From contig NZ_PKFQ01000001.1 in assembly GCF_002939475.1 (NCBI RefSeq), positions 3,531,001 through 3,595,000 of the forward strand: a DNA stretch of 64,000 nt. Direction: 5' to 3'. Made by a program: the position numbers and the translations under genes. The DNA comes from Streptomyces cinnamoneus. Its GTDB lineage: Bacteria; Actinomycetota; Actinomycetes; Streptomycetales; Streptomycetaceae. Shown piece after piece: positions 1-64,000 of this stretch (position 1 is its first letter; the number at the start of each line of letters is the position of its first letter). Under the pieces are notes generated by a model. The model did not search any database and was not told the origin of the DNA. It saw nothing but the letters and a program-made list of their open reading frames with translations.

Positions 1-230
1 GCACCGAAGCGCTCGGCCTGGGCGCGCATGTTGTCCATGAGGTCCGGGCCCATGATGCCCTCACGGAACCCCGGGAAGTTCTCCACGTCGGTGGTGTTCA
101 TCAGCGCACCACCAGCCGTCACGGCGCCCTCGAAGACCAACGGCTTCAGGGAGGCGCGGGCGGTGTAGAGCGCGGCCGTATAGCCCGCGGGCCCGGAGCC
201 AATGATGATCACGTTGCGGACGTCGCTCAC
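1..230 (-). CDS. trxB: Thioredoxin reductase, N-terminal part (cut by window edge)
   Basis: NADPH-dependent flavoprotein that reduces thioredoxin in the cytoplasm. Only about 76 N-terminal residues are present; the gene runs off the left edge. The visible part starts [20 protein letters not shown], the GxGxxG dinucleotide-binding fold for FAD at residues 7-20, and continues through the TrxB-typical ENFPGF segment. The GTG start at 230 is preceded by AGGAAG at a good distance. It lies 116 bp downstream of the anti-sigma gene on the same strand and has its own SigR-type promoter in that gap. trxA probably follows outside the window (known synteny). Confidence 0.96.
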
Positions 231-289
231 GGGTGTCTTCCTTGTCTCTGCCGACAGCTGTCTGGTCCTTGCTGGGTCTCACCCCACCC

Positions 290-315
290 AACGGATCCTA
301 CGGGGCGAGCATTCC
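290..315 (-). promoter_or_regulatory. SigR-type promoter of trxB
   Basis: On the minus strand GGAAT (311-315) is followed by exactly 18 nt and GTT (290-292), the consensus of SigR (thiol-oxidative stress) promoters in Streptomyces. trxB of S. coelicolor is an established SigR target. The expected transcript would start near 283 and give a leader of about 50 nt before the GTG at 230. Confidence 0.85.
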
Positions 316-346
316 CTTGCGGGCCGACAGCACGGGGTGTGACCGT

Positions 347-1366
347 TCAGGAACGCGGCAGAGTGCGGTTCAGGAGTACCTTCCCCTGACCGCGGGCCTG
401 AGTGGTCTCGCAGGAGGAAGAAACCACATAGGCGTCGACGAGCGTCGAGTCGGCCATGTGCGGCAGGACGACCAGGTAGGCGTCCTCGCCGCGGTACTTC
501 TCCCACCCTATGGCGAGAGCCGGCTCGGGACGCTTGATGCCGTCCCGAACGCAGTCGGGTGTCGTAGGGGCGCCGAAGTCGCGCAGTGTCGTCTCGGGGC
601 TGTTCTGTGCGCTCATCCCCCGCGACTCGGCGGCCTTGGACCCCTGCAGGAGCTCATGGACGCGTGTCTCAAGGTTCCCGGAGGCGAGGGTGAGGACCGT
701 GGGCTGGCTCTCGCCCGGCGCCGGGGAGCCGGCGTGGGGGTCGCTGTCGCCGCTCGACTGGAGAAAGAAACCCCCGACCCCCAGGACGGCGGCGGCACAG
801 GCGGTGCCGAGCAGCGCCCTGGGCCAGCGTCGTGCGGGACGGGTACGCGGTCCGGCCCCGGGGGAGTTCTGGCGGCCGGGGCCGGTCGTGGCCCGGGAAC
901 GGCCGGCGGGGCGGTCAGCGGCCTCACGGAGGGCTGGTCCCTGGGGGACGACCTGGTGTCGCACGGACCCGTCGGCCGTGGTTTCACGTGAAACAGACGT
1001 GGACGTAGCCGCCGTCTTCGCTGTTTCACGTGAAACAGCCGACGTCGTTTCACGTGAAACAGCGTCCGCCGTCTCAGTGCTGGCGTCTGCGTCCGCCGTG
1101 TCCGGGGCGGTTGCGTCCAGCAGGGCTTCGGCCGCCAGGGCGGCGTCGATGCGGCCCGCGACGTCCGCCGGCATCCGCACAGGGCCGGGGAGCGTACCGA
1201 GCAGCCCCCGGATCTCGTCCAGGGATGTCCGCACGTCCTCGCACAGCTCGCAGTCCGCCAGGTGTTCCCGCACGACCGCCGTGCGCGAGGGAGGGAGAAC
1301 ACCCTCGGAGAGTGCGGAGATCTCCGCGACCTCCGGGTGCCCATCCGTGCCGGTCCTCGAAGTCAC
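347..1366 (-). CDS. Zinc-binding anti-sigma factor, membrane-anchored, partner of the adjacent ECF sigma factor
   Basis: A 339-residue protein with an N-terminal ZAS anti-sigma domain: H10 and H35-x3-C39-x2-C42 (HLADCELC) form the zinc motif. A long Ala/Thr/Ser-rich linker follows, then one transmembrane helix at about residues 183-205 and an extracytoplasmic domain. It should hold the upstream sigma factor at the membrane until a signal releases it. Its start overlaps the sigma gene by 4 bp, so the pair is translationally coupled. Oddly, the linker carries three VSRET pentapeptides (from residue 103), each encoded by a complete parS site. The trxB/sigM/murJ setting matches the mycobacterial sigM locus. 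Assignment as anti-sigma is strong; the inducing signal is unknown. Confidence 0.9.
   Translation of the reverse strand: MTSRTGTDGHPEVAEISALSEGVLPPSRTAVVREHLADCELCEDVRTSLDEIRGLLGTLPGPVRMPADVAGRIDAALAAEALLDATAPDTADADASTETADAVSRETTSAVSRETAKTAATSTSVSRETTADGSVRHQVVPQGPALREAADRPAGRSRATTGPGRQNSPGAGPRTRPARRWPRALLGTACAAAVLGVGGFFLQSSGDSDPHAGSPAPGESQPTVLTLASGNLETRVHELLQGSKAAESRGMSAQNSPETTLRDFGAPTTPDCVRDGIKRPEPALAIGWEKYRGEDAYLVVLPHMADSTLVDAYVVSSSCETTQARGQGKVLLNRTLPRS
981..994. promoter_or_regulatory. parS site 1 (ParB binding), inside anti-sigma gene
   Basis: Perfect GTTTCACGTGAAAC, the 14-bp Streptomyces parS consensus. On the coding (minus) strand it is read as V-S-R-E-T. Confidence 0.9.
1023..1036. 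promoter_or_regulatory. parS site 2 (ParB binding), inside anti-sigma gene
   Basis: Perfect GTTTCACGTGAAAC, extended to an 18-bp palindrome by flanking CT/AG (1021-1038). It lies 42 bp from site 1 and in the same reading frame. Confidence 0.9.
1047..1060. promoter_or_regulatory. parS site 3 (ParB binding), inside anti-sigma gene
   Basis: Perfect GTTTCACGTGAAAC, 24 bp from site 2 and again in frame as VSRET. Three sites fall within 80 bp. Confidence 0.9.
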
Positions 1367-2052
1367 GCTCGCCCACCTCCGCCCTTCACTGGATCTGCCT
1401 CGCTCTGTCCTGCCGGTGGTGGGACGGACGCCCCCTGCGACCGGTTCCTTTCCCTGTCAAGAGGTGGGCTACCCCTGCCGTCGGGGCGCAGATGGGTGAG
1501 CATCGGCAGCAACCGGGCCCGGCCCCGGGCACATCTGCTCTTGACCGTGCCGGTCGGGACGTCCAGCACCTTGGCGGCCTCGGCCACGGGGTATCCCTGC
1601 ATGTCGACGAGGACCAGGGCGGCCCGCTGGTCCGGTGGCAGCTTGGCCAGGGCCTGGATCAGCTCGCGGTGCAGGTCCCCGCGCTCGGCGGGCGCGGCCG
1701 CCGACTCGTGGGGCTCCAGGAGCTGCTCAAGGCGCTCGGTCTCCGCGAGCGGTGAGGTGCGCCGTGAGGCGGCCTTGCGGGCCCGGTCCAGGCAGGCGTT
1801 GACCGTGATGCGGTGCAACCACGTGGTGACCGCGGACTGTCCGCGGAAGGTGTGAGCGGCTCGATAGGCGGAGACCAGCGCGTCCTGGACGGCGTCGGCG
1901 GCCTCTTCCCGGTCCCCCAGCGTCCGCAGGGCCACCGCCCAGAGCCGGTCACGGTGACGTCGTACGAGTTCGCCGAAGGCGTCGGGGTCGCCGTCGAGGT
2001 GCATCGAGAGAAGCTCGCCATCGTTCGCGCGGTCACGCGTGACGTCGTCCAA
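1363..2052 (-). CDS. sigM: ECF RNA polymerase sigma factor, SigM type
   Basis: A 229-residue ECF sigma factor. Region 2 (about residues 23-90) contains DAFGELVRRHRDRLWAVALR and the core-binding DAVQDALVSAYRAA; region 4 (about 130-190) has LPPDQRAALVLVDMQGYPVAE followed by the helix-turn-helix VPTGTVKSRCARGRARL. A Pro/Gly-rich tail of about 40 residues follows. The TTG start at 2052 is preceded by GGGAGGG about 8 nt upstream. The gene begins 38 bp after the pseudokinase gene and overlaps its anti-sigma gene by 4 bp, so sigma and anti-sigma should be made together. The name follows synteny with mycobacterial sigM (near murJ and trxB); other Streptomyces sigma factors also carry the name SigM. 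Confidence 0.93.
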   Translation of the reverse strand: MDDVTRDRANDGELLSMHLDGDPDAFGELVRRHRDRLWAVALRTLGDREEAADAVQDALVSAYRAAHTFRGQSAVTTWLHRITVNACLDRARKAASRRTSPLAETERLEQLLEPHESAAAPAERGDLHRELIQALAKLPPDQRAALVLVDMQGYPVAEAAKVLDVPTGTVKSRCARGRARLLPMLTHLRPDGRGSPPLDRERNRSQGASVPPPAGQSEADPVKGGGGRA

Positions 2053-2090
2053 TGACGAGCCCTCCCCCTTAAGTGACGCGATATGTCAGG

Positions 2091-3767
2091 TCAACCCGTG
2101 AACTGCACGTCGACGACGCCTTGTTTGTAACCGGCCCCACTGAAGTGGGCGCTGTCCGAGTAAGGCATCTCCGTGATCCAGAGGAGGACGTAGCGGGTTT
2201 CCCTCGGCTCCTTCAGGGAGATCGTGGACTCCGTCGTGGACGTCTGGCCGTGGGCCAGCTTCTTCATCGAGTCGAGGGAAGCCGACGGTGAGTTCGCCGC
2301 GTAGAGGGTCACCGTGGTGTGGTCGCCGCCGTACAGCAGCTTCACCGACGCGCCGTCGATCTGCTTCTTCTCCCCGAGGTCGTAGACGATGCCGACGCCG
2401 TCCTTGTAAGGAGCGAGCTTCGGCCCGTCGTTGAAGGTCAGGGAGCGCCACGAGGTTTCCGGATCGCCGTCGTAGCTGTCCCTCACCTGGCCGGGATGCT
2501 GGAACTTGCCGTCCGGGGCGTACTCGTGGGCGCCCTCGATCTTTATGGGCTTGCTCTCGACCTCGGTCGGGGAGTCGTCGCTGGAGGACTGGGAGTGCGG
2601 GGTGTCCGATTCGCCGTCCTTGAGGAGCGTGTCCGCGAGCTGCCAGCTGCCCAGGCCGAGCGCGGCGATGAGCAGGGCCGAGACGCTCCACTTGAGCGCC
2701 TTGCCGGTGCGGCTCTGGAGCGGGGGCGGCGGGGCGACGGGCACGGCCTGCGCCGGGGCACCGCCGTGTACCGCGGGCTGGGCGCGCGGGTAGGTGGGCG
2801 GCGTGGCGTACGTGGACTCCGGCGGCCTGATGCGCGGCATCACGGCGACCGCCTTGGCCAGCTCCTCCGGGGTGGTGCAGGGCTTCTCCTGCCGGGACGC
2901 GGTGGCCCCGTCGTTGACGAGCGCGCGCATGGCGAGCTCGGAGAGGCCGCGATGGACCCCGGCCCGGACCTGGTCGGGAGCGATCAGGCCGACCCCCTTG
3001 GGCAGGCCGGAGAGGCCGTGGGCGTTGCCCTCGTACGGCCAGCGCTGGGTGAGCGCGGCGTACAGGAGCGCGCCGATGGCCTCGGTGTCCGTCCGCTGGG
3101 GGTGCTCGGAGGTGATGCCCCGCAACGCCGCCATCACGGCCAGGCCCCGGATGCGGTACTGGCCGGTCTCGGTGCGGAGCACCGAGCCGGGGTTGAGGCG
3201 CAGGTGGGCCAGGCCCTCGCGGTGGGCCGCCGCCATGGCCTGGGAGACCTGACTGACGAGCTGGTAGGCGTCGTACGGTTCGAGGGGGCCGGAGGCGAGG
3301 ACCGGGGTCAGCTCGGTGGCGTCCGGCAGCCACTCGTGGACGACGTAGACGAGGTCGTTCTCCTCGACGGCGTCGAGGACCTGGACGAAGCGCGGGTCGC
3401 CGAGGAGGGCCGCCGAGCGTGCCGCGGCCAGGACCGGGCGGGCCCGGGGATGGTCCGCGGGCAGCAGGTGGACGCCGACGGCACGGCGCAGCTTCTCGTC
3501 GACCGCACGCCAGCTACTGAATCCCTCCAGACGGGTGACGCACTCCTCCAGGCGGTACCTTCTGGCGAGTTTGTGGCCGCTGTGCAGATCCGGCGGTTGT
3601 GCGTCGCGCGCGGGGCTTTTGCTCTCCGCGCGCTCGGTGTCGTCCTGCTTGCCGGCCTTCTCGCCGGTCTCCGCTCCGTCGGTCGTGGCTTGGTCCGCCT
3701 CGGCGGTCAGTGGCTGGTCGCCGCTGTTGTCGGCCACGTCGACGGCAGTCGTGCTCCGTTCCGCCAC
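2091..3767 (-). CDS. Membrane pseudokinase with extracytoplasmic beta-sandwich domain, linked to murJ
   Basis: About 558 residues. The N-terminus is acidic and disordered. A Ser/Thr kinase-like domain follows (about residues 50-300), but the catalytic loop HRDLKPxN is HLRLNPGS, so it is probably inactive. After a Pro-rich juxtamembrane segment there is one transmembrane helix (about 357-378) and an outer domain of about 170 residues resembling F5/8-type carbohydrate-binding folds. In mycobacteria a pseudokinase plus outer domain is fused to the end of MurJ/MviN; here the same parts form a separate gene 110 bp after murJ. It may therefore recruit phosphorylation-dependent partners to the lipid II flippase. 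I chose the GTG at 3767 (GGGGAGG upstream); in-frame starts at 3788 and 3827 are possible. Confidence 0.85.
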   Translation of the reverse strand: MAERSTTAVDVADNSGDQPLTAEADQATTDGAETGEKAGKQDDTERAESKSPARDAQPPDLHSGHKLARRYRLEECVTRLEGFSSWRAVDEKLRRAVGVHLLPADHPRARPVLAAARSAALLGDPRFVQVLDAVEENDLVYVVHEWLPDATELTPVLASGPLEPYDAYQLVSQVSQAMAAAHREGLAHLRLNPGSVLRTETGQYRIRGLAVMAALRGITSEHPQRTDTEAIGALLYAALTQRWPYEGNAHGLSGLPKGVGLIAPDQVRAGVHRGLSELAMRALVNDGATASRQEKPCTTPEELAKAVAVMPRIRPPESTYATPPTYPRAQPAVHGGAPAQAVPVAPPPPLQSRTGKALKWSVSALLIAALGLGSWQLADTLLKDGESDTPHSQSSSDDSPTEVESKPIKIEGAHEYAPDGKFQHPGQVRDSYDGDPETSWRSLTFNDGPKLAPYKDGVGIVYDLGEKKQIDGASVKLLYGGDHTTVTLYAANSPSASLDSMKKLAHGQTSTTESTISLKEPRETRYVLLWITEMPYSDSAHFSGAGYKQGVVDVQFTG

Positions 3768-3877
3768 CGTCGTTCCCTGCCTCCCCATCCGTTGCACGCT
3801 GTCCACAGCCAAGACAATTGTGCCCACAGTCCGGTGCTATGCACGACACGCGGCGGCGGGCGATGGTTGTGCTCCGG

Positions 3878-6151
3878 TCAGCGACCGAGTCGACCGCGAA
3901 CCATACCGACCATGGCGGTCAGCTCCTCGATCCGCATCCGCTTCGCGGCGATGTAGAACACGGCGATCAGGATCAGTCCTCCACCGGCCAGGGCGGCAAG
4001 CGATCCGACGACGCCGTTGCCCAGAACCTGACCGATTCCGTAAGCGACGGCTCCGCCGATCAGGGCCGCGGGGACACACGCACCGCCCAGACGGGCGTAG
4101 GTACGGATGACATGGGAGCCGTCCAGGTCGCCGCCGAGCCGGGCGCGCAGCCTGCGCCAGGCCACGCCCACACCGACGGCGTAGCCCAGGCCGTACGAGG
4201 CGGCCATGCCGGCGACGGCCCAGCGGGCGGGCAGCACGAGGTAGCTCAGAACCGAGGCCGCGGCGAAGACGGCGGCGACGATCAAGGTGTTGTAGAAGGG
4301 CGTGCGGGTGTCCTCATAGGCGTAGAAGCCGCGGAGGATGACGTACTGGGCCGAGTACGGGATCAGGCCCAGGCCGAAGGCCATGAGGATGAAGCCGATG
4401 TTGGTCGCGCCCTCCGCCCCCGAGCCACTGGAGAACATCAGCGTGGCCATGGGGACACCGAGCGCCAGGAAGGCGAAGGCGCAGGGCACGATGGCGACGG
4501 CCGACGTGCGCAGCCCGTGGGAGAGGTCGTCGCGCACGGCCGAGACGTCCCCGTCGTGGGCGGCGCGGGAGATCCGGGGCAGCACCGCGGTCATCACCGA
4601 GACGGTGATGATGGCCTGCGGCATCTGCCAGAGCTGCAGGGCGAAGTTGTACGCGGTGATGCCCGTACCGGTGTGGTGCGCCTTCTCGGCCAGCGCGCCC
4701 GCCTTGGTCGCGAGCTGGGTGACCACGACCATGCTGAGCTGGTTGGCGAGGACGAAGAAGAACGTCCACTTGGCGAGCCCGGCGGCCTTGCCGAGGCCCT
4801 GTCCGCGCCAGTCGAAGCGGGGCCGGATGCGGAATCCCGCGTCGCGCAGGTAGGGCAGCATCGCCAGGGCCTGGACCGTGAGGCCCAGCAGCGTGCCGAT
4901 GCCCAGCAGCCGCACGCCCTCGGGCGTGATGGTGCCGGCGCTGACCTTGCTGTCGGTGAAGGGACCGAAGGCCCAGATGAAGGCGCCGAAGGTGGCGATG
5001 ATGACGATGTTGTTCAGGACCGGGGTCCACATCATCGCGCCGAACCTGCCCCGCGCGTTGAGGATCTGGCCGAGCACCACGTGCACGCCCATGAAGAACA
5101 TCGTGGGGAGGCAGTAGCGCGCGAACGCCACCGCCACGTCCATCCGGTCCGGGTCGGCCGCGATGGTCGGCGACATGGCCTGGATGAAGAACGGCGCTCC
5201 CAGCACACAGACGGCGGTGACGCCCGCCAGCAGCACGACGACGAGGGTGAGGAGCCGGTTGGCGTAGGCCTCGCCGCCGTCCTCGTCGTTCTTCATCGAG
5301 CGGACCAGCTGGGGGATGAAGACGGCGTTCAGGGCGCCGCCGCCCACCAGGATGTAGATCATCGTCGGCAGGACGTTGGCGACCTGGTAGTCGTCGTTGA
5401 GGGTGCCGACGCCGATCGCGGCCGCCATGACGAGGTTGCGGCCGAAGCCCAGGAGGCGCGAGACCATCGTGCCCGCGGCCATCAGCGCGCTCGACTTCAG
5501 CAGGCTCGCCGCCCGCCCTCCGCTCTTCGCCGGGGCGGCGGAGGCCGCCGCCGGGTCCGGCTCCGCGGTGGGTTCGACCGGCGGTGGCTGCGGGGGCGGC
5601 ACGGGGGAGCCGTACTGCCCGGGAGCCGGGATCTGCTGGCCGGAAGGGGGCTGGGGCTCGTAGGGCTGCTGCTGCTGGTCGCGGTAGAGGTGTGCGAAGG
5701 CGTCCCGCCGGGGCTGGTCGCCCGAGGGCGAGGCCGGCTGCTCACCGAAGCCGCCCACGCTCATCAGCTGCGTCGCGTCCGGGTCGCCGTGCGGGCCCTG
5801 GGGCGCCTCGTCCCGCGGCGCCTGCGGCTGCGCCCACATCTGGGGGTCCGAGGCGTACTGGTTCGCGGGCGCCTGCTGGTAGGCGCCGGGCGGCACCGCC
5901 CGGTCGTACCGGGCGTCGGTCACCGGGTCCTGGGCGGACGGGTCGTGCGCGGGGTACGGGTCGGAGGCGTACGCGTCACGAAGGTACGGGTCGCGGGCGT
6001 AGGGACCCTGCTCCGGCACGTTCGGCCCCGGAGCGTAGGGACCGGGCTGGGGGGCGCCGGGGGGCGTCGGGGCAGGCGGGAACTGCGGGTACGACTCCCG
6101 CTGCTCACCGCCCGCGCCCTGACCGCGGTCACCGTCGTACGGCGCGTTCAT
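3878..6151 (-). CDS. murJ: Lipid II flippase MurJ (MviN)
   Basis: A 757-residue MATE/MOP-superfamily protein that moves lipid-linked peptidoglycan precursor across the cytoplasmic membrane. Residues 1 to about 200 are a Pro/Gln/Tyr-rich, probably disordered cytoplasmic region with repeated DPY/DAY motifs. From about residue 215 (SSALMAAGTMVSRLLGFGRN) a polytopic domain with about 14 helices begins and reaches the C-terminus. The typical MurJ core is about 510-550 residues, so the extra length is the N-terminal tail. The ATG at 6151 has a GAGGTGGGG stretch upstream. It follows the DUF6049 gene by 45 bp and precedes the pseudokinase, as in the actinobacterial cell-wall cluster. Confidence 0.95.
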   Translation of the reverse strand: MNAPYDGDRGQGAGGEQRESYPQFPPAPTPPGAPQPGPYAPGPNVPEQGPYARDPYLRDAYASDPYPAHDPSAQDPVTDARYDRAVPPGAYQQAPANQYASDPQMWAQPQAPRDEAPQGPHGDPDATQLMSVGGFGEQPASPSGDQPRRDAFAHLYRDQQQQPYEPQPPSGQQIPAPGQYGSPVPPPQPPPVEPTAEPDPAAASAAPAKSGGRAASLLKSSALMAAGTMVSRLLGFGRNLVMAAAIGVGTLNDDYQVANVLPTMIYILVGGGALNAVFIPQLVRSMKNDEDGGEAYANRLLTLVVVLLAGVTAVCVLGAPFFIQAMSPTIAADPDRMDVAVAFARYCLPTMFFMGVHVVLGQILNARGRFGAMMWTPVLNNIVIIATFGAFIWAFGPFTDSKVSAGTITPEGVRLLGIGTLLGLTVQALAMLPYLRDAGFRIRPRFDWRGQGLGKAAGLAKWTFFFVLANQLSMVVVTQLATKAGALAEKAHHTGTGITAYNFALQLWQMPQAIITVSVMTAVLPRISRAAHDGDVSAVRDDLSHGLRTSAVAIVPCAFAFLALGVPMATLMFSSGSGAEGATNIGFILMAFGLGLIPYSAQYVILRGFYAYEDTRTPFYNTLIVAAVFAAASVLSYLVLPARWAVAGMAASYGLGYAVGVGVAWRRLRARLGGDLDGSHVIRTYARLGGACVPAALIGGAVAYGIGQVLGNGVVGSLAALAGGGLILIAVFYIAAKRMRIEELTAMVGMVRGRLGR

Positions 6152-6196
6152 CGCTACCCCACCTCATCGTCCGCGGCCGGCCGGCCCCACAACACG

Positions 6197-8530
6197 TCAA
6201 CGTTCCACTTTCTCACCTGAGCCGGACGGGCCACCGTTTCGCGTTCCCGATTCGGCCGCCGGGTCACCCGGCTGCCCGGGGTCGCCGTCGCCGGCACCGC
6301 CGTCCTCGCCGGAGTCTCCACCGTCTTCCGCTTCGCCTCCGCCACCTGCGGCTTCACGGGCGGCGGCCCGCTTGCGCTGGAGGTAGATGCGCAGGCCCGC
6401 GAGGACCAGGAGGAGGACACCACCGGCAATGACGAGCAGCACCATAGGGGTGATGGAGGTGACATGCACAGTGAAGGTCATCGGCTCGCCGTAGGGCTGG
6501 CCGTCGTCGGAGTAGAGCCGGGCGGTCACCTGGACCGGACCGTTGGCGTTCGCCCGGGTCTCGAACTTCACCGACTGCGACCTGCCGCCCGCCACCTCGA
6601 CCGGCTGCCACGCGTCGATCTTGAGGCGGTTCGGCTGGCTCGAGGTCAGGACCAGGCGTAGCCCGCGCACGCCCTGGAGCAGCTCGTTCTGCACGGTCAC
6701 CGGGATCGTCGCGCTGCGGCCGGAGAGGGTCGCGTCGGACTTCTTGATCAGGTGCACCTGGCGGGTGAGCTGGTGCAGGTAGGACTGCACGGCGTCGCGG
6801 AACTCGGCGGCCCCCCGCGGGTTGCCGCGCCACGACGTGGACATCTCCCGCATGATCGCGCTGCCGAACGGGGTGACCACGCGGTCCTGGGAGGTGAGGA
6901 TCACCTTGAAGCTGTCGAGGGTGCCCTGCGTCTCCTGGATCGCCTCGAACGCCTTGGTGGGCAGCTCCTGGGCGCGCAGCGAGTCGGGGTAGGAGCCGGT
7001 GCCGGGCACCTGCTGGCTGGCCGAGGGGTCGGGCTGGACCCGGGCGGCGTCCCCGAGGTCGAGGGGCTGCGTCCAGCGGCCGTCGGACAGGCCGCGGAGC
7101 GCCTCCGCCATGGCCTGTGCCTGGCTCGCCGTGGGCATGCGCTGGGGGGCGACGACGATGCTGCGCTCGTTCTCGGGCGCCTGCTTGTTGACCATGAGGC
7201 TCTGCGCGAGGAAGCGCTGCACGGCGAGCGAGGAGTCGTCGCCCCGGACCATCTCGTCCTGGAAGGCCGTGGAGAGCCGCGCGTCGGCCACGATCGCCGT
7301 GTTGCCGCCGCCGATCTGCCGGGCGGCGGTCGGGGCGTAGGGAGAGCTGCCGGGCTCGCGGAGGCTGTCGCTGCGGGCGATGACGTTGTGGGCGCCGGCC
7401 GAGGTGGCCACGTCCACGATCGAGGAGTCCACGGCGCCGTCGACGGGCCAGGCGAAGTCGGTGCGCGGCTTGACGCCGAGGATGGTGTCCACGGTGGTCG
7501 AGGCCAGCTCCGTGGCCGACTGCAGGTGGCTGAGGGTGCCCGAGACGTCCTTGCCCTGGTGGGCGAGCGAGGCGATGTCGGGGTCGCCGAACGGCAGGGC
7601 CACCACCTGGTGGCCCGCCACGGCGTCCTGGAGCTGGCTGAGCCACTGCTTGGCCACCGCCTGGCCCCGGCCGCGGGTGGTCTGTCCGCCCGGGCCGCTG
7701 ACCGTGTAGCTCTTGGTCATGGCCTCGACCGTGGCGAGCAGGTCGGGGTCGATCACCCAGGTGATCGGCAGGCCCTTGCCGAGCGCCACCAGCTGCTGGA
7801 GCCGGCCGCCCGGCGCCAGCTCGGCCGCCAGGTCGTCGTTGGGGAAGATCGGCGTCTGCTGCTGGTCGTGCTCGGTGCGGGCGGTCAGGTGGGTCGCGGA
7901 GACCAGCGGCCACAGGAAGGTCAGCTGCGTCTTCTTGCCCTCGGCCGTGGACGGCTGCCAGGGCAGCAGCGTCCGCCGGATGCCCAGCACCCGCTCGTAC
8001 GGCTGGTCGGCGGTCTGTCCGGAGAGGGTGACGCCGAGCTGGTAGACGCCGTCCTTGCTGAGCTGGAGGTCCTTCACCGGCACGGTCAGCTTGAAGTCGC
8101 GGCTGATGCCCGGGGCCAGCGCGTCGATCTTCTGCGAGTGGTTCCCGCCCACCTCGGCGCCGTCGGTGCCCGGTGCGAAGGCGCTCCGGTCGCCCACGTC
8201 GTCGATGTCGCTGCGCGTGTTGATCTGCGGGCCCACCCGCAGACCCACGTGGGCGCCGCTGACCGTCGACTTGCCGTTGTTGGTGACCGTGCCCGAGACG
8301 GTGAGCGTGTCGTCCTGCTTCGGGGCGACGGGCGCCACGGAATCGACGGCGACGTCGACCGCGCGGGATCCGGGCGAGTCCGCGTGCGCGGCGGGGGCCG
8401 TGGGCAGCTGCACGAGGCCCGCGCACAACAGCACGCCTGTGAGCAGGATCACGACGTGCCGGGCCCACCGGCAGGCAGGAGCGGCCGTTGTCCCCTGGAG
8501 GGCCTCCTGGAACTCTGCCGCATCGGCCAC
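6197..8530 (-). CDS. DUF6049 family secreted, membrane-anchored protein
   Basis: A 777-residue protein with an N-terminal signal sequence (hydrophobic stretch about residues 28-50, ending near APAAHADS), a large extracytoplasmic region and one C-terminal transmembrane helix (about 690-715, MVLLVIAGGVLLLVLAGL), followed by a basic then acidic/Gly-rich cytoplasmic tail. The first part contains a CARDB-like Ig segment (DTLTVSGTVTNNGKSTV). It is always found next to murJ in actinobacteria (Rv3909 in M. tuberculosis), which suggests a role in envelope assembly, but no biochemical function is established. It starts at GTG 8530, divergent from pcnA, with 208 bp of shared promoter region between. Confidence 0.88.
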   Translation of the reverse strand: MADAAEFQEALQGTTAAPACRWARHVVILLTGVLLCAGLVQLPTAPAAHADSPGSRAVDVAVDSVAPVAPKQDDTLTVSGTVTNNGKSTVSGAHVGLRVGPQINTRSDIDDVGDRSAFAPGTDGAEVGGNHSQKIDALAPGISRDFKLTVPVKDLQLSKDGVYQLGVTLSGQTADQPYERVLGIRRTLLPWQPSTAEGKKTQLTFLWPLVSATHLTARTEHDQQQTPIFPNDDLAAELAPGGRLQQLVALGKGLPITWVIDPDLLATVEAMTKSYTVSGPGGQTTRGRGQAVAKQWLSQLQDAVAGHQVVALPFGDPDIASLAHQGKDVSGTLSHLQSATELASTTVDTILGVKPRTDFAWPVDGAVDSSIVDVATSAGAHNVIARSDSLREPGSSPYAPTAARQIGGGNTAIVADARLSTAFQDEMVRGDDSSLAVQRFLAQSLMVNKQAPENERSIVVAPQRMPTASQAQAMAEALRGLSDGRWTQPLDLGDAARVQPDPSASQQVPGTGSYPDSLRAQELPTKAFEAIQETQGTLDSFKVILTSQDRVVTPFGSAIMREMSTSWRGNPRGAAEFRDAVQSYLHQLTRQVHLIKKSDATLSGRSATIPVTVQNELLQGVRGLRLVLTSSQPNRLKIDAWQPVEVAGGRSQSVKFETRANANGPVQVTARLYSDDGQPYGEPMTFTVHVTSITPMVLLVIAGGVLLLVLAGLRIYLQRKRAAAREAAGGGGEAEDGGDSGEDGGAGDGDPGQPGDPAAESGTRNGGPSGSGEKVER

Positions 8531-8724
8531 GCGCTCGCCCGTCCCTCGTCGTGTCAGTGGTCGTCGGATGGTGCGTCCACGAATGGTAACGAGGCCCGCT
8601 GTGGCGAAGTGCTGCGGACCGCTCTACAAGATCGCCCCCGGACTCGTTGTCCGGGCTGCGCCTGCTTTGCGAGAGCTGCCGGAAAGCGCCCCATAACGAG
8701 GAGGCTCTCCCGCGCGCGGACACG

Positions 8725-8730
8725 TACCCT
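8725..8730 (+). promoter_or_regulatory. -10 element of pcnA (leaderless candidate)
   Basis: TACCCT lies 8 nt before the GTG start and no Shine-Dalgarno sequence is present, so transcription probably starts at or next to the start codon. No convincing -35 was seen. Confidence 0.45.
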
Positions 8731-8738
8731 CTTCTGTT

Positions 8739-10199
8739 GTGCCGAACGCCAACAATGACAGCCACACCCCGTCGTCGACGAACGAGCTCAACCAGGTGCA
8801 GCGCCGTGCCGTGAGCGAGCTCCTGCGGGTGTCCCCCGTAGCCGACGACCTCGCCCGACGCTTCCAGGAGGCGGGATTCACGCTTGCCCTGGTCGGCGGG
8901 TCGGTGAGGGACGCGCTGCTGGGCCGTCTCGGCAACGACCTGGACTTCACCACCGATGCCCGCCCCGAGGACGTGCTGAAGATCGTCCGTCCGTGGGCGG
9001 ACGCGGTCTGGGAGGTCGGCATCGCCTTCGGGACGGTCGGATGCCGTAAATCCGACTTTGATATTGAGGTCACGACATATCGGTCGGAAGCGTATGACCG
9101 CACCTCGCGGAAGCCGGAGGTCTCCTACGGCGACTCCATCGAGGAGGACCTGGTCCGCCGTGACTTCACCGTCAACGCGATGGCCGTCGTGCTGCCGGAG
9201 AAGCAGTTCGTCGACCCCCACCACGGCCTGGAGGACCTGGCCGCCCGGGTTCTTCGTACGCCCGGCACCCCCGAGGAGTCCTTCTCCGACGACCCGCTGC
9301 GCATGATGCGGGCCGCGCGCTTCGCCGCGCAGCTGGACTTCGAGGTCGCGCCCGAGGTCGTCACCGCCATGACGGAGATGTCCGACCGCCTTGAGATCGT
9401 CTCGGCGGAGCGCGTCCGTGACGAGCTGAACAAGCTGATCGTCTCCAGCCACCCCCGCAAGGGCCTCAGGCTCCTCGTCGACACCGGCCTGGCCCGTCTC
9501 GTCCTCCCGGAGCTCCCGGCGCTGCGGCTGGAGCGCGACGAGCACCACCGGCACAAGGACGTCTACGAGCACACGCTGACCGTCCTCGAGCAGGCGATGG
9601 ACCTGGAGAAGGACGGCCCCGACCTGGTGCTCCGCCTGGCGGCGCTGCTGCACGACATCGGCAAGCCCAGGACGCGGCGGTTCGAGAAGGACGGCCGGGT
9701 CTCCTTCCACCACCACGAGGTGGTCGGCGCCAAGATGACCAAGGCGCGGATGACCAAGCTGAAGTACTCGAACGACCTGGTGAAGGACGTCTCCAAGCTG
9801 GTCGAGCTCCACCTGCGCTTCCACGGCTACGGCACGGGCGAGTGGACGGACTCCGCCGTGCGCCGGTACGTGCGCGACGCGGGTCCCCTGCTGGACCGGC
9901 TGCACAAGCTGACGCGGTCCGACTGCACCACGCGCAACAAGCGCAAGGCGAACGCGCTGTCCCGTGCCTATGACGGCCTTGAGGAGCGCATCGCCCGGCT
10001 CCAGGAACAGGAGGAGCTGGACTCGATCCGCCCGGACCTGGACGGCAACGAGATCATGGAGATCCTGGGCATCCGTCCCGGCCCGCAGGTGGGGCAGGCG
10101 TACAAGCACATGCTGGAGCTGCGGCTGGAGCACGGTCCCCTGGGCCGGGACGCCGCTGTCGCCGCGCTCAAGGAATGGTGGGCGGCTCAGGAGAGCTGA
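8739..10199 (+). CDS. pcnA: tRNA nucleotidyltransferase (CCA-adding enzyme)
   Basis: A 486-residue class II nucleotidyltransferase. The head domain has GGSVRDALLG (about residues 51-60) and the metal-binding DLDFTTDA; RRDFTVNAMA marks the nucleotide-binding neck. An HD domain follows (LRLAALLHDIGKPRTRR, about 300). It repairs and matures tRNA 3' ends by adding CCA. The S. coelicolor orthologue at this position, SCO3896, has been characterised as a tRNA nucleotidyltransferase despite being annotated as poly(A) polymerase. The GTG start lacks a ribosome-binding site and lies 8 nt after a -10-like TACCCT. Its 3' end faces the LppU-type gene across two parS sites. Confidence 0.95.
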   Translation: MPNANNDSHTPSSTNELNQVQRRAVSELLRVSPVADDLARRFQEAGFTLALVGGSVRDALLGRLGNDLDFTTDARPEDVLKIVRPWADAVWEVGIAFGTVGCRKSDFDIEVTTYRSEAYDRTSRKPEVSYGDSIEEDLVRRDFTVNAMAVVLPEKQFVDPHHGLEDLAARVLRTPGTPEESFSDDPLRMMRAARFAAQLDFEVAPEVVTAMTEMSDRLEIVSAERVRDELNKLIVSSHPRKGLRLLVDTGLARLVLPELPALRLERDEHHRHKDVYEHTLTVLEQAMDLEKDGPDLVLRLAALLHDIGKPRTRRFEKDGRVSFHHHEVVGAKMTKARMTKLKYSNDLVKDVSKLVELHLRFHGYGTGEWTDSAVRRYVRDAGPLLDRLHKLTRSDCTTRNKRKANALSRAYDGLEERIARLQEQEELDSIRPDLDGNEIMEILGIRPGPQVGQAYKHMLELRLEHGPLGRDAAVAALKEWWAAQES

Positions 10200-10220
10200 T
10201 GCGCGTCGGTGATGCTCCAC

Positions 10221-10234
10221 GTTTCACGTGAAAC
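10221..10234. promoter_or_regulatory. parS site 4 (ParB binding), intergenic
   Basis: Perfect GTTTCACGTGAAAC, 21 bp after the pcnA stop codon. Confidence 0.9.
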
Positions 10235-10248
10235 ATCACCGGGTGATG

Positions 10249-10292
10249 ACGCCAAGGGGCGGTGTTTCACGTGAAACACCGCCCCTTGGCGT
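10249..10292. terminator. 44-bp perfect palindrome, likely bidirectional terminator overlapping parS
   Basis: Every base from 10249 to 10292 pairs with its partner. The arms run from ACGCCAAGGGGCGGTG into the parS core. As RNA it would form a stem of about 20 bp with a tiny loop on either strand, suitable to terminate both pcnA (ends 10199) and the opposing gene (ends 10328). The terminator role is inferred; the palindrome is seen directly. Confidence 0.65.
10264..10277. promoter_or_regulatory. parS site 5 (ParB binding), centre of a 44-bp palindrome
   Basis: Perfect GTTTCACGTGAAAC, located exactly at the centre of the palindrome 10249-10292 and 43 bp from site 4 (centre to centre). Confidence 0.9.
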
Positions 10293-10327
10293 ATCGGGCG
10301 CCGTCACGCGCCCTGCGTCCTGCCGTC

Positions 10328-10834
10328 TTACTTCTTGTTGTCGCCCAGGCACAGCGTGAAGCTGTTCGAGCGCTCCTTCAAGGTGAACGCGGCGGTGGTG
10401 CCGTCGACACCGGAGCACGCCAGGGAGGCGAGGGTCGAGCCGTCGACCTTCTTCAGGACCTTGTACGTCGCCTGGGCGTCCGAGCAGTCGAGCTTCTTCA
10501 CGTCGGGCTTCGAGTCCGTGCCGGCGTTGCGCATGCAGTCGCCGACGGCCAGCTCCTTGGCGTCGTCGCTCTTGCCGAAGAGCCAGCCGCCCACGATGAC
10601 GCCCACGCCGATGACGGGGATCACGACGTTGCGGAAGATCTTCTTGAACGAGCGCTTCGGCGCCGGCGGCGGCACAGGGGCGCCGGGGAATCCACCGGGC
10701 TGGCCGTAGGGGCCGGGAGCCGGCTGACCGTAAGGAGCCTGCGGCTGCTGGCCGTACGGGCCCGGCTGCTGCTGACCATAGGGGGCGCCGCCCTGCGGGG
10801 CGTACGGGTTCTGGTTGGGCGGCGGAGTGGACAA
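10328..10834 (-). CDS. LppU/SCO3897 family membrane protein
   Basis: A 168-residue protein. The N-terminal half is a Pro/Gln/Gly/Tyr-rich disordered cytoplasmic tail with repeated PYGQ units. One transmembrane helix follows (about residues 82-101, VVIPVIGVGVIVGGWLFG), then a small outer domain with four cysteines (GDCMRN, KKLDCSDA, LACSG, TLCLG), likely two disulphides. The family is defined by mycobacterial LppU and S. coelicolor SCO3897; its function is unknown. I chose the TTG at 10834 (STPPPNQNPY follows, with GGGGG 6 nt upstream). An in-frame ATG at 10903 would add 23 residues unlike the family. Confidence 0.85.
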   Translation of the reverse strand: MSTPPPNQNPYAPQGGAPYGQQQPGPYGQQPQAPYGQPAPGPYGQPGGFPGAPVPPPAPKRSFKKIFRNVVIPVIGVGVIVGGWLFGKSDDAKELAVGDCMRNAGTDSKPDVKKLDCSDAQATYKVLKKVDGSTLASLACSGVDGTTAAFTLKERSNSFTLCLGDNKK

Positions 10835-10916
10835 GGAAAACCCCCGAAAAGAAGCGTGATCCGTTTGCGGTGCAGCCCGTAAGGTATCCGGTGTCCATGA
10901 CATTTCCGCAGCTCAG

Positions 10917-10933
10917 AAAAGGCCTGTGGCCTT
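10917..10933 (-). terminator. Intrinsic terminator after the MFS gene
   Basis: Minus-strand hairpin AAGGCC-ACA-GGCCTT followed by further T residues, 11 nt after the MFS stop codon. It separates the MFS gene from the LppU-type gene. Confidence 0.55.
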
Positions 10934-10943
10934 GATGTGACAC

Positions 10944-12215
10944 TTATCGGCGGTCAAATAGCGCCAAACCCGCCGTAATTCCTGCGTAGATCACGGAAAT
11001 CGTTACCACCAATACGGCCGACCGGCCGTCCGGTGGGAGCATCAGGGCGGCGGTGCCCGCCGCCCCCACGAAGGCGACGTTGAACAGGACGTCGTAGAGC
11101 GAGAAGACCCTGCCCCGGAAGGCGTCGTCCACCGTCGCCTGCACCACCGTGTCCGTAGTGATCTTGGCCCCTTGGGTGGTGACGCCCAGGACGAAGGCGG
11201 CCACCAGCATGGGAGCCGGTTCGAACGGGAGCCCGAGGGCGGGTTCGAGGACCGCGGCCGTCGCGGCACACGCCGTCATCCAGCCGAGCCACCCCAGCCG
11301 GCCCACTGCCCAGGGCGTGCTCAGGGCCGCCGCGAAGTACCCCGCTCCCGAGGCGGCGACGGCATAGCCGAGCATCGCCAGACCGCCCTTGTCGTCGTCC
11401 GCCCAGGAGTGCCGACAGAGCATCAGCAGCATGACGGTCAGGGCCCCGTAGCAGAAGCGCATCAGCGTCATCGCGGCCAGGGCGCGGGCCGCGACGGGGC
11501 GTTCCGCCAGATGCCGCAATCCGTCGGCCATGCCGCGCACGGTGGTCGCGAGAGCTGTGCGGACCCGGGCGGCGGGGCCCGGTGCGTCAGGCCCCAGCAG
11601 CCCCGCGGGCATGCGCAGCGAACAGAGAGCCGCGCCCAGGTAGAGCGCGGCGCCGAGGAGCATCGCCCAGGCGTCGGACGCCGCCGTGCCCTCCGGCACG
11701 CCCAGTCGTACGGCGAAGGCGAGCCCGCCGCCCGCCGTGGCCGCGAGCGTACCGGCGGTCGGGGAGACGGAGTTGGCCATCACGAGGCGCTCGGGGGAGT
11801 CCACGACGTGCGGCAGGGCAGCCGAGAGCCCGGCGAGCACGAAACGGTTCACGGCCGTGACCGACAGCGCGGAGGCGTAGAAGAGCCACTCGGGGCAGCG
11901 GGCGACGACGAGCAGAGCGGTGGCCGTGGCCAGCGCGGCACGCAGCAGGTTTCCGTGGAGCAGCACCTGGCGGCGGCGCCAGCGGTCGAGCAGGACACCG
12001 GCGAAGGGTCCCAGCAGTGAGTAGGGCAGGAGCAGGACGGCCATCGCGGAGGCGATGGCGGCGGGTGACGCCTGCTTCTCGGGTGAGAAGACGACAAAGG
12101 TGGCGAGCGCGACCTGATAGACGCCGTCGGCGGCCTGGGAGAGCAGCCGGACGGTCAGCAGCCGGCGGAAATCGCGCAGGTGAAGCAGAACGCGAAGATC
12201 ACGCACAACAGGCAT
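10944..12215 (-). CDS. MFS transporter
   Basis: A 423-residue major facilitator with about 12 hydrophobic segments, starting MPVVRDLRVLLHLRDFRRLL and ending GLALFDRR. The FAGVLLDRWRRRQ motif between helices 2 and 3 is the MFS signature, and the second half has a matching EXPORT-type segment (DDAFRGRVFSLYDVLFN) of the macrolide-efflux/EntS-like DHA3 group. The substrate cannot be read from sequence. The ATG at 12215 gives the family-like N-terminus; an upstream in-frame start at 12239 is less likely. It lies downstream of the ino1 terminator and so probably has its own promoter. Confidence 0.85.
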   Translation of the reverse strand: MPVVRDLRVLLHLRDFRRLLTVRLLSQAADGVYQVALATFVVFSPEKQASPAAIASAMAVLLLPYSLLGPFAGVLLDRWRRRQVLLHGNLLRAALATATALLVVARCPEWLFYASALSVTAVNRFVLAGLSAALPHVVDSPERLVMANSVSPTAGTLAATAGGGLAFAVRLGVPEGTAASDAWAMLLGAALYLGAALCSLRMPAGLLGPDAPGPAARVRTALATTVRGMADGLRHLAERPVAARALAAMTLMRFCYGALTVMLLMLCRHSWADDDKGGLAMLGYAVAASGAGYFAAALSTPWAVGRLGWLGWMTACAATAAVLEPALGLPFEPAPMLVAAFVLGVTTQGAKITTDTVVQATVDDAFRGRVFSLYDVLFNVAFVGAAGTAALMLPPDGRSAVLVVTISVIYAGITAGLALFDRR

Positions 12216-12236
12216 GCTGCACAGCCTCACACAGCA

Positions 12237-12271
12237 CACGGGTCCCCGGGCGGATTGCCCGGGGACCCGTG
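12237..12271 (-). terminator. Intrinsic terminator after ino1
   Basis: Perfect 15-bp GC-rich stem (12237-12251 with 12257-12271) and 5-nt loop GGATT, starting 32 nt after the ino1 stop codon and just upstream of the MFS start. Confidence 0.85.
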
Positions 12272-12302
12272 GGGGAGCGAAAACGTCAGCGCGACGTCAG
12301 AC

Positions 12303-13385
12303 TCAGCGCTCGACCTCGCCCTTGATGAACTTCTCGACGTTCTCACGGGCCTCGTCGTCGAAGTACTGCACGGGCGGCGACTTCATGAAGTACGAGGAGG
12401 CGGAGAGGATCGGGCCGCCGACACCGCGGTCCTTGGCGATCTTCGCGGCGCGCACGGCGTCGATGATGACACCAGCGGAGTTCGGGGAGTCCCAGACCTC
12501 GAGCTTGTACTCCAGGTTCAGGGGGACGTCACCGAACGCGCGGCCCTCGAGGCGCACGTACGCCCACTTGCGGTCGTCCAGCCAGGCCACGTAGTCCGAG
12601 GGACCGATGTGGACGTTCTTCTCGCCCATGTCGCGGTCGGGGATCTGCGAGGTGACGGCCTGCGTCTTGGAGATCTTCTTGGACTCGAGGCGGTCGCGCT
12701 CGAGCATGTTCTTGAAGTCCATGTTGCCGCCGACGTTCAGCTGCATGGTGCGGTCCAGGATGACACCCCGGTCCTCGAACAGCTTGGCCATCACGCGGTG
12801 GGTGATGGTGGCGCCGACCTGCGACTTGATGTCGTCGCCGACGATCGGGACGCCCGCCTCGGTGAACTTGTCCGCCCACTCCTTGGTGCCGGCGATGAAG
12901 ACCGGGAGGGCGTTGACGAACGCGACCTTGGCGTCGATGGCGCACTGCGCGTAGTACTTCGCGGCGTCCTCGGAGCCCACGGGGAGGTAGCAGACCAGAA
13001 CGTCGACCTGCTTGTCCTTGAGGACCTGGACGACGTCGACCGGGGCCTCGTCGGACTCCTCGATGGTCTGGCGGTAGTACTTGCCCAGGCCGTCGAGGGT
13101 GTGGCCGCGCTGCACGGTGACGCCGGTCGCCGGCACGTCGCAGATCTTGATGGTGTTGTTCTCGCTGGCGCCGATGGCGTCCGCGAGGTCGAGACCGACC
13201 TTCTTCGCGTCGACGTCGAAAGCGGCCACGAACTCGACATCACGGACGTGGTAGTCGCCGAACTGCACGTGCATCAGACCCGGCACGCGGCCGTTCGGGT
13301 CGGCGTCCTGGTAGTACTCCACGCCCTGCACCAGCGAGGCGGCGCAGTTACCCACACCGACGATCGCTACGCGAACCGAACCCAT
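12303..13385 (-). CDS. ino1: myo-Inositol-1-phosphate (inositol-3-phosphate) synthase
   Basis: A 360-residue NAD-dependent enzyme that turns glucose-6-phosphate into inositol-phosphate, feeding mycothiol and phosphatidylinositol synthesis. The Rossmann motif is at the start ([16 protein letters not shown]). The catalytic region includes [11 protein letters not shown] and the NVGGNMDF / [13 protein letters not shown] / [15 protein letters not shown] segments typical of actinobacterial Ino1. The ATG at 13385 has GGGAG upstream. It lies 49 bp after the PadR gene on the same strand, so the two may be co-transcribed and the regulator may control inositol synthesis. A strong terminator follows. Confidence 0.96.
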
Positions 13386-13434
13386 TCCGGTTGCTCCCTG
13401 TTAGTACTCGACGAAGCCCTGCGGTGTGCAGAGC

Positions 13435-14022
13435 TCACTGATCCGGGCCGTTGCGCTTGTCACGCCCGGCCCGCTCGCTCTCGATCAGCTCGTTCAGCCA
13501 GCGGACCTCGCGCTCCACGGACTCCATGCCGTGCCGTTGAAGCTCGAGGGTGTAGTCGTCCAGCCGCTCGCGGGTACGGGCCAGGGAGGCGCGCATCTTC
13601 TCCAGACGCTCCTCCAGCCGGCTGCGGCGGCCTTCCAGCACGCGCATCCGTACGTCTCGCGAGGTCTGCCCGAAGAACGCGAAGCGGGCGGCGAAGTGCT
13701 CGTCCTCCCACGTGTCCGGGCCGGTGTGGGCGAGCAGCTCCTCGAAGTGCTCCTTGCCTTCCGCCGTCAGGCGATAGACGATCTTCGCCCGCCGTCCGGC
13801 CAAGGACGCCGCACGGGCGTCCTCCGGAGCGCTCCCGGGCTCCTCGACCAGCCAGCCGTTCGCCACGAGGGACTTCAGGCAGGGGTAGAGGGTGCCGTAG
13901 CTGAACGCGCGGAACACCCCGAGGGAGGTGTTCAAACGCTTCCGCAGCTCGTAGCCGTGCATCGGGGACTCGCGGAGCAGGCCGAGGACGGCGAACTCGA
14001 GGATGCCGGAGCGTCTGCTCAT
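13435..14022 (-). CDS. PadR family transcriptional regulator
   Basis: A 195-residue repressor-type regulator. The winged-helix domain spans residues 1-85 (ILEFAVLGLLRESPMHGYEL, then SYGTLYPCLKSLVANGWL), and the C-terminal half is a long coiled coil (RRSRLEERLEKMRASLARTRERL) for dimerisation, as in PadR subfamily s1. The ATG at 14022 has AAGGAGG in good position. It lies immediately upstream of ino1. A 21-bp inverted repeat 85 bp upstream is the best candidate operator. Confidence 0.93.
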   Translation of the reverse strand: MSRRSGILEFAVLGLLRESPMHGYELRKRLNTSLGVFRAFSYGTLYPCLKSLVANGWLVEEPGSAPEDARAASLAGRRAKIVYRLTAEGKEHFEELLAHTGPDTWEDEHFAARFAFFGQTSRDVRMRVLEGRRSRLEERLEKMRASLARTRERLDDYTLELQRHGMESVEREVRWLNELIESERAGRDKRNGPDQ

Positions 14023-14106
14023 GTTTCGCCTCCTTGTCCCCCACAGCCTAGTCCTTGTGATCCCTAATCCTTATTGGTCCCTTATGCCGAGCTGATGTGC
14101 CGAGCT

Positions 14107-14127
14107 GATGTATCGACTCGATACATC
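14107..14127. promoter_or_regulatory. Candidate PadR operator (21-bp inverted repeat)
   Basis: Perfect 10-bp arms around one central base: GATGTATCGA-C-TCGATACATC. ATGT...ACAT inverted repeats are typical PadR boxes, and it lies upstream of the padR-ino1 pair. A direct repeat of GCCGAGCTGATGT lies on its left side. The binding assignment is inferred. Confidence 0.55.
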
Positions 14128-14282
14128 CAGACGATAGAACGGGCGTCCTGCTGGGACAAGGGGAGGCACGGTGAACGAGGTCACATCACCGATTCGTGGG
14201 ACACAACCGGCCTGATTTGGAGTGAACATCCGCAGTGGGCGGGATTTGGCCGTGCGTAGTCTGTGCGGCATGCAGACCACAG

Positions 14283-14310
14283 GGAACCGAGTGACGTCGC
14301 CAGACGTCCT
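14283..14310 (+). promoter_or_regulatory. Candidate ECF-type promoter of the PBP gene
   Basis: GGAAC (14283-14287), 17 nt, then CGTCCT (14305-14310) resembles promoters read by cell-envelope ECF sigma factors such as SigE. The downstream leader holds two inverted repeats: a 9-bp stem (14324-14332 with 14352-14360) and a 5-bp stem (14392-14396 with 14403-14407). A housekeeping -10 (TAGTCT, 14257-14262) is an alternative. Confidence 0.4.
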
Positions 14311-14426
14311 CGTCCCGTATGCAGTGCGGCCCGTAGCTCGGGGGGACAGCCGGGCCGCACGCCGGGGGGAACGCAAGCCACCTGCCGCTGTCAGGCGATA
14401 GTGCCTGCCCGAGGAGTAATCGTTCG

Positions 14427-17063
14427 ATGAGCGAGCACCGCCGAAAGCCGCCGCAGCCTCAGGGCGGCGGCCGCGCCGCGACCCGTCGCGCGGCCCAGCA
14501 GCCGGCGCCCGGCCGCCGCGCCGCACCACCCAACAGTGCCGCCGGCCACAGCCGGGGCGAGGAAACCCGCCACGGCAGCCGGGCCGACGCACGCCGCACC
14601 ACCCAGCGCGGGGGCCCCGGCGGACCGGGCGGCCCGCGCCGCCGGCCCCCCGCCACCGGCCCCGGCGGAGGCGGGCGCGGACGCAGAGACAACGGACGCC
14701 CCGTGGCCAAACGCTTCATCGACTACCCGCGAGCGGGCAAGACGGGTGTGCGCCGCTGGATCCCGTCCTGGAAGCTCGTCGCCGGCCTGTGCGTCTCCTT
14801 CGTGGGCCTGATCATCGGGACCGTGGGCGTGGCGCTGGCGGTGGTGCAGGTGCCGAGCGCGCAGAAGGCGTCCGTCGTCCAGAAGAACGTTTACTACTGG
14901 GCTGACGGCAAACAGATGGTCGTCGCCGGTGGCGGAAACCTCAACCGGCAGATCGTGCAGATCTCCCAGATCCCCACGTCGATGCAGAACGCGGTGATCT
15001 CCGCCGAGAACGCCAGCTTCGAGAAGGACTGGGGCGTCGACCCGATGGGCATCGCCCGCGCCGTGGTGAAGATGGCGCAGGGCGGTGAGACGCAGAGTGG
15101 TTCGACGATCACGCAGCAGTTCGTGAAGAACACCTACCTGAGCCAGGAGCAGACGCTCAAGCGCAAGGCCACCGAGCTGCTCATCTCCATAAAGGTGGGC
15201 GCCACCCAGGAGAAGTCGGACATCCTCGCGGGCTACCTGAACACGGCCTACTACGGCCGGGGCGCCTACGGCATCCAGGCCGCCGCGCGTGCGTACTTCG
15301 ACACGGACTGCGCCCAGCTGTCCCCGAGCCAGGGCGCGTTCCTCGCCGCCACGCTGAACGGCCCCAACCTCTACGACCCCTACGGCGGTCAGGGGCCCGC
15401 GGCGACGCCGGAGAAGAACCTGAAGCGGGCCTCGGACCGCTGGAAGTGGACGCTCGACCGCGAGGTCCAGGTGGGCCGCATGGACGCGGGCGAACGCGAC
15501 AAGTGGGTCCAGCAGGGCTTCCCGATGCCGCAGAAGCCGAAGCCCGCGACCAACCGGGCCGGCCAGATCGGCTACCTCACCGACCTCGCCGACAACTACA
15601 TCGTCGCCCATTCCAAGATCAGCAAGGCGGAGCTGGACAAGGGCGGCTACCAGATCCACACCACCTTCGACCGGGACAAGGTCGACGCCCTGGCCAAGTC
15701 GGTCGAGGAGGTGCGCAAGGCGAACATCAAGCCGCAGGTGCGCGACGTCGACCAGTTCGTGCAGTTCGGCGGCGCCTCGGTGGAGCCGAAGACCGGCAAG
15801 ATCACCGCCATCTACGGTGGTGAGAACGCCCTGGAGCACTTCACCAACAACGCCGACTACACCGGCGTCCAGGTCGGATCGACCTTCAAGCCCTTCGTCC
15901 TGGCTGCCGCGATGTCCCACGGCAAGCGCAACCCGTCGCTGGGTGAGCGGCAGACCGACAGGGACCGCACGCTCGTCTCGCCCGAGAGCGTCTACAACGG
16001 CAACAACAAGCTGACGTTGCGGAAGTTCAACGGCACCGTCTGGCACGACCAGGACGGCAAGGAGTGGCACCAGAAGAACGACGGTGACGAGGACAAGGGC
16101 CTCATCACCCTCCGCACCGCCATGCAGTACTCGGTGAACACCCCCTACATCCAGCTCGGCATGGACGTGGGCACGGACCTGGTGCAGGATGCCGCGCTCA
16201 AGGCGGGCCTGGACAAGGACCAGCTGGCCTCGCTGACCCCCACCTTCTCCCTGGGCACCTCGGCGCCCAGCGCGATCCGGCTGGCGGGCGCCTACGCGAC
16301 GTTCGCGGCCAGCGGCAAGCAGGCCGACCCGTACTCGGTCGAGAAGGTCGAGAAGGACGGCACACCGGCGTACGTGCACGAGGCGAAGACCGCCCAGGCC
16401 TTCGACGCCAACGTGGCCAACAACGTCACCGACGTCCTGAAGACCGTCGTCCAGGCGGGCACCGGCACCTCGGCACAGCTCGGCGACCGTCCGGTGGCGG
16501 GCAAGACGGGTACGACCGACGGCAACCGCTCCGCGTGGTTCGCGGGCTACACCCCGCAGCTCTCCACGGCGATCGGCATGTACCGCGTGGACCCCAACGC
16601 CAAGAAGCAGGAGTTCCTGTCGATGCGCGGTGTGGGCGGCAAGCCCACCATCCACGGCGCGTCGTTCCCGGCGGAGATCTGGGCCGACTACATGGGCAAG
16701 GCGCTCAAGGGCCAGCCGGTCCTCCAGTTCGACCCGCCGCAGCCCATCGGCGAGAAGGTCTACGGGGACGGCGCGAGCCCGTCGCCCAGCGCGAGCCCGT
16801 CCGTGGCGCCGTCGGCCTCGCCGTCGCCCTCCGCGTCCGCGTCGCCGTCCAAGTCGCCCTCCAGCTCCCCGTCCCCCAGCAGGTCGTGCGGGTTCTTCGA
16901 CCCCAAGTGCAAGCACGGCGGGGGGAACGGCGGCACGGACCAGGGCACCACAGGAGGACCCGGCGGGGGAACGAGCGGTCCGGGCGGTGACACCGGTGAG
17001 ACACCGACGCCGGGACCGACGAGACGCCAGCCCGGCGGGCTCTTCGGGGGACCGAACGGCTGA
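14427..17063 (+). CDS. Bifunctional penicillin-binding protein (class A PBP)
   Basis: An 878-residue class A PBP that polymerises and cross-links peptidoglycan. The cytoplasmic tail (1 to about 105) is Arg/Pro/Gly-rich, followed by one transmembrane helix (about 112-135). The GT51 glycosyltransferase domain has ENASFEKDWGVD (catalytic Glu; the usual EDRxF is altered) and GSTITQQFVKN. The transpeptidase domain has the nucleophile motif STFK in VQVGSTFKPF, SVN, and KTGTT. The C-terminus is a Ser/Pro then Gly-rich tail of about 110 residues with a CGFFDPKCK pair, probably wall-embedded. SD GAGGAG lies 10 nt before the ATG. A hairpin terminator follows. Confidence 0.95.
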   Translation: MSEHRRKPPQPQGGGRAATRRAAQQPAPGRRAAPPNSAAGHSRGEETRHGSRADARRTTQRGGPGGPGGPRRRPPATGPGGGGRGRRDNGRPVAKRFIDYPRAGKTGVRRWIPSWKLVAGLCVSFVGLIIGTVGVALAVVQVPSAQKASVVQKNVYYWADGKQMVVAGGGNLNRQIVQISQIPTSMQNAVISAENASFEKDWGVDPMGIARAVVKMAQGGETQSGSTITQQFVKNTYLSQEQTLKRKATELLISIKVGATQEKSDILAGYLNTAYYGRGAYGIQAAARAYFDTDCAQLSPSQGAFLAATLNGPNLYDPYGGQGPAATPEKNLKRASDRWKWTLDREVQVGRMDAGERDKWVQQGFPMPQKPKPATNRAGQIGYLTDLADNYIVAHSKISKAELDKGGYQIHTTFDRDKVDALAKSVEEVRKANIKPQVRDVDQFVQFGGASVEPKTGKITAIYGGENALEHFTNNADYTGVQVGSTFKPFVLAAAMSHGKRNPSLGERQTDRDRTLVSPESVYNGNNKLTLRKFNGTVWHDQDGKEWHQKNDGDEDKGLITLRTAMQYSVNTPYIQLGMDVGTDLVQDAALKAGLDKDQLASLTPTFSLGTSAPSAIRLAGAYATFAASGKQADPYSVEKVEKDGTPAYVHEAKTAQAFDANVANNVTDVLKTVVQAGTGTSAQLGDRPVAGKTGTTDGNRSAWFAGYTPQLSTAIGMYRVDPNAKKQEFLSMRGVGGKPTIHGASFPAEIWADYMGKALKGQPVLQFDPPQPIGEKVYGDGASPSPSASPSVAPSASPSPSASASPSKSPSSSPSPSRSCGFFDPKCKHGGGNGGTDQGTTGGPGGGTSGPGGDTGETPTPGPTRRQPGGLFGGPNG

Positions 17064-17135
17064 GCCGCCGCGGATGACCGCCCCCCGGGTTGATCATCTG
17101 ATGAATGCGGCACCAGGCCGCTGAGCACGCCTTTT

Positions 17136-17171
17136 CGAGGGCCGTCACGCGTTCGCGTGTGACGGCCCTCG
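17136..17171 (+). terminator. Intrinsic terminator after the PBP gene
   Basis: Stem GAGGGCCGTCACGCG (17137-17151) with CGTGTGACGGCCCTC (17156-17170), loop TTCG, one G-T pair. It lies 73 nt after the stop codon. Confidence 0.8.
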
Positions 17172-17223
17172 TCGTTGTCCACAGGCTCGGACGGGTCCTG
17201 GGCCGGTACGGCAGGATGGGCGC

Positions 17224-18708
17224 ATGAGGAGCGTGCGGGACGACCAGCTTGTACGGCCCACCCTGGAGGACGAGGTGGCGGCCGCCGGCAGCGAGCTCAT
17301 CGGCGGGCCGGTGGGCCGGCGTGCGCTGCTCGGGGTGAGCTGGTGGACTCCGGTGCGGGTGATTGCGCTGGTGGCCGTCGGCATGTTCGCGCTCGGCATG
17401 GTGCAGAAGCTGCCGTGCTACGACCACGGCTGGTTCTTCGGCGCCACCACGCAGTACACCCACGCCTGCTACTCCGACATTCCGCACCTGTACAGCGGAC
17501 GGGGCTTCGACCAGGGGCTCATCCCCTACTTCGACCGGATCCCGGATTCCGTCTCGGGGGGCATGGACTACCTGGAGTACCCGGTCCTCACCGGCCTCTT
17601 CATGGAGATCGCCGCCCTCTTCACGCCCGGCGGCGGGACCATCCAGCACCGCGAGCAGGTGTACTGGTTCGTCAACGCCGGGATGCTGCTGGTCTGCACG
17701 GCCGTCATCGCCGTGTGCGTGGCCCGCACCCACCGGCGGCGGCCCTGGGACGCCCTGCTGATGGCCCTGGCGCCCGCTTTCGCGCTGACGGCCACCATCA
17801 ACTGGGACCTGCTGGCGGTCGCCCTGACCGCCGCCGCGATGCTGATGTGGTCGCGGGGCCGCGGCGTCGTGGCGGGGGTGCTGATCGGGCTGGCGGCCGC
17901 GGCGAAGCTGTATCCGGTGCTGCTGCTCGGGCCCCTGCTCGTCCTGTGCGTGCGGGCCGGCAGGCTGCGGGCCTTCCTCGGGTGCGCCGGGGCGGCCGTG
18001 GGGGCGTGGCTGGCGGTGAACCTGCCGGTCATGTTCACCGCCGGGTTCCACATCCGCCCGGGCTGGGCGAAGTTCTACACCTTCAGCCAGGACCGGCCGG
18101 TCGACTTCGGCTCGGTCTGGCTCTTCATCTCCCAGCGCACGGGGAATCCGCTGGACGACGCCAACGTCTACGCGACGCTGCTCATGGTCCTCGGCTGCGC
18201 CGCCATAGCGGCCCTCGGCCTGGCCGCACCCAGGCGGCCGCGCTTCGCGCAGCTGGCCTTCCTGGTGGTCGCCCTGTTCATCCTCGTCAACAAGGTCTAC
18301 TCACCGCAGTACGTGCTGTGGCTCGTCCCGCTCGCCGCGCTGGCCCGCCCGAAGTGGCGCGACTTCCTCGTCTGGCAGGGCTGCGAGGTCCTGTATTTCC
18401 TGGGCATCTGGTTCTACCTGGCCTACACGGGAAGCGGCGACAAGCACCAGGGCCTGCCGCCGGAGGGCTACCAACTGGCGATCCTGGCCCACCTGCTGGG
18501 CACGCTGTACCTGTGCGCGCTGGTCGTCCGGGACATCCTCACGCCCGAACGTGACGTGGTGCGCCGGGACGGTTCGGACGACCCCTCGGGAGGCGTCCTG
18601 GACGGGGCGCCGGACATATGGGTCGTCGGCCCCGCCCGCCGGGCCCGGCAGGCGGCGCCGTCCGAGGGCACGCGCGTCCAATGGGGTACGGGGAGCCGCG
18701 CCGTGTGA
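17224..18708 (+). CDS. Glycosyltransferase family 87 membrane protein
   Basis: A 494-residue polytopic protein with about 10 helices. The short DYLEYP segment after the first outer loop and the membrane arrangement fit GT-C type, GT87 polyprenyl-phosphate-mannose/arabinose transferases (DUF2029). It would use a lipid-linked sugar donor on the outer membrane face; donor and acceptor are unknown. The motif LAAAAKLYPVLLLGPLLVL is typical of the family. It follows the PBP terminator and so has its own promoter; AGGATGG lies just before the ATG. It converges with the racemase-like gene, leaving 33 bp. Cell-wall glycan decoration is a reasonable guess from the neighbours. Confidence 0.85.
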   Translation: MRSVRDDQLVRPTLEDEVAAAGSELIGGPVGRRALLGVSWWTPVRVIALVAVGMFALGMVQKLPCYDHGWFFGATTQYTHACYSDIPHLYSGRGFDQGLIPYFDRIPDSVSGGMDYLEYPVLTGLFMEIAALFTPGGGTIQHREQVYWFVNAGMLLVCTAVIAVCVARTHRRRPWDALLMALAPAFALTATINWDLLAVALTAAAMLMWSRGRGVVAGVLIGLAAAAKLYPVLLLGPLLVLCVRAGRLRAFLGCAGAAVGAWLAVNLPVMFTAGFHIRPGWAKFYTFSQDRPVDFGSVWLFISQRTGNPLDDANVYATLLMVLGCAAIAALGLAAPRRPRFAQLAFLVVALFILVNKVYSPQYVLWLVPLAALARPKWRDFLVWQGCEVLYFLGIWFYLAYTGSGDKHQGLPPEGYQLAILAHLLGTLYLCALVVRDILTPERDVVRRDGSDDPSGGVLDGAPDIWVVGPARRARQAAPSEGTRVQWGTGSRAV

Positions 18709-18720
18709 GCCACGGCTCCC
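18691..18720. terminator. Hairpin between convergent GT87 and racemase-like genes
   Basis: GGGAGCCG (18691-18698) pairs with CGGCTCCC (18713-18720), overlapping the GT87 stop codon. A competing inner stem (18700-18705 with 18711-18716) is possible. It may terminate both converging genes. Confidence 0.45.
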
Positions 18721-18741
18721 GCCCGCGTCACGGGGGGTTGA

Positions 18742-19773
18742 TCAGTGATCGACGATGCGGTCGAACTGCGTGGTGGTGTGCCGCAGGTGCGCCACCAGCT
18801 CGTCACCGACCTGGGGGGCCGGCGCGTCGGCCGGCACGAAGAGGATGGACACCTGCATGTGCGGGGGCTCCGCGAACCAGCGCTGCTTGCCCGCCCAGAC
18901 GAACGGCGAGAGGTTGCGGTTCATGGTCGCCAGGCCCGCGCGGGCGACGCCCTTGGCCCGCGGCATCATGCCGTGCAGCGCCTTGGGCGCCTCCAGCCCG
19001 ACGCCGTGCGAGGTGCCGCCGGCCACCACGACCAGGTAGCCGTCCCCGGCGGCCTTCTGCTGCCGGTAGCCGAAGCGGTCGCCCTTGGCGACGGGCGTGA
19101 CGTCCAGGACCGCGCCCCGGTACTGGGTGGCGTCGTGGTCGCCCAGCCACAGCCGCGTGCCGATGCGGGCCCGGAAGCGGGTCTGCGGGAACCGCTGCTG
19201 GAGCTCGCGCAGTTCCTCGCTCTTGAGGTGGCTGACGAACATGGTGTGCAGCGGCAGGTGGGCGTTGCGCAGTCGCTCCATCCAGCCCGTCACCTCGTCC
19301 ACGGCGCCGGTGCCGTCACCGCGGTCGAGCGGGAGGTGTATCGCGAAGCCCTCCAGGCGGACGTCCTCTATGGCGGCGTGCAGCTTGGGGAGGTCCTCCT
19401 CGCTGATGCCGTGCCGCTTCATGCTGCTCATGACCTCGACGACGACGCGGGCGCCGACGAGGCCGCGCACGCCCTCCACCGAGGAGACGGACCGGATGGC
19501 CCGGTCCGGCAGCGGCACCGGCTCCTCGCCGAGCCGGAACGGCGTCAGCACCAGCAGGTCACCGCTGAAGAAGTCCTTGATCCGCGCCGCCTCGTAGGTG
19601 GTGCCGACGGCGAGGATGTCCGCGCCCATGCGCGTCGCTTCGTCGGACAGCCGCTCATGGCCGAAGCCGTAGCCGTTGCCCTTGCAGACCGGGATTATCC
19701 CCGGAAACTGCTGGAGGACGGACTGCTGGTGTGCCCGCCAGCGCGCGGTGTCGACGTAGAGCGTGAGCGCCAT
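18742..19773 (-). CDS. Alanine racemase-like PLP enzyme
   Basis: A 343-residue fold-type III PLP protein. The PLP lysine motif is PVCKGNGYGFGH (about residue 31) in place of the classical VVKADAYGHG, and a Tyr in GDRFGYRQQ occupies the position of the second catalytic residue of alanine racemase. It is somewhat shorter than canonical Alr (about 370-390). It probably acts on an amino acid, but the altered lysine motif makes substrate uncertain. It lies 84 bp downstream of femX on the same strand, so an operon is likely and a role in wall-precursor amino acids is plausible. S. coelicolor has a similar gene next to femX. Confidence 0.8.
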   Translation of the reverse strand: MALTLYVDTARWRAHQQSVLQQFPGIIPVCKGNGYGFGHERLSDEATRMGADILAVGTTYEAARIKDFFSGDLLVLTPFRLGEEPVPLPDRAIRSVSSVEGVRGLVGARVVVEVMSSMKRHGISEEDLPKLHAAIEDVRLEGFAIHLPLDRGDGTGAVDEVTGWMERLRNAHLPLHTMFVSHLKSEELRELQQRFPQTRFRARIGTRLWLGDHDATQYRGAVLDVTPVAKGDRFGYRQQKAAGDGYLVVVAGGTSHGVGLEAPKALHGMMPRAKGVARAGLATMNRNLSPFVWAGKQRWFAEPPHMQVSILFVPADAPAPQVGDELVAHLRHTTTQFDRIVDH

Positions 19774-19857
19774 GGCCGGTCCCGGAACCTTTCCCTGTGC
19801 CTGCTGAGTGACGTGGTCGTGTGCCTGAGGGCACGGCTTCGTGTGCGAACGGAAGGA

Positions 19858-20976
19858 TCAGCGACGCGACATGTAGATGTCGAGGGCCTTGTGCAGCAGC
19901 TTGTTGAGCGGGAAGTCCCACTCGCCGAGGTACTCGGCCGCCTGGCCGCCCGTGCCGACCTTGAACTGGATGAGGCCGAAGAGGTGGTCGTTCTCGTCCA
20001 GGGAGTCGCCGATGCCGCGCAGGTCGTAGACGCTGGCGCCGAGGGCGTAGGCGTCGCGGAGCATGCGCCACTGCATGGCGTTGGACGGCCGCACCTCGCG
20101 CTTGTGGTTGGCGGAGGCGCCGTAGGAGTACCAGACGTGGCCGCCGACAATCAGCATCGTCGCGGCGGCGACGGCCTCGCCCTCGTGCACCGCGAAGTAC
20201 AGCCGCATGCGGTTGGGGTCCTCGGAGTTGAGGGCCGTCCACATGCGCTGGAAGTAGCTCAGCGGGCGCGGGCGGAACTTGTCGCGCTCGGCCGTGATCT
20301 CGTACAGGTGCTGCCAGGTGGCCAGGTCCTCGTAGCCGCCCTGGACCACCTCGACGCCGGCCTTCTCGGCCTTCTTGATGTTGCGGCGCCACAGCTGGTT
20401 GAAGCCCTTGTGGACGTCCTCCAGGGAACGGTTCTCCAGCGGCACCTGGAAGACGTAGCGCGGCTGGACGTCGCCGAAGCCCGCCCCGCCGTCCTCGCCC
20501 TGCTGCCAGCCCATGCGGCGCAGCTGGTCGGCGACCTCGAAGGCGCGCGGCTCGATGAAGGTGGCCTCGACGTCACGCAGGCGCTTGACGTCCGGGTCGG
20601 CGATGCCGGTCTTGATGGCGTTCGCGTCCCAGCGCCGGATGACGACGGGCGGGCCCATCTTCACGGAGAAGGCGCCCTGCTGCTTGAGGTGCGCCAGCAT
20701 CGGCTGGAGCCAGTCGGTGAGGTTCGGCGAGAACCAGTTGATGACCGGGCCCTCGGGCAGGTAGGCCAGGTAGCGCTTGATCTTGGGCAGCTGGCGGTAC
20801 AGCACCAGGCCCGCGCCGACCATCTGGCCGGTCTTGTCGAACCAGCCCAGGTTCTCCGAGCGCCACTCGGCCTTTACATCCGCCCATCCCGGCACCTGCA
20901 TGTGACTGGCCGCAGGCAGGCTCTGGATGTATGCCAGATGCTGCTCTCGGCTGATTGTCCTCAGGGTCAGGCTCAT
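19858..20976 (-). CDS. femX: FemX-type peptidoglycan bridge formation aminoacyltransferase
   Basis: A 372-residue FemABX protein made of two GNAT-like halves (first part with QVPGWADVKAEW and FSVKMGPPVVIRRW, second with LWRRNIKKAEKAGVEV and ATMLIVGGHVWYSYGASANHKREVRPSNAMQW). It uses glycyl-tRNA to add the branch glycine to the LL-diaminopimelate of lipid-linked precursor on the cytoplasmic side. The S. coelicolor FemX at this locus (SCO3904) is essential unless VanK is expressed. SD GAGGAG precedes the ATG at 20976. It lies upstream of the racemase-like gene. Confidence 0.92.
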   Translation of the reverse strand: MSLTLRTISREQHLAYIQSLPAASHMQVPGWADVKAEWRSENLGWFDKTGQMVGAGLVLYRQLPKIKRYLAYLPEGPVINWFSPNLTDWLQPMLAHLKQQGAFSVKMGPPVVIRRWDANAIKTGIADPDVKRLRDVEATFIEPRAFEVADQLRRMGWQQGEDGGAGFGDVQPRYVFQVPLENRSLEDVHKGFNQLWRRNIKKAEKAGVEVVQGGYEDLATWQHLYEITAERDKFRPRPLSYFQRMWTALNSEDPNRMRLYFAVHEGEAVAAATMLIVGGHVWYSYGASANHKREVRPSNAMQWRMLRDAYALGASVYDLRGIGDSLDENDHLFGLIQFKVGTGGQAAEYLGEWDFPLNKLLHKALDIYMSRR

Positions 20977-21077
20977 GCGGGGCGCTCCTCGGCAGGTGTG
21001 TCCCCATGGTCGGGGCTCCGGCTCTCGCGCCGAAGCCTACTGCGACCGGGGAGCGCCCCGTTTGGGCGTACGGTCCG

Positions 21078-21407
21078 TTATCCGATCAGACCCCCGAAGA
21101 GACCGCCGTGGGCCATGCCCAGGAAGAAGCCGAGAGCGGCCGCTCCAAGCCCGATGATCAGCAGGAAACGCTCACCGGTCGTGGCGGAGATGAACTGGCC
21201 CCAGGCCCCGCTGAGGATGCCCGCGAGGCCGGTCCAGGAGCTGAGCAGGTGCTGGCTCGGCCAGATCGAGGAGACGGCGGCGACGACACCGAGCACGATC
21301 GTCACGGCGGCGAGGGTGTTCTCGACGGGATGGGCCCGTCCGTCGCTGTTGAGGGCCGCGCTGATCAGCGCGCGGGGTCCACGGGGCTGCCGTACCGCCT
21401 GTGTCAT
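21078..21407 (-). CDS. Small two-helix membrane protein, function unknown
   Basis: A 109-residue protein with two clear hydrophobic helices (about residues 30-52, NTLAAVTIVLGVVAAVSSIW, and about 80-105, FLLIIGLGAAALGFFLGMAHGGLFGG). No catalytic motif is visible. The ATG at 21407 has GGAGG 7 nt upstream, so the shorter start is preferred over an upstream in-frame codon at 21569. Its conserved place between femX and rpsF is shared with other Streptomyces; function unknown. Confidence 0.8.
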   Translation of the reverse strand: MTQAVRQPRGPRALISAALNSDGRAHPVENTLAAVTIVLGVVAAVSSIWPSQHLLSSWTGLAGILSGAWGQFISATTGERFLLIIGLGAAALGFFLGMAHGGLFGGLIG

Positions 21408-21488
21408 GGGGCCACCTCCAGAAGGCAAGCGCAATGTAGCGCCGGTCACACCCAGCAGGGTCCAGGTTCCCCGGTCGTGCGCCTCGAT

Positions 21489-21518
21489 TTCAACCGCACG
21501 CCGGAGTGCAGGTACTCT
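21489..21518 (+). promoter_or_regulatory. Candidate promoter of the rpsF operon
   Basis: -10 TACTCT (21513-21518) with a weak -35 TTCAAC (21489-21494), spacer 18. The implied leader to rpsF is about 155 nt, long enough for autoregulation by ribosomal proteins, but no known leader motif was recognised. Confidence 0.45.
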
Positions 21519-21680
21519 GTACGGTCTGCACCGGTGTCTGCCCAGACCCAGCTTCGGTCCCAGGGGCAACCCAGGGACTTCCGCTGATTGTCAGTGTCTG
21601 CCGATACCGTTGTTTACGCATCACGACCCTCCTGCCACGGATCGACCGTGGCCGCTGAGTCCAAAGGAGGTGGGTTCCAC

Positions 21681-21971
21681 ATGCGTCACTACGAGGTGAT
21701 GGTCATCCTCGACCCCGATCTCGAGGAGCGCGCTGTCTCCCCGCTGATCGAGAACTTCCTCTCCGTCGTCCGTGAGGGCAACGGAAAGGTCGAGAAGGTC
21801 GACACCTGGGGCCGTCGTCGTCTCGCTTACGAGATCAAGAAGAAGCCCGAGGGCATCTACTCGGTCATCGACCTGCAGGCCGAGCCTGCGGTCGTCAAGG
21901 AGCTCGACCGCCAGATGAACCTGAACGAGTCGGTCCTCCGGACCAAGGTCCTCCGTCCCGAGACCCACTGA
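21681..21971 (+). CDS. rpsF: 30S ribosomal protein S6
   Basis: A 96-residue S6, full length for the family: [19 protein letters not shown] at the start, [20 protein letters not shown] in the middle and [14 protein letters not shown] at the end. It binds the platform of the 30S subunit with S18. AAAGGAGGTGG gives a near-perfect Shine-Dalgarno sequence before the ATG at 21681, which decides the start over an in-frame TTG at 21588. It is the first gene of the rpsF-ssb-rpsR-rplI operon. Confidence 0.98.
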
Positions 21972-22051
21972 ACCTAGCGGTTCAGAGGTAATCGGGCTGC
22001 ATCTCCACGAGTAGCAAGCAGCCAGCAGCACACCCGCCGAGAGGTTCATCC

Positions 22052-22636
22052 ATGGCAGGCGAGACCGTCATCACGGTCGTCGGCAATCTCGTCGACGACC
22101 CCGAGCTGCGCTTCACCCCGTCCGGTGCGGCGGTCGCGAAGTTCCGCGTCGCGTCCACTCCCCGCACCTTCGACCGCCAGACCAACGAGTGGAAGGACGG
22201 CGAGAGCCTCTTCCTCACGTGCTCGGTGTGGCGGCAGGCGGCGGAGAACGTCGCCGAGTCGCTTCAGCGCGGCATGCGCGTCATCGTGCAGGGCCGTCTG
22301 AAGCAGCGGTCCTACGAGGACCGCGAGGGCGTCAAGCGCACGGTCTACGAACTCGACGTCGAAGAGGTCGGCGCCAGCCTGAAGAACGCCACGGCGAAGG
22401 TCACCAAGACCGCGGGTCGCGGTGGCCAGGGTGGTGGCTACGGCGGCGGCGCCGGTGGCGGCCAGGGCGGCGGCTGGGGCTCCGGTCCCGGCGGCCAGCA
22501 GGGCGGCGGGGCTCCCGCCGACGACCCCTGGGCGACCGGCGCTCCGTCCGGCAACCAGCCGGGCGGCGGCGGAGGCGGCTGGGGCGGCGGCTCCGGCAAC
22601 TCCGGCGGCGGCTACTCGGACGAGCCGCCCTTCTAG
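22052..22636 (+). CDS. ssb: Single-stranded DNA-binding protein
   Basis: A 194-residue SSB. The OB fold covers residues 1-115 ([20 protein letters not shown], then [20 protein letters not shown]). A long Gly/Gln-rich flexible linker follows, ending in the acidic tip YSDEPPF that recruits replication and repair proteins. It coats single-stranded DNA at forks. The gene lies between S6 and S18, the conserved bacterial order. SD GAGAGG lies upstream. The DNA for the tail is highly repetitive in GGC/GGT codons. Confidence 0.98.
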
Positions 22637-22710
22637 GCCCTTCACGGGGCCCGGGCCGAGCAGGCCCGAGGGCGCCAGCACAAAACTTCTTGATTCACAG
22701 GAGAGAGACA

Positions 22711-22947
22711 ATGGCGAAGCCGCCCCCGCGCAAGCCGAAGAAGAAGGTCTGCGCGTTCTGCAAGGACAAGACCGCTTACGTGGACTACAAGGACACGAAC
22801 ATGCTGCGGAAGTTCATTTCCGACCGCGGCAAGATCCGTGCCCGTCGCGTGACCGGCAACTGCACTCAGCACCAGCGTGACGTCGCCACGGCCGTGAAGA
22901 ACAGCCGTGAGATGGCGCTGCTGCCCTACACCTCGTCCGCGCGATAA
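22711..22947 (+). CDS. rpsR: 30S ribosomal protein S18, zinc-binding form
   Basis: A 78-residue S18. It carries CAFC (residues 14-17) and GNCTQHQ (C and H near residues 50-53), i.e. the zinc-binding (C+) variant; Streptomyces often also encode a zinc-free paralogue under Zur control. The body [20 protein letters not shown] is typical. SD GGAGAGAG lies before the ATG at 22711. It sits between ssb and rplI. Confidence 0.98.
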
Positions 22948-22965
22948 GGGAAGGATGACCAACTA

Positions 22966-23412
22966 ATGAAGATCATCCTCACCCACGAGGTCTCCGGCCT
23001 CGGCACCGCCGGTGACGTCGTCGACGTCAAGGACGGCTACGCCCGCAACTACCTGGTCCCGCGTGGTTTCGCGATCCGCTGGACCAAGGGTGGCGAGCAG
23101 GACGTCGCGCAGATCCGCCGCGCTCGCAAGATCCGCGAGATCGCGACGATCGAGCAGGCCAACGAGGTCAAGGGTCAGCTCGAGGGCGTCAAGGTCCGTC
23201 TGGCCACGCGTGCCGGCGAGGCCGGCCGCCTGTTCGGCTCCGTGACCCCCGCCGACATCGCTGCCGCGATCGAGGCCTCCGGTGGCCCGAAGGTCGACAA
23301 GCGTCGCGTCGAGGTCGGTTCGCCGATCAAGACCCTGGGCGCGCACCAGGTGTCCGTGCGTCTGCACGCCGACGTCGTCGCCAAGCTCGGCATCGAGGTC
23401 GTCGCCGCCTGA
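22966..23412 (+). CDS. rplI: 50S ribosomal protein L9
   Basis: A 148-residue L9, normal length. The N-terminal RNA-binding domain has [34 protein letters not shown], followed by the long connecting helix (about residues 40-75) and the C-terminal domain with [15 protein letters not shown]. Last gene of the operon, 18 bp after rpsR, with a strong terminator behind it. Confidence 0.98.
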
Positions 23413-23467
23413 TCGCTGTCTGATCGCCGCGTCAGCGCGGCCTTCGGCATCGCTTCGGCAAGCTGAG

Positions 23468-23499
23468 GAAGGGCCGCACCCATCGGGGTGCGGCCCTTC
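23468..23499 (+). terminator. Intrinsic terminator of the rpsF-ssb-rpsR-rplI operon
   Basis: Perfect 14-bp stem GAAGGGCCGCACCC / GGGTGCGGCCCTTC with loop ATCG, followed by a T/C-rich tail, 55 nt after the rplI stop. Confidence 0.88.
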
Positions 23500-23566
23500 T
23501 GCCGTTCTCCGCTCGTTCCGGGGCCGTTCCCGGCCCGTCCGCGGGTGCCCGTCGCGCGGGCCGCCC

Positions 23567-24910
23567 TCAGGCCCGTACCGCCCCGGTGACGAGCCACCGC
23601 CCGGAGCGGGCCCGCAGCCAGAGGGTCGCCAGCCGGGCCGCCATCATCAGCGTCATCGCCCACCACAGCGTCGTCAGCCCGCCACCCAGGGCGGGCACGA
23701 GCAGCGCCGCGGGTGTGAAGACGGCCAGGACCAGCAGCATCGCCCAGGCGAGGTAGGGGCCGTCGCCGGCGCCCATGAGCACGCCGTCCAGCACGAAGAC
23801 AACGCCCGCGACGGGCTGTGCGAGGGCCACGACCAGGAGGGCGGGCAGCAGGGTGTCCCGCACGGCGGCGTCCGTGGTGAACAGCGGGATGAACAGCGCT
23901 CGTCCGGCGACCACCAGTGCGCCCAGCACCACGCCCGAGGCGACGCCCCACCGCACCATGCGGCGGCAGGCGGCCCGGGCTCCTTCGGGATCGCTGGCGC
24001 CCAGGTAGCGCCCGATGATCGCCTGCCCGGCTATGGCTATGGCGTCCAGCGCGAAGGCCATCAGGTTCCACAGGGACAGCACGATCTGGTGGGCGGCTAT
24101 CTCGGTGTCGCCGAGGCTCGTCGCGACCGCCGTGGCGATCAGGCCCATGCCGCGCAGCGAGAGCGTGCGCACCAGAAGGGGCGCCCCCGCCCGGGCGCAG
24201 GCCCGGATGCCGGCGGCGTCCGGACGCAGGGACGCGCCGTGGCGGCGGGCCCCGCGGACGACGACCGCGAGGTAGGCGGCGGCCATCGCCCACTGGGCGA
24301 TGACGGTGCCCCAGGCGGAGCCGGCGACGCCCAGCCCGGCACCGTAGACGAGGGCGACGTTGAGGGCCGCGTTGGCGGTGAAGCCGCCGACGGCGACGTA
24401 CAGCGGTGTCCGGGTGTCCTGGAGGCCGCGGAGCACGCCGGTGGCGGCGAGGACGACGAGCATCGCGGGGATGCCCAGGGCGCTGACGCGCAGGTAGGTG
24501 GTGGCGTAGGGCGCGGCGGTGGCGGAGGTGCCGAAGGCGTCGATGAGGGCGGAGGCGGTGGGCAGCACGGCGGCGGTCACGGCCGTACCGAGGAGCACCG
24601 CGAGCCAGATGCCGTCGAGGCCCTGCCGGACGGCGGCCCGGACGTCCCCGGCCCCGACGCGGCGGGCGACGCCGGCGGTGGTGGCGTAGGCGAGGAAGAC
24701 GAAGATGCTGACCCCGGTGGCGAGCAGGGCGGCGGCGACGCCGAGCCCCGCGAGCTGAGGGGTGCCGAGGTGGCCCACGATGGCGCTGTCGGCCATCACG
24801 AAGAGGGGCTCCGCGACGAGAGCGCCGAACGCGGGCACGGCGAGTGCGACGATCTCCCGGTCGTGCCGGCGGGCGCTCTGTGCGGCGAGCTCGCGGGCTT
24901 GCGTGACCAT
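23567..24910 (-). CDS. MATE family efflux transporter (DinF-like)
   Basis: A 447-residue MATE exporter with 12 hydrophobic segments in two homologous halves. The first half begins REIVALAVPAFGALVAEPLFVMADSAIVGHLGT, the signature of the DinF subgroup; the second half repeats it (LSLRGMGLIATAVATSLGDTEIAAHQI). It would export cationic or lipophilic compounds using an ion gradient. I placed the start at ATG 24910 (MVTQARELAA, GGGA upstream); a GTG at 24928 is in frame. It converges with the ribosomal-protein operon and is divergent from dnaB. Confidence 0.9.
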   Translation of the reverse strand: MVTQARELAAQSARRHDREIVALAVPAFGALVAEPLFVMADSAIVGHLGTPQLAGLGVAAALLATGVSIFVFLAYATTAGVARRVGAGDVRAAVRQGLDGIWLAVLLGTAVTAAVLPTASALIDAFGTSATAAPYATTYLRVSALGIPAMLVVLAATGVLRGLQDTRTPLYVAVGGFTANAALNVALVYGAGLGVAGSAWGTVIAQWAMAAAYLAVVVRGARRHGASLRPDAAGIRACARAGAPLLVRTLSLRGMGLIATAVATSLGDTEIAAHQIVLSLWNLMAFALDAIAIAGQAIIGRYLGASDPEGARAACRRMVRWGVASGVVLGALVVAGRALFIPLFTTDAAVRDTLLPALLVVALAQPVAGVVFVLDGVLMGAGDGPYLAWAMLLVLAVFTPAALLVPALGGGLTTLWWAMTLMMAARLATLWLRARSGRWLVTGAVRA

Positions 24911-25094
24911 ACGCGTCCCATCTTCCACAGGTAATCAGTGCACTTAGCTTAAGCCCCTTACCTGGCGCGGTTGTGCGTGATCTTGTCTGCGCCGTTTGTC
25001 GCCATCTCCCCCCGGCCGGGAAAGTTTTTCTCCTCAACAGCCGGTGGACGGTAAAAGCGCAGGTCAGAGGGGTGGGCTCCAGGTGATTGTGTGT

Positions 25095-25183
25095 TTGTCC
25101 ACAGCGGTTTCCCCCGTGTCGTGCACAGGATCCGGGGAGTTCTCCACAGGCTTGGGCCGCTCATCCACATGCCCTGTGGATAA
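25095..25183. promoter_or_regulatory. Cluster of four DnaA-box-like sequences upstream of dnaB
   Basis: TTGTCCACA (25095-25103) is the preferred Streptomyces DnaA box. TTCTCCACA (25140-25148) and TCATCCACA (25161-25169) are single or double variants. TGTGGATAA (25175-25183) is a perfect TTATCCACA on the other strand. Four boxes within 89 bp are far above chance at this GC content. The last box ends 5 bp before the candidate -35. Confidence 0.7.
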
Positions 25184-25188
25184 CCAGA

Positions 25189-25217
25189 TTGGCTGACGGT
25201 GCCCGCGGGCCTACCGT
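25189..25217 (+). promoter_or_regulatory. Candidate dnaB promoter
   Basis: -35 TTGGCT (25189-25194), 17-nt spacer, -10 TACCGT (25212-25217). Directly adjacent to the DnaA-box cluster. Confidence 0.5.
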
Positions 25218-25423
25218 GGTCCGGCGCCCGCCGTCTGATTTCCGTCGCGTCCCCGTGCTCCGGACCTCACAAGTCCGGCACCAAGTCCTCGCGAAGCCAC
25301 CGCGAAACTCGCCCCGAACGTGACGCGCGACAACCGGAGTCGGGCGACAGATTTGTCAGAGCCGTGCCGTAAGAAAGAGGAGCACGGCGAGGTCCGCGTC
25401 GCGGACGGGAGGAGGTGGCCCGG

Positions 25424-26905
25424 GTGAGCGTTCCCGAGCCCATGGACGACCCCTGGGGCGAGGCTGGCCCCGGTGACCGGCTCCCCTTCCCCCGTTCCCG
25501 TCGCGGTGACGGTGCCGGCAAGGGCCGGGGCGAGCAGCACGACCGCGGTGGCGACGACGGCGGCTCCTGGGACCGGGGCGGCTTCGAGCGCGTACCGCCG
25601 CAGGACCTGGACGCCGAGCAGTCCGTCCTCGGCGGCATGCTGCTGTCGAAGGACGCCATCGCGGACGTCGTCGAGGTCCTCAAGGGCAACGACTTCTACC
25701 GCCCCGCGCACGAGACGATCTACCAGGCCATCCTCGACCTCTACGCCAAGGGCGAGCCGGCCGACCCCATCACCATCGCGGCGGAGCTGACCAAGCGCGG
25801 AGAGATCACGCGCGTCGGCGGCGCGGCCTATCTGCACACCCTGGTCCAGTCCGTCCCGACCGCGGCCAACGCCGAGTACTACGCCGAGATCGTCCACGAG
25901 CGCGCGGTCCTGCGCCGCCTGGTCGAGGCCGGCACCCGCATCACGCAGATGGGGTACGCAGCCGACGGCGACGTCGACGACATCGTCAACAGCGCCCAGG
26001 CCGAGATCTACGCCGTCACCGAGCAGCGCACCAGCGAGGACTACCTCCCGCTCGGCGACATCATGGAGGGCGCGCTCGACGAGATCGAGGCCATCGGTTC
26101 GCGCAGCGGCGAGATGACCGGCGTGCCCACCGGTTTCACGGACCTCGACGCCCTGACGAACGGCCTCCACCCCGGCCAGATGATCGTCATCGCGGCCCGG
26201 CCCGCCATGGGTAAGAGCACCCTGGCCCTGGACTTCGCCCGGGCCTGCTCGATCAAGCACAACATGCCGAGCGTGATCTTCTCGCTCGAAATGGGGCGCA
26301 ACGAGATCGCCATGCGTCTGCTGTCCGCGGAGGCGCGGGTGGCGCTCCACCACATGCGCTCCGGTTCCATGACGGACGACGACTGGACGCGGCTCGCCCG
26401 CCGGATGCCCGACGTGTCGGCCGCGCCGCTCTACATCGACGACTCGCCGAACCTGTCGATGATGGAGATCCGGGCCAAGTGCCGGCGTCTGAAGCAGCGT
26501 CAGGACCTCAAGCTGGTGATCATCGACTATCTCCAGCTGATGCAGTCCGGCGGCTCCAAGCGCGCCGAGAGCCGCCAGCAGGAGGTCTCGGACATGTCCC
26601 GTAACCTCAAGCTGCTCGCCAAGGAGCTGGAGCTGCCGGTCATCGCGCTCTCCCAGCTGAACCGTGGCCCCGAGCAGCGTACGGACAAGAAGCCGATGGT
26701 CTCCGACCTCCGTGAGTCGGGTTCCATCGAGCAGGACGCCGACATGGTCATCCTGCTGCACCGCGAGGACGCGTACGAGAAGGAGTCGCCCCGCGCGGGC
26801 GAGGCGGACATCATCGTCGGCAAGCACCGTAACGGCCCCACGGCCACGATCACCGTGGCCTTCCAGGGCCATTACTCCCGCTTCGTGGACATGGCCCAGA
26901 CGTAG
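25424..26905 (+). CDS. dnaB: Replicative DNA helicase DnaB
   Basis: A 493-residue hexameric fork helicase. A Gly/Arg/Asp-rich tail of about 55 residues precedes the N-terminal domain (PPQDLDAEQSVLGGMLLSKDAI). The RecA-like C-terminal domain has Walker A ARPAMGKST (about 260), EMGRNEIAMRLL, Walker B LVIIDYLQLM and the DLRESGSIEQDAD segment. No intein is present, although actinobacterial DnaB often carries one. I chose GTG 25424 because GGGAGGAGG lies 8 nt upstream; GTG 25415 sits inside that SD. It is convergent with the PAP2 gene (25 bp apart). Confidence 0.97.
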   Translation: MSVPEPMDDPWGEAGPGDRLPFPRSRRGDGAGKGRGEQHDRGGDDGGSWDRGGFERVPPQDLDAEQSVLGGMLLSKDAIADVVEVLKGNDFYRPAHETIYQAILDLYAKGEPADPITIAAELTKRGEITRVGGAAYLHTLVQSVPTAANAEYYAEIVHERAVLRRLVEAGTRITQMGYAADGDVDDIVNSAQAEIYAVTEQRTSEDYLPLGDIMEGALDEIEAIGSRSGEMTGVPTGFTDLDALTNGLHPGQMIVIAARPAMGKSTLALDFARACSIKHNMPSVIFSLEMGRNEIAMRLLSAEARVALHHMRSGSMTDDDWTRLARRMPDVSAAPLYIDDSPNLSMMEIRAKCRRLKQRQDLKLVIIDYLQLMQSGGSKRAESRQQEVSDMSRNLKLLAKELELPVIALSQLNRGPEQRTDKKPMVSDLRESGSIEQDADMVILLHREDAYEKESPRAGEADIIVGKHRNGPTATITVAFQGHYSRFVDMAQT

Positions 26906-26930
26906 GGTCCGGCGCCTGCTGCCACGTGGT

Positions 26931-28328
26931 TCACACCAGTTCGGGTTGCGGTTCCGCTTCCGGTTCCGGTTGCCGTACTGGTGCGGTCTTCGGTGCCTTC
27001 GGTTCCCACAGTCTGGTGGTCCGCACGTAGCCGTAGACCACCGAGGCCATCGCCAGAACGAGAAGTGGTCCGAACAGCCACGGGTGGGTGGCCATTTCCA
27101 TCGGCAGATAGCGATAGGACACCAGGAACGCGGTGAATACGGTTGCGCCGTAGGTGACCAGCTGGATTCCCGACCGGTCCCAGCCACGATCGTGCGCGCG
27201 CAGAGCCGCCTCGATCGTGAGCGTGAAAACCACGCCGGCGATGATGTCCGTGCCGTAGTGGTAGCCGAATCCCAGCGTCGCGCCGAGTGTGGCGATCAGC
27301 CAGAACGCGCCTGTGAATCGCAGAATGCGTGGGCCCTTGCGGGAATGGATGAAGATGGCCGTGGCCCATGCCGTGTGCAGGCTGGGCATGCAGTTGCGCG
27401 GGGTGATCTCGTCGTACGGCATCGGGTGCGGGATGTCGATCGGCGGTGGCGTGTGCGGCCACAGGGCGGCCAGCGCCCAGTGCTCGCCGCCGGTGCCGAA
27501 GGCGCCGGTGCCGTAGGCGAAGATCGGTCCGACCACCGGGAAGATCATGTAGATGGCCGGCCCGAGGAGGCCTATGACCAGAAAGGTGCGCACCAGATGG
27601 TGGCCCGGGAAGCGGCGCTCGGCCGCCACGTCGCGCAGCTGGTAGAGAGCGAAGACGACCGCGGCCACCGCGAGCTGACCGTAGACCCAGTCGAGGACGT
27701 GGGTGCCGACGGGGCCGGTGGCCTCGACGATCCGGCCCGCCACCCACGACGGGTTGCCCAGCGCGTGATCGGCGGTCGCCACGTACTGGTCGAGCACCGC
27801 CGGGCGGGTCTTCGACGTGATGAGCAGCCAGGTGTCTCCGGTCTTGCGGCCGGCCACCAGCAGCAGGGCCAGCCCGACGCCCTTCAGCAGCAGGACGCGT
27901 TCCCGGCCGGTGCGGCGCGTGACGGCGATGACCGCGCAGCCCAGGATCACCCACAGCGCGCCGTTGCCGAACATCATCTTGGCGTCGACCGCCCACCGGA
28001 CGAGCCAGAAGACGACGTCGATGCCGACGGCGACACCGACCGCGACGAAGCGTTGCCGCCAGGTGAGCACCACCATCATCAACGCCATGCTGGCGTACAA
28101 CAGCGGCCCCGATTTGGGGGCGAATATGACTTCTTTCGCCTGGTTGGTCATCGGCCCCGGCAGACCGTAATGACGTGCGGCGATCTCCAGCGCGACGAGG
28201 AATCCGAGGGTCACCACACTCGCCACGGCCCACAGCATCACTCGTGGTTGACGCCACGCGGCGAACGTCGTTCTCCCTTTTATTCGCGAAAGCGTCCGCG
28301 ATGATTTAGGTATCAATTGTTTGGCCAA
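26931..28328 (-). CDS. PAP2-family membrane phosphatase/transferase (Aur1/IPC synthase-like)
   Basis: A 465-residue polytopic protein with about 10 helices. The C-terminal half carries the PAP2 motifs CMPSLHTAWATA (catalytic His) and GYHYGTDIIAG (His/Asp), spaced as in the inositolphosphorylceramide-synthase-like branch. It probably transfers or hydrolyses a lipid phosphate on the outer membrane face; substrate unknown. The C-terminus is a Pro/Glu-rich tail (EPEAEPQPE) encoded by short GGTTCC repeats. The only upstream in-frame start is TTG 28328, with no clear SD, so the N-terminus is uncertain. Confidence 0.82.
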   Translation of the reverse strand: MAKQLIPKSSRTLSRIKGRTTFAAWRQPRVMLWAVASVVTLGFLVALEIAARHYGLPGPMTNQAKEVIFAPKSGPLLYASMALMMVVLTWRQRFVAVGVAVGIDVVFWLVRWAVDAKMMFGNGALWVILGCAVIAVTRRTGRERVLLLKGVGLALLLVAGRKTGDTWLLITSKTRPAVLDQYVATADHALGNPSWVAGRIVEATGPVGTHVLDWVYGQLAVAAVVFALYQLRDVAAERRFPGHHLVRTFLVIGLLGPAIYMIFPVVGPIFAYGTGAFGTGGEHWALAALWPHTPPPIDIPHPMPYDEITPRNCMPSLHTAWATAIFIHSRKGPRILRFTGAFWLIATLGATLGFGYHYGTDIIAGVVFTLTIEAALRAHDRGWDRSGIQLVTYGATVFTAFLVSYRYLPMEMATHPWLFGPLLVLAMASVVYGYVRTTRLWEPKAPKTAPVRQPEPEAEPQPELV

Positions 28329-28585
28329 TGTGATGGATGTTGGCTGAGTGGGTTGCTCATCGTGCTGAACGGCATGGTTCCGGTGGGGGGCGAGCGATGA
28401 GGGCGATCGTTGTGAGTTCGAACATGCTAACGGAGCGGTGTGGGTGGGTTTCGCTGGTCATGGGCGGTGCGAAGTCCGGTCGATCCGGCGCTCGTTGGGC
28501 CGGCGTCCCGCGGATGCCCACGCGACTCCCGACGCCCGGCGGCCGGACTCAACGCCCGTACTGATCACGTGGTTAGGGTGCGGTC
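28329..28585. other. Intergenic region, divergent promoters of PAP2 and serine hydrolase genes
   Basis: 257 bp between divergent genes. Apart from the -10 of the serine hydrolase gene (28574-28579) I see no coding signal or clear repeat. Confidence 0.5.
28574..28579 (+). promoter_or_regulatory. -10 element of the serine hydrolase gene (leaderless candidate)
   Basis: TAGGGT ends 6 nt before the ATG at 28586; no SD is present. Confidence 0.45.
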
Positions 28586-30019
28586 ATGACCGCACCCTAC
28601 GAAGTCGAAGCACCACTCCCCGACGGCGTGCCGGCCGACGGCGCCCACGCGGCCGGAGAGTTCGGCGAGCTGCTGCCCGCCACCCGCCGTGCCCTGCTGC
28701 ACCGGCTGGCCACCGGCCAGGTGGAGGGCCGGACGCCCTCTCTGGTGGGGGCGGTGATGCGGGACGGGCGCATGGTGTGGTGCGCCGGGCGAGGCGAGGT
28801 CGGGGCCACGGCCCCCGGCGCCGACACGCAGTACCGCATCGGTTCCCTCACCAAGACCTTCGTCGCCGTCATGGTCATGCGCCTGCGCGACGAGGGACTG
28901 ATCGACCTCGACGAGCCGCTGTCCGCTTACCTGGACGTGCCCGAGGGCGGCGGGGCGACCATCGCCCAGCTCCTCTCGCACAGCTCGGGCCTGGCGGCGG
29001 AGGCGCGCGGCCCGTGGTGGGAGCGCACGGACGGAGCCCTGCGCCCTGAGCTCGCCGACCTGTTCGGCGAGCGCGCCCAGCTCCACACGGCGGGGCGCGT
29101 GTACCACTACTCCAACCCCGGTTACGCGCTCCTCGGCGCACTCGTCGAGAAGCTGCGCGGGGACAACTGGTACGAGGCGCTGCGCCGCGAGGTGCTCGTA
29201 CCGCTCGGCATGCGCCGTACGACGTTCGCGCCGCAGGCTCCGCACGCGCGGGGCTGGGCCGTGCACCCCTGGGCCGACGTCCTGCTGCCGGAACCCGCGG
29301 TGGACACCGGCCGGATGGCGCCCGCCGGGCAGCTGTGGTCCACGGCGGAGGACCTCTGCCGCTTCGCGGCGTTCCTGCTGGACGGGGACGACCGGGTGCT
29401 CGGCGCCGGCACAGTCGAGGAGATGCGCGCGCCGGAGGCCGAGCCGCAGGGCGAGGACTGGTCGGGCGGCTACGGCCTGGGCGTGCAGCTGGTCCGCCGG
29501 CAGGGCCGGCTCCTGTGCGGCCACACCGGCAGCATGCCGGGCTTCGTGGCGATGCTCTGGGTGAGCCCGCGGGACGGCGTCGGCTCCGTGGTGCTCGGCA
29601 ACCTCACGTCCCTGTCCACGGCCGGCCCGGTGGCCGTGGACCTGGTAAAGACGGTCGCGGAGCACGAGCCCAGGATCCCGGAGCCCTGGCGTCCGCTGGA
29701 CGGCGCGGACCCGGCGCTGCTGGAGCTGACCGGGCCCTGGTACTGGGGCGCGGCCCCGTTCGCCCTGCGCCTGCTCGCCGGCCGCGCGCTGGACCTGGCG
29801 CCGCTCGGGGCGAGCGGGCGGGCTGCGCGTTTCCGCGCCGAGGCGGACGGCACGTGGACGGGGCTCGACGGGTACTACGCGGGGGAGTCCCTGCGGGTCG
29901 TACGGCGCGCGGACGGCACTGTGAGCCACCTGGACGTCGGCACGTTCGTCTTCACCCGCGAGCCCTACGAAGCCCAGGGTGCCGTGCCGGGCGGCGTCGA
30001 CACGGACGGCTGGCGATAG
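28586..30019 (+). CDS. Beta-lactamase-family serine hydrolase (class C / DD-peptidase-like)
   Basis: A 477-residue serine hydrolase. SxxK is in IGSLTKTFVAV (about residue 92), the tyrosine motif is YSN in VYHYSNPGYALLG, and the third motif is HTG in CGHTGSMPGF. A C-terminal beta-rich domain of about 110 residues follows. No signal peptide is visible, so it is probably cytoplasmic and may act as an esterase or D-amino-acid peptidase rather than a resistance enzyme. The ATG at 28586 sits 6 nt after TAGGGT with no SD. Confidence 0.88.
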   Translation: MTAPYEVEAPLPDGVPADGAHAAGEFGELLPATRRALLHRLATGQVEGRTPSLVGAVMRDGRMVWCAGRGEVGATAPGADTQYRIGSLTKTFVAVMVMRLRDEGLIDLDEPLSAYLDVPEGGGATIAQLLSHSSGLAAEARGPWWERTDGALRPELADLFGERAQLHTAGRVYHYSNPGYALLGALVEKLRGDNWYEALRREVLVPLGMRRTTFAPQAPHARGWAVHPWADVLLPEPAVDTGRMAPAGQLWSTAEDLCRFAAFLLDGDDRVLGAGTVEEMRAPEAEPQGEDWSGGYGLGVQLVRRQGRLLCGHTGSMPGFVAMLWVSPRDGVGSVVLGNLTSLSTAGPVAVDLVKTVAEHEPRIPEPWRPLDGADPALLELTGPWYWGAAPFALRLLAGRALDLAPLGASGRAARFRAEADGTWTGLDGYYAGESLRVVRRADGTVSHLDVGTFVFTREPYEAQGAVPGGVDTDGWR

Positions 30020-30111
30020 TCGGATGGTCGGATCGTTCCAGGGGCGGACGTAAAGTCGACGGGAGACTGGCGGCGCCGGAACGCGGCGCGCGACACCACC
30101 TGGAAGGCACC

Positions 30112-31239
30112 GTGACTGCGAACACCGCACCGGACCTGCTCGACCTCCCGCCCCTGGGCGCCGGCCACTTCGCACGCATCGAGGACAAGGTCGCGGCGCT
30201 GATGCGCACCCGCGAGACCGTCGTCACGATGCAGGGTGAGGCCCTCCTCCCCCTGGAGGCGTGCATCCGCTCGGCCGTACGGCCGGGCAGCACGGCGCTC
30301 AACGTCATCACCGGACCGTACGGGGAGACCTTCGGCGGCTGGCTGCGCTCCTGCGGTGCCGAAGTGATCACCGTGACGGCGCCGTTCAGTGGGGCGGTCA
30401 CGCCGGAGCAGGTCGCCGAAGCGCTCCGCGCCCACCCCGCCATCGACTTCGTCAGCCTCGTGCACGCCGAGGCGGCGACCGGCAACACCAACCCCGTCGC
30501 CGGGATCGCCGAGGTGGTACGCGAGCACGGGGCGCTGCTGATGCTGGACGCCGTCGCCTCCGTCGGTGCCGAGCCGCTGCTCACCGACGAGTGGGGCGTG
30601 GACCTGTGCGTCATCGGCGGGCAGAAGGCGATGGCGGGCCCGGCGGGCGTGTCGGTCGTGTCCGTCAGCGCCCGCGCCTGGGAGCGCATCGCCGCCAACG
30701 AGCAGGCGCCGCGCCGCTCCTACCTGTCCCTGCTGGACTGGAAGGAGCGCTGGATCGACGGTGGCCGCGCCGCGTTGCCGCACGCTCCGGCCCAGCTGGA
30801 GATGCTCGCCCTGGAGCAGGCCGCCGACCGCGTCGAGCGGGCCGGCCTGGACGCCGTCATCGCCCGCCACCGTGCGGCCGCGGCGGCCACGCGCGCGGGC
30901 GTACGCGTGCTGGGCGGCGTCACCCCGTACGTCGTCCGCGACGAGGACGCCGCTCCTGTGGCCACGACGCTGCGCGCGCCCGAGGGCACGGACGCCCGCG
31001 ACATCGTGGCGGCGGCCCTGGCGGCCGACGCCTGTGTGCCCGTACAGGCGGCAGGGGGAGCGCTCGCCAAGGAGATGGTGCGCGTCAACCACTACGGGCT
31101 CGAAGCGGACCGCGAGGTCGTGCTCGCCACGGTGTCGGCGCTGGCCGAGGGGCTGCGCGCCCTGGGCGTTCCGGTCGCCGAGCCGGGCGAGGCCGTGGTG
31201 GCCGCAGGCAAGGCCTGGGATGCGGTGATCGAGGGCTGA
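30112..31239 (+). CDS. Class V PLP-dependent aminotransferase
   Basis: A 375-residue fold-type I aminotransferase of the alanine-glyoxylate/serine-pyruvate type. Conserved features are HAEAATGNTNPV, LLMLDAVASVGAEPL (PLP-binding Asp) and the PLP lysine in CVIGGQKAMAGPAGVSVV. The C-terminal domain ends VRVNHYGLEADREVVLATVSAL. The GTG start at 30112 has GGAAGG 6 nt upstream. It follows the serine hydrolase gene by 92 bp on the same strand and ends in a strong terminator. Substrates cannot be fixed from sequence. Confidence 0.87.
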   Translation: MTANTAPDLLDLPPLGAGHFARIEDKVAALMRTRETVVTMQGEALLPLEACIRSAVRPGSTALNVITGPYGETFGGWLRSCGAEVITVTAPFSGAVTPEQVAEALRAHPAIDFVSLVHAEAATGNTNPVAGIAEVVREHGALLMLDAVASVGAEPLLTDEWGVDLCVIGGQKAMAGPAGVSVVSVSARAWERIAANEQAPRRSYLSLLDWKERWIDGGRAALPHAPAQLEMLALEQAADRVERAGLDAVIARHRAAAAATRAGVRVLGGVTPYVVRDEDAAPVATTLRAPEGTDARDIVAAALAADACVPVQAAGGALAKEMVRVNHYGLEADREVVLATVSALAEGLRALGVPVAEPGEAVVAAGKAWDAVIEG

Positions 31240-31280
31240 GTCTGCTGTCACGCGCTCTTCCTGGCCGTCATCGGTCTTCT

Positions 31281-31323
31281 GGGCCGTCATCGGCGCCTTT
31301 TCGGCGCCGATGACGGCCCTTTT
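31281..31323 (+). terminator. Intrinsic terminator after the aminotransferase gene
   Basis: Perfect 17-bp stem (31281-31297 with 31303-31319), 5-nt loop TTTTC, then TTTT. A partial copy of the left arm (GGCCGTCATCGG) lies about 20 bp upstream. Confidence 0.92.
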
Positions 31324-31485
31324 GCGTCTGATGTCAGTGTTTTACGGCTGATGGACACTTCATCTCGTTTCTCTCGTTTTTGTCGATATCGCCCCGGTAT
31401 GGCAAGGCGGCTCCTCGCTCAGCCTCCCGGATAGAATCGGAATCCTCGTCCCGCTTCATCGTCCGGCTTCCGGAGGCCCCCGCGC

Positions 31486-32262
31486 ATGGCACCCCGCAGC
31501 GCATCGTCATCGCCTTCATGGGTACCCGCGCCCCGCAGGGCGGACGCACGGCGCAACCGCGTGCTCGTCATGCAGGCGGCCCGATCCGCCTTCGAGGAAG
31601 CCGGGTTGGCGGTACCGCTCGGGGAGATCGCCCGCCGGGCCGGAGTCGGCGCGGGAACGGTCTACCGCCATTTCCCGTCCAAGGAAGCCCTGTTCAGGGC
31701 CACCGTGGTGGACCGGGTACGGCTCTTCACCGACACGGCACGGGAGTTGGCGACCGCCGAGCAGCCGGGAGTGGTGTTCTTCCGCTATCTGGCGGCCGTG
31801 GTGCGGCTGTCCGTGCGGAACAAGGGGCTGTGCGACGCCCTGGAGGGGAATTTCGAGCCGTCCCCCGGGGTGGAGGAGGGCTTCCGCGCGGCGCTGTGCG
31901 TCCTGCTGGAACGGGCCCAACAGGCCGGTGCCGTACGGAAGGACGTCGCCATCGACGACGTGATGGCCCTGCTTCTGGGCTGTCTGTCGATGGAGCAGCG
32001 GCGGGGGCCCGGCGTGGCGCCGGGCAGGATGACGGCGCTGGCCTGCGACAGTCTGCGTCCGGGGCGACGTGTGACGAAACTTCCCCAGAACCCCCGCGCG
32101 ACCCGTAACGAAACCGTGTGCGCGGTCTGCGGCGGTCCGGTGGCGGCCGCGCGTACGGGCCGACCCGCCCGGTACTGCGGCGGTGCCTGCCGGCAGAAGG
32201 CCCACCGCGAGCGGGCCCGGGCCCGTGCCGGGTCAGAGGTGGTACTTGAAGCCGAGGTGTGA
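31486..32262 (+). CDS. TetR-family regulator with C-terminal zinc-ribbon
   Basis: A 258-residue protein. The TetR helix-turn-helix is at about residues 25-70 (VPLGEIARRAGVGAGTVYRHFPSKEALF), followed by a helical ligand domain to about residue 200. The last 60 residues form a separate small domain with CAVCGG and YCGGACRQKAHRER, a four-cysteine ribbon with a basic helix, unusual for TetR proteins. SD GGAGG lies 9 nt before the ATG at 31486. Its 3' end overlaps the convergent GNAT gene by 30 bp. The adjacent upstream terminator shows it is its own transcription unit. Targets unknown. Confidence 0.87.
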   Translation: MAPRSASSSPSWVPAPRRADARRNRVLVMQAARSAFEEAGLAVPLGEIARRAGVGAGTVYRHFPSKEALFRATVVDRVRLFTDTARELATAEQPGVVFFRYLAAVVRLSVRNKGLCDALEGNFEPSPGVEEGFRAALCVLLERAQQAGAVRKDVAIDDVMALLLGCLSMEQRRGPGVAPGRMTALACDSLRPGRRVTKLPQNPRATRNETVCAVCGGPVAAARTGRPARYCGGACRQKAHRERARARAGSEVVLEAEV

Positions 32263-32685
32263 GGCCTCGAAGCCGAGACGTTCGTAGAAGCGGTGGGCGT
32301 CCACGCGGGTCGCGTCGGACGTCAGCTGCACCAGCCGGCACCCCTCGTTCCGCGACCTGTCGACGGCCCACTGGATCAGCTCGGTCCCCAGGCCCGAGCC
32401 GCGCTCGTCGGCGTGGACGCGGACGCCCTCGATGACGGAGCGGGACGCGCCGCGTCGGGACAGCCCCGGCACGACCGTGAGCTGGAGCGTGCCGACCGTG
32501 CGGCCGTCGCGCACGGCTACGGCGAGGTACTGGTGGGGATCGCCGTCGAGGCGGTCGAAGGCGGCGCGGTACGGGGCCAGGTCGTCGGGGGATTCACGCT
32601 GGGCGCCCAGGGCGTCGTCGGCCAGCAGTGCCACGATGGCCGGGAGGTCGTCGGCGGTCGCGCGTCGTATCTCTATGTCGCTCAT
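32233..32685 (-). CDS. GNAT family N-acetyltransferase
   Basis: A 150-residue single-domain GNAT: IEIRRATADDLPAIVALLADD at the start, GTLQLTVVPGLSRRG, the acetyl-CoA motif VRVHADERGSGLGTELIQWAVDRSR (about 85-110) and LTSDATRVDAHRFYERLGFEAS at the end. Substrate unknown. The ATG at 32685 sits 7 nt after a minus-strand TAGGGT and has no clear SD. The 3' end overlaps the TetR gene by 30 bp in convergent orientation. Confidence 0.9.
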   Translation of the reverse strand: MSDIEIRRATADDLPAIVALLADDALGAQRESPDDLAPYRAAFDRLDGDPHQYLAVAVRDGRTVGTLQLTVVPGLSRRGASRSVIEGVRVHADERGSGLGTELIQWAVDRSRNEGCRLVQLTSDATRVDAHRFYERLGFEASHLGFKYHL

Positions 32686-32692
32686 GATCGGG

Positions 32693-32698
32693 ACCCTA
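32693..32698 (-). promoter_or_regulatory. -10 element of the GNAT gene (leaderless candidate)
   Basis: Minus-strand TAGGGT, 7 nt before the ATG at 32685, without an SD. Confidence 0.4.
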
Positions 32699-32750
32699 CG
32701 CGCGGGGCACGGCCGTGCCCAGGGCCCGACTGAGGGCGGCGCCCGGCGGC

Positions 32751-33212
32751 TCAGGAAGTGGGGGCCAGGGATTCCACGGCCGCGACCAGCGGTGCCAGTT
32801 CGGTGCGCCGGGAGGCGTCCTCCAGTGCCTCGCGCAGGGCGGTGTCGTTGGTGGGCCGGGCCTCTTCGAGGAGGGAGCGGCCGGCGTCCGTCACGTCGGT
32901 GTAGATGCCGCGGCGGTCGGTGAGGCAGAGGTAGCGCGTCAGCAGGCCGCGGTCCTCCAGGCGGTTGACCAGGCGTGTCGTCGCGCTCTGGCTGAGCACG
33001 ACCGCGTCGGCGACCTCGTTCATGCGCAGGTGGCCGCCTTCGCCGTCGTGCTGGCGGTTGAGCACGTCGAGCACTGAGAACTCGCGCACGCTCAGGTCGT
33101 GGTGCGCCTGCAGGGCCCGCTCGATGTGCGCCTCGATCCGGCTGTGCAGCGCCGAGAGGGCGCACCAGCCCTGTGCCAGGCCGAACAGAGCGGGGTCCGG
33201 GGTGCGGGACAT
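32751..33212 (-). CDS. MarR family transcriptional regulator
   Basis: A 153-residue MarR protein with the winged-helix core LSVREFSVLDVLNRQ ... LRMNEVADAVVLSQSATTRLVNRLEDRGLLTRYLCLTDRRGIY (wing). The ATG at 33212 has GGAGGG upstream. It is transcribed divergently from an MFS exporter gene, the usual arrangement of a MarR repressor and the pump it controls; the inducer is unknown. Confidence 0.93.
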   Translation of the reverse strand: MSRTPDPALFGLAQGWCALSALHSRIEAHIERALQAHHDLSVREFSVLDVLNRQHDGEGGHLRMNEVADAVVLSQSATTRLVNRLEDRGLLTRYLCLTDRRGIYTDVTDAGRSLLEEARPTNDTALREALEDASRRTELAPLVAAVESLAPTS

Positions 33213-33341
33213 GGAGGGGGCCCTCCTTCGGAGTCGTACGCGTGAGGCGCTGCGGGCGGGGCGTGGGCCGAGGTCGTGCGGGCCGTCGCACGGTCCGCAC
33301 GGTCCTACGGACAGGGTAGCGCTCCTCCGCAATAGCCAGCG

Positions 33342-33376
33342 CTTGCAAGTAACCCGCGTCTGCAATTATTGTGGAG
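33342..33376. promoter_or_regulatory. Candidate MarR operator / divergent promoter region
   Basis: In the 264-bp gap between marR-type and MFS genes an AT-richer stretch contains the palindrome CTTGCAAG (33342-33349) and a second TGCAA 12 bp later (33361-33365), followed by TTATTGTGG. It is a plausible operator; binding is inferred from position only. Confidence 0.35.
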
Positions 33377-33476
33377 GCCGGTAAAAGACGACCGCAAGGA
33401 TCTGCTGGTCAGGTGTGCCGACCGTGCGCACGCCTGGCCTCCCCGCTCTCCAAGCCCCGTGAAGGACCTCTCCGTC

Positions 33477-34691
33477 ATGCCTCTCGCCCTGCTGGCGCTC
33501 GCCATCGGCGCCTTCGGTATCGGCACCACCGAATTCGTCACCTCGGGCCTGCTCCCCGAGGTCGCGGAGGAGTTCGGTGTCTCCATCCCCACCGCCGGCT
33601 ACCTCACCACCGGCTACGCCCTCGGCGTCGTGGCCGGGGCGCCGGTCCTCGCCGTCCTCGGCAGCCGCGTTCCCCGCAAGAAGATGCTCATGGCCCTGAT
33701 GGGGCTCTTCGTCGCCGGCAACGCGCTCTCGGCGGCCGCGCCCGTCTTCGGGGTCATGCTCGCCGGGCGGATCGTCGCCTCCTTCGCGCACGGGGCGTTC
33801 TTCGGCATCGGCGCGATCGTCGCCGCCAGTCTCGTCGCCCCGCAGAAGAAGGCGGGGGCGATAGCCATGATGTTCACCGGCCTGACGGTCGCCAACGTGG
33901 TGGGCGTCCCCATGGGCACGCTCGTCGGCCAGAGCGCCGGCTGGCGCGTGACGTTCTTCATCATCGCCGGACTCGGCGTCCTGGCCGTCCTCGGCATCGC
34001 GGCGCTCGTTCCGCCGCAGCCGAACCCCGAGCGGACGAGGATCAGCGGGGAGCTGGCCGCCTTCCGCAACCCCCAGGTGCTGCTCGCCATGGCGATGACG
34101 GTCCTCGGCTTCGGCGGCGTCTTCACCATGAGCACCTACTTCACGCCCATGATGACCGAGGCCGTCGGCTTCGCCCCGGCGTCTGTCACCTGGCTGCTCG
34201 TCCTGTTCGGCCTCGGTCTGGTCGGCGGCAATCTGATCGGCGGAAAGTACGCCGACCGCGCGCTGATGCCCATGCTGTACACGGCGCTGGGCGGCCTCGC
34301 GGTGACGCTGGCCCTGCTGCCGCTCGCCGCGCACAACAAGATCACGGCCGCGGTTCTGATCCCGGTCATCGGCGCCTTCGGCTTCGCCACCGTGCCGCCG
34401 CTCCAGAAGCGCGTCCTGGACCAGACGGCCGACGCCCCCACCCTCGCCTCCGCCGTCAACATCGGTGCCTTCAACCTGGGCAACGCCATAGCGGCCTGGC
34501 TCGGCGGCCTCGTCATCTCCGCCGGGTTCGACTACACCGCCCCCAACTGGGTCGGCGCCGCCATGGCCGCCTCCGCGCTGTCGCTGGCCTTCCTGTCGGC
34601 GGCGCTGGAGCGGCGTACGGACCGAAGCGGGCGGATCGTCGCGGCGGGCGCGCCGACGACGGCCGGTGCGGAGTCCATAGCGGCCGGCTGA
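33477..34691 (+). CDS. MFS transporter, DHA1 drug/arabinose efflux type
   Basis: A 404-residue 12-helix transporter starting MPLALLALAIGAFGIGTTEFVTSGLLPEVAEEF, the signature of the AraJ/Cmx/YdhP efflux subgroup. The loop 2-3 motif is GSRVPRKKMLM, and GMxLxxP-like helix 5 is present as GVPMGTLVGQSAGWR. It should export a small compound by proton antiport. SD GAAGGA lies before the ATG at 33477; the upstream frame to 33369 has no support. Divergent from the MarR gene. Confidence 0.92.
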   Translation: MPLALLALAIGAFGIGTTEFVTSGLLPEVAEEFGVSIPTAGYLTTGYALGVVAGAPVLAVLGSRVPRKKMLMALMGLFVAGNALSAAAPVFGVMLAGRIVASFAHGAFFGIGAIVAASLVAPQKKAGAIAMMFTGLTVANVVGVPMGTLVGQSAGWRVTFFIIAGLGVLAVLGIAALVPPQPNPERTRISGELAAFRNPQVLLAMAMTVLGFGGVFTMSTYFTPMMTEAVGFAPASVTWLLVLFGLGLVGGNLIGGKYADRALMPMLYTALGGLAVTLALLPLAAHNKITAAVLIPVIGAFGFATVPPLQKRVLDQTADAPTLASAVNIGAFNLGNAIAAWLGGLVISAGFDYTAPNWVGAAMAASALSLAFLSAALERRTDRSGRIVAAGAPTTAGAESIAAG

Positions 34692-34708
34692 CCGGCCCCG
34701 TAAGCGAT

Positions 34709-34738
34709 CGTAGGCGTACGCGCGCGCGTACGCCTACG
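34709..34738. repeat. 30-bp perfect palindrome between MFS and HAD genes
   Basis: Self-complementary from 34709 to 34738, with arms CGTAGGCGTACGCGC. It could terminate MFS transcription, but its right end includes the likely -10 (TACGCT, 34735-34740) of the next gene, so it may also be an operator. Confidence 0.6.
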
Positions 34739-34740
34739 CT
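34735..34740 (+). promoter_or_regulatory. -10 element of the HAD phosphatase gene (leaderless candidate)
   Basis: TACGCT lies 8 nt before ATG 34749. It favours that ATG over the one at 34743 as the start. Confidence 0.45.
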
Positions 34741-34748
34741 CGATGGTC

Positions 34749-35381
34749 ATGAGCAGACTGCACTTGTTCGACCTCGACGGGACGCTGATCCACGGCTCGG
34801 CGGCAGCGGTCGAGATATCCCGCCAGCTCGGGCTGGAACCGGAGATCGCCGAGCTGGAGCGGGCCTTCGCCGAGGGACGGCTGACGCCGCCCCGCTTCGC
34901 CGAGCTGGCGGTGCAGTTGTGGGCCGAGCTGACCGAGGCGCAGGTCACGGCCGCCTTCGAGGGGGCGCCGTGGCTCGCGGGCATCCGGGACGTCTGGGCG
35001 CGGATCCGCGAGCGGGGCGAGCGGTGCGCGGTGATCTCGCTGTCGCCGGGGTTCTTCGTGGAACGCCTGCTGGACTGGGGCGCCGACGCGGCGCACGGCT
35101 CACTGTGGCCGGCGGTGCCGTTCCGCGAGCCGCTGGACCCGGCCGGGATCCTGGACGCCTCGGCGAAGGTGCGGATCGCGGACGGGCTGTGCGAGCGGTT
35201 CGGTCTCAGCCGCGCCGACTGCGTGGCGTACGGGGACTCCATGTCGGACGCCCTGCTGTTCGCGGCCGTTCCGATGTCGGTCGCGGTGAACGCCGACCAT
35301 CACGTGCGCGACATCGCCTCGCACGCCTACAACGGCCGTGACCTGCGGGAAGCTTATGAACTCGTCGGAGCGCGGGCGTAG
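34749..35381 (+). CDS. HAD family phosphatase (SerB-like)
   Basis: A 210-residue HAD hydrolase. Motif I is LFDLDGTLI (nucleophile Asp), motif II is the serine in CAVISLSPGFF, the lysine is in ASAKVRIADGL, and motif IV is AYGDSMSDALLF. The fold matches phosphoserine phosphatase-like subfamily IB. Substrate unknown. A second in-frame ATG lies at 34743, but the -10 spacing favours 34749 for a leaderless mRNA. Confidence 0.87.
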   Translation: MSRLHLFDLDGTLIHGSAAAVEISRQLGLEPEIAELERAFAEGRLTPPRFAELAVQLWAELTEAQVTAAFEGAPWLAGIRDVWARIRERGERCAVISLSPGFFVERLLDWGADAAHGSLWPAVPFREPLDPAGILDASAKVRIADGLCERFGLSRADCVAYGDSMSDALLFAAVPMSVAVNADHHVRDIASHAYNGRDLREAYELVGARA

Positions 35382-35444
35382 CCGGAGGCGTTGGGACGCC
35401 GCCGGTCCGGCCGCCCTCGCCCGTCCCGCCGGGGCCGTGACCCC

Positions 35445-35473
35445 GGTCCGTACCGCGCCGCGCGGTACGGACC
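35445..35473 (+). terminator. Intrinsic terminator after the HAD gene
   Basis: Perfect 13-bp stem GGTCCGTACCGCG / CGCGGTACGGACC with loop CCG. It lies in a 381-bp gap (35382-35762); the rest of the gap shows only an SD-like GAGGCGAGG before the next gene and no recognisable operator. Confidence 0.75.
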
Positions 35474-35762
35474 CGCACCGCTCGCGCCGGCCGAATGTTC
35501 CGGCAGGCCGTTGCTGCCGGTCCCTGCCCTGCGCCGGCCTCGCCCTCGCCGGTCTGCCGGGCGGTGAGCAGCGGACCAGCCTAGCCCCAACGCCCGCCAT
35601 ACCACCGGGACTTCCCGCAAATCCACTGAGCCGGGTCACGGGCTGGCATGCTGCGCTTACGGAACAGCGGCTCACCAGCAGAGCGGGGGAATCGCGTGGA
35701 GCTTCCGGCCACTTCGGCGGAAGTGCGCGGTCCGCCCGAGACATGTTCGAGGCGAGGCAACG

Positions 35763-37424
35763 ATGAACGCTCCGACCACCCCGCCGGCCGGCGGCGGTAC
35801 GTCCGGCGAAAGGGGTGCCTGGGGCTGGTTCGCCCCGTCGGACGGGGAGGGACCGAAGAGGCCGGCACGGCAAGCACCGACGGGGTCCGGTGCGGAGTCG
35901 GCTGACGAGTCCCCCGAGCCACCCCCACCCCCGGGCTGCCGCTGGCGGCCGCTGGCCTACGAGCGCGGCCCGTACGAGCCACAGGACCACCCGGGCCAGT
36001 ACGGACTCCAGGACCACCCGGGGCAGCATGGACTCCAGGACCACCCGGGCCAGGAGGGCCTCCAGACCCACACCAGCCAGCACGGTCAGCAGGACCACCC
36101 GGGCCAGTACGCCCAGCCGGGCCACCCCCACCAGGGGGAGCAGCGCGAACATCAGCGCGCCCCCGAGCCTCCCGACGGGCCCCCGCACTCACCCCCCGGC
36201 GGACGGCCCGCCGCCCGGCCGCAAGGGGGGTGGGAGGCACCCGCCGGACCCGCCTGCGAGGCGCCGGACCGCCGGCCCGCCTCCCCCGCGACGCCCTCCC
36301 CCGACACCCTGCTGATCCGCCGCACCCTGGCCGAGATCGAGCCGATCGCCGACAAGGTCACCTCGTACTTCTACGCGCTGCTCTTCCTCCAGGCCCCCGG
36401 GCTGCGCGCCCTCTTCCCCGCCGCGATGGACACCCAGCGCGACCGCCTCTTCAAGGCCCTGCTCACCGCCGCCCGGCACGCCGACGACACCGCCACGCTC
36501 TCCGCGTACCTCTCGGACCTCGGCCGCTCCCACCGCAAGTACGGCACCGAGGCCGCCCACTACCCGGCCGTCGGGGAATCCCTGATCGGCGCCCTCTCCC
36601 GCCACGCCACGGCCACCTGGTGCGAGGAGACCCAGGCGGCCTGGGTGCGGGCGTACACCGCGATCTCCCAGATCATGATCGACGCGGCGGCCGAGGACGA
36701 GCGCACGTCCCCCGCCTGGTGGCATGCCGAGATCGTCTCCCACGAGTCGCGCACCCAGGACGTCGCCGTGGTGACAGTGCGGCCCGATCAGCCCTACCCC
36801 TTCGTCGCCGGTCAGTACGCCGCCGTGGAAACGCCCTGGTGGCCGCGGGTGTGGCGCAACTACTCCTTCTCCTGCGCGCCCCGCGACGACGGGCTGCTGT
36901 CCTTCCACATCAAGGCGGTGCCGGCGGGCTGGGTGTCACGGGCCCTGGTCCACCGGGCCGGGCTCGGCGACGTGATCCGCCTCGGTCCGCCCAACGGTTC
37001 GATGACCGTCGACCACACCACCGACAACGGCATGCTCTGCCTGGGCGGCGGCACCGGCATCGCACCCATCAAGGCACTCGTCGAGGACGTGGCCCGGCAC
37101 GGGCGCAGCCGGCCCGTGGAGGTCTTCTACGGGGCCCGCCACGACGACGACCTCTACGACATCGACACCATGCTGCGGTTGCAGAAGGCGCACGCCTGGC
37201 TGTCGGTCCGCCCGGTCGTCTCCCACGGGCCGACCCTCGGCCTGAGCGGCCAACTCCCCCAAGTGATCAGGAAGTACGGGCCCTGGACCGCGTTCGACGC
37301 GTTCCTCTCCGGGCCGCCGGGCATGATCCGCAGCGGTGTGGACACCCTGGTCGGTATCGGCATACCGTCCCACCGCATCAGGCACGACTCGATCGACGAT
37401 CTGACGGCGTCGGCGACGAGCTGA
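35763..37424 (+). CDS. Flavohaemoprotein-like globin/FAD/NAD reductase with long repeat-bearing N-terminus
   Basis: A 553-residue protein. Residues 1 to about 175 are Pro/Gln/His-rich and disordered, with five 9-residue repeats (QDHPGQYGL type, from about residue 74). A globin domain follows (about 180-310); the likely haem-ligand His is in SHRKYGTEAAHYPAVGESL. The reductase has RNYSFSC for FAD and LGGGTGIAP for NAD(P). This order matches flavohaemoglobins, which detoxify nitric oxide to nitrate with O2 and NAD(P)H. The usual family length is about 400, so the tail is an addition. It ends 18 bp before the PNPOx gene, so an operon is likely. The NO role is inferred from family. Confidence 0.88.
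   Translation: MNAPTTPPAGGGTSGERGAWGWFAPSDGEGPKRPARQAPTGSGAESADESPEPPPPPGCRWRPLAYERGPYEPQDHPGQYGLQDHPGQHGLQDHPGQEGLQTHTSQHGQQDHPGQYAQPGHPHQGEQREHQRAPEPPDGPPHSPPGGRPAARPQGGWEAPAGPACEAPDRRPASPATPSPDTLLIRRTLAEIEPIADKVTSYFYALLFLQAPGLRALFPAAMDTQRDRLFKALLTAARHADDTATLSAYLSDLGRSHRKYGTEAAHYPAVGESLIGALSRHATATWCEETQAAWVRAYTAISQIMIDAAAEDERTSPAWWHAEIVSHESRTQDVAVVTVRPDQPYPFVAGQYAAVETPWWPRVWRNYSFSCAPRDDGLLSFHIKAVPAGWVSRALVHRAGLGDVIRLGPPNGSMTVDHTTDNGMLCLGGGTGIAPIKALVEDVARHGRSRPVEVFYGARHDDDLYDIDTMLRLQKAHAWLSVRPVVSHGPTLGLSGQLPQVIRKYGPWTAFDAFLSGPPGMIRSGVDTLVGIGIPSHRIRHDSIDDLTASATS
35982..36116 (+). repeat. Tandem 27-bp repeats inside the flavohaemoprotein gene
   Basis: Five consecutive 27-bp units encode QDHPGQYGL, QDHPGQHGL, QDHPGQEGL, QTHTSQHGQ and QDHPGQYAQ. 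The first three are nearly identical in DNA and the fourth is diverged. The copy number is likely variable between strains. Confidence 0.85.
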
Positions 37425-37442
37425 CCCGGGACGGGTGGTCCG

Positions 37443-38156
37443 ATGACGACTCCGATGGCGACGACTCCGACGACGACGGCGGAGCCCCCGGACACGGCGG
37501 CACCGGGGCGGTCACCGGACGCCGCCCGGCCGGGCAGCGCGGGGGAGCACCTGGTGCAGCGGCGGCTCGGCACCGCCGACCGCGCCGGCCGGTTCTACGA
37601 CGACCAGGTGCTCTCCCACCTCAACGCGCGGATGCGGGAGTTCGTGGCCCGTCAGGAGATGTTCTTCCTCGCCACGGCCGACCGGCGCGGCACATGCGAC
37701 AACACCTTCCGCGCCGGCCCGCCCGGCTTCCTCAGGGTGCTGGACGACCGTACGCTCGCCTACCCCGAGTACCGGGGCAACGGCGTCCTGGCCAGCCTGG
37801 GGAACATCGAGGAGAACCCGCACGTCGGGATCCTGCTGATCGACTTCTGCCGGGACCGGATCGGCTTGCACGTCAACGGCAGCGCCCGGCTGGTCGACGA
37901 CGCGGACCTCAGGTCCGCGCACCCCGCGCTGCCGCGTGACGAGGCACCCGGCCGCCGGGCGGTGGTGTGGGTGGAGGTGACGGTCGAGGAGGCGTACGTC
38001 CACTGCGCCAAGCACATCCCGCACCTGCGGAAGGCCGCGGACGAGACCGGAGGGGACGGCCGGGCCTGGGGCACGGACGACACCAGGCGCAAAGGAGGCG
38101 ACTTCTTCGGCGCAGCGGCGGCCGGCAAGGCGGCCCCGGCGAGCCGTCGGCAGTAG
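37443..38156 (+). CDS. Pyridoxamine 5'-phosphate oxidase-family flavin-binding protein
   Basis: A 237-residue protein with a split-barrel FMN-binding domain at about residues 55-200: RQEMFFLATADRRGTCDNTFRAGPPGFLRVLDD and NPHVGILLIDFCRDRIGLHVNGSARL are typical of the COG3576 flavin-nucleotide-binding group. It probably uses FMN or F420 as redox cofactor. The N-terminus is Thr/Pro-rich and the tail basic/Ala-rich. It starts 18 bp after the flavohaemoprotein gene, so the two are probably co-transcribed and may share redox chemistry; the reaction is unknown. Confidence 0.87.
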   Translation: MTTPMATTPTTTAEPPDTAAPGRSPDAARPGSAGEHLVQRRLGTADRAGRFYDDQVLSHLNARMREFVARQEMFFLATADRRGTCDNTFRAGPPGFLRVLDDRTLAYPEYRGNGVLASLGNIEENPHVGILLIDFCRDRIGLHVNGSARLVDDADLRSAHPALPRDEAPGRRAVVWVEVTVEEAYVHCAKHIPHLRKAADETGGDGRAWGTDDTRRKGGDFFGAAAAGKAAPASRRQ

Positions 38157-38249
38157 AAGCGGCGGGCGGACACCTGGTCTTCTGCAGCAGGCGCGCATCC
38201 AGTCGTCGGCAGTAGGCGGACGTCCGGGGAACAAACCCCTCCACCCCGC

Positions 38250-38756
38250 TCAGCCCAGGTCGGGCGCCAGCAGTGCCCGGACGCCCTCGATGTTCGCGTG
38301 GAGGTAGGCGCGCAGCGAGGGCGGTACGACCTCCACCGAGGCGATCCCCTCCCGGGTGAAGGGGATGCGCACGACGTCGTAGGTGCCGACGGGCTCGTCC
38401 ACTTCCGGGCCGTGCCGGCGGGAGAGGTCCATCGACGCCAGGCGGCAGGCGAAGAAGTGCTGCACCTTCACGCCGTGGGCGGCGTGGTGGAGGGAGTGCG
38501 AGACGGTGTCGACGAAGGCGGGCACGACGTCGACGACCTTCGCACCCAGTTCCTCGTCGACCTCGCGGTGGAGCGCGGCGACGACGGTGGCGTCCTGGGG
38601 CTCCACACCGCCGCCGGGTGTGATCCAGTAGGGCGCCTCGCCGGGCTTGGTGCGTTTGATCAGGATCATTTCGAGGTCGTCCGAGCCGGGCTCCCCGTCG
38701 AGCAGGATGGCGCGGGCCGTGCGTTTGACCACTGGCCGTTCGGTCATAGGGGACAT
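38250..38756 (-). CDS. Nudix hydrolase
   Basis: A 168-residue Nudix protein. The Nudix box is GGGVEPQDATVVAALHREVDEELGA (positions about 55-80; Gly, Glu, REVxEELG all conserved). It would hydrolyse a nucleoside diphosphate linked to another group; substrate unknown. It starts at ATG 38756 (in-frame ATG 38747 also possible) and lies 32 bp after the LysR gene on the same strand. Confidence 0.9.
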   Translation of the reverse strand: MSPMTERPVVKRTARAILLDGEPGSDDLEMILIKRTKPGEAPYWITPGGGVEPQDATVVAALHREVDEELGAKVVDVVPAFVDTVSHSLHHAAHGVKVQHFFACRLASMDLSRRHGPEVDEPVGTYDVVRIPFTREGIASVEVVPPSLRAYLHANIEGVRALLAPDLG

Positions 38757-38788
38757 CTGCCGCGCGCGTCCCTCGATGAAACCCCTCC

Positions 38789-39685
38789 TCACCAGGAAAC
38801 GGCAGCACGCAACAGCCACTCGTGCGCCCGCGCGAGGTGGGGGTGCGCGAGCGTCCCCGTGCGGACGACGAGGAAATACGTGCGCAGGGGTGGCACAGGA
38901 GGGTCGAGCAGGGCGGCGATCTCGCCCGTGTCGAGGGCGTCCTCGCACAGGTAGCGGGGCAGGACGGCGATTCCGGCCCCCGCGGTGACGCAGGTGAGCA
39001 CCGCGCGCAGATCGGGGACGATGACGCTGCCGACGGCCGGGGGTTTGGAGTCGAAGACGGCGCTCCAGTAGCGGGAGACGAACGGGAGGCTCTCGTGGAC
39101 CTCGACCACCGGCAGGTGCTCCAGGGCCTGGACGCCCTTGTCGCGGAGGACGGCGGCGCCGCCGAGCCGGGCCGCCCAGCGCGGGGCGGCGATCAGGACG
39201 TGTTCCTCGTCGCAGAGCGGGGTGGCGGTGAACAGGCGGCCGCGCGGGCGCGAGGTGGTGATGGTGAGGTCGTGGTGGCCGGCGGCGAGCCCCTCGAAGA
39301 GCTCCTCCGCCATTCCGTGCGCGGCGCGAACCGTCAGGCCCTGGGTGATCAGGGGGGTGAGGGCGGGCAGGGCCCGCAGGGCGGTGAACTCCGGCGGTCC
39401 GGCGAGGTGCAGGGTGCGGTTGGCCCAGGGTTCGCCGAGGTCGGCCTCGGCGATCGCCAGCAGGGCGTCCACATGTGGGGCGATCTTGTGGGCGAGCTCG
39501 TCGCCGATGGTGGTCGGGCAGACGCCGCGCGCCTGGCGGAGGAAGAGGGGGCGGCCCAGCTGGCGCTCCAGGGTCCTGATCTGGCTGGTGACCGCCGGCT
39601 GGGAGAGGCCGAGGAGGGCGGCGGCACGGGTGAGGGAACCGGCCCTGTGCACCGTGACGAATGTGCGTAAAAGGGCCAGATCCAT
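38789..39685 (-). CDS. LysR family transcriptional regulator
   Basis: A 298-residue LysR protein. The helix-turn-helix is at residues 1-60 (LALLRTFVTVHRAGSLTRAAALLGLSQPAVTSQIRTLERQLG), followed by a two-lobed effector domain (about 90-295). Upstream there is an AT-rich stretch (about 39719-39745) with ATAAATAAG. No divergent target gene lies next to it, so it may control itself and the downstream Nudix gene, or genes elsewhere. Confidence 0.92.
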   Translation of the reverse strand: MDLALLRTFVTVHRAGSLTRAAALLGLSQPAVTSQIRTLERQLGRPLFLRQARGVCPTTIGDELAHKIAPHVDALLAIAEADLGEPWANRTLHLAGPPEFTALRALPALTPLITQGLTVRAAHGMAEELFEGLAAGHHDLTITTSRPRGRLFTATPLCDEEHVLIAAPRWAARLGGAAVLRDKGVQALEHLPVVEVHESLPFVSRYWSAVFDSKPPAVGSVIVPDLRAVLTCVTAGAGIAVLPRYLCEDALDTGEIAALLDPPVPPLRTYFLVVRTGTLAHPHLARAHEWLLRAAVSW

Positions 39686-39917
39686 GACATCTCCCCTTGC
39701 CTGCCGTCACCGATGGTAGGGGAACTATAAATAAGTCGATAGGGCTGTGTCGCTAGCGTGATTGGACACTGACGCTTAGTCAACTAGCCTTGGTCGCACG
39801 GTCCTTCACAGAGGGAACCGGGACGGCTCGAGCCAAGAGGGGGGAGGCTCGAGCCGTCCGCTGTGTGGCCGCCGGACCGCCCCGGCGGTGCCGCGGGACC
39901 CGTGGCACGGCCCCGGG

Positions 39918-40298
39918 TCAGTCGTTCTCGTCCGGCAGGATCACATGCATCGCCCAGGCCACGATTGAGATGATCACGCCGCCGACGAGCGCCGCCCAGA
40001 AGCCCCCCACGTGGAACGCCAGGTCGAGCCTCCCCGCCAGCCAGGAGGTCAGCAACAGCATCAGCGCGTTGATCACCAACGTGATCAGGCCGAGGGTCAG
40101 GATGAAGAGCGGGAAGGACAGCAGCTTCACGACCGGCTTGACGAGGAAGTTGACCGCGCCGAAGACGAGCGCGACGAGGAAGAGCGTGACGACCTTGCGG
40201 GCCGTGTTCTCGCCGGACAGCGTGATGCCCTTGAGCAGCCAGACGGCCACAGCCAGGGCCGCCGCGTTGGCGATCGTCTTGACTACGAAATTCTTCAT
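39918..40298 (-). CDS. Four-helix phage-holin-superfamily-IV membrane protein
   Basis: A 126-residue protein made of four hydrophobic helices: NFVVKTIANAAALAVAVWLL, VVTLFLVALVFGAVNFLV, LFILTLGLITLVINALMLLLT, and FWAALVGGVIISIVAWAMHVI. This is the DUF360/mycobacterial four-TMS holin-like family, common in actinobacterial genomes and not necessarily phage-related. Function unknown. It stands alone between LysR and the cupin gene. Confidence 0.85.
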   Translation of the reverse strand: MKNFVVKTIANAAALAVAVWLLKGITLSGENTARKVVTLFLVALVFGAVNFLVKPVVKLLSFPLFILTLGLITLVINALMLLLTSWLAGRLDLAFHVGGFWAALVGGVIISIVAWAMHVILPDEND

Positions 40299-40437
40299 GG
40301 TGAGATCGTTGCAGACGAGCGCGGCGGACGCGGATCGATGAGATCGGCGGAGACCGCGGCAGGCGGCACCGGGTGGGCCGGTGCGCTCGGTGCACGGCCC
40401 CGCGGCCGCGCCCGGCGAGGCGAGGAGTGGACGACGC

Positions 40438-40755
40438 ATGAAGGCGTTCCGGCTGGACGAACTGGAGGCGGAGCGCGCCGCCAACGAAGGCGCGTACCTG
40501 CAGTTCCTGCGTGAGCGGAACATGTCGATGGGCCTCTACGCGCTGGACGCCGGCGACCAGGATCCCCAGGCGCCGCACGCCCAGGACGAGGTCTACGTGG
40601 TGGTCAGCGGCCGGGCGTCGATCACGGTCGGGACCGAGACGACCGAGGTCGGCCGGGGCAGCGTGGTGTACGTACCGGCCGGGGTGACGCACAGGTTCCA
40701 CCACATCAGCGAGGACCTCCGGGTTCTGGTGGTCTTCTCTCCGCCGGAGAGCTGA
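40438..40755 (+). CDS. Small cupin-domain protein
   Basis: A 105-residue single cupin. Motif 1 is PQAPHAQDEVYVVVSGRASI (H, H/Q, E) and motif 2 is GSVVYVPAGVTHRFHHI (H). The conserved His/Glu suggest a metal site, but no reaction can be assigned. The ATG at 40438 has GAGGAG upstream. Divergent from the holin-like gene. Confidence 0.87.
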   Translation: MKAFRLDELEAERAANEGAYLQFLRERNMSMGLYALDAGDQDPQAPHAQDEVYVVVSGRASITVGTETTEVGRGSVVYVPAGVTHRFHHISEDLRVLVVFSPPES

Positions 40756-40975
40756 GGCGTACCGCCGGCGTCCCGTAGGGGAACGTTCAGGGGCGGGCGG
40801 GGGCTCTGCGGGCCCCCGTGCACCACCACTCCGTCCTAGCATCGTCGAGAGCAGGCCGGGGCATTCCGCTCCGGGTGGCCGGTGAGGCGCGGTGCGGGAA
40901 GCGGCCGCGGATCACAGGGCCGTGACGTGACAAGGGCGCGAGAACTCGCGCGTGAAGCGGAGAGCAGGGGTCGAC

Positions 40976-41194
40976 ATGGCTGAGAAGGGGATATTCGCGG
41001 GGCTGCCTTGGTGGGTGCAGTGGGTCGCCGTGCCGGTCGTCGTGCTGGTGGTATTCGGCAGCCTCATCATGAGCGTGCTCGGTTTTGTCATCGGCCTGCT
41101 CTTCAAGGCGCTGCTGCTGGTGGTGCTCGTCGGTGGCCTGATCTTCGTCGTCAAGAAGTTCACGTCGTCCTCGTCGTCGAGGGGCGACTGGTAG
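40976..41194 (+). CDS. DUF5326 family small membrane protein
   Basis: A 72-residue protein starting MAEKGIFAGLPWWVQWVAVPVV, with two hydrophobic segments covering residues 12-60 and a short Ser-rich tail ending SRGDW. AGGGG lies 5 nt before the ATG at 40976. Found in the same place next to the ssgR-ssgA locus in streptomycetes; function unknown. Confidence 0.85.
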   Translation: MAEKGIFAGLPWWVQWVAVPVVVLVVFGSLIMSVLGFVIGLLFKALLLVVLVGGLIFVVKKFTSSSSSRGDW

Positions 41195-41651
41195 GGGCCG
41201 CGCCCCGGGCGACACGAGCCGCCCGGGAACGCCCCACCGGCAGGCGTCGTCGCCCACGCCACCGGCCGGTGTCCGCTCGGTCAACTCAACGAAGCGGAAG
41301 GCGAGGAGTTATCTCCTTCGTCAACATTTCTCCGTCAACTTGAGGGGGATCTATCCGGCCCCCTTCGGTAATCCGTGCCCAGTAGGGCCAGTTTGGCCAG
41401 TTCTCGGCTGTTCCGTGCCATCAAATCCCACGTTACGACTCCAGCGCGTAGTCGAGTCGCTACGCTCCAGAGTCGGAGAACTCGTATGCTCACCCTCGGT
41501 CTCCACGAGTAACGGGAAAATCACTCCTTGTGATCCACTGGGCGTTCTTGTCAGACTATGGCGTCATTGGGGCCATCAGGCTTCAATCCCTGCCAAACCG
41601 ACGAAGACGGGGCATTGGGCGATGCGCGACACAGTTCAGGCAGAAGTGGTC
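41195..41651. other. 457-bp gap upstream of ssgA, no gene (ssgR absent)
   Basis: No ORF with codon bias is seen. The stretch 41281-41580 is clearly less GC-rich than the flanks and holds AGGAG-TTAT-CTCCT (41305-41318 approx.) and two copies of CGTCAAC (41319-41338). It is probably the ssgA regulatory region. The IclR-type gene ssgR, adjacent to ssgA in S. coelicolor, is not here. Confidence 0.7.
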
Positions 41652-42068
41652 ATGACGTTCCTCGTCTCCGAGGAGCTGTCGTTCCGGATCCCGGTGGAGC
41701 TGGGCTACGACAGCAGCGATCCCTACGCGGTGAAGTTCACCTTCCACCTCCCCGGCGACGCCCCGGTCACGTGGGCCTTCGCCCGGGAGCTGCTGCTCGA
41801 CGGGCTGAGCCAGCCCTCCGGCGAGGGCGACGTGCACATCGCCCCCGCCTCGGCCCAGCACCTGTCGGACGTCTTCATCCGGCTGCAAGTGGGCGGGGAA
41901 GGCGCGCTGTTCCGGGCGGGCGCGGCACCGCTGGTGGCCTTCCTCGACCGGACCGACCGCGTGGCCCCGCTCGGCGAGGAGCACTCGGTCGCGGACTTCG
42001 ACTACGACCTCGCCGCGGCCCTCGACAGCATCCTCGCCGGCAACCCGGAGGGGCAGAACGCCGGTTAG
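41652..42068 (+). CDS. ssgA: SsgA, SsgA-like protein (SALP) for sporulation-specific cell division
   Basis: A 138-residue SALP. It begins MTFLVSEELSFRIPVELGYD, has the family hallmark FHLPGDAPVTWAFARELLLDGL and ends in EGQNAG, close to the EEQNAG end of SsgA itself rather than SsgB-G. SsgA activates SsgB, which recruits FtsZ at sporulation septa. The position between a DUF5326 gene and the thiC region matches the ssgA locus of S. coelicolor, except that ssgR is missing. The start at ATG 41652 fits the family. Its stop overlaps the convergent flotillin stop by 4 bp. Confidence 0.88.
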   Translation: MTFLVSEELSFRIPVELGYDSSDPYAVKFTFHLPGDAPVTWAFARELLLDGLSQPSGEGDVHIAPASAQHLSDVFIRLQVGGEGALFRAGAAPLVAFLDRTDRVAPLGEEHSVADFDYDLAAALDSILAGNPEGQNAG

Positions 42069-43702
42069 CGCGCCCCCGCGCCCGGTATCCCGCCGTCCTC
42101 CTCGACCGGCACCCGCTCGACGCGTGGTGCCGCCCTCGGAGGCCCGGCCGCCGGACCCCCGGCCGGGGGACCGTCGCCGCGGCCGTGTCCGCCGCTGCCC
42201 GCTCGCCCGCCGCCGTCCCGGCCGCCGGCATCGCCGGTGCCGGCGCCGATCCCACCCGCACCCGCGACCGGACCCGTACCCGCACGCGTACCCGCGCCCG
42301 GCCCGTCGGCCGTGCCCATGGCCGCCAGCAGCTGCCGTGCCAGTCCCAGACCCGTACCCCCCATCGTCAGGGCCTTCGCGAACAGGTCGGACACGCCGTC
42401 CGCGCCGTTCAGCAGCACCATGTGGTCCACGCTTCCGAACGCCTGAGCCCCTGCCCGTACGATCTCGGGCCACTGCTCCGCCAGTTGCTGGGCGACGACC
42501 GCTTCCTGGTTCTCCGCGAGCGCCGACGCCCGCGCCTTGATGGCCTCCGCCTCGGCGAGACCCTGGGCCCTGGACGCCTCCGCCGCCGCGAGACCTTTGG
42601 CCCGCGCCGCCTCGGCCTCGGCCTCGCCGGTCGCGCGGGTGGCCGTCGCCGCGGCGGTGCCGCGCGCCGTCGTGGCCTCCGCCTCGGCGGCGGCGGCCGT
42701 CTTCACGCGGGTCGCCTCGGCGGCCGCGGCCAGCTCGGTCTCCCGGGCCTTGGCCTGGGCCGCCGAGATGCGGGCGTCCCGCTCGGCCTCGGCCAGCGTC
42801 CGTTTCTCGTAGGCCGCAGCGTCCGCCGGCTTGCGGACGTCGGCCTGGAGCTGCTGCTCACGCCGCCGCGCCGCCAGCTCGGCCACGCGCGTCTCCTGGA
42901 CCACGACCTCCTGCTGCGCGGCCGCCTGCGCCAGCGGGCCCGCCTGCCGCGCCTTGGCGGCCGCGCTGTCCCGCTCCGCCTGATAGCCGGCCTGGAGGAT
43001 CTCGCTGTCGCGCTGGGCCTGCGACATCCGGGCCTTCGCCTGCTGCTCGGCCTCGGTGGCCAGCCGGTCCGCCTCCGCCTCCGCGATGCGGGCGTCCCGC
43101 TGCACGGCGGCCGCGTGCGGAGCGGCGAGGTTCTTGATGTAGCCGGTCGGGTCCTGGATCTCGTGGATCTGGAGCGAGTCGATGATCAGGCCCAGCTTCT
43201 CCATCTCCGTGCCCGAGGCGGCCCGGGTCTCCCCGGTCAGCCGCTCCCGGTCGCGGATCATGTCCTCCACGGTCAATCCGCCGACGATCGAGCGGAGATG
43301 GCCGGCGAAGACGTTGTGCACCCGGTCGCCCATGAACTTCTGCTGGTCGAGGAAGCGGCGGGCGGCGTTCGCGATGGACACGAAGTCGTCACCGACCTTG
43401 AAGATGACCACCCCATGAACTTTGAGAGGAATGCCCTGTTTGGTCACGCAATCCACGTTGAGGTCAGCCTCGTTGAGGTCCAGCGACAACTTCCGTACCG
43501 CCTGCACCCCGGGCAGCACGAGCGTCCCCCGCCCCGTGACGATCCGGAACCCCATCCCCTCCTCCAGGCCGTCGGTGCGGTGCTTGGACCCGGAGATGAT
43601 CAGTGCCTCGTTGGGCTCGGCGACCCGCCACATGAGTTTGAACAGTGCGACCACGATGATGACCGCGGCGAGGAGAACCCCCGCCACGATGCCGATGACC
43701 AT
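42065..43702 (-). CDS. Flotillin/SPFH-domain membrane protein
   Basis: A 545-residue flotillin. One N-terminal membrane segment (residues 2-22) is followed by an SPFH/Band 7 domain (about 25-200). A long Ala/Glu/Arg-rich coiled coil (about 200-410) contains the flotillin EA-repeat pattern (AEAEA, AAEAEATTARG). The tail after about residue 470 is Gly/Pro-rich and disordered, encoded by repeated GGC/GGG triplets. It would scaffold membrane microdomains. An NfeD-like gene lies upstream on the same strand (gap 235 bp), the usual genetic partner of SPFH proteins. Confidence 0.9.
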   Translation of the reverse strand: MVIGIVAGVLLAAVIIVVALFKLMWRVAEPNEALIISGSKHRTDGLEEGMGFRIVTGRGTLVLPGVQAVRKLSLDLNEADLNVDCVTKQGIPLKVHGVVIFKVGDDFVSIANAARRFLDQQKFMGDRVHNVFAGHLRSIVGGLTVEDMIRDRERLTGETRAASGTEMEKLGLIIDSLQIHEIQDPTGYIKNLAAPHAAAVQRDARIAEAEADRLATEAEQQAKARMSQAQRDSEILQAGYQAERDSAAAKARQAGPLAQAAAQQEVVVQETRVAELAARRREQQLQADVRKPADAAAYEKRTLAEAERDARISAAQAKARETELAAAAEATRVKTAAAAEAEATTARGTAAATATRATGEAEAEAARAKGLAAAEASRAQGLAEAEAIKARASALAENQEAVVAQQLAEQWPEIVRAGAQAFGSVDHMVLLNGADGVSDLFAKALTMGGTGLGLARQLLAAMGTADGPGAGTRAGTGPVAGAGGIGAGTGDAGGRDGGGRAGSGGHGRGDGPPAGGPAAGPPRAAPRVERVPVEEDGGIPGAGAR

Positions 43703-43937
43703 GCGCCACGCCCCCCTTGTGCGGCTCCCCCCGGAGCCGGTTGATCCAGAAGATCAAGAAGTGTGCGCCCGGGTGTCCGGGCGCCGACGCAGTCCTCCCC
43801 GTTGTTTCCCCCGCTCCCGACCCTGAGCGCGGAAGGCCGGAATCAGCAGCCCGGAATCGGACACGCCGCATCAGCCGTGCGCACGAGGGGGCACGCGGCT
43901 CCGCCCTGCACACGGAACACGGCAGACCACCCGGGCA

Positions 43938-44138
43938 TCAGCCGTAGGCCGCGGCCACATAGACCGTGCGCGGCGGCAGATGCTCCACCACGACCACCAC
44001 CGCGCCCCGCTCGAAGCGCTCGCCCGGCTCGGACGCGTACGCCAGGAAGGCCTCGGCCCCGCCCCGGACCCGCACCATCACCTCGCCGACCAGGCCGGGG
44101 CCCACCGTGCCCGTCACCCTCCCCAACCGCCCCACCAC
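43938..44138 (-). CDS. Small NfeD-like OB-fold protein
   Basis: A 66-residue protein, GTVGPGLVGEVMVRVRGGAEAFLAYASEPGERFERGAVVVVVEHLPPRTVYVAAAYG, that looks like the soluble OB domain of NfeD without the membrane helices or protease domain. GGGGGG lies 8 nt before the GTG at 44138. It lies 24 bp after yibE/F and upstream of the flotillin gene, and NfeD/SPFH pairing is common, which supports it as a real gene. Small size keeps confidence moderate. Confidence 0.65.
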   Translation of the reverse strand: MVGRLGRVTGTVGPGLVGEVMVRVRGGAEAFLAYASEPGERFERGAVVVVVEHLPPRTVYVAAAYG

Positions 44139-44162
44139 GTCGAAAGCCCCCCGCTCCCCCGG

Positions 44163-45566
44163 TCACTTCGCCCGGCGACGCCTGCCACCCCGCGCCCTGG
44201 AGCGCCCACCGGACCTCGCAACCGCATTGTGCCGGTCGGCACTGACAACGAGCGCCGCCAGCACGGTCGTCACCGGCACCGACGCCACCAGGCCGATGCT
44301 GCCCACCAGCGTCCGCACGATCTCCTCGGCGACGATTTCGCTGGTCGCCACCGTCCCCACCCCGCTGTCGGCGATCGTGAACAGCAGCAACAGCGGCAGG
44401 GAGGCGCCCGCGTAGGCCAGGACCAGCGTGTTCACGACCGAGGCGATGTGATCGCGTCCGATCCGCATCGCCGCGCCGTACAGTTTGCGCCAACCCGCGC
44501 TCGGATCCGCCTCCTTCAGCTCCCAGACCGCCGAGGTCTGCGTGACCGTCACGTCGTCCAGCACGCCCAGCGAACCGATGATGATGCCCGCCAGCAGCAG
44601 GCCCCGGATCTCGATCTCCGGGTAGAGGCCGTGCACCAGGCCCGTCTGGTCGTCGGTGTTGCCGGTCAGCCGCGCCCACTCCGTGAACACCGTGCCGAGG
44701 AGGCCGATGACCAGCAGGGACGTCAGTGTGCCGAGCACCGCCACGGACGTACGGGCGTTGAGGCCGTGGCACATGTACAAGGCGATCAGCATGATCGCGC
44801 TTCCGCCGATCACGGCGACCAGCAGCGGGTCCGAGCCCTGCAGGATGGCCGGCAGGATGAACAGGGTCAGCACGCCGAAGCTGATCGCCAGCGCCACCAG
44901 GGCGAAGACGCCGCGCAGCCGGCCCACGACCACCACCGCGAGGGCGAACAGCCCGGCGAGCAGTGCCATCGGCATCGTGCGGTCCACGTCCATGACCGAA
45001 TAGCGCAGGTTCTCCGGGGCCTTCGGGGCGTAGGCCAGGACCACCTTCTCGCCCACGTCGTAGCGGCGCGAGGCGTCCGGGCGGACGATCTCCGGGAACG
45101 TCCGTCCCTTGTCGGGTCCCGACGTGACCTCCACCGTCGCGTTCTGGCACGGCCCCTGCTTGGCGGGCGGGCCGCCGCCCGGGGGCTGCTGCTGCGGGGG
45201 CTGGGCGCCGCCCTGGGAGCAGTCCGTCTCCTCGATCTTCACCACGCGTCCCGACTCGGTCTGCTGGTCGAGCCCGAGGCCGGAGTGGCGGTGCGGCGGC
45301 GCGCCGCCGGGCCAGAGCACGAAGAGGCCGGCCAGCACCGCGGCGGCGAACGGGATGAGCACCGCCGCGATCACCTTGCGGAGGTGGGACGACACCGGGG
45401 CCGCGGGTCCGTGACCGTGGGCGTGGGAATGGCCGTGGGAGTGGCCGTGGCCGTGGCCGTGGGAACGGCCGTGCGACGGCGGTGTGGGGGACGGGCCGTC
45501 GGGGGAGGGGGACTGCGAGGGCGGACGGGGGGCGGCGGAGGGAGGTGGGGGGTCCGAGCGATTCAC
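44163..45566 (-). CDS. YibE/F family membrane protein with His-rich tail
   Basis: A 467-residue protein. The N-terminus is Pro/Ser-rich, then a run of His-Gly/Ser repeats (HGHGHSHGHSHAHGHG, residues about 35-55), which may bind metal ions. One helix follows (about 68-90), then an outer domain with two cysteines (ETDCSQ, GPCQN) and about seven more helices in the YibE/F domain (from MALLAGLFALAVVVV). Function unknown. The GTG at 45566 is chosen because an upstream start (45635) would run into the thiC promoter region. Probably the first gene of the yibE/F-nfeD-flotillin group; divergent from thiC. Confidence 0.82.
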   Translation of the reverse strand: MNRSDPPPPSAAPRPPSQSPSPDGPSPTPPSHGRSHGHGHGHSHGHSHAHGHGPAAPVSSHLRKVIAAVLIPFAAAVLAGLFVLWPGGAPPHRHSGLGLDQQTESGRVVKIEETDCSQGGAQPPQQQPPGGGPPAKQGPCQNATVEVTSGPDKGRTFPEIVRPDASRRYDVGEKVVLAYAPKAPENLRYSVMDVDRTMPMALLAGLFALAVVVVGRLRGVFALVALAISFGVLTLFILPAILQGSDPLLVAVIGGSAIMLIALYMCHGLNARTSVAVLGTLTSLLVIGLLGTVFTEWARLTGNTDDQTGLVHGLYPEIEIRGLLLAGIIIGSLGVLDDVTVTQTSAVWELKEADPSAGWRKLYGAAMRIGRDHIASVVNTLVLAYAGASLPLLLLFTIADSGVGTVATSEIVAEEIVRTLVGSIGLVASVPVTTVLAALVVSADRHNAVARSGGRSRARGGRRRRAK

Positions 45567-45636
45567 CCCCGCATCATCGCAAGCCCCCCTGGCCGTCCTT
45601 CGCGGGAAGGCGCTAGCGTGGTGCCACCTTTGCAAT

Positions 45637-47516
<1,880 letters not shown>

Positions 47517-47550
47517 GCGTTCGAACGCCGGCCGCGAGCCGGTCCGAACG

Positions 47551-47585
47551 GCGGCAGGACGGCCGCTGACCGGCCGTCCTGCCGC
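47551..47585 (+). terminator. Intrinsic terminator after thiC
   Basis: Perfect 14-bp stem GCGGCAGGACGGCC / GGCCGTCCTGCCGC with loop GCTGACC, 34 nt after the stop codon. Confidence 0.85.
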
Positions 47586-47622
47586 TGTGCCGTGCGCTGT
47601 GCCGCCTGCTGTGCTGACGCTT

Positions 47623-47650
47623 TGCCGTGGTGCCGTGGTGCCGTGGTGCC
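47623..47650. repeat. Short tandem repeat, 8-bp unit TGCCGTGG
   Basis: About 3.5 copies of TGCCGTGG between thiC and the convergent membrane-protein gene. Probably a simple-sequence repeat without function. Confidence 0.6.
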
Positions 47651-47659
47651 GGTCGGGCC

Positions 47660-48502
47660 CTATTCCGACCGGTGATCCGTGTTGCCGAAGTCAGGGCTGG
47701 TGTAGTCCGGGCTGGTGTAGCGCGGGCGGTTGGAGGTGTCGGCGCGGTTGTCGGGGCTGGAGAAGCCCGGGCGGGAGTAGCCGAGCTGGGGAGTGCGGCC
47801 CGGGCCCTCCTGGTGCCTGGCGGCGTACGAAGAGCGCGGCGGACCCGATCCGTTGGCCAACGCTTCACGCAGGAACGGGCGGACGCCCCGCTCCAGCAGC
47901 GCCTGCCGCCAGGCCTCGCGGGCGCGGTCGGCCTCCGCGGCCAGGAGGTCGGCGGGCGGAGCCTCCTCCGGGTGCGGACCGTTGCGCAGCGCGGTGAGCA
48001 GCATGCCGGCCATGGCGACCAGCACCCCGGCGACGGTGAAGCCGCCGAACCACCAGCCGACCGTGATCATCGAATCGGCCGCGCCCTCACCGGCGCCGAC
48101 CAAACGCATGACATAACCGATCAGAAGGAAAAGAAAAGCGGCGATCCCTGCGAGGACCGGGGCGAGGACGGCGACGACCGCGCCGGCGCCCGCACCTGGG
48201 TCCTCGGGCCCCGCCATGGCGGGGGAGGGGGTGTCGTCGCTCCCGCCGTCCCCGTCACCAGGGGCGGACGACCGGGCGCGCAGCTCCTCGCGGACGGTGA
48301 CGAAATTCTCGTATTCCGCCGTGGCGCAGGCGGAGATGGCGGCCATGGCGCTCAGGGCCATGGTGCGCAGCTGTTCGGTATTGAGCCGCTGTCCTATCGC
48401 GGTGGCGAGTTCCGGGTCATGGTTCGCGGTACGCAACGCGTGGTCGAGAACCCGCTCGAATTCCGGGCGGTCCTCGGCCAGCAGGTGCGGAGCGCTGTTC
48501 AT
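47660..48502 (-). CDS. Two-helix membrane protein with Ser-Pro-Asp repeat tail, function unknown
   Basis: A 280-residue protein. An N-terminal helical cytoplasmic part (PEFERVLDHALRTANHDPELATAIGQRL) is followed by two transmembrane helices (about 108-130 and 146-168) and a soluble C-terminal half. The tail holds repeated SPD units (GFSSPDN, YTSPDYTSPDF). No known domain is recognised. SD GGGGA lies before ATG 48502. Streptomyces carry a similar gene after thiC. Confidence 0.72.
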   Translation of the reverse strand: MNSAPHLLAEDRPEFERVLDHALRTANHDPELATAIGQRLNTEQLRTMALSAMAAISACATAEYENFVTVREELRARSSAPGDGDGGSDDTPSPAMAGPEDPGAGAGAVVAVLAPVLAGIAAFLFLLIGYVMRLVGAGEGAADSMITVGWWFGGFTVAGVLVAMAGMLLTALRNGPHPEEAPPADLLAAEADRAREAWRQALLERGVRPFLREALANGSGPPRSSYAARHQEGPGRTPQLGYSRPGFSSPDNRADTSNRPRYTSPDYTSPDFGNTDHRSE

Positions 48503-48689
48503 GTGCATCCCCCGATGCTCCGTAGGGCCTAGGTGCCGGCTGGTACCGGGCAGTGGGCGGAAACGGAGGAGAGCCTGCTACGGATAAGCCGATGGTAGAG
48601 CCGCACCGGTGCGAGGTGACAGCGTGTTTCCCGAATTACCCCGCGACGGTGGAACTCGTCATCTGCCCGTACAGCGCGCCACTGAACCC

Positions 48690-49787
48690 TCAGTCGGCGG
48701 CGGGAAGTTGCACGACCAGGAGCTTTCCGGCCATCGTGACCCCTCCGTCCATCGCGAGCGCCAGGCCGTCGGCGTACAGATGAGGCCCGTCGACCAGCGG
48801 CGTGCCGCTCTCCTCACCGTCCGCGTCCTCGGTGCCGACCTCGCCCAGGAGGTACGGGATGGGGCTGTGGCCGTGCACGATGCGGTGACCGCCGTACGCC
48901 TGGAGCAGCTCCCGCACGGCCAGGGGACCGGCGTCCTCGTCGCGGAAGGCGAACCGCTTGGTGAACTTGCGGAAGAGCTCCCAGCACTCGTCCGGGTCGT
49001 TGCGCTGGAGCGCCTCGGTGACGGCGTCGTTGACGGCCTCGATGGAGTCGCCGTACTCCAGGTAGGCGGTGGTGTCGGAGTGGACGAGCAGGTGCCCGTC
49101 CTCCTCGGCGATCGCGTCCAGCCGCGACATCCACTGGAGGTGGTGGTCCTCCAGGCGCTCCATGTCGGTGCGCTGGCCGCCGTTCAGCAGCCAGGCGGCC
49201 TGGAAGGAGGCGGTGCCGGCTCCGGAGTTCACCGGCGTGTCGGCGAACCGCTTGGCGCCGATGAGCAGCAGCTCGTGGTTCCCCATGAGCGCCTTGCAGT
49301 AGCCGCCGGCGGCGGCCGCCTCGGCGGACAGCCGCATGACCAGGTCGATGACCCCGACGCCGTCCGGGCCGCGGTCCGTGAAGTCGCCGAGGAACCACAG
49401 GCGCGCGTTGCCCGCGGCCCAGTGGCCCTGCTCGTCGATGAGCCCCTGGGCGGCGAGCGCCTCGTGCAGCTCGTCCAGATAGCCGTGGACGTCGCCCACC
49501 ACGTACAGCGGGCCCCGGCCGGCCGGCACGGGCTGCGGCTGGGGGGCTGCCAGGGGCGTCAGCTCGACGGTCGGCACGTCCTGGGGCGGCGCGGGCCGGT
49601 TCAGGACCGGCAGGTCGCGCGCCGTCGGGGTGTAGCCCTCGGGATAGTCGGGATACTCCGGCGCGACCTCCCCGGGCGGGGCGGAGTGGGCGTAGGCGGG
49701 CATGGGAGGAGGAGCGGCGTACCCGGGGAAGGGCGGCATCGCCGCCGTGGTCCGTGCCGCAGGTCCCTGACCGGCCCCCTGAGTCAT
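48690..49787 (-). CDS. Metallophosphoesterase (calcineurin-like, PrpE/ApaH-related)
   Basis: A 365-residue protein. A Pro/Ala/Tyr-rich N-terminus of about 85 residues precedes the phosphoesterase domain with motifs GDVHGYLDEL (D-x-H), GDFTDRGPDG (GDxxDRG), MGNHELL (GNHE) and HGHSPI. These give the two-metal site of the Ser/Thr phosphatase-like group. Substrate may be a phosphoprotein or Ap4A-type nucleotide. SD GGAGGGG precedes ATG 49787; an upstream start at 49817 is possible. A TATGAT hexamer on the minus strand (49865-49870) is a good -10. Confidence 0.88.
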   Translation of the reverse strand: MTQGAGQGPAARTTAAMPPFPGYAAPPPMPAYAHSAPPGEVAPEYPDYPEGYTPTARDLPVLNRPAPPQDVPTVELTPLAAPQPQPVPAGRGPLYVVGDVHGYLDELHEALAAQGLIDEQGHWAAGNARLWFLGDFTDRGPDGVGVIDLVMRLSAEAAAAGGYCKALMGNHELLLIGAKRFADTPVNSGAGTASFQAAWLLNGGQRTDMERLEDHHLQWMSRLDAIAEEDGHLLVHSDTTAYLEYGDSIEAVNDAVTEALQRNDPDECWELFRKFTKRFAFRDEDAGPLAVRELLQAYGGHRIVHGHSPIPYLLGEVGTEDADGEESGTPLVDGPHLYADGLALAMDGGVTMAGKLLVVQLPAAD

Positions 49788-50095
49788 CGACCCCTCCACC
49801 ATCGCGCCGCCGTGCACCTTGTGGACCTTGCCTGGTCGACGGCGGTCCGTGGTGTCGTGCGCCCATCATAGGAATGACCGTCGCGGCTTGTGACGCACCA
49901 GGGGCGGTGAATCGGGGCGAGAGACCGGGATCGCCGGTTGTTTATCCCCAAATGAGCCGTTTAATGAGCCGTTCGCGCCGGTCAGCCCGGTCGTGGGCGG
50001 CTCCTGGCGGCCCGTGACCTGCTTCCCCGTGCGCCGGACGCGGGTCCACTCCCGGTTGACGCGGGGCGTGGCGCTTCCGGTTTCCGGCCGCGCCG
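49788..50095. other. 308-bp gap between metallophosphoesterase and LacI genes
   Basis: No gene. Contains the minus-strand -10 TATGAT (49865-49870) for the metallophosphoesterase and an 11-bp direct repeat AATGAGCCGTT (49951-49961 and 49963-49973) of unknown meaning. Confidence 0.5.
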
Positions 50096-51208
50096 TCAGT
50101 CCGCGGCGGGGCCGCGCGGCGCGCTGACGACCGTACGCGGCGGCCGTCGCTCCGAAGACGTCCGAACGATCAGTTCGGTGGGTATGACCTGCTCCACCGG
50201 GCGGCCGGTGTCCAGGCCCTCGATGGCGTCGATCAGCAGTTGGACGACCGCGGTGCCGATGCGCCGCGGCTTGAGCGAGAGCGTGGTGATCGGCGGCTCG
50301 GTCGTGGCGTAGACGGTGGACTCGCTGCAGCAGACCAGCAGCAGGTCGTCCGGGACGCGCAGGCCGTAGCGGCGGGCGGCCGCCAGCAGGTCGGTGCCGT
50401 TGGGGTCGAAGAGCCCGTACACCGCGTCGGGCCGGTCGGGGCGGGCGAGCAGCCGGTCGGCCGCCACCGCGCCGGCGCAGGGGTCGTGGGCGGGGTACTC
50501 CTCGTACACCGGGTCCTGGCCGACGCGCTCGCACCAGCGCAGGTAGGCGGTGGTGGAGAGCCGGGTGTAGGTGTCGGTCGTGGTGCCGGTGAGCAGGCCG
50601 ATCCGGCGCGCCCCGGCGGCGGCGAGGTGGTCGAGGATGCCGAGGACGGCGGCCTCGTGGTCGTTGTCGACCCAGGCGGTGACCGGCAGGGAGCCCGCCG
50701 GCCGGCCGTCGGAGACCACCGGGATGCCCTGGCGGACCAGATCGGAGACGACGGGGTCGTGGTCGGAGGGGTCGACGACGACGGTGCCGTCGAGGGCGAC
50801 GTTGGACCACACGTCGTGGCGGGAGGTGGCGGGGAGGATGACCAGGGCGTAGCCGCGCGCCAGCGCGGCGGAGGTGGCGGCCCGGGCCATCTCGGCGAAG
50901 TAGGCGAACTCGGTGAAGGTGAAAGGTTCATCCCCGTACGTGGTCACCGTCAGGCCGATGAGCCCCGACTTGCCCGTGCGGAGGGTGCGGGCCGCGGCGG
51001 ACGGGCGATAGCCCAGCCGGTCGGCGACCTCGCGGACATGGCGGCGGGTCGCGTCCGGTAGCCGGCCCTTGCCGTTGAGCGCGTCGGAGACGGTCGTGAT
51101 CGAAACCCCGGCGGCGGCGGCCACATCCCGGATGCCCGCCCGCCCCTGCCGGCTGCCCCTGCGGGACGGATCCGCCCGGCTCACCTGATGCTTCCCTGGT
51201 GCTGTCAT
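50096..51208 (-). CDS. LacI family transcriptional regulator
   Basis: A 370-residue LacI protein. The helix-turn-helix is at about residues 25-50 (GIRDVAAAAGVSITTVSDALNGKGRL) with hinge RPSAAARTLRTGKSG, followed by a periplasmic-binding-protein-like effector domain. No transport or sugar gene lies next to it, so the target is unknown. The ATG at 51208 sits 9 nt after a minus-strand TACTAT and has no SD. Divergent from the aminotransferase gene. Confidence 0.9.
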   Translation of the reverse strand: MTAPGKHQVSRADPSRRGSRQGRAGIRDVAAAAGVSITTVSDALNGKGRLPDATRRHVREVADRLGYRPSAAARTLRTGKSGLIGLTVTTYGDEPFTFTEFAYFAEMARAATSAALARGYALVILPATSRHDVWSNVALDGTVVVDPSDHDPVVSDLVRQGIPVVSDGRPAGSLPVTAWVDNDHEAAVLGILDHLAAAGARRIGLLTGTTTDTYTRLSTTAYLRWCERVGQDPVYEEYPAHDPCAGAVAADRLLARPDRPDAVYGLFDPNGTDLLAAARRYGLRVPDDLLLVCCSESTVYATTEPPITTLSLKPRRIGTAVVQLLIDAIEGLDTGRPVEQVIPTELIVRTSSERRPPRTVVSAPRGPAAD

Positions 51209-51542
51209 GGCGAGCCGATAGTAGGGCTCGGGTGGTCCTTCGGCAGGGCACTGCTTTTGACTGTTGACAGGCACGTTTCTGCTGCGCCGAATTCCGTCAA
51301 TGATCATGGAAACGCAGGTAGTTGCGCGATTCTGTGCGGAGCCGTCGCACTCTGGTCGATCCGCGCCTCGTGAATGGTCCAGGTCTCGAAGAGGTCTCAA
51401 CTCACCTTCACGGGGGATGCGCGCCAGGGCGCCCGCCACGGCGCACAATCAAAACAGGAGCGCCCTCGTAAGTCTGGACGCCGCCCCGGTCAATCCTCAT
51501 AAGGTGTGCAGTATTCACGTCAGAGGTGGAGGAGGACCCGCG
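51209..51542. other. Divergent regulatory region between LacI and aminotransferase genes
   Basis: 334 bp without a gene. Minus-strand TACTAT (51218-51223) is the likely -10 of the LacI gene. On the plus strand a perfect TTGACA (51264-51269) lacks a good -10, and TAAGGT (51500-51505) may be the -10 of the aminotransferase gene. No LacI-type palindrome was recognised. Confidence 0.45.
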
Positions 51543-52622
51543 GTGACCGAGAAGACCCCGAAGCTGCGTGCGGCGCTGGACAGCGTGCCGACCTACAAGC
51601 CGGGCAAGCCGGCGGCCCCCGGCGGGCCGGTCGCCTACAAGCTGTCCTCCAACGAGAACCCCTACCCGCCGCTGCCCGGAGTGCTCGAGAGCGCCGTCTC
51701 CGCGGCCGGCTCCCTCAACCGCTACCCCGACATGGCCTGTGCCGGTCTCATGGCCGAGCTGGCCGAGCACTTCGACGTGCCGCTCTCGCACCTGGCCACC
51801 GGCACCGGCTCGGTGGGCGTCGCCCAGCAGCTGGTGCAGGCGACGGCGGGGCCCGGCGACGAGGTGATCTACGCCTGGCGCTCCTTCGAGGCGTACCCGA
51901 TCATCACTCAGGTGTCCGGGGCCACGCCCGTGCAGGTGCCGCTGACCGACGGCGACGTCCACGACCTGGACGCCATGCTCGCCGCGATCACCGACCGCAC
52001 CCGGCTGATCTTCGTCTGCAACCCCAACAACCCCACCGGTACGGTCGTGCGCCGGGCCGAGCTGGAGTCCTTCCTGGACCGGGTGCCCTCTGACGTGCTC
52101 GTGGTCCTCGACGAGGCGTACCTGGAGTTCATCCGCGACGAGACGGTGCCGAACGGCATCGACCTCTACCGGAACCGGCCGAACGTCTGTGTGCTGCGGA
52201 CCTTCTCCAAGGCCTACGGGCTCGCGGGCCTGCGCATCGGCTTCGCGATCGCACACGAGCCGGTCGCGGCGGCGCTGCGCAAGACGGCGGTGCCCTTCGG
52301 TGTGAGCCAGGTCGCGCAGGACGCGGCGGTGGCCTCGCTGCGCAGCGAGGACGCACTGCGCGAGCGGGTCGACGCGCTGGTGGCGGAGCGGACCCGGGTG
52401 GCCGGCGCGCTGGCGGGCCAGGGCTGGACGGTGCCGGAGTCGCAGGCGAACTTCGTCTGGCTGCGGCTGGGGGAGCGCACGCTGGACTTCGCGGCCGCCT
52501 GTGAGCGGGCCGGGGTGGTCGTACGCCCGTTCGCGGGCGAGGGTGTGCGCGTGACCATCGGTGAGGTGGAGGCGAACGACCTCTTCCTGCGCGTGGCCGA
52601 GGAGTTCCGCAAGGAGCTGTGA
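51543..52622 (+). CDS. HisC-type histidinol-phosphate / aromatic amino acid aminotransferase
   Basis: A 359-residue fold-type I aminotransferase. Conserved parts are [17 protein letters not shown], the PLP Asn in [19 protein letters not shown] (Asp) and the Schiff-base Lys in [16 protein letters not shown] (about 222). It would act on histidinol phosphate or on aromatic amino acids. It is not in a his operon, so this is probably a second HisC-like enzyme (HisC/Pat) of the genome. GGAGGAGG lies before the GTG at 51543. A hairpin follows. Confidence 0.9.
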
Positions 52623-52663
52623 CCGCTGCGGCGCGCAGCCGCCGCGTGGTGCCGAAGGTTTCG

Positions 52664-52701
52664 GAACGCCGTGCGTCCCCGGGTGGGGGCGCACGGCGTT
52701 C
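52664..52701 (+). terminator. Intrinsic terminator after the aminotransferase gene
   Basis: GAACGCCGTGCG-T-CCCC (52664-52680) pairs with GGGGCGCACGGCGTTC (52686-52701), one bulged T, 5-nt loop. Confidence 0.75.
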
Positions 52702-52864
52702 GTCGTGCGGGGGTGGAGGCGCACGGACGCGCTGGGGTGCGGGCGTATGGGCGTACGGGAGTTCGTCGTACGGCCGGAGCGGGTGCCGCGGCCGCGCCGT
52801 GCGGCCCGGGTGCCGCGTGAGCCGGTCGGCCCTCCGCAAGTGCGTGATGGGGTACCCCGCTGAC

Positions 52865-52891
52865 TTGTCCGAAAGGGGGGTAGGCCATAAT
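52865..52891 (+). promoter_or_regulatory. Candidate cyd promoter
   Basis: TTGTCC (52865-52870), 15-nt spacer, CATAAT (52886-52891). The spacer is short; the Rex operator lies just downstream, near the expected transcription start. Confidence 0.4.
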
Positions 52892-52901
52892 TGCTTGTGA
52901 A

Positions 52902-52917
52902 TGTGAACGCGTTCACA
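52902..52917. promoter_or_regulatory. Rex operator (ROP) of the cyd operon
   Basis: Perfect 16-bp palindrome TGTGAACGCGTTCACA, identical to the Rex consensus. Rex senses the NADH/NAD+ ratio and in S. coelicolor represses cydABCD from such a site. Confidence 0.95.
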
Positions 52918-52926
52918 AGCCCGCCT

Positions 52927-52962
52927 TTATGTCCTGCTTTAACTCGTTCATACAGGGCATAA
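52927..52962. repeat. Second inverted repeat in the cyd leader
   Basis: TTATGTCCTG (52927-52936) and CAGGGCATAA (52953-52962) pair at 9 of 10 positions across a 16-nt spacer. It could be another operator or an RNA hairpin; not a Rex site. Confidence 0.5.
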
Positions 52963-53011
52963 CGCCGGTGGCGTGCGTCGCCGGTGACGTAAGAGGCAAG
53001 GAGAGACCCTG

Positions 53012-54595
53012 GTGAATCTGGCCCTGGCTCCGGAGACGCTCGCCCGATGGCAGTTCGGCATCACGACCGTCTACCACTTCCTCTTCGTTCCGCTCACGAT
53101 CAGCCTTGCCGCGATCACCGCAGGCCTGGAGACGGCCTGGGTTCGAACGGGCAAGGAGAAGTACTTCCATGCCACGAAGTTCTGGGGAAAGCTCTTCCTG
53201 ATCAACATCGCGATGGGCGTGGTCACCGGCATCGTGCAGGAGTTCCAGTTCGGTATGAACTGGTCCGACTACTCCCGCTTCGTCGGTGACGTCTTCGGGG
53301 CGCCGCTCGCGATGGAAGCGCTGCTGGCCTTCTTCTTCGAGTCCACCTTCATCGGCCTGTGGATCTTCGGCTGGGACAAGCTGCCCAAGAAGATCCACTG
53401 CGCGTGCATCTGGATCGTGGCCGTCGGCACCATCCTGTCCTCCTACTTCATCCTGGCCGCGAACTCCTGGATGCAGCACCCCGTCGGCTACACGATCGAC
53501 CAGGCGACGGGCAAGGCACGCCTCACCGACATCTGGGCCGTGCTCACGCAGAACACGACCATGGTCGTCGTCCTGCACACCCTCACCGCGGCCTTCCTCA
53601 CCGGCGCCGCGTTCGTCGTCGGCGTGTCCTCCTTCCACCTGTGGCGCGCCAAGCGCAAGCAGATCCGGGGCGAGGAACTGGGGGAGAAGCAGCGCAAGCA
53701 GCTCCCGGCGATGCTGGTGTCGCTGCGGGTCGGGCTCGTCGTCGCGGTGATCGCCGGCCTGGGCACGGCGGTCAACGGTGACGAACTCGGCAAGGTGATG
53801 TTCGAGCAGCAGCCGATGAAGATGGCCGCCGCCGAGGCCCTGTGGGAGACCCAGACGCCGGCCCCGTTCTCCGTCTTCGCGGTCGGCGACGTCTCCAAGG
53901 GGCACAACAGCGTCGAGATAGAGGTCCCCGGCCTGCTCTCCTTCCTCGCCCACAACAACTTCTCCGAGGCCGTCCCCGGCATCAACGACATCGCCGCCCA
54001 GGAGGCCGCGCGGTACGGCGGAGACCCGCAGGACTACATCCCCAGCATCTTCATGACCTTCTGGGGCTTCCGCCTCATGATCGGCTTCGGGATGACCTCG
54101 TTCGTCGCCGCGCTCATCGGGCTGTGGACCACGCGGAAGAAGTTCTGGCTGGCCCCCGGACTCCGCACGGCCGAGAACGAGATCCCGCGCCTGATGCTCA
54201 CCCGCACCCGCGAGATGAGCCCCTTCTTCACCAAGTGGTCCTGGCGCATCGGCATCCTCACCATGGGCCTCCCGCTGATCGCCAACTCCTTCGGCTGGAT
54301 CTTCACCGAGATGGGCCGCCAGCCCTGGGCGGTGTACGGACTGATGAAGACCGGCGACGCGGTCTCGCCCGGCGTGAGCCAGGGCGAGGTGATCGCCTCG
54401 ATGACGGTCTTCACCCTGCTCTACGCGATCCTCGCCGTGGTCGAGGTGAAGCTCCTGGTCAAGTACGGCAAGGCCGGGCCGGACACCGACGAGCGGCCGC
54501 CTGCGAAGGACCCCAGGCTGCGGCTGCCCTCCGGTGGCGCCGGAGGCGCCGGACAGCCCGAGGACGCCGACAAGCCGATGACGTTCGCCTACTGA
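53012..54595 (+). CDS. cydA: Cytochrome bd ubiquinol/menaquinol oxidase subunit I
   Basis: A 527-residue polytopic subunit of the high-affinity terminal oxidase. It starts LALAPETLARWQFGITTVYHFLFVPLTISL (His ligand of haem b595 in the first helices), includes GIVQEFQFGMNWSDYSRFVGDVFG (Glu in helix III) and the hallmark GRQPWAVYG near the C-terminus. The Q-loop is of the short actinobacterial type. GTG 53012 has AAGGAGAG upstream. First gene of cydA-cydB-cydCD under Rex control. Confidence 0.97.
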   Translation: MNLALAPETLARWQFGITTVYHFLFVPLTISLAAITAGLETAWVRTGKEKYFHATKFWGKLFLINIAMGVVTGIVQEFQFGMNWSDYSRFVGDVFGAPLAMEALLAFFFESTFIGLWIFGWDKLPKKIHCACIWIVAVGTILSSYFILAANSWMQHPVGYTIDQATGKARLTDIWAVLTQNTTMVVVLHTLTAAFLTGAAFVVGVSSFHLWRAKRKQIRGEELGEKQRKQLPAMLVSLRVGLVVAVIAGLGTAVNGDELGKVMFEQQPMKMAAAEALWETQTPAPFSVFAVGDVSKGHNSVEIEVPGLLSFLAHNNFSEAVPGINDIAAQEAARYGGDPQDYIPSIFMTFWGFRLMIGFGMTSFVAALIGLWTTRKKFWLAPGLRTAENEIPRLMLTRTREMSPFFTKWSWRIGILTMGLPLIANSFGWIFTEMGRQPWAVYGLMKTGDAVSPGVSQGEVIASMTVFTLLYAILAVVEVKLLVKYGKAGPDTDERPPAKDPRLRLPSGGAGGAGQPEDADKPMTFAY

Positions 54596-54618
54596 CGCGG
54601 CGGAACGGAGAACCGACC

Positions 54619-55620
54619 ATGCACCTCCACGACTTCTGGTTCCTGCTCATCGCCGTCCTGTGGACCGGCTACTTCTTCCTTGAGGGCTTCGACTTCGGCA
54701 TCGGCGTCCTGACCAAGACCCTGGCCGAGGACCGCACCGAACGCCGGGTCCTGATCAACACGATCGGGCCGGTCTGGGACGGCAACGAGGTCTGGCTGAT
54801 CACTGCCGCCGGTGCGACCTTCGCCGCCTTCCCCGACTGGTACGCCACCCTCTTCAGCGGCTTCTACCTGCCGCTGCTGGCCATCCTGGTCTGCCTGATC
54901 GTGCGGGGCGTCGCCTTCGAGTACCGCCACAAGCGCCCCGAGGAGCGCTGGCAGCGCAACTGGGAGAACGCGATCTTCTGGTGCTCCCTGCTGCCCGCCT
55001 TCCTGTGGGGCGTCGCCTTCGCCGCCATGGTGCGCGGCGTCCCGATCGGGCCGGACAAGAACTACAGCGGTGACGTGCTCGACCTGATCAGCCCGTACAC
55101 GCTGCTGGGCGGCCTCTTCACGCTCGTGCTCTTCACCTTCCACGGCGCCGTCTTCGCCGCGCTCAAGACCACCGGCGACATCCGCCACCGCGCCCGGGCG
55201 CACGCCACCCGCTACGGCCTGGCCGCCCTCGTACTCGCCGGGGCCTTCCTGGCGTGGACCCAGGCGGACTCGGGCAACGGGCGCAGCCTGCCCGCCGCGG
55301 TGATCGCGGCGGTGGCCCTGCTGGCCGCGCTCGTCCTGAACCGGACCGGCCGCGAAGGCTGGGCGTTCGCCCTGTCCGGCGTGACGGTCGTGGCGGTGTT
55401 CGCGATGGTCTTCCTCGCTCTCTTCCCCGACGTGCTGCCCTCCTCCTCCGATCCGGCCTGGAGCCTGACGGCGGCCGGCTCCGCGTCCAGTCCCTACACG
55501 CTGAAGATCATGACGTGGGTCGCCGGGTTCATGACGCCGGTGATCCTGGCCTACCAGGCCTGGACGTACTGGGTGTTCCGCAAGCGGATCGGCACCCAGC
55601 ACATCCCGGCCGCGCACTGA
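54619..55620 (+). CDS. cydB: Cytochrome bd oxidase subunit II
   Basis: A 333-residue subunit with 8 helices. It begins MHLHDFWFLLIAVLWTGYFFLEGFDFGIGVL, and GPVWDGNEVWLITAAGATFAAFP is the CydB signature. It pairs with CydA to reduce O2 to water using menaquinol. It starts 23 bp after cydA, SD CGGAG upstream. Confidence 0.97.
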   Translation: MHLHDFWFLLIAVLWTGYFFLEGFDFGIGVLTKTLAEDRTERRVLINTIGPVWDGNEVWLITAAGATFAAFPDWYATLFSGFYLPLLAILVCLIVRGVAFEYRHKRPEERWQRNWENAIFWCSLLPAFLWGVAFAAMVRGVPIGPDKNYSGDVLDLISPYTLLGGLFTLVLFTFHGAVFAALKTTGDIRHRARAHATRYGLAALVLAGAFLAWTQADSGNGRSLPAAVIAAVALLAALVLNRTGREGWAFALSGVTVVAVFAMVFLALFPDVLPSSSDPAWSLTAAGSASSPYTLKIMTWVAGFMTPVILAYQAWTYWVFRKRIGTQHIPAAH

Positions 55621-55631
55621 GGGCCGGCGCT

Positions 55632-58600
55632 GTGAAGCCCGTCGACCCCCGGTTGCTGAAGCACGCCTCCGCGACCCGCTTCTTCCTGGCCGCCTCCGTG
55701 GTGCTCGGTCTGGCGGGCGCGGGCCTGGTCATCGCCCAGGCGATGCTGATCGCCGAGGTGGTGACCGGGGCCTTCCGAAACGGGCTGGGGACCGGTGACC
55801 TGGTCCGGCCGCTCGGCCTGCTGGCCGCCGTCGCCCTGGGCCGGGCGGCGGTGGCCTGGCTCACCGAGCTCGCCGCCCACCGGGCGAGCGCGGCGGTCAA
55901 GTCGCAGCTGCGGACGAGGCTGCTCGCGCACGCGGCCCTGCTCGGGCCCGGCGTCCGGAACACCGGTGAGCTGACCAACCTCGCCACGCGCGGGGTGGAC
56001 GCGCTGGACGGCTACTTCGCCCGCTATCTGCCCCAGCTGGGTCTCGCGGCCGTCGTGCCCGTCGCCGTCCTCGCCCGCATCGTCTCCGCCGACTGGCTCT
56101 CGGCGCTCGTCATCGTCCTCACCCTTCCGCTCATCCCCCTCTTCATGGCCCTCATCGGCTGGGCCACCCAGTCCCGGATGGACCGGCAGTGGCGGCTGCT
56201 GTCCCGGCTCTCCGGGCACTTCCTCGACGTCGTCGCGGGGCTGCCCACGCTCAAGGTCTTCGGCCGTGCCAAGGCGCAGGCCGAGTCGATCCGCCAGATC
56301 ACCTCCGACTACCGGCGGGCCACGCTGCGGACCCTGCGTCTGGCCTTCCTCTCCTCCTTCGCCCTGGAGCTGCTGTCCACGCTGTCCGTGGCGCTGGTCG
56401 CGGTCGGCGTCGGCATGCGGCTCGTGCACGGCGAACTCGACCTCCGCACCGGGCTGCTGGTGCTGATCCTGGCGCCGGAGGCGTATCTGCCCCTGCGCCA
56501 GGTGGGCGCGCAGTACCACGCGGCGGCCGAGGGACTGGCGGCCGCCGACGAGGTCTTCGCCGTGCTGGAGACCGAGCCCGCTCCCGCCGGCACGCTCCCC
56601 GCACCGGACGCCCGGGACGCGGTCATCACCGTCGACCGGCTCGTGGTGCGGCACGAGGGCCGGGACGTGCCCTCGCTGGCCGAGACCTCCTTCGAGGTGC
56701 GGCCGGGGGAGACGGTCGCGGTGACGGGCGCCAGCGGGGTCGGCAAGTCGACCCTGCTGAGCGTGCTGCTGGGCCTCGAACGGCCCACGGGCGGACGGGT
56801 GTCCGTAGGTGGTGCGGATCTCTCATCGCTCTCCCCCGAAAGCTGGCGGGACCAGGTGGCCTGGGTCCCGCAACGACCCCATCTCTTCGCTGGAACGGTC
56901 GCCGAGAACGTCCGGCTGACCAGGCCGGACGCCACGGACACACAGGTGCGCGAGGCACTGCGCGCGGCCGGTGCGCTCGAGTTCGTGTCCATGCTGCCCC
57001 ATGGCACTGACACTCGCCTCGGCGAGGACGGCGCGGGGCTCTCGGCGGGCCAGCGCCAACGCGTCGCCCTGGCCCGGGCGTTCCTGGCCGACCGGCCGGT
57101 TCTGCTGCTCGACGAGCCGACGGCGAACCTGGACGGGGAGACCGAGGCCGCCGTGGTGGCGGCGGTGCGGCGGCTCGCCGAGGGGCGGACCGTGGTGCTG
57201 GTGGTGCACCGGCCGGCCCTGCTCGCCGTCGCCGACCGGACGGTGCGTCTCGGCGGCCGGCCCGCGGGGGCTCGGCCGGCGGGGGCTGAGCCCGCGGACC
57301 GGTCCGGGGGCCGGGAGGAGCGCCCGGCAGCTCCCCGGGGCGCTCCCACGGAAGCGCCGCTTGTGGCGGGGGCCGGGACGCCGGGGCAGCCGGCGCCGGA
57401 CCGCCCCGCGGGCGCTCTGAGCCGCGTGCGGGCCGCCGGGCGGCCTCTTCGGGGGCGGTTCACCCTCGCCCTGGTGCTGGGGGCGCTGGCGCTGGGCAGC
57501 GCGGTGGGCCTCATGGCCGTCTCCGGCTGGCTGATCTCGCGCGCGTCGCAACAGCCCCCCGTGCTCTATCTGATGGTCGCCGTCACCGCCACCCGCGCCT
57601 TCGGCATCGGACGTTCCGTCTTCCGCTACACCGAGCGGCTCGTCTCGCACGACGCCGTGCTCCGCGTCCTGGCCGGGCTGCGGGTGTCCGTCTACCGCCG
57701 TCTGGAGCGGCTGGCCCCGGCGGGCCTGCGCGAGACTCGCCGCGGTGACCTGCTCGCCCGTCTGGTCGCCGACGTCGACACGCTTCAGGACTACTTCCTG
57801 CGCTGGCTGTTGCCGCTCGGCTCCGCCGTGATCGTCGGGGTGGCGTCGGTGGGCTTCACCGCCTGGCTGCTGCCGGAAGCGGGCGCGGCGCTGGCGGTGG
57901 GGCTGCTGGTCGCGGGGCCGGGCGCGGCCGTGCTGGCGGTGACGTTCGCACGGCGCGCCGAGCGCCAGCTGGCGCCCGCCCGTGGTGAGTTGGCGGGCCA
58001 CGTGGTCGAGCTGATGACCGGTACGGCGGAGCTCACGGTCGCGGGAGCCCTGCCCGGCCGCCTGGAGCGGCTGCGCCGCGCCGACAGGACGCTCACCCGG
58101 ATCGCCCGCCGCACCTCGGCCGCGACGGCGCTCGGTGCCGGTGTGTCGGCGCTGGCCTGCGGCCTGACGGTGGCCGCTGCGGCCTGGGCGGGCGTGGGGG
58201 CCGTGCGCGACGGTCGGCTCGGCGGGGTGTGGCTGGCGGTGGTGGTCCTCATTCCGCTCGCTGCGTTCGAGGCGGTCGCCGGGCTTCCGCTCGCCGTGCA
58301 GTACCGCCGGCGCGTCCAGCGGTCGGCGGAGCGGGTGTACGAGGTGCTGGACGCGCCCGAGCCCGTACGGGAGGGAACGGGGCCGGCCCCGCGGTCGCCG
58401 TTCCCGTTGCGTCTCGCCGGGCTCACGGCGCGGCACCCGGGGCAGTCCGTACCGGCTCTGGACGATGTCGGGATGGAGCTGACGGCGGGGCGCCGGATCG
58501 CGGTGGTGGGCCGGTCCGGGTCCGGGAAGACCACGCTCGCGCAGGTCCTGCTGCGGTTCCTGGACGCCGAGGCGGGCGCGTACACGCTCGGCGGCGAGGA

Positions 58601-59195
58601 CACGGCCGGCATGGACGGGGACGGCGTGCGGAGGCTGGTGGGGTTGTGCGCTCAGGACGCGCACCTCTTCGACAGCTCCGTGCGGGAGAACCTGCGCCTC
58701 GCACGCCCCGGAGCTGACGACGAGGCCCTGCGCGAGGCGCTGCGGGCGGCGCGCCTGCTGGACTGGGTGGACGGACTGCCCCAGGGGCTGGACACGCTGG
58801 TCGGCGAGCACGGCGCGCGGATGTCCGGCGGTCAGCGGCAGCGGCTGGCGCTGGCCCGGGCGCTGCTCGCGGACTTCCCCGTGCTGGTGCTGGACGAGCC
58901 CGCCGAACACCTCGACCTGGAGACCGCCGACGCGCTGACGGCGGATCTGCTGTCGGCGACCGAGGGCCGGACGACCGTACTGATCACTCACCGGCTGACG
59001 GGCCTGGAGGCGGTCGACGAGATCCTCGTGCTGGAGCGGGGGCGCGTGGTGCAGCGAGGGGCGTACGAGACGCTGGCCGGCGCGCCGGGGCCGTTCCGGC
59101 GGATGCTGGACCGGGAGGCCGCGGCGGACGCGGAGCGGGTGGCCGCGGCGAGGCCGGAGGCCCGGGTGGATCCCGTGGCCGTCGCGGCGGGGTGA
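55632..59195 (+). CDS. cydCD: CydDC-type ABC transporter, CydD and CydC fused in one chain
   Basis: An 1187-residue protein holding both halves of the thiol-exporting ABC transporter needed to assemble cytochrome bd. CydD part: six helices (about 15-310), Walker A GASGVGKST (about 366), signature LSAGQRQR, Walker B LLLDEPTANLD. A Gly/Pro/Ala-rich linker (about 540-595) follows. CydC part: helices about 605-890, Walker A GRSGSGKTT (about 959), signature MSGGQRQR, Walker B LVLDEPAEHLD. The GTG start is 11 bp after the cydB stop. Fusion is normal in Streptomyces, where E. coli has two genes. Confidence 0.96.
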   Translation: MKPVDPRLLKHASATRFFLAASVVLGLAGAGLVIAQAMLIAEVVTGAFRNGLGTGDLVRPLGLLAAVALGRAAVAWLTELAAHRASAAVKSQLRTRLLAHAALLGPGVRNTGELTNLATRGVDALDGYFARYLPQLGLAAVVPVAVLARIVSADWLSALVIVLTLPLIPLFMALIGWATQSRMDRQWRLLSRLSGHFLDVVAGLPTLKVFGRAKAQAESIRQITSDYRRATLRTLRLAFLSSFALELLSTLSVALVAVGVGMRLVHGELDLRTGLLVLILAPEAYLPLRQVGAQYHAAAEGLAAADEVFAVLETEPAPAGTLPAPDARDAVITVDRLVVRHEGRDVPSLAETSFEVRPGETVAVTGASGVGKSTLLSVLLGLERPTGGRVSVGGADLSSLSPESWRDQVAWVPQRPHLFAGTVAENVRLTRPDATDTQVREALRAAGALEFVSMLPHGTDTRLGEDGAGLSAGQRQRVALARAFLADRPVLLLDEPTANLDGETEAAVVAAVRRLAEGRTVVLVVHRPALLAVADRTVRLGGRPAGARPAGAEPADRSGGREERPAAPRGAPTEAPLVAGAGTPGQPAPDRPAGALSRVRAAGRPLRGRFTLALVLGALALGSAVGLMAVSGWLISRASQQPPVLYLMVAVTATRAFGIGRSVFRYTERLVSHDAVLRVLAGLRVSVYRRLERLAPAGLRETRRGDLLARLVADVDTLQDYFLRWLLPLGSAVIVGVASVGFTAWLLPEAGAALAVGLLVAGPGAAVLAVTFARRAERQLAPARGELAGHVVELMTGTAELTVAGALPGRLERLRRADRTLTRIARRTSAATALGAGVSALACGLTVAAAAWAGVGAVRDGRLGGVWLAVVVLIPLAAFEAVAGLPLAVQYRRRVQRSAERVYEVLDAPEPVREGTGPAPRSPFPLRLAGLTARHPGQSVPALDDVGMELTAGRRIAVVGRSGSGKTTLAQVLLRFLDAEAGAYTLGGEDTAGMDGDGVRRLVGLCAQDAHLFDSSVRENLRLARPGADDEALREALRAARLLDWVDGLPQGLDTLVGEHGARMSGGQRQRLALARALLADFPVLVLDEPAEHLDLETADALTADLLSATEGRTTVLITHRLTGLEAVDEILVLERGRVVQRGAYETLAGAPGPFRRMLDREAAADAERVAAARPEARVDPVAVAAG

Positions 59196-59272
59196 TCTCG
59201 GCGAGTCGTCCCCCTGCTCACCCGATCGCGGACACCGGGCAGCTGACGCTTTCCCTGGCAAAAGGTACTTAT

Positions 59273-59278
59273 TAGGCT
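59273..59278 (+). promoter_or_regulatory. -10 element of the sensor kinase gene (leaderless candidate)
   Basis: TAGGCT ends 6 nt before the ATG at 59285; no SD. It suggests the kinase is not simply read from the cyd operon. Confidence 0.45.
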
Positions 59279-59284
59279 CTACGC

Positions 59285-60922
59285 ATGGCAGCGACGGCAG
59301 ACCCCTCCGAGCCCCCGGTCCTCAGACCGGTCTCGGGCCCCATGCACTCGCTGGACGCCGCCACGGAGGCCACCCGCAGCCTCCAGGGCCTGTCCACCGA
59401 GCTGACCGGACGCGTACCGCAGCTGCTGGAGGCGATGCGTTCGGTCGGCACCGGGCTGGAGCTGCGCACGACCCTCGACCGCATCGCCGAGACGGCCGCC
59501 GAACTCGCCGACGCCACCTATGCCGCCATCGGTGTCCTCGATCCCGGCGGCGAGGGCCTGTCCGACTTCATCACCTACGGCGTCGCCAGGGACCAGTACG
59601 AGCACGTCGCCGCGTTCCCCGACGGCCAGCACGCGCTGAGCGTGCCCATCCGCGTCGGCGGTGAGATCTTCGGCAACCTCTACCTCACCGAGAAGCGCCG
59701 GGGCGGCGAGTTCGACATCGCGGACCTGCACATGGTGAAGATCCTCGCCACGGAGGCAGGCATCGCCATCGGCAACGCGCGCGTGCACGAGGAGCGCGGC
59801 CAGCGCATGCGCTGGATCGACGGTTCGGTCGCCGTCACCACGGCCCTGTTGTCGGGCAGCGACGCGGAGGACGCGCTGTCCGTCGTCGCCGAACAGGCGC
59901 GCAGGCTCGCGGACTCGGCCGCCGGGATCGTGCTGCTGCCGGACAACGAGGGCGGCCTGGAGATGGTGGCCGTCTCCGCCGAGGACCCCACCGGTCTGCT
60001 GGGGACGGTGATGCCACCGCACAGCCCGGTCGTCTCCCAGCTCCTCGCCGGGGAACCGGTGTTCATCGACGACTCGGCCACCGACCCGCGCATGATCACC
60101 GAGGTCGCCCCCCGCTTCGGCCCGAGCATGCTGCTGCCGCTCAAGAGCGGCACCCGGGTGCTCGGCACGCTGGCCACCCCGCGGCGGCGCGGTGCGCGCA
60201 AGTACACGGACACCGAACGCACGCTGGCCACGCAGTTCGCCGCCCAGGCCGCCCTCGCGCTGGTGCTGGCCGAGGCGCAGCGCGACCGTGAACGGCTCGC
60301 CGTCTACGAGGACCGCGACCGCATCGCCCGGGACCTCCACGACCTCGTCATCCAGAGGCTGTTCGCGACCGGTCTCCTTTTGGAGCGCGCGCAGCGGCTC
60401 GCCGTCGTGCCCGAGGTGCAGACCAAGGTCGGCCAGGCGGTCGACGAACTGGACGTGACCATCCAGGAGATCCGCACGGCCATCTTCGCGCTGCAACAAG
60501 AGCCCACCGAGGCGCCGGCGGGCCTGCGGACGCGGGTCCTGAGAGAACTGGGCACGGCCGCCGTCCCGCTCGGCTTCCAGCCCTCCGCCACCTTCGTCGG
60601 CCCCGTCGACGCCAAGGTCGGCGAGCGCACCGGCAAGAACCTCATCGCCGCACTGCGGGAAGCCCTCTCCAACGCCTTCCGGCACGCCCGGGCGTCCCGT
60701 ATCGAAGTGCTGGTCGACGCGACGGTCACCCTGCCCGACGGCCGCGAAGGGGTGCGCCTGACGGTCGCCGACGACGGAGTCGGCATCCCCGAAGGCGGCC
60801 GGCGCAGCGGTCTGCGCAACCTCGCCAAGCGGGCGGAGTCACTGGGCGGCTCCAGCTCCTACGGGCCGGGGATCGGTGAGGACGGGGGCGGGACGAAGGT
60901 CGTGTGGGAGGCACCCCTGTAG
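59285..60922 (+). CDS. DevS/DosS-like GAF-domain sensor histidine kinase (orphan)
   Basis: A 545-residue soluble kinase. Two GAF domains (about 55-170 and 190-335) are followed by a HisKA_3 dimerisation helix with phospho-acceptor His in ARDLHDLVIQRLF (about 352) and an HATPase domain (GKNLIAALREALSNAFRHA, VADDGVGIP). The layout is that of the DevS/DosS redox and gas sensors. The first GAF is about 40 residues shorter than in DevS: the segment that carries the haem ligand (around YHPP-MR-FLGVP) is absent, and AAFPDGQHALSVPIRVGG joins directly. No response regulator gene lies nearby. It sits 89 bp behind cydCD. Confidence 0.9.
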   Translation: MAATADPSEPPVLRPVSGPMHSLDAATEATRSLQGLSTELTGRVPQLLEAMRSVGTGLELRTTLDRIAETAAELADATYAAIGVLDPGGEGLSDFITYGVARDQYEHVAAFPDGQHALSVPIRVGGEIFGNLYLTEKRRGGEFDIADLHMVKILATEAGIAIGNARVHEERGQRMRWIDGSVAVTTALLSGSDAEDALSVVAEQARRLADSAAGIVLLPDNEGGLEMVAVSAEDPTGLLGTVMPPHSPVVSQLLAGEPVFIDDSATDPRMITEVAPRFGPSMLLPLKSGTRVLGTLATPRRRGARKYTDTERTLATQFAAQAALALVLAEAQRDRERLAVYEDRDRIARDLHDLVIQRLFATGLLLERAQRLAVVPEVQTKVGQAVDELDVTIQEIRTAIFALQQEPTEAPAGLRTRVLRELGTAAVPLGFQPSATFVGPVDAKVGERTGKNLIAALREALSNAFRHARASRIEVLVDATVTLPDGREGVRLTVADDGVGIPEGGRRSGLRNLAKRAESLGGSSSYGPGIGEDGGGTKVVWEAPL

Positions 60923-61057
60923 CGGCCGACCGGCGGGCCGGGGCGGTCGGCGGCGCCGGGCTCCTCGGCGCGGACGCTCGGCCGTCCAGTCGGATCTCGT
61001 ACTCCGAACGGCTGCCTGTGGGCGCGCGAGGGCGCGTCGCGCAGCAGGCTCGCGATC

Positions 61058-62164
61058 ATGCGACATACATTGCGATGTTCATATCGCCGGTATCGCACGC
61101 ACCGGCGCGGCCGGGCGGCGTTGTGCGCCCTGTGTGCCGTGGTCTCGCCCCTGCTCGTCCCGGAACCCTCCGCCGCGGTGAAGACGCCGGAGAAGCTCGT
61201 CCGCGTCAGCTCCGAGGTGCTGCGGCTGGCACGGGAGACGGGCCGGGTCCGGCAGCGGTACGAGCGGGAAGCGCGCGCGGCGAAGGAACAGAAGAAGCAA
61301 GCCGACCGCCTCGCCCAGCAGCTGCGCGGCCGGCGCGTCGTCTCCGACGTCCTGCGGGAGGACGCGGGCGCCGTGGCCAGGGCGCAGTACCGCACCGGCG
61401 GCTTCACGGCGACGGGCAGCCCCGCGCTCGCCGAGGACCCCCTGGAACTCCTGGAACTGCAGGAACGCGACATGGCCCGGAGGGAGCGCCTGGGCCGGAT
61501 GCTGCTGGCGTCCGAGGGCGAGCGCCGCGCCCTGATGGCGGACTCCTTGTCGACCACCGCGTCCTGGCAGGCCCTCGACGCCGACGCGGCGCGCCTGCGC
61601 ACGGAGAAGCGCGACCTCGAAGGGCGGCTGGCGAACGCGCGGGGCGAGCTGAACGGCATGGCCCAGGCGGCCGTCAGCAGCGGCCACTGCGTGCCGGTCG
61701 ACGTCGGGGACCTCCAGGACGGCCAGAGCGTCGCCGACCGCAGGGCGGAGGTCTCCGCGGACGGCTGGACGCGTCCCCTGGTGTCGTACGAACTCACCGC
61801 CGGCTTCGGCGGTTCCGGCGTGCACTGGAGCGGAGGACACACCGGCCAGGACTTCGCCGCGCCCACCGGTTCGCCCGTCCGGGCGGTCGGGGCCGGGACG
61901 GTGATCTCGACGGGATGTGGCGGCCCCTTCGGGATCAGCGTCGTCGTCCGGCACGCCGGCGGCTGGTACTCCCACTACGCGCACCTGGCGGCGCCGCTGG
62001 CGGTGCCGGGCCACAAGGTGCGCGCGGGCGAGTGGATCGGGCTGTCCGGCACCACGGGGAACTCCACCGGGCCGCACCTGCACTTCGAGATCCGCACGAC
62101 CCCCGAGTTCGGCTCGGCCGTCGAGCCGGTGGGGTGGCTGCGCAAGCGGGGTGTACGGCTGTAG
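61058..62164 (+). CDS. Secreted M23 peptidase (LytM-type) with coiled coil
   Basis: A 368-residue exported protein. An Arg-rich N-terminus is followed by a hydrophobic signal segment (about 20-40, ALCALCAVVSPLLVP). A coiled coil (about 45-205) precedes the M23 domain (about 235-365), with zinc motifs HTGQDFAAP (H-x3-D) and HLHFE, and HYAHL. It should cut peptidoglycan cross-bridges or activate amidases, like EnvC/NlpD-type proteins. The coiled coil resembles the regulatory part of those. The ATG at 61058 has only a weak SD. A 151-bp gap to the convergent HAD gene shows no clear terminator. Confidence 0.88.
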   Translation: MRHTLRCSYRRYRTHRRGRAALCALCAVVSPLLVPEPSAAVKTPEKLVRVSSEVLRLARETGRVRQRYEREARAAKEQKKQADRLAQQLRGRRVVSDVLREDAGAVARAQYRTGGFTATGSPALAEDPLELLELQERDMARRERLGRMLLASEGERRALMADSLSTTASWQALDADAARLRTEKRDLEGRLANARGELNGMAQAAVSSGHCVPVDVGDLQDGQSVADRRAEVSADGWTRPLVSYELTAGFGGSGVHWSGGHTGQDFAAPTGSPVRAVGAGTVISTGCGGPFGISVVVRHAGGWYSHYAHLAAPLAVPGHKVRAGEWIGLSGTTGNSTGPHLHFEIRTTPEFGSAVEPVGWLRKRGVRL

Positions 62165-62315
62165 GGCCGAGGAGCGCGTGGCCGGTCGATGCGGCACTGG
62201 CCGGCGCTTCCCGCGCTTGTTCACCCGCTTGGTCGCAACCAACGGTCGTCGCTCACGCGCCGGTGCCCCAGCGCCGCCCTTGCGGCACCGCCCCTTCCGC
62301 GGCCGGGGTGTGCGG

Positions 62316-63200
62316 CTACGGCAGGGCGTGCAGGATCTGCTCGATGACCACCGCTACGCCGTCGTCGTTGTTGGCGGCCGTGCGGTGCGTGGTGGCGGCC
62401 AGGACCTCGGGGTGCGCGTTGGCCATGGCGTACGACGTCCCCGCCCAGCCGAGCATCTCCAGGTCGTTCGGCATGTCGCCGAAGGCCACCACCTCCTCCG
62501 GCGCGATGCCGCGCCGCGCACAGCACTGGGCCAGGGTGCTGGCCTTGCTGACGCCGCGGCCGCTGATCTCCAGCAGCGCGGTGGGGCTGGACCGCGTGAA
62601 GCAGCCGTGCGTCCCGCCGGCCGTACGGGCCACGCTCAGGAATTCGTCCGGCCTGAGCGTGTCGTGGAAGGCGAGCAGCTTGATGATGGGGCCCGTGGTG
62701 TCGTGATCGCCGTCCAGCAGTTCCTCGGCGGGGGCGATCACCGAATCGTGATCGGGCTGGAAGGGCGGGTACCGCGGCTCGTAGTGGAAGCCCGAGGTGC
62801 GCTCGACCGCGAACGAGGCCCCCGGGGCGGCCGCGCGCACGCTGCGGACGATGGCCCGGGCGGCGGCGGACTCCAGCGGGCGGACCTCGGTGAACCGGCC
62901 GCCGTCGTGCAGGTCGGCGACGACGGCGCCGTTGGCGCAGATGGCCAGGCCGTGCCCGTGCACGTGGTCGCTCACCACGTCCATCCAGCGTGCGGGGCGG
63001 CCGGTGACGAAGAAGACCTCGATGCCGGCCTCCTCGGCGGCGGCGAGGGCCGCGACGGTGCGCCGGGAGACGGTCTTGTCGTCACGGAGCAGGGTGCCGT
63101 CGAGATCGGTGGCGATCAGCCGGGGTGCGGTGATCAGCCGTGGGGTGGCGGCCGGTCGGCCGCCGGCCGGGGTCTCGGGCTGCTCGATAGCGGAAGTCAC
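62316..63200 (-). CDS. Cof-type HAD-IIB family phosphatase
   Basis: A 294-residue HAD phosphatase. Motif I is LIATDLDGTLLRDD, motif II is the Thr in VFFVTGRPARW, motif III lysine follows in SGRGVSKAST, and motif IV is GDMPNDLEML. A C2B cap lies between (about 100-225). It acts on small phosphosugars or flavin phosphates; substrate unknown. I chose GTG 63200 (VTSAIEQ); an in-frame GTG at 63218 is also possible. Divergent from the LLM gene. Confidence 0.9.
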   Translation of the reverse strand: MTSAIEQPETPAGGRPAATPRLITAPRLIATDLDGTLLRDDKTVSRRTVAALAAAEEAGIEVFFVTGRPARWMDVVSDHVHGHGLAICANGAVVADLHDGGRFTEVRPLESAAARAIVRSVRAAAPGASFAVERTSGFHYEPRYPPFQPDHDSVIAPAEELLDGDHDTTGPIIKLLAFHDTLRPDEFLSVARTAGGTHGCFTRSSPTALLEISGRGVSKASTLAQCCARRGIAPEEVVAFGDMPNDLEMLGWAGTSYAMANAHPEVLAATTHRTAANNDDGVAVVIEQILHALP

Positions 63201-63364
63201 CCTTTCATTCTCGTTCACCGACCGGGTGCGGGCGGACAAACGTACGGCCGGTACATGCTCTTGAGCCTGGCGGACACAAGGGGCGGAGGGGGCGACGGGG
63301 CGGTGGGCAGGCGGGTGATCCGGGGAAGCGGAATCCCGCGTAAGCCTTTGTCGGAGCCAGCGCC

Positions 63365-63370
63365 TACGCT
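63365..63370 (+). promoter_or_regulatory. -10 element of the LLM oxidoreductase gene (leaderless candidate)
   Basis: TACGCT ends 7 nt before the ATG at 63378; no SD. The same CGCCTACGCTCG context precedes the HAD gene at 34749. Confidence 0.45.
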
Positions 63371-63377
63371 CGTTCCC

Positions 63378-64000
63378 ATGCGACTGAGCACCGTGATCCT
63401 TCCCGACCGCCGCTGGTCCGAGGGCGGCCGTGAGTCCTGGCAGCGAGCCGAGGAGCTCGGCTTCGATACGGCCTACACCTACGACCACCTGTCCTGGCGC
63501 ACCTTCCGGGACGGGCCGTGGTTCGGCGCGATACCGACCCTGACGGCCGCCGCATGCGTCACCTCCAGGATGCGGCTGGGCACGCTGGTCACCTCCCCGA
63601 ACTTCCGGCACCCGGTGACGCTCGCCAAGGAGCTCATCTCCCTGGACGACGTCTCGGGCGGACGCGTGACGCTCGGCATCGGCGCGGGCGGTTCGGGTTT
63701 CGACGCCACGGCGCTGCTCAAGGAGGGCCAGGCGCCGTGGACGCCGCGGCAGCGGGCCGACCGCTTCGCCGAGTTCGTCCCGTTGCTGGACCGGCTGCTG
63801 ACGGAGGACGTCGTCTCGTACGAGGGCGAGCACTACTCCGCGTCCGAGGTCCGCAACATCCCCGGTTGCGTCCAGCGCCCGCGGCTGCCCTTCGCCGTCG
63901 CCGCCACCGGCCCGCGCGGCATGCGGCTCGCGGCGCGGCACGGGCAGGCGTGGGTGACCACGGGCGACCCCAAGCTGTTCGAGAACGGCACCCCTGAGCA
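63378..64000 (+). CDS. LLM-class flavin/F420-dependent oxidoreductase (cut by window edge)
   Basis: 207 residues of a luciferase-like monooxygenase are present, running off the right edge. The TIM-barrel start MRLSTVILPDRRWSEGGRESWQRAEELGFDTAYTYDHLSWR and SGGRVTLGIGAGGSGFDATALL are typical of the F420- or FMN-dependent LLM family; the later AVAATGPRGMRLAARHGQAWVTTG is the cofactor-binding region. Substrate unknown. It is divergent from the HAD gene with a 177-bp shared region. Confidence 0.9.
   Translation, partial: MRLSTVILPDRRWSEGGRESWQRAEELGFDTAYTYDHLSWRTFRDGPWFGAIPTLTAAACVTSRMRLGTLVTSPNFRHPVTLAKELISLDDVSGGRVTLGIGAGGSGFDATALLKEGQAPWTPRQRADRFAEFVPLLDRLLTEDVVSYEGEHYSASEVRNIPGCVQRPRLPFAVAATGPRGMRLAARHGQAWVTTGDPKLFENGTPE

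Follow-up and report, generated by a model that had tools for sequence, protein, structure and literature searches.

In Streptomyces cinnamoneus, a compact row of DnaA boxes stands directly before the promoter of dnaB, the gene of the replicative helicase, and we consider it likely that this row is a DnaA operator through which dnaB is controlled, probably by activation. Rows of such boxes recur before dnaB across the sampled actinomycetes, which suggests that the replication initiator may help to control the supply of its own helicase. The window, that is, the whole stretch of 64,000 nucleotides that was analysed, corresponds to G000:C1:3531001-3595000 in a genome of 6.66 Mb, and its DnaB is closest to that of Streptomyces among the named loci compared. 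The features of interest, in window coordinates, are listed here.

23567-24928, minus strand: divergent gene of a MATE-family transporter (Pfam MatE)
24921-24929, plus strand: TCTTCCACA, box 0, upstream of the array and covering the MATE start and leader (from conservation)
25095-25103, plus strand: DnaA box 1, TTGTCCACA (direct reading)
25119-25127, plus strand: degenerate box 1b, TCGTGCACA (from conservation)
25140-25148, plus strand: DnaA box 2, TTCTCCACA (direct reading)
25161-25169, plus strand: DnaA box 3, TCATCCACA (direct reading)
25175-25183, minus strand: DnaA box 4, TTATCCACA, inverted and promoter-proximal (direct reading and conservation)
25189-25194, plus strand: -35-like TTGGCT (mean conservation 0.97 over 81 same-genus loci)
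25212-25217, plus strand: -10-like TACCGT (mean conservation 0.97 over 81 same-genus loci)
25424-26905, plus strand: dnaB, replicative helicase (Pfam DnaB_C and DnaB N-terminal domain), from a GTG start of our choice, the start in the list of open reading frames being 25415

The original prediction placed four DnaA boxes within 89 bp (25095-25183) and the end of the last one 5 bp upstream of the -35 hexamer TTGGCT, and direct reading bears out both statements, although two conserved boxes (25119-25127 and 24921-24929) had been overlooked. It also spoke of a good -35/-10 pair; this holds insofar as both hexamers are conserved, but a sigma-70 scan, whose consensus is that of E. coli, called no promoter at TTGGCT/TACCGT and lends the claim no support. 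The two hexamers are separated by 17 bp, and transcription would start near 25224. Relative to this inferred start, the box centres of the array lie at about -45, -59, -80, -101 and -125, while the starts of boxes 1, 1b, 2, 3 and 4 are separated by 24, 21, 21 and 14 bp. All boxes of the array except the last are oriented toward dnaB, and none overlaps the core promoter. The sequence of box 1, TTGTCCACA, is that of the high-affinity S. coelicolor DnaA box (PMC4285127). When the interval 24880-25450 was compared with Rfam, no match at the gathering score was obtained, a single match being at chance level. As for the surroundings, rplI is located beyond the divergent MATE gene, and a moderately conserved stretch at 25024-25075, between this gene and the array, is perhaps the MATE promoter.

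The origin of replication lies at about 3519.8-3520.5 kb, where a dense box region is found beside dnaA (Pfam Bac_DnaA), and the dnaB-side cluster (3556095-3556183) is situated about 36 kb from it. The cluster was ruled out as oriC itself: the large box region adjoins dnaA, and this cluster precedes dnaB. A scan of 400 kb around oriC, in which a 9-mer counted as a box if it differed from TTGTCCACA at one position at most, or at two provided that the TCCACA core was intact, gave 125 boxes, and the dnaB-side site was the only one with at least four box starts within 81 bp; none of 40 second-order Markov simulations of 400 kb contained more than two boxes starting within that distance. Since boxes with one mismatch are present in unremarkable number in the whole window (9 found, 5.84 expected), it is by clustering, and not by their total, that the array stands out. 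Outside oriC the same scan detected eight groups, three with at least three boxes and five pairs, and the dnaB-side cluster is dense and origin-proximal, as befits an extra-oriC cluster of Streptomyces. Two TCATCCACA boxes were also seen in the 5' part of the parA open reading frame (G000:C1:3526587-3526616), their starts being 21 bp apart, which is the spacing of boxes 2 and 3 at dnaB.

All 81 genomes of the genus sample (that of the window included) yielded a DnaB, and in each of them the DNA before the gene was read. An inverted box followed at 27-29 bp by TANNNT is present in 81/81 of these loci, box 4 reaching a mean conservation of 1.00. The 100 bp up to and including the inverted box hold four core boxes in 42 loci, three in 38 and two in one (L030, where the array is reduced to boxes 1 and 4, an instance of the decay of individual boxes within the genus). 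When the loci were anchored on the inverted box, which was feasible for 80 of them (L100 has no anchor under the pattern used), box 3 was found to start 14 bp before the anchor in 72 loci and box 2 35 bp before it in 68; a core box occurs 254 bp before it, at the place of box 0, in 66, and 80 bp before it, at the place of box 1, in 39. The latter count is low because many genomes have TTGTTCACA there, without the counted core. Box 1b shows a mean column conservation of 0.94 with a lowest column of 0.58, its place being taken by TTGTGCACA or TTGTACACA in L128 and L166. Mean column conservation is 0.96 in the array and promoter and 0.73 in the remainder of 24929-25224; the leader at 25225-25320 has a mean of 0.19, with mostly-gap columns counted as 0. 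The interval from box 0 to box 1 (24921-25103) measures 174 bp, or 175 in some cases, in most same-genus loci, and is thus near-fixed in length though its sequence conservation averages only 0.69. In the other genera of the family, for which 51 genomes were searched and 21 loci used, the inverted box with TANNNT at 27-29 bp recurs in 19 loci; the two misses are L117, with only 230 bases upstream, and L130, in which boxes are present and TANNNT is absent from that place. The original prediction was to be given up if the promoter had been kept and the boxes lost, and what is found in the orthologous gaps is that boxes and promoter are conserved together.

Beyond the family, the class search took in 118 genomes, 11 of them from the same genus, and 99 of the 107 others were examined (20 loci and 79 stretches). 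Those left out are G169, G201, G209, G233 and G242, all of one genus that is represented by three other genomes, and G142, G193 and G197, which have no listed N-terminal match. Ninety-four genomes from 29 other families were counted, L237, L245, L261, L297 and L305 being without an N-terminal hit, and boxes with an intact core and at most two mismatches were sought in the 440 bp before the DnaB N-terminal domain, a stretch that ends 60 bp before the codon of residue 60 (window DnaB) and may include the first dnaB codons. These stretches contain 299 boxes, against a mean of 6.5 and a maximum of 45 for permuted motifs (n=400) and 21 for the reversed motif, and a far-upstream 440 bp in 93 of the 94 genomes contains three. 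Every genome has at least one box (94/94), 78 have at least two within 150 bp and 57 at least three, while no two boxes lie within 150 bp in the remaining 16. Boxes are seen, for instance, in the named loci of Nonomuraea (L169), Arthrobacter (L172), Microbacterium (L188), Nocardioides (L181), Blastococcus (L183) and Bifidobacterium (L194), and none was seen in the 900 bp read for Sediminivirga luteola (L209). Twenty dnaB paralogues, hand-picked from the genus and family match lists, carry five lone boxes in 27,880 bp of upstream DNA; S. yangpuensis L197, whose DnaB is 70% identical and which was taken for a paralogue, has no boxes. The gene detected before dnaB is MATE-like in 40 of the 94 genomes, rplI in 34 and neither in 20, and since the upstream gene varies while the boxes remain, the boxes follow dnaB.

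Their geometry is regular as well. Of the class boxes, 238 of 299 are oriented like dnaB, and the spacings of plus-strand boxes (one count per family and value, 104 values) have a period of 10.9 bp with R 0.73, a value reached by none of 5000 random draws. Plus-strand boxes are also helically phased to TANNNT: over 101 values R is 0.66 at 11.1 bp, whereas five control hexamers give 0.19-0.31. Furthermore, TANNNT follows 20 of the 65 minus-strand boxes at 28 or 29 bp (nine in family f15, six in f16, four in f20 and one in f12), and over offsets of 10-35 bp it is found elsewhere only at 20 (two cases). As in the window, the f16 loci and the f12 locus have a TTGG hexamer that starts 5 bp beyond the box; in f15, TTGG or TTGC starts 4 bp after the box, and in the f20 loci no clear -35 could be read at that place. 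An inverted box 28-29 bp before TANNNT occurs in only 20/94 class genomes outside the family, from 4/29 families, the others keeping boxes in different arrangements.

Two of the other groups near the origin deserve description on their own account. A three-box DnaA cluster (G000:C1:3504641-3504691, or L037:4641-4691) lies behind crgA, in the interval that separates the 3' end of this gene from a rhomboid gene. For this site 32 genomes were searched and 30 loci from across the class obtained, three of them from the own family and one represented by a segment of only 157 bases; in the 450 bp behind crgA, 28/30 loci have at least one box and 21/30 at least two within 150 bp. The 66 boxes counted there compare with a mean of 1.9 and a maximum of 17 for permuted motifs (n=300), and with two in the 450 bp before crgA. 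Judged by the M. tuberculosis gene order, this cluster seems to correspond in synteny to Rv0010c-Rv0011c, a DnaA site of mycobacteria. Upstream of serS, a two-box group (G000:C1:3614183-3614221, or L042:14183-14221) with a further inverted core nearby is presumably the published D78. It was tried as a third shared site and rejected: in 30 loci from 32 genomes searched, clusters are present in two of the three family loci, and the 27 loci outside the family have none and one box in all, counts in which L389, matched only in part, and L390, whose synthetase is divergent, may be represented by the wrong upstream stretches.

Several boxes near a core promoter and conserved together with it are what is expected of a predicted DnaA-regulated promoter, the promoter being recognised in this case by conservation and not by a consensus scan. 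The original prediction had proposed that DnaA could directly control dnaB, and this reading gains support from the conserved boxes and promoter, from the phased geometry and from DnaA binding in mycobacteria. Direct control is favoured because the geometry relative to the -10-like hexamer is fixed and helically phased in several families, and because DnaA binding upstream of dnaB has been published for both M. tuberculosis and M. smegmatis. DnaA would oligomerise cooperatively along a single face of the helix, adjacent to RNA polymerase, and the level or nucleotide state of DnaA would set the helicase supply; being origin-proximal, the array may also bind off some DnaA. Placement of boxes upstream of a core promoter is an activator-like geometry, as judged from established activator positions, and since all box centres lie there, an activator fits better than a blocking repressor. 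The sole expression datum that we met in print, from a mycobacterial mutant, also points toward activation.

It is doubtful, though quite conceivable, that DnaA instead represses dnaB, for example at high DnaA-ATP, by trapping RNA polymerase or masking the -35 hexamer. This is the operator reading with the opposite sign, and its odds overlap with those of the best explanation. A DnaA oligomer extending from the last box, only 5 bp away, could occlude the -35, and several bacteria, S. lividans included, have a dnaA promoter on which DnaA itself acts (PMC8203912). Nevertheless, no box covers the core promoter, and in the mycobacterial mutant whose DnaA binds less, dnaB RNA is reduced (PMC7738170).

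Less is to be said for the idea that the array mainly titrates or inactivates DnaA near the origin, in the manner of S. coelicolor D78, of E. coli datA or of the B. subtilis clusters, its place before dnaB being incidental, and we regard it as unlikely. Clusters repressing untimely initiation have been cited for S. coelicolor and B. subtilis (PMC4585315, PMC5742627), and the cluster at the crgA 3' end is likewise widespread and stands at no promoter identified. Position cannot separate titration from regulation, as the measured distances between dnaB and dnaA are about 22-143 kb; a dnaB far from oriC, which would have allowed the separation, was sought among 29 genomes and found in none, all of them having dnaB near dnaA when contig ends are taken as joined, the genome size used for G224 being a rounded one. 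Against titration stand the TANNNT register at 28-29 bp in four further families together with the helical phase of the plus-strand boxes, and the fact that the boxes stay with dnaB whichever gene lies upstream (n=94). Moreover, the serS-side cluster, otherwise the better candidate for such a role, shows no conservation beyond the family in the sampled loci.

That the array controls the divergent MATE gene and not dnaB is very improbable: box 0 does overlap the MATE start, and its core box recurs at 254 bp in most same-genus loci, but the array abuts the dnaB promoter, and boxes remain in the genomes where rplI (34/94) or neither gene (20/94) was detected, a divergent MATE gene being one that could be missed there. 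This persistence of the boxes without a detected MATE gene led to the MATE-centred reading being set aside. Finally, single boxes deviating at no more than one position abound, the genome having 508 of them and the reversed control 401, but chance or a composition artefact can be dismissed for practical purposes, as it is rejected by the Markov simulations, by conservation beyond the genus and by the motif and paralogue controls.

With the operator reading preferred, a wider picture can be sketched tentatively, in which actinomycetes would possess an ancient, origin-linked pair of sites, a dnaB operator helically phased and in register with the promoter, and the crgA-side site corresponding to Rv0010c-Rv0011c, so that the initiator would be wired class-wide to helicase supply and perhaps to septation. 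The mycobacterial study describes Rv0010c-Rv0011c as a site of recurrent clinical mutations (PMC7738170), and Streptomyces offers a harmless relative in which the crgA-side site can be studied. A DnaA site at dnaB is of an already known kind, given the mycobacterial peak; for the class-wide conservation or the promoter register of the dnaB boxes, no report was found in the open-licence literature, which is weak evidence of novelty. If the operator reading is true, dnaB transcription is a direct output of DnaA, and the opener of the origin and the supply of helicase would be coupled in one circuit across a class that includes both antibiotic producers and mycobacteria.

Among the known systems that come close are the extra-oriC DnaA-box clusters H69, H24 and D78 of S. 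coelicolor, which are likewise origin-proximal and were reportedly described in 2006 by Smulczyk-Krawczyszyn et al., who are said to have stressed D78 and the frequency of replication rather than control of dnaB. The names reportedly come from cosmids with crgA, the rplI-dnaB region and serS. Three of the eight groups outside oriC lie just where these genes are, at 3504641 behind crgA, at 3556095 before dnaB and at 3614183 before serS, and the dnaB-side cluster is therefore probably H24; no paper tying cosmid H24 to dnaB was found among the open-licence literature. Clustered boxes outside oriC are also known from E. coli datA and from B. subtilis, the literature crediting them with inactivating DnaA or with holding back untimely initiation. 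In another phylum, Caulobacter crescentus likewise has predicted DnaA boxes before its replicative helicase gene, dnaB being counted in the DnaA regulon (Hottes 2005, via the review PMC8203912). A further parallel is that of the mycobacteria, in which Hicks et al. 2020 determined DnaA binding in vitro for M. tuberculosis (IDAP-seq) and by ChIP-seq for M. smegmatis; both methods give a DnaA peak upstream of dnaB (Rv0057 region), and the I282T DnaA of M. tuberculosis binds more weakly there and uniquely under-expresses dnaB (PMC7738170), a link that is a correlation in one allele. Like the Streptomyces cluster, the mycobacterial site is a DnaA site upstream of dnaB, the boxes described here being predicted from sequence. 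The mycobacterial account, in its accessible part, consists of a binding peak without box geometry, promoter register or conservation outside mycobacteria (PMC7738170), whereas the arrangement presented here turns such a peak into a testable promoter design, specifying which boxes and which spacing.
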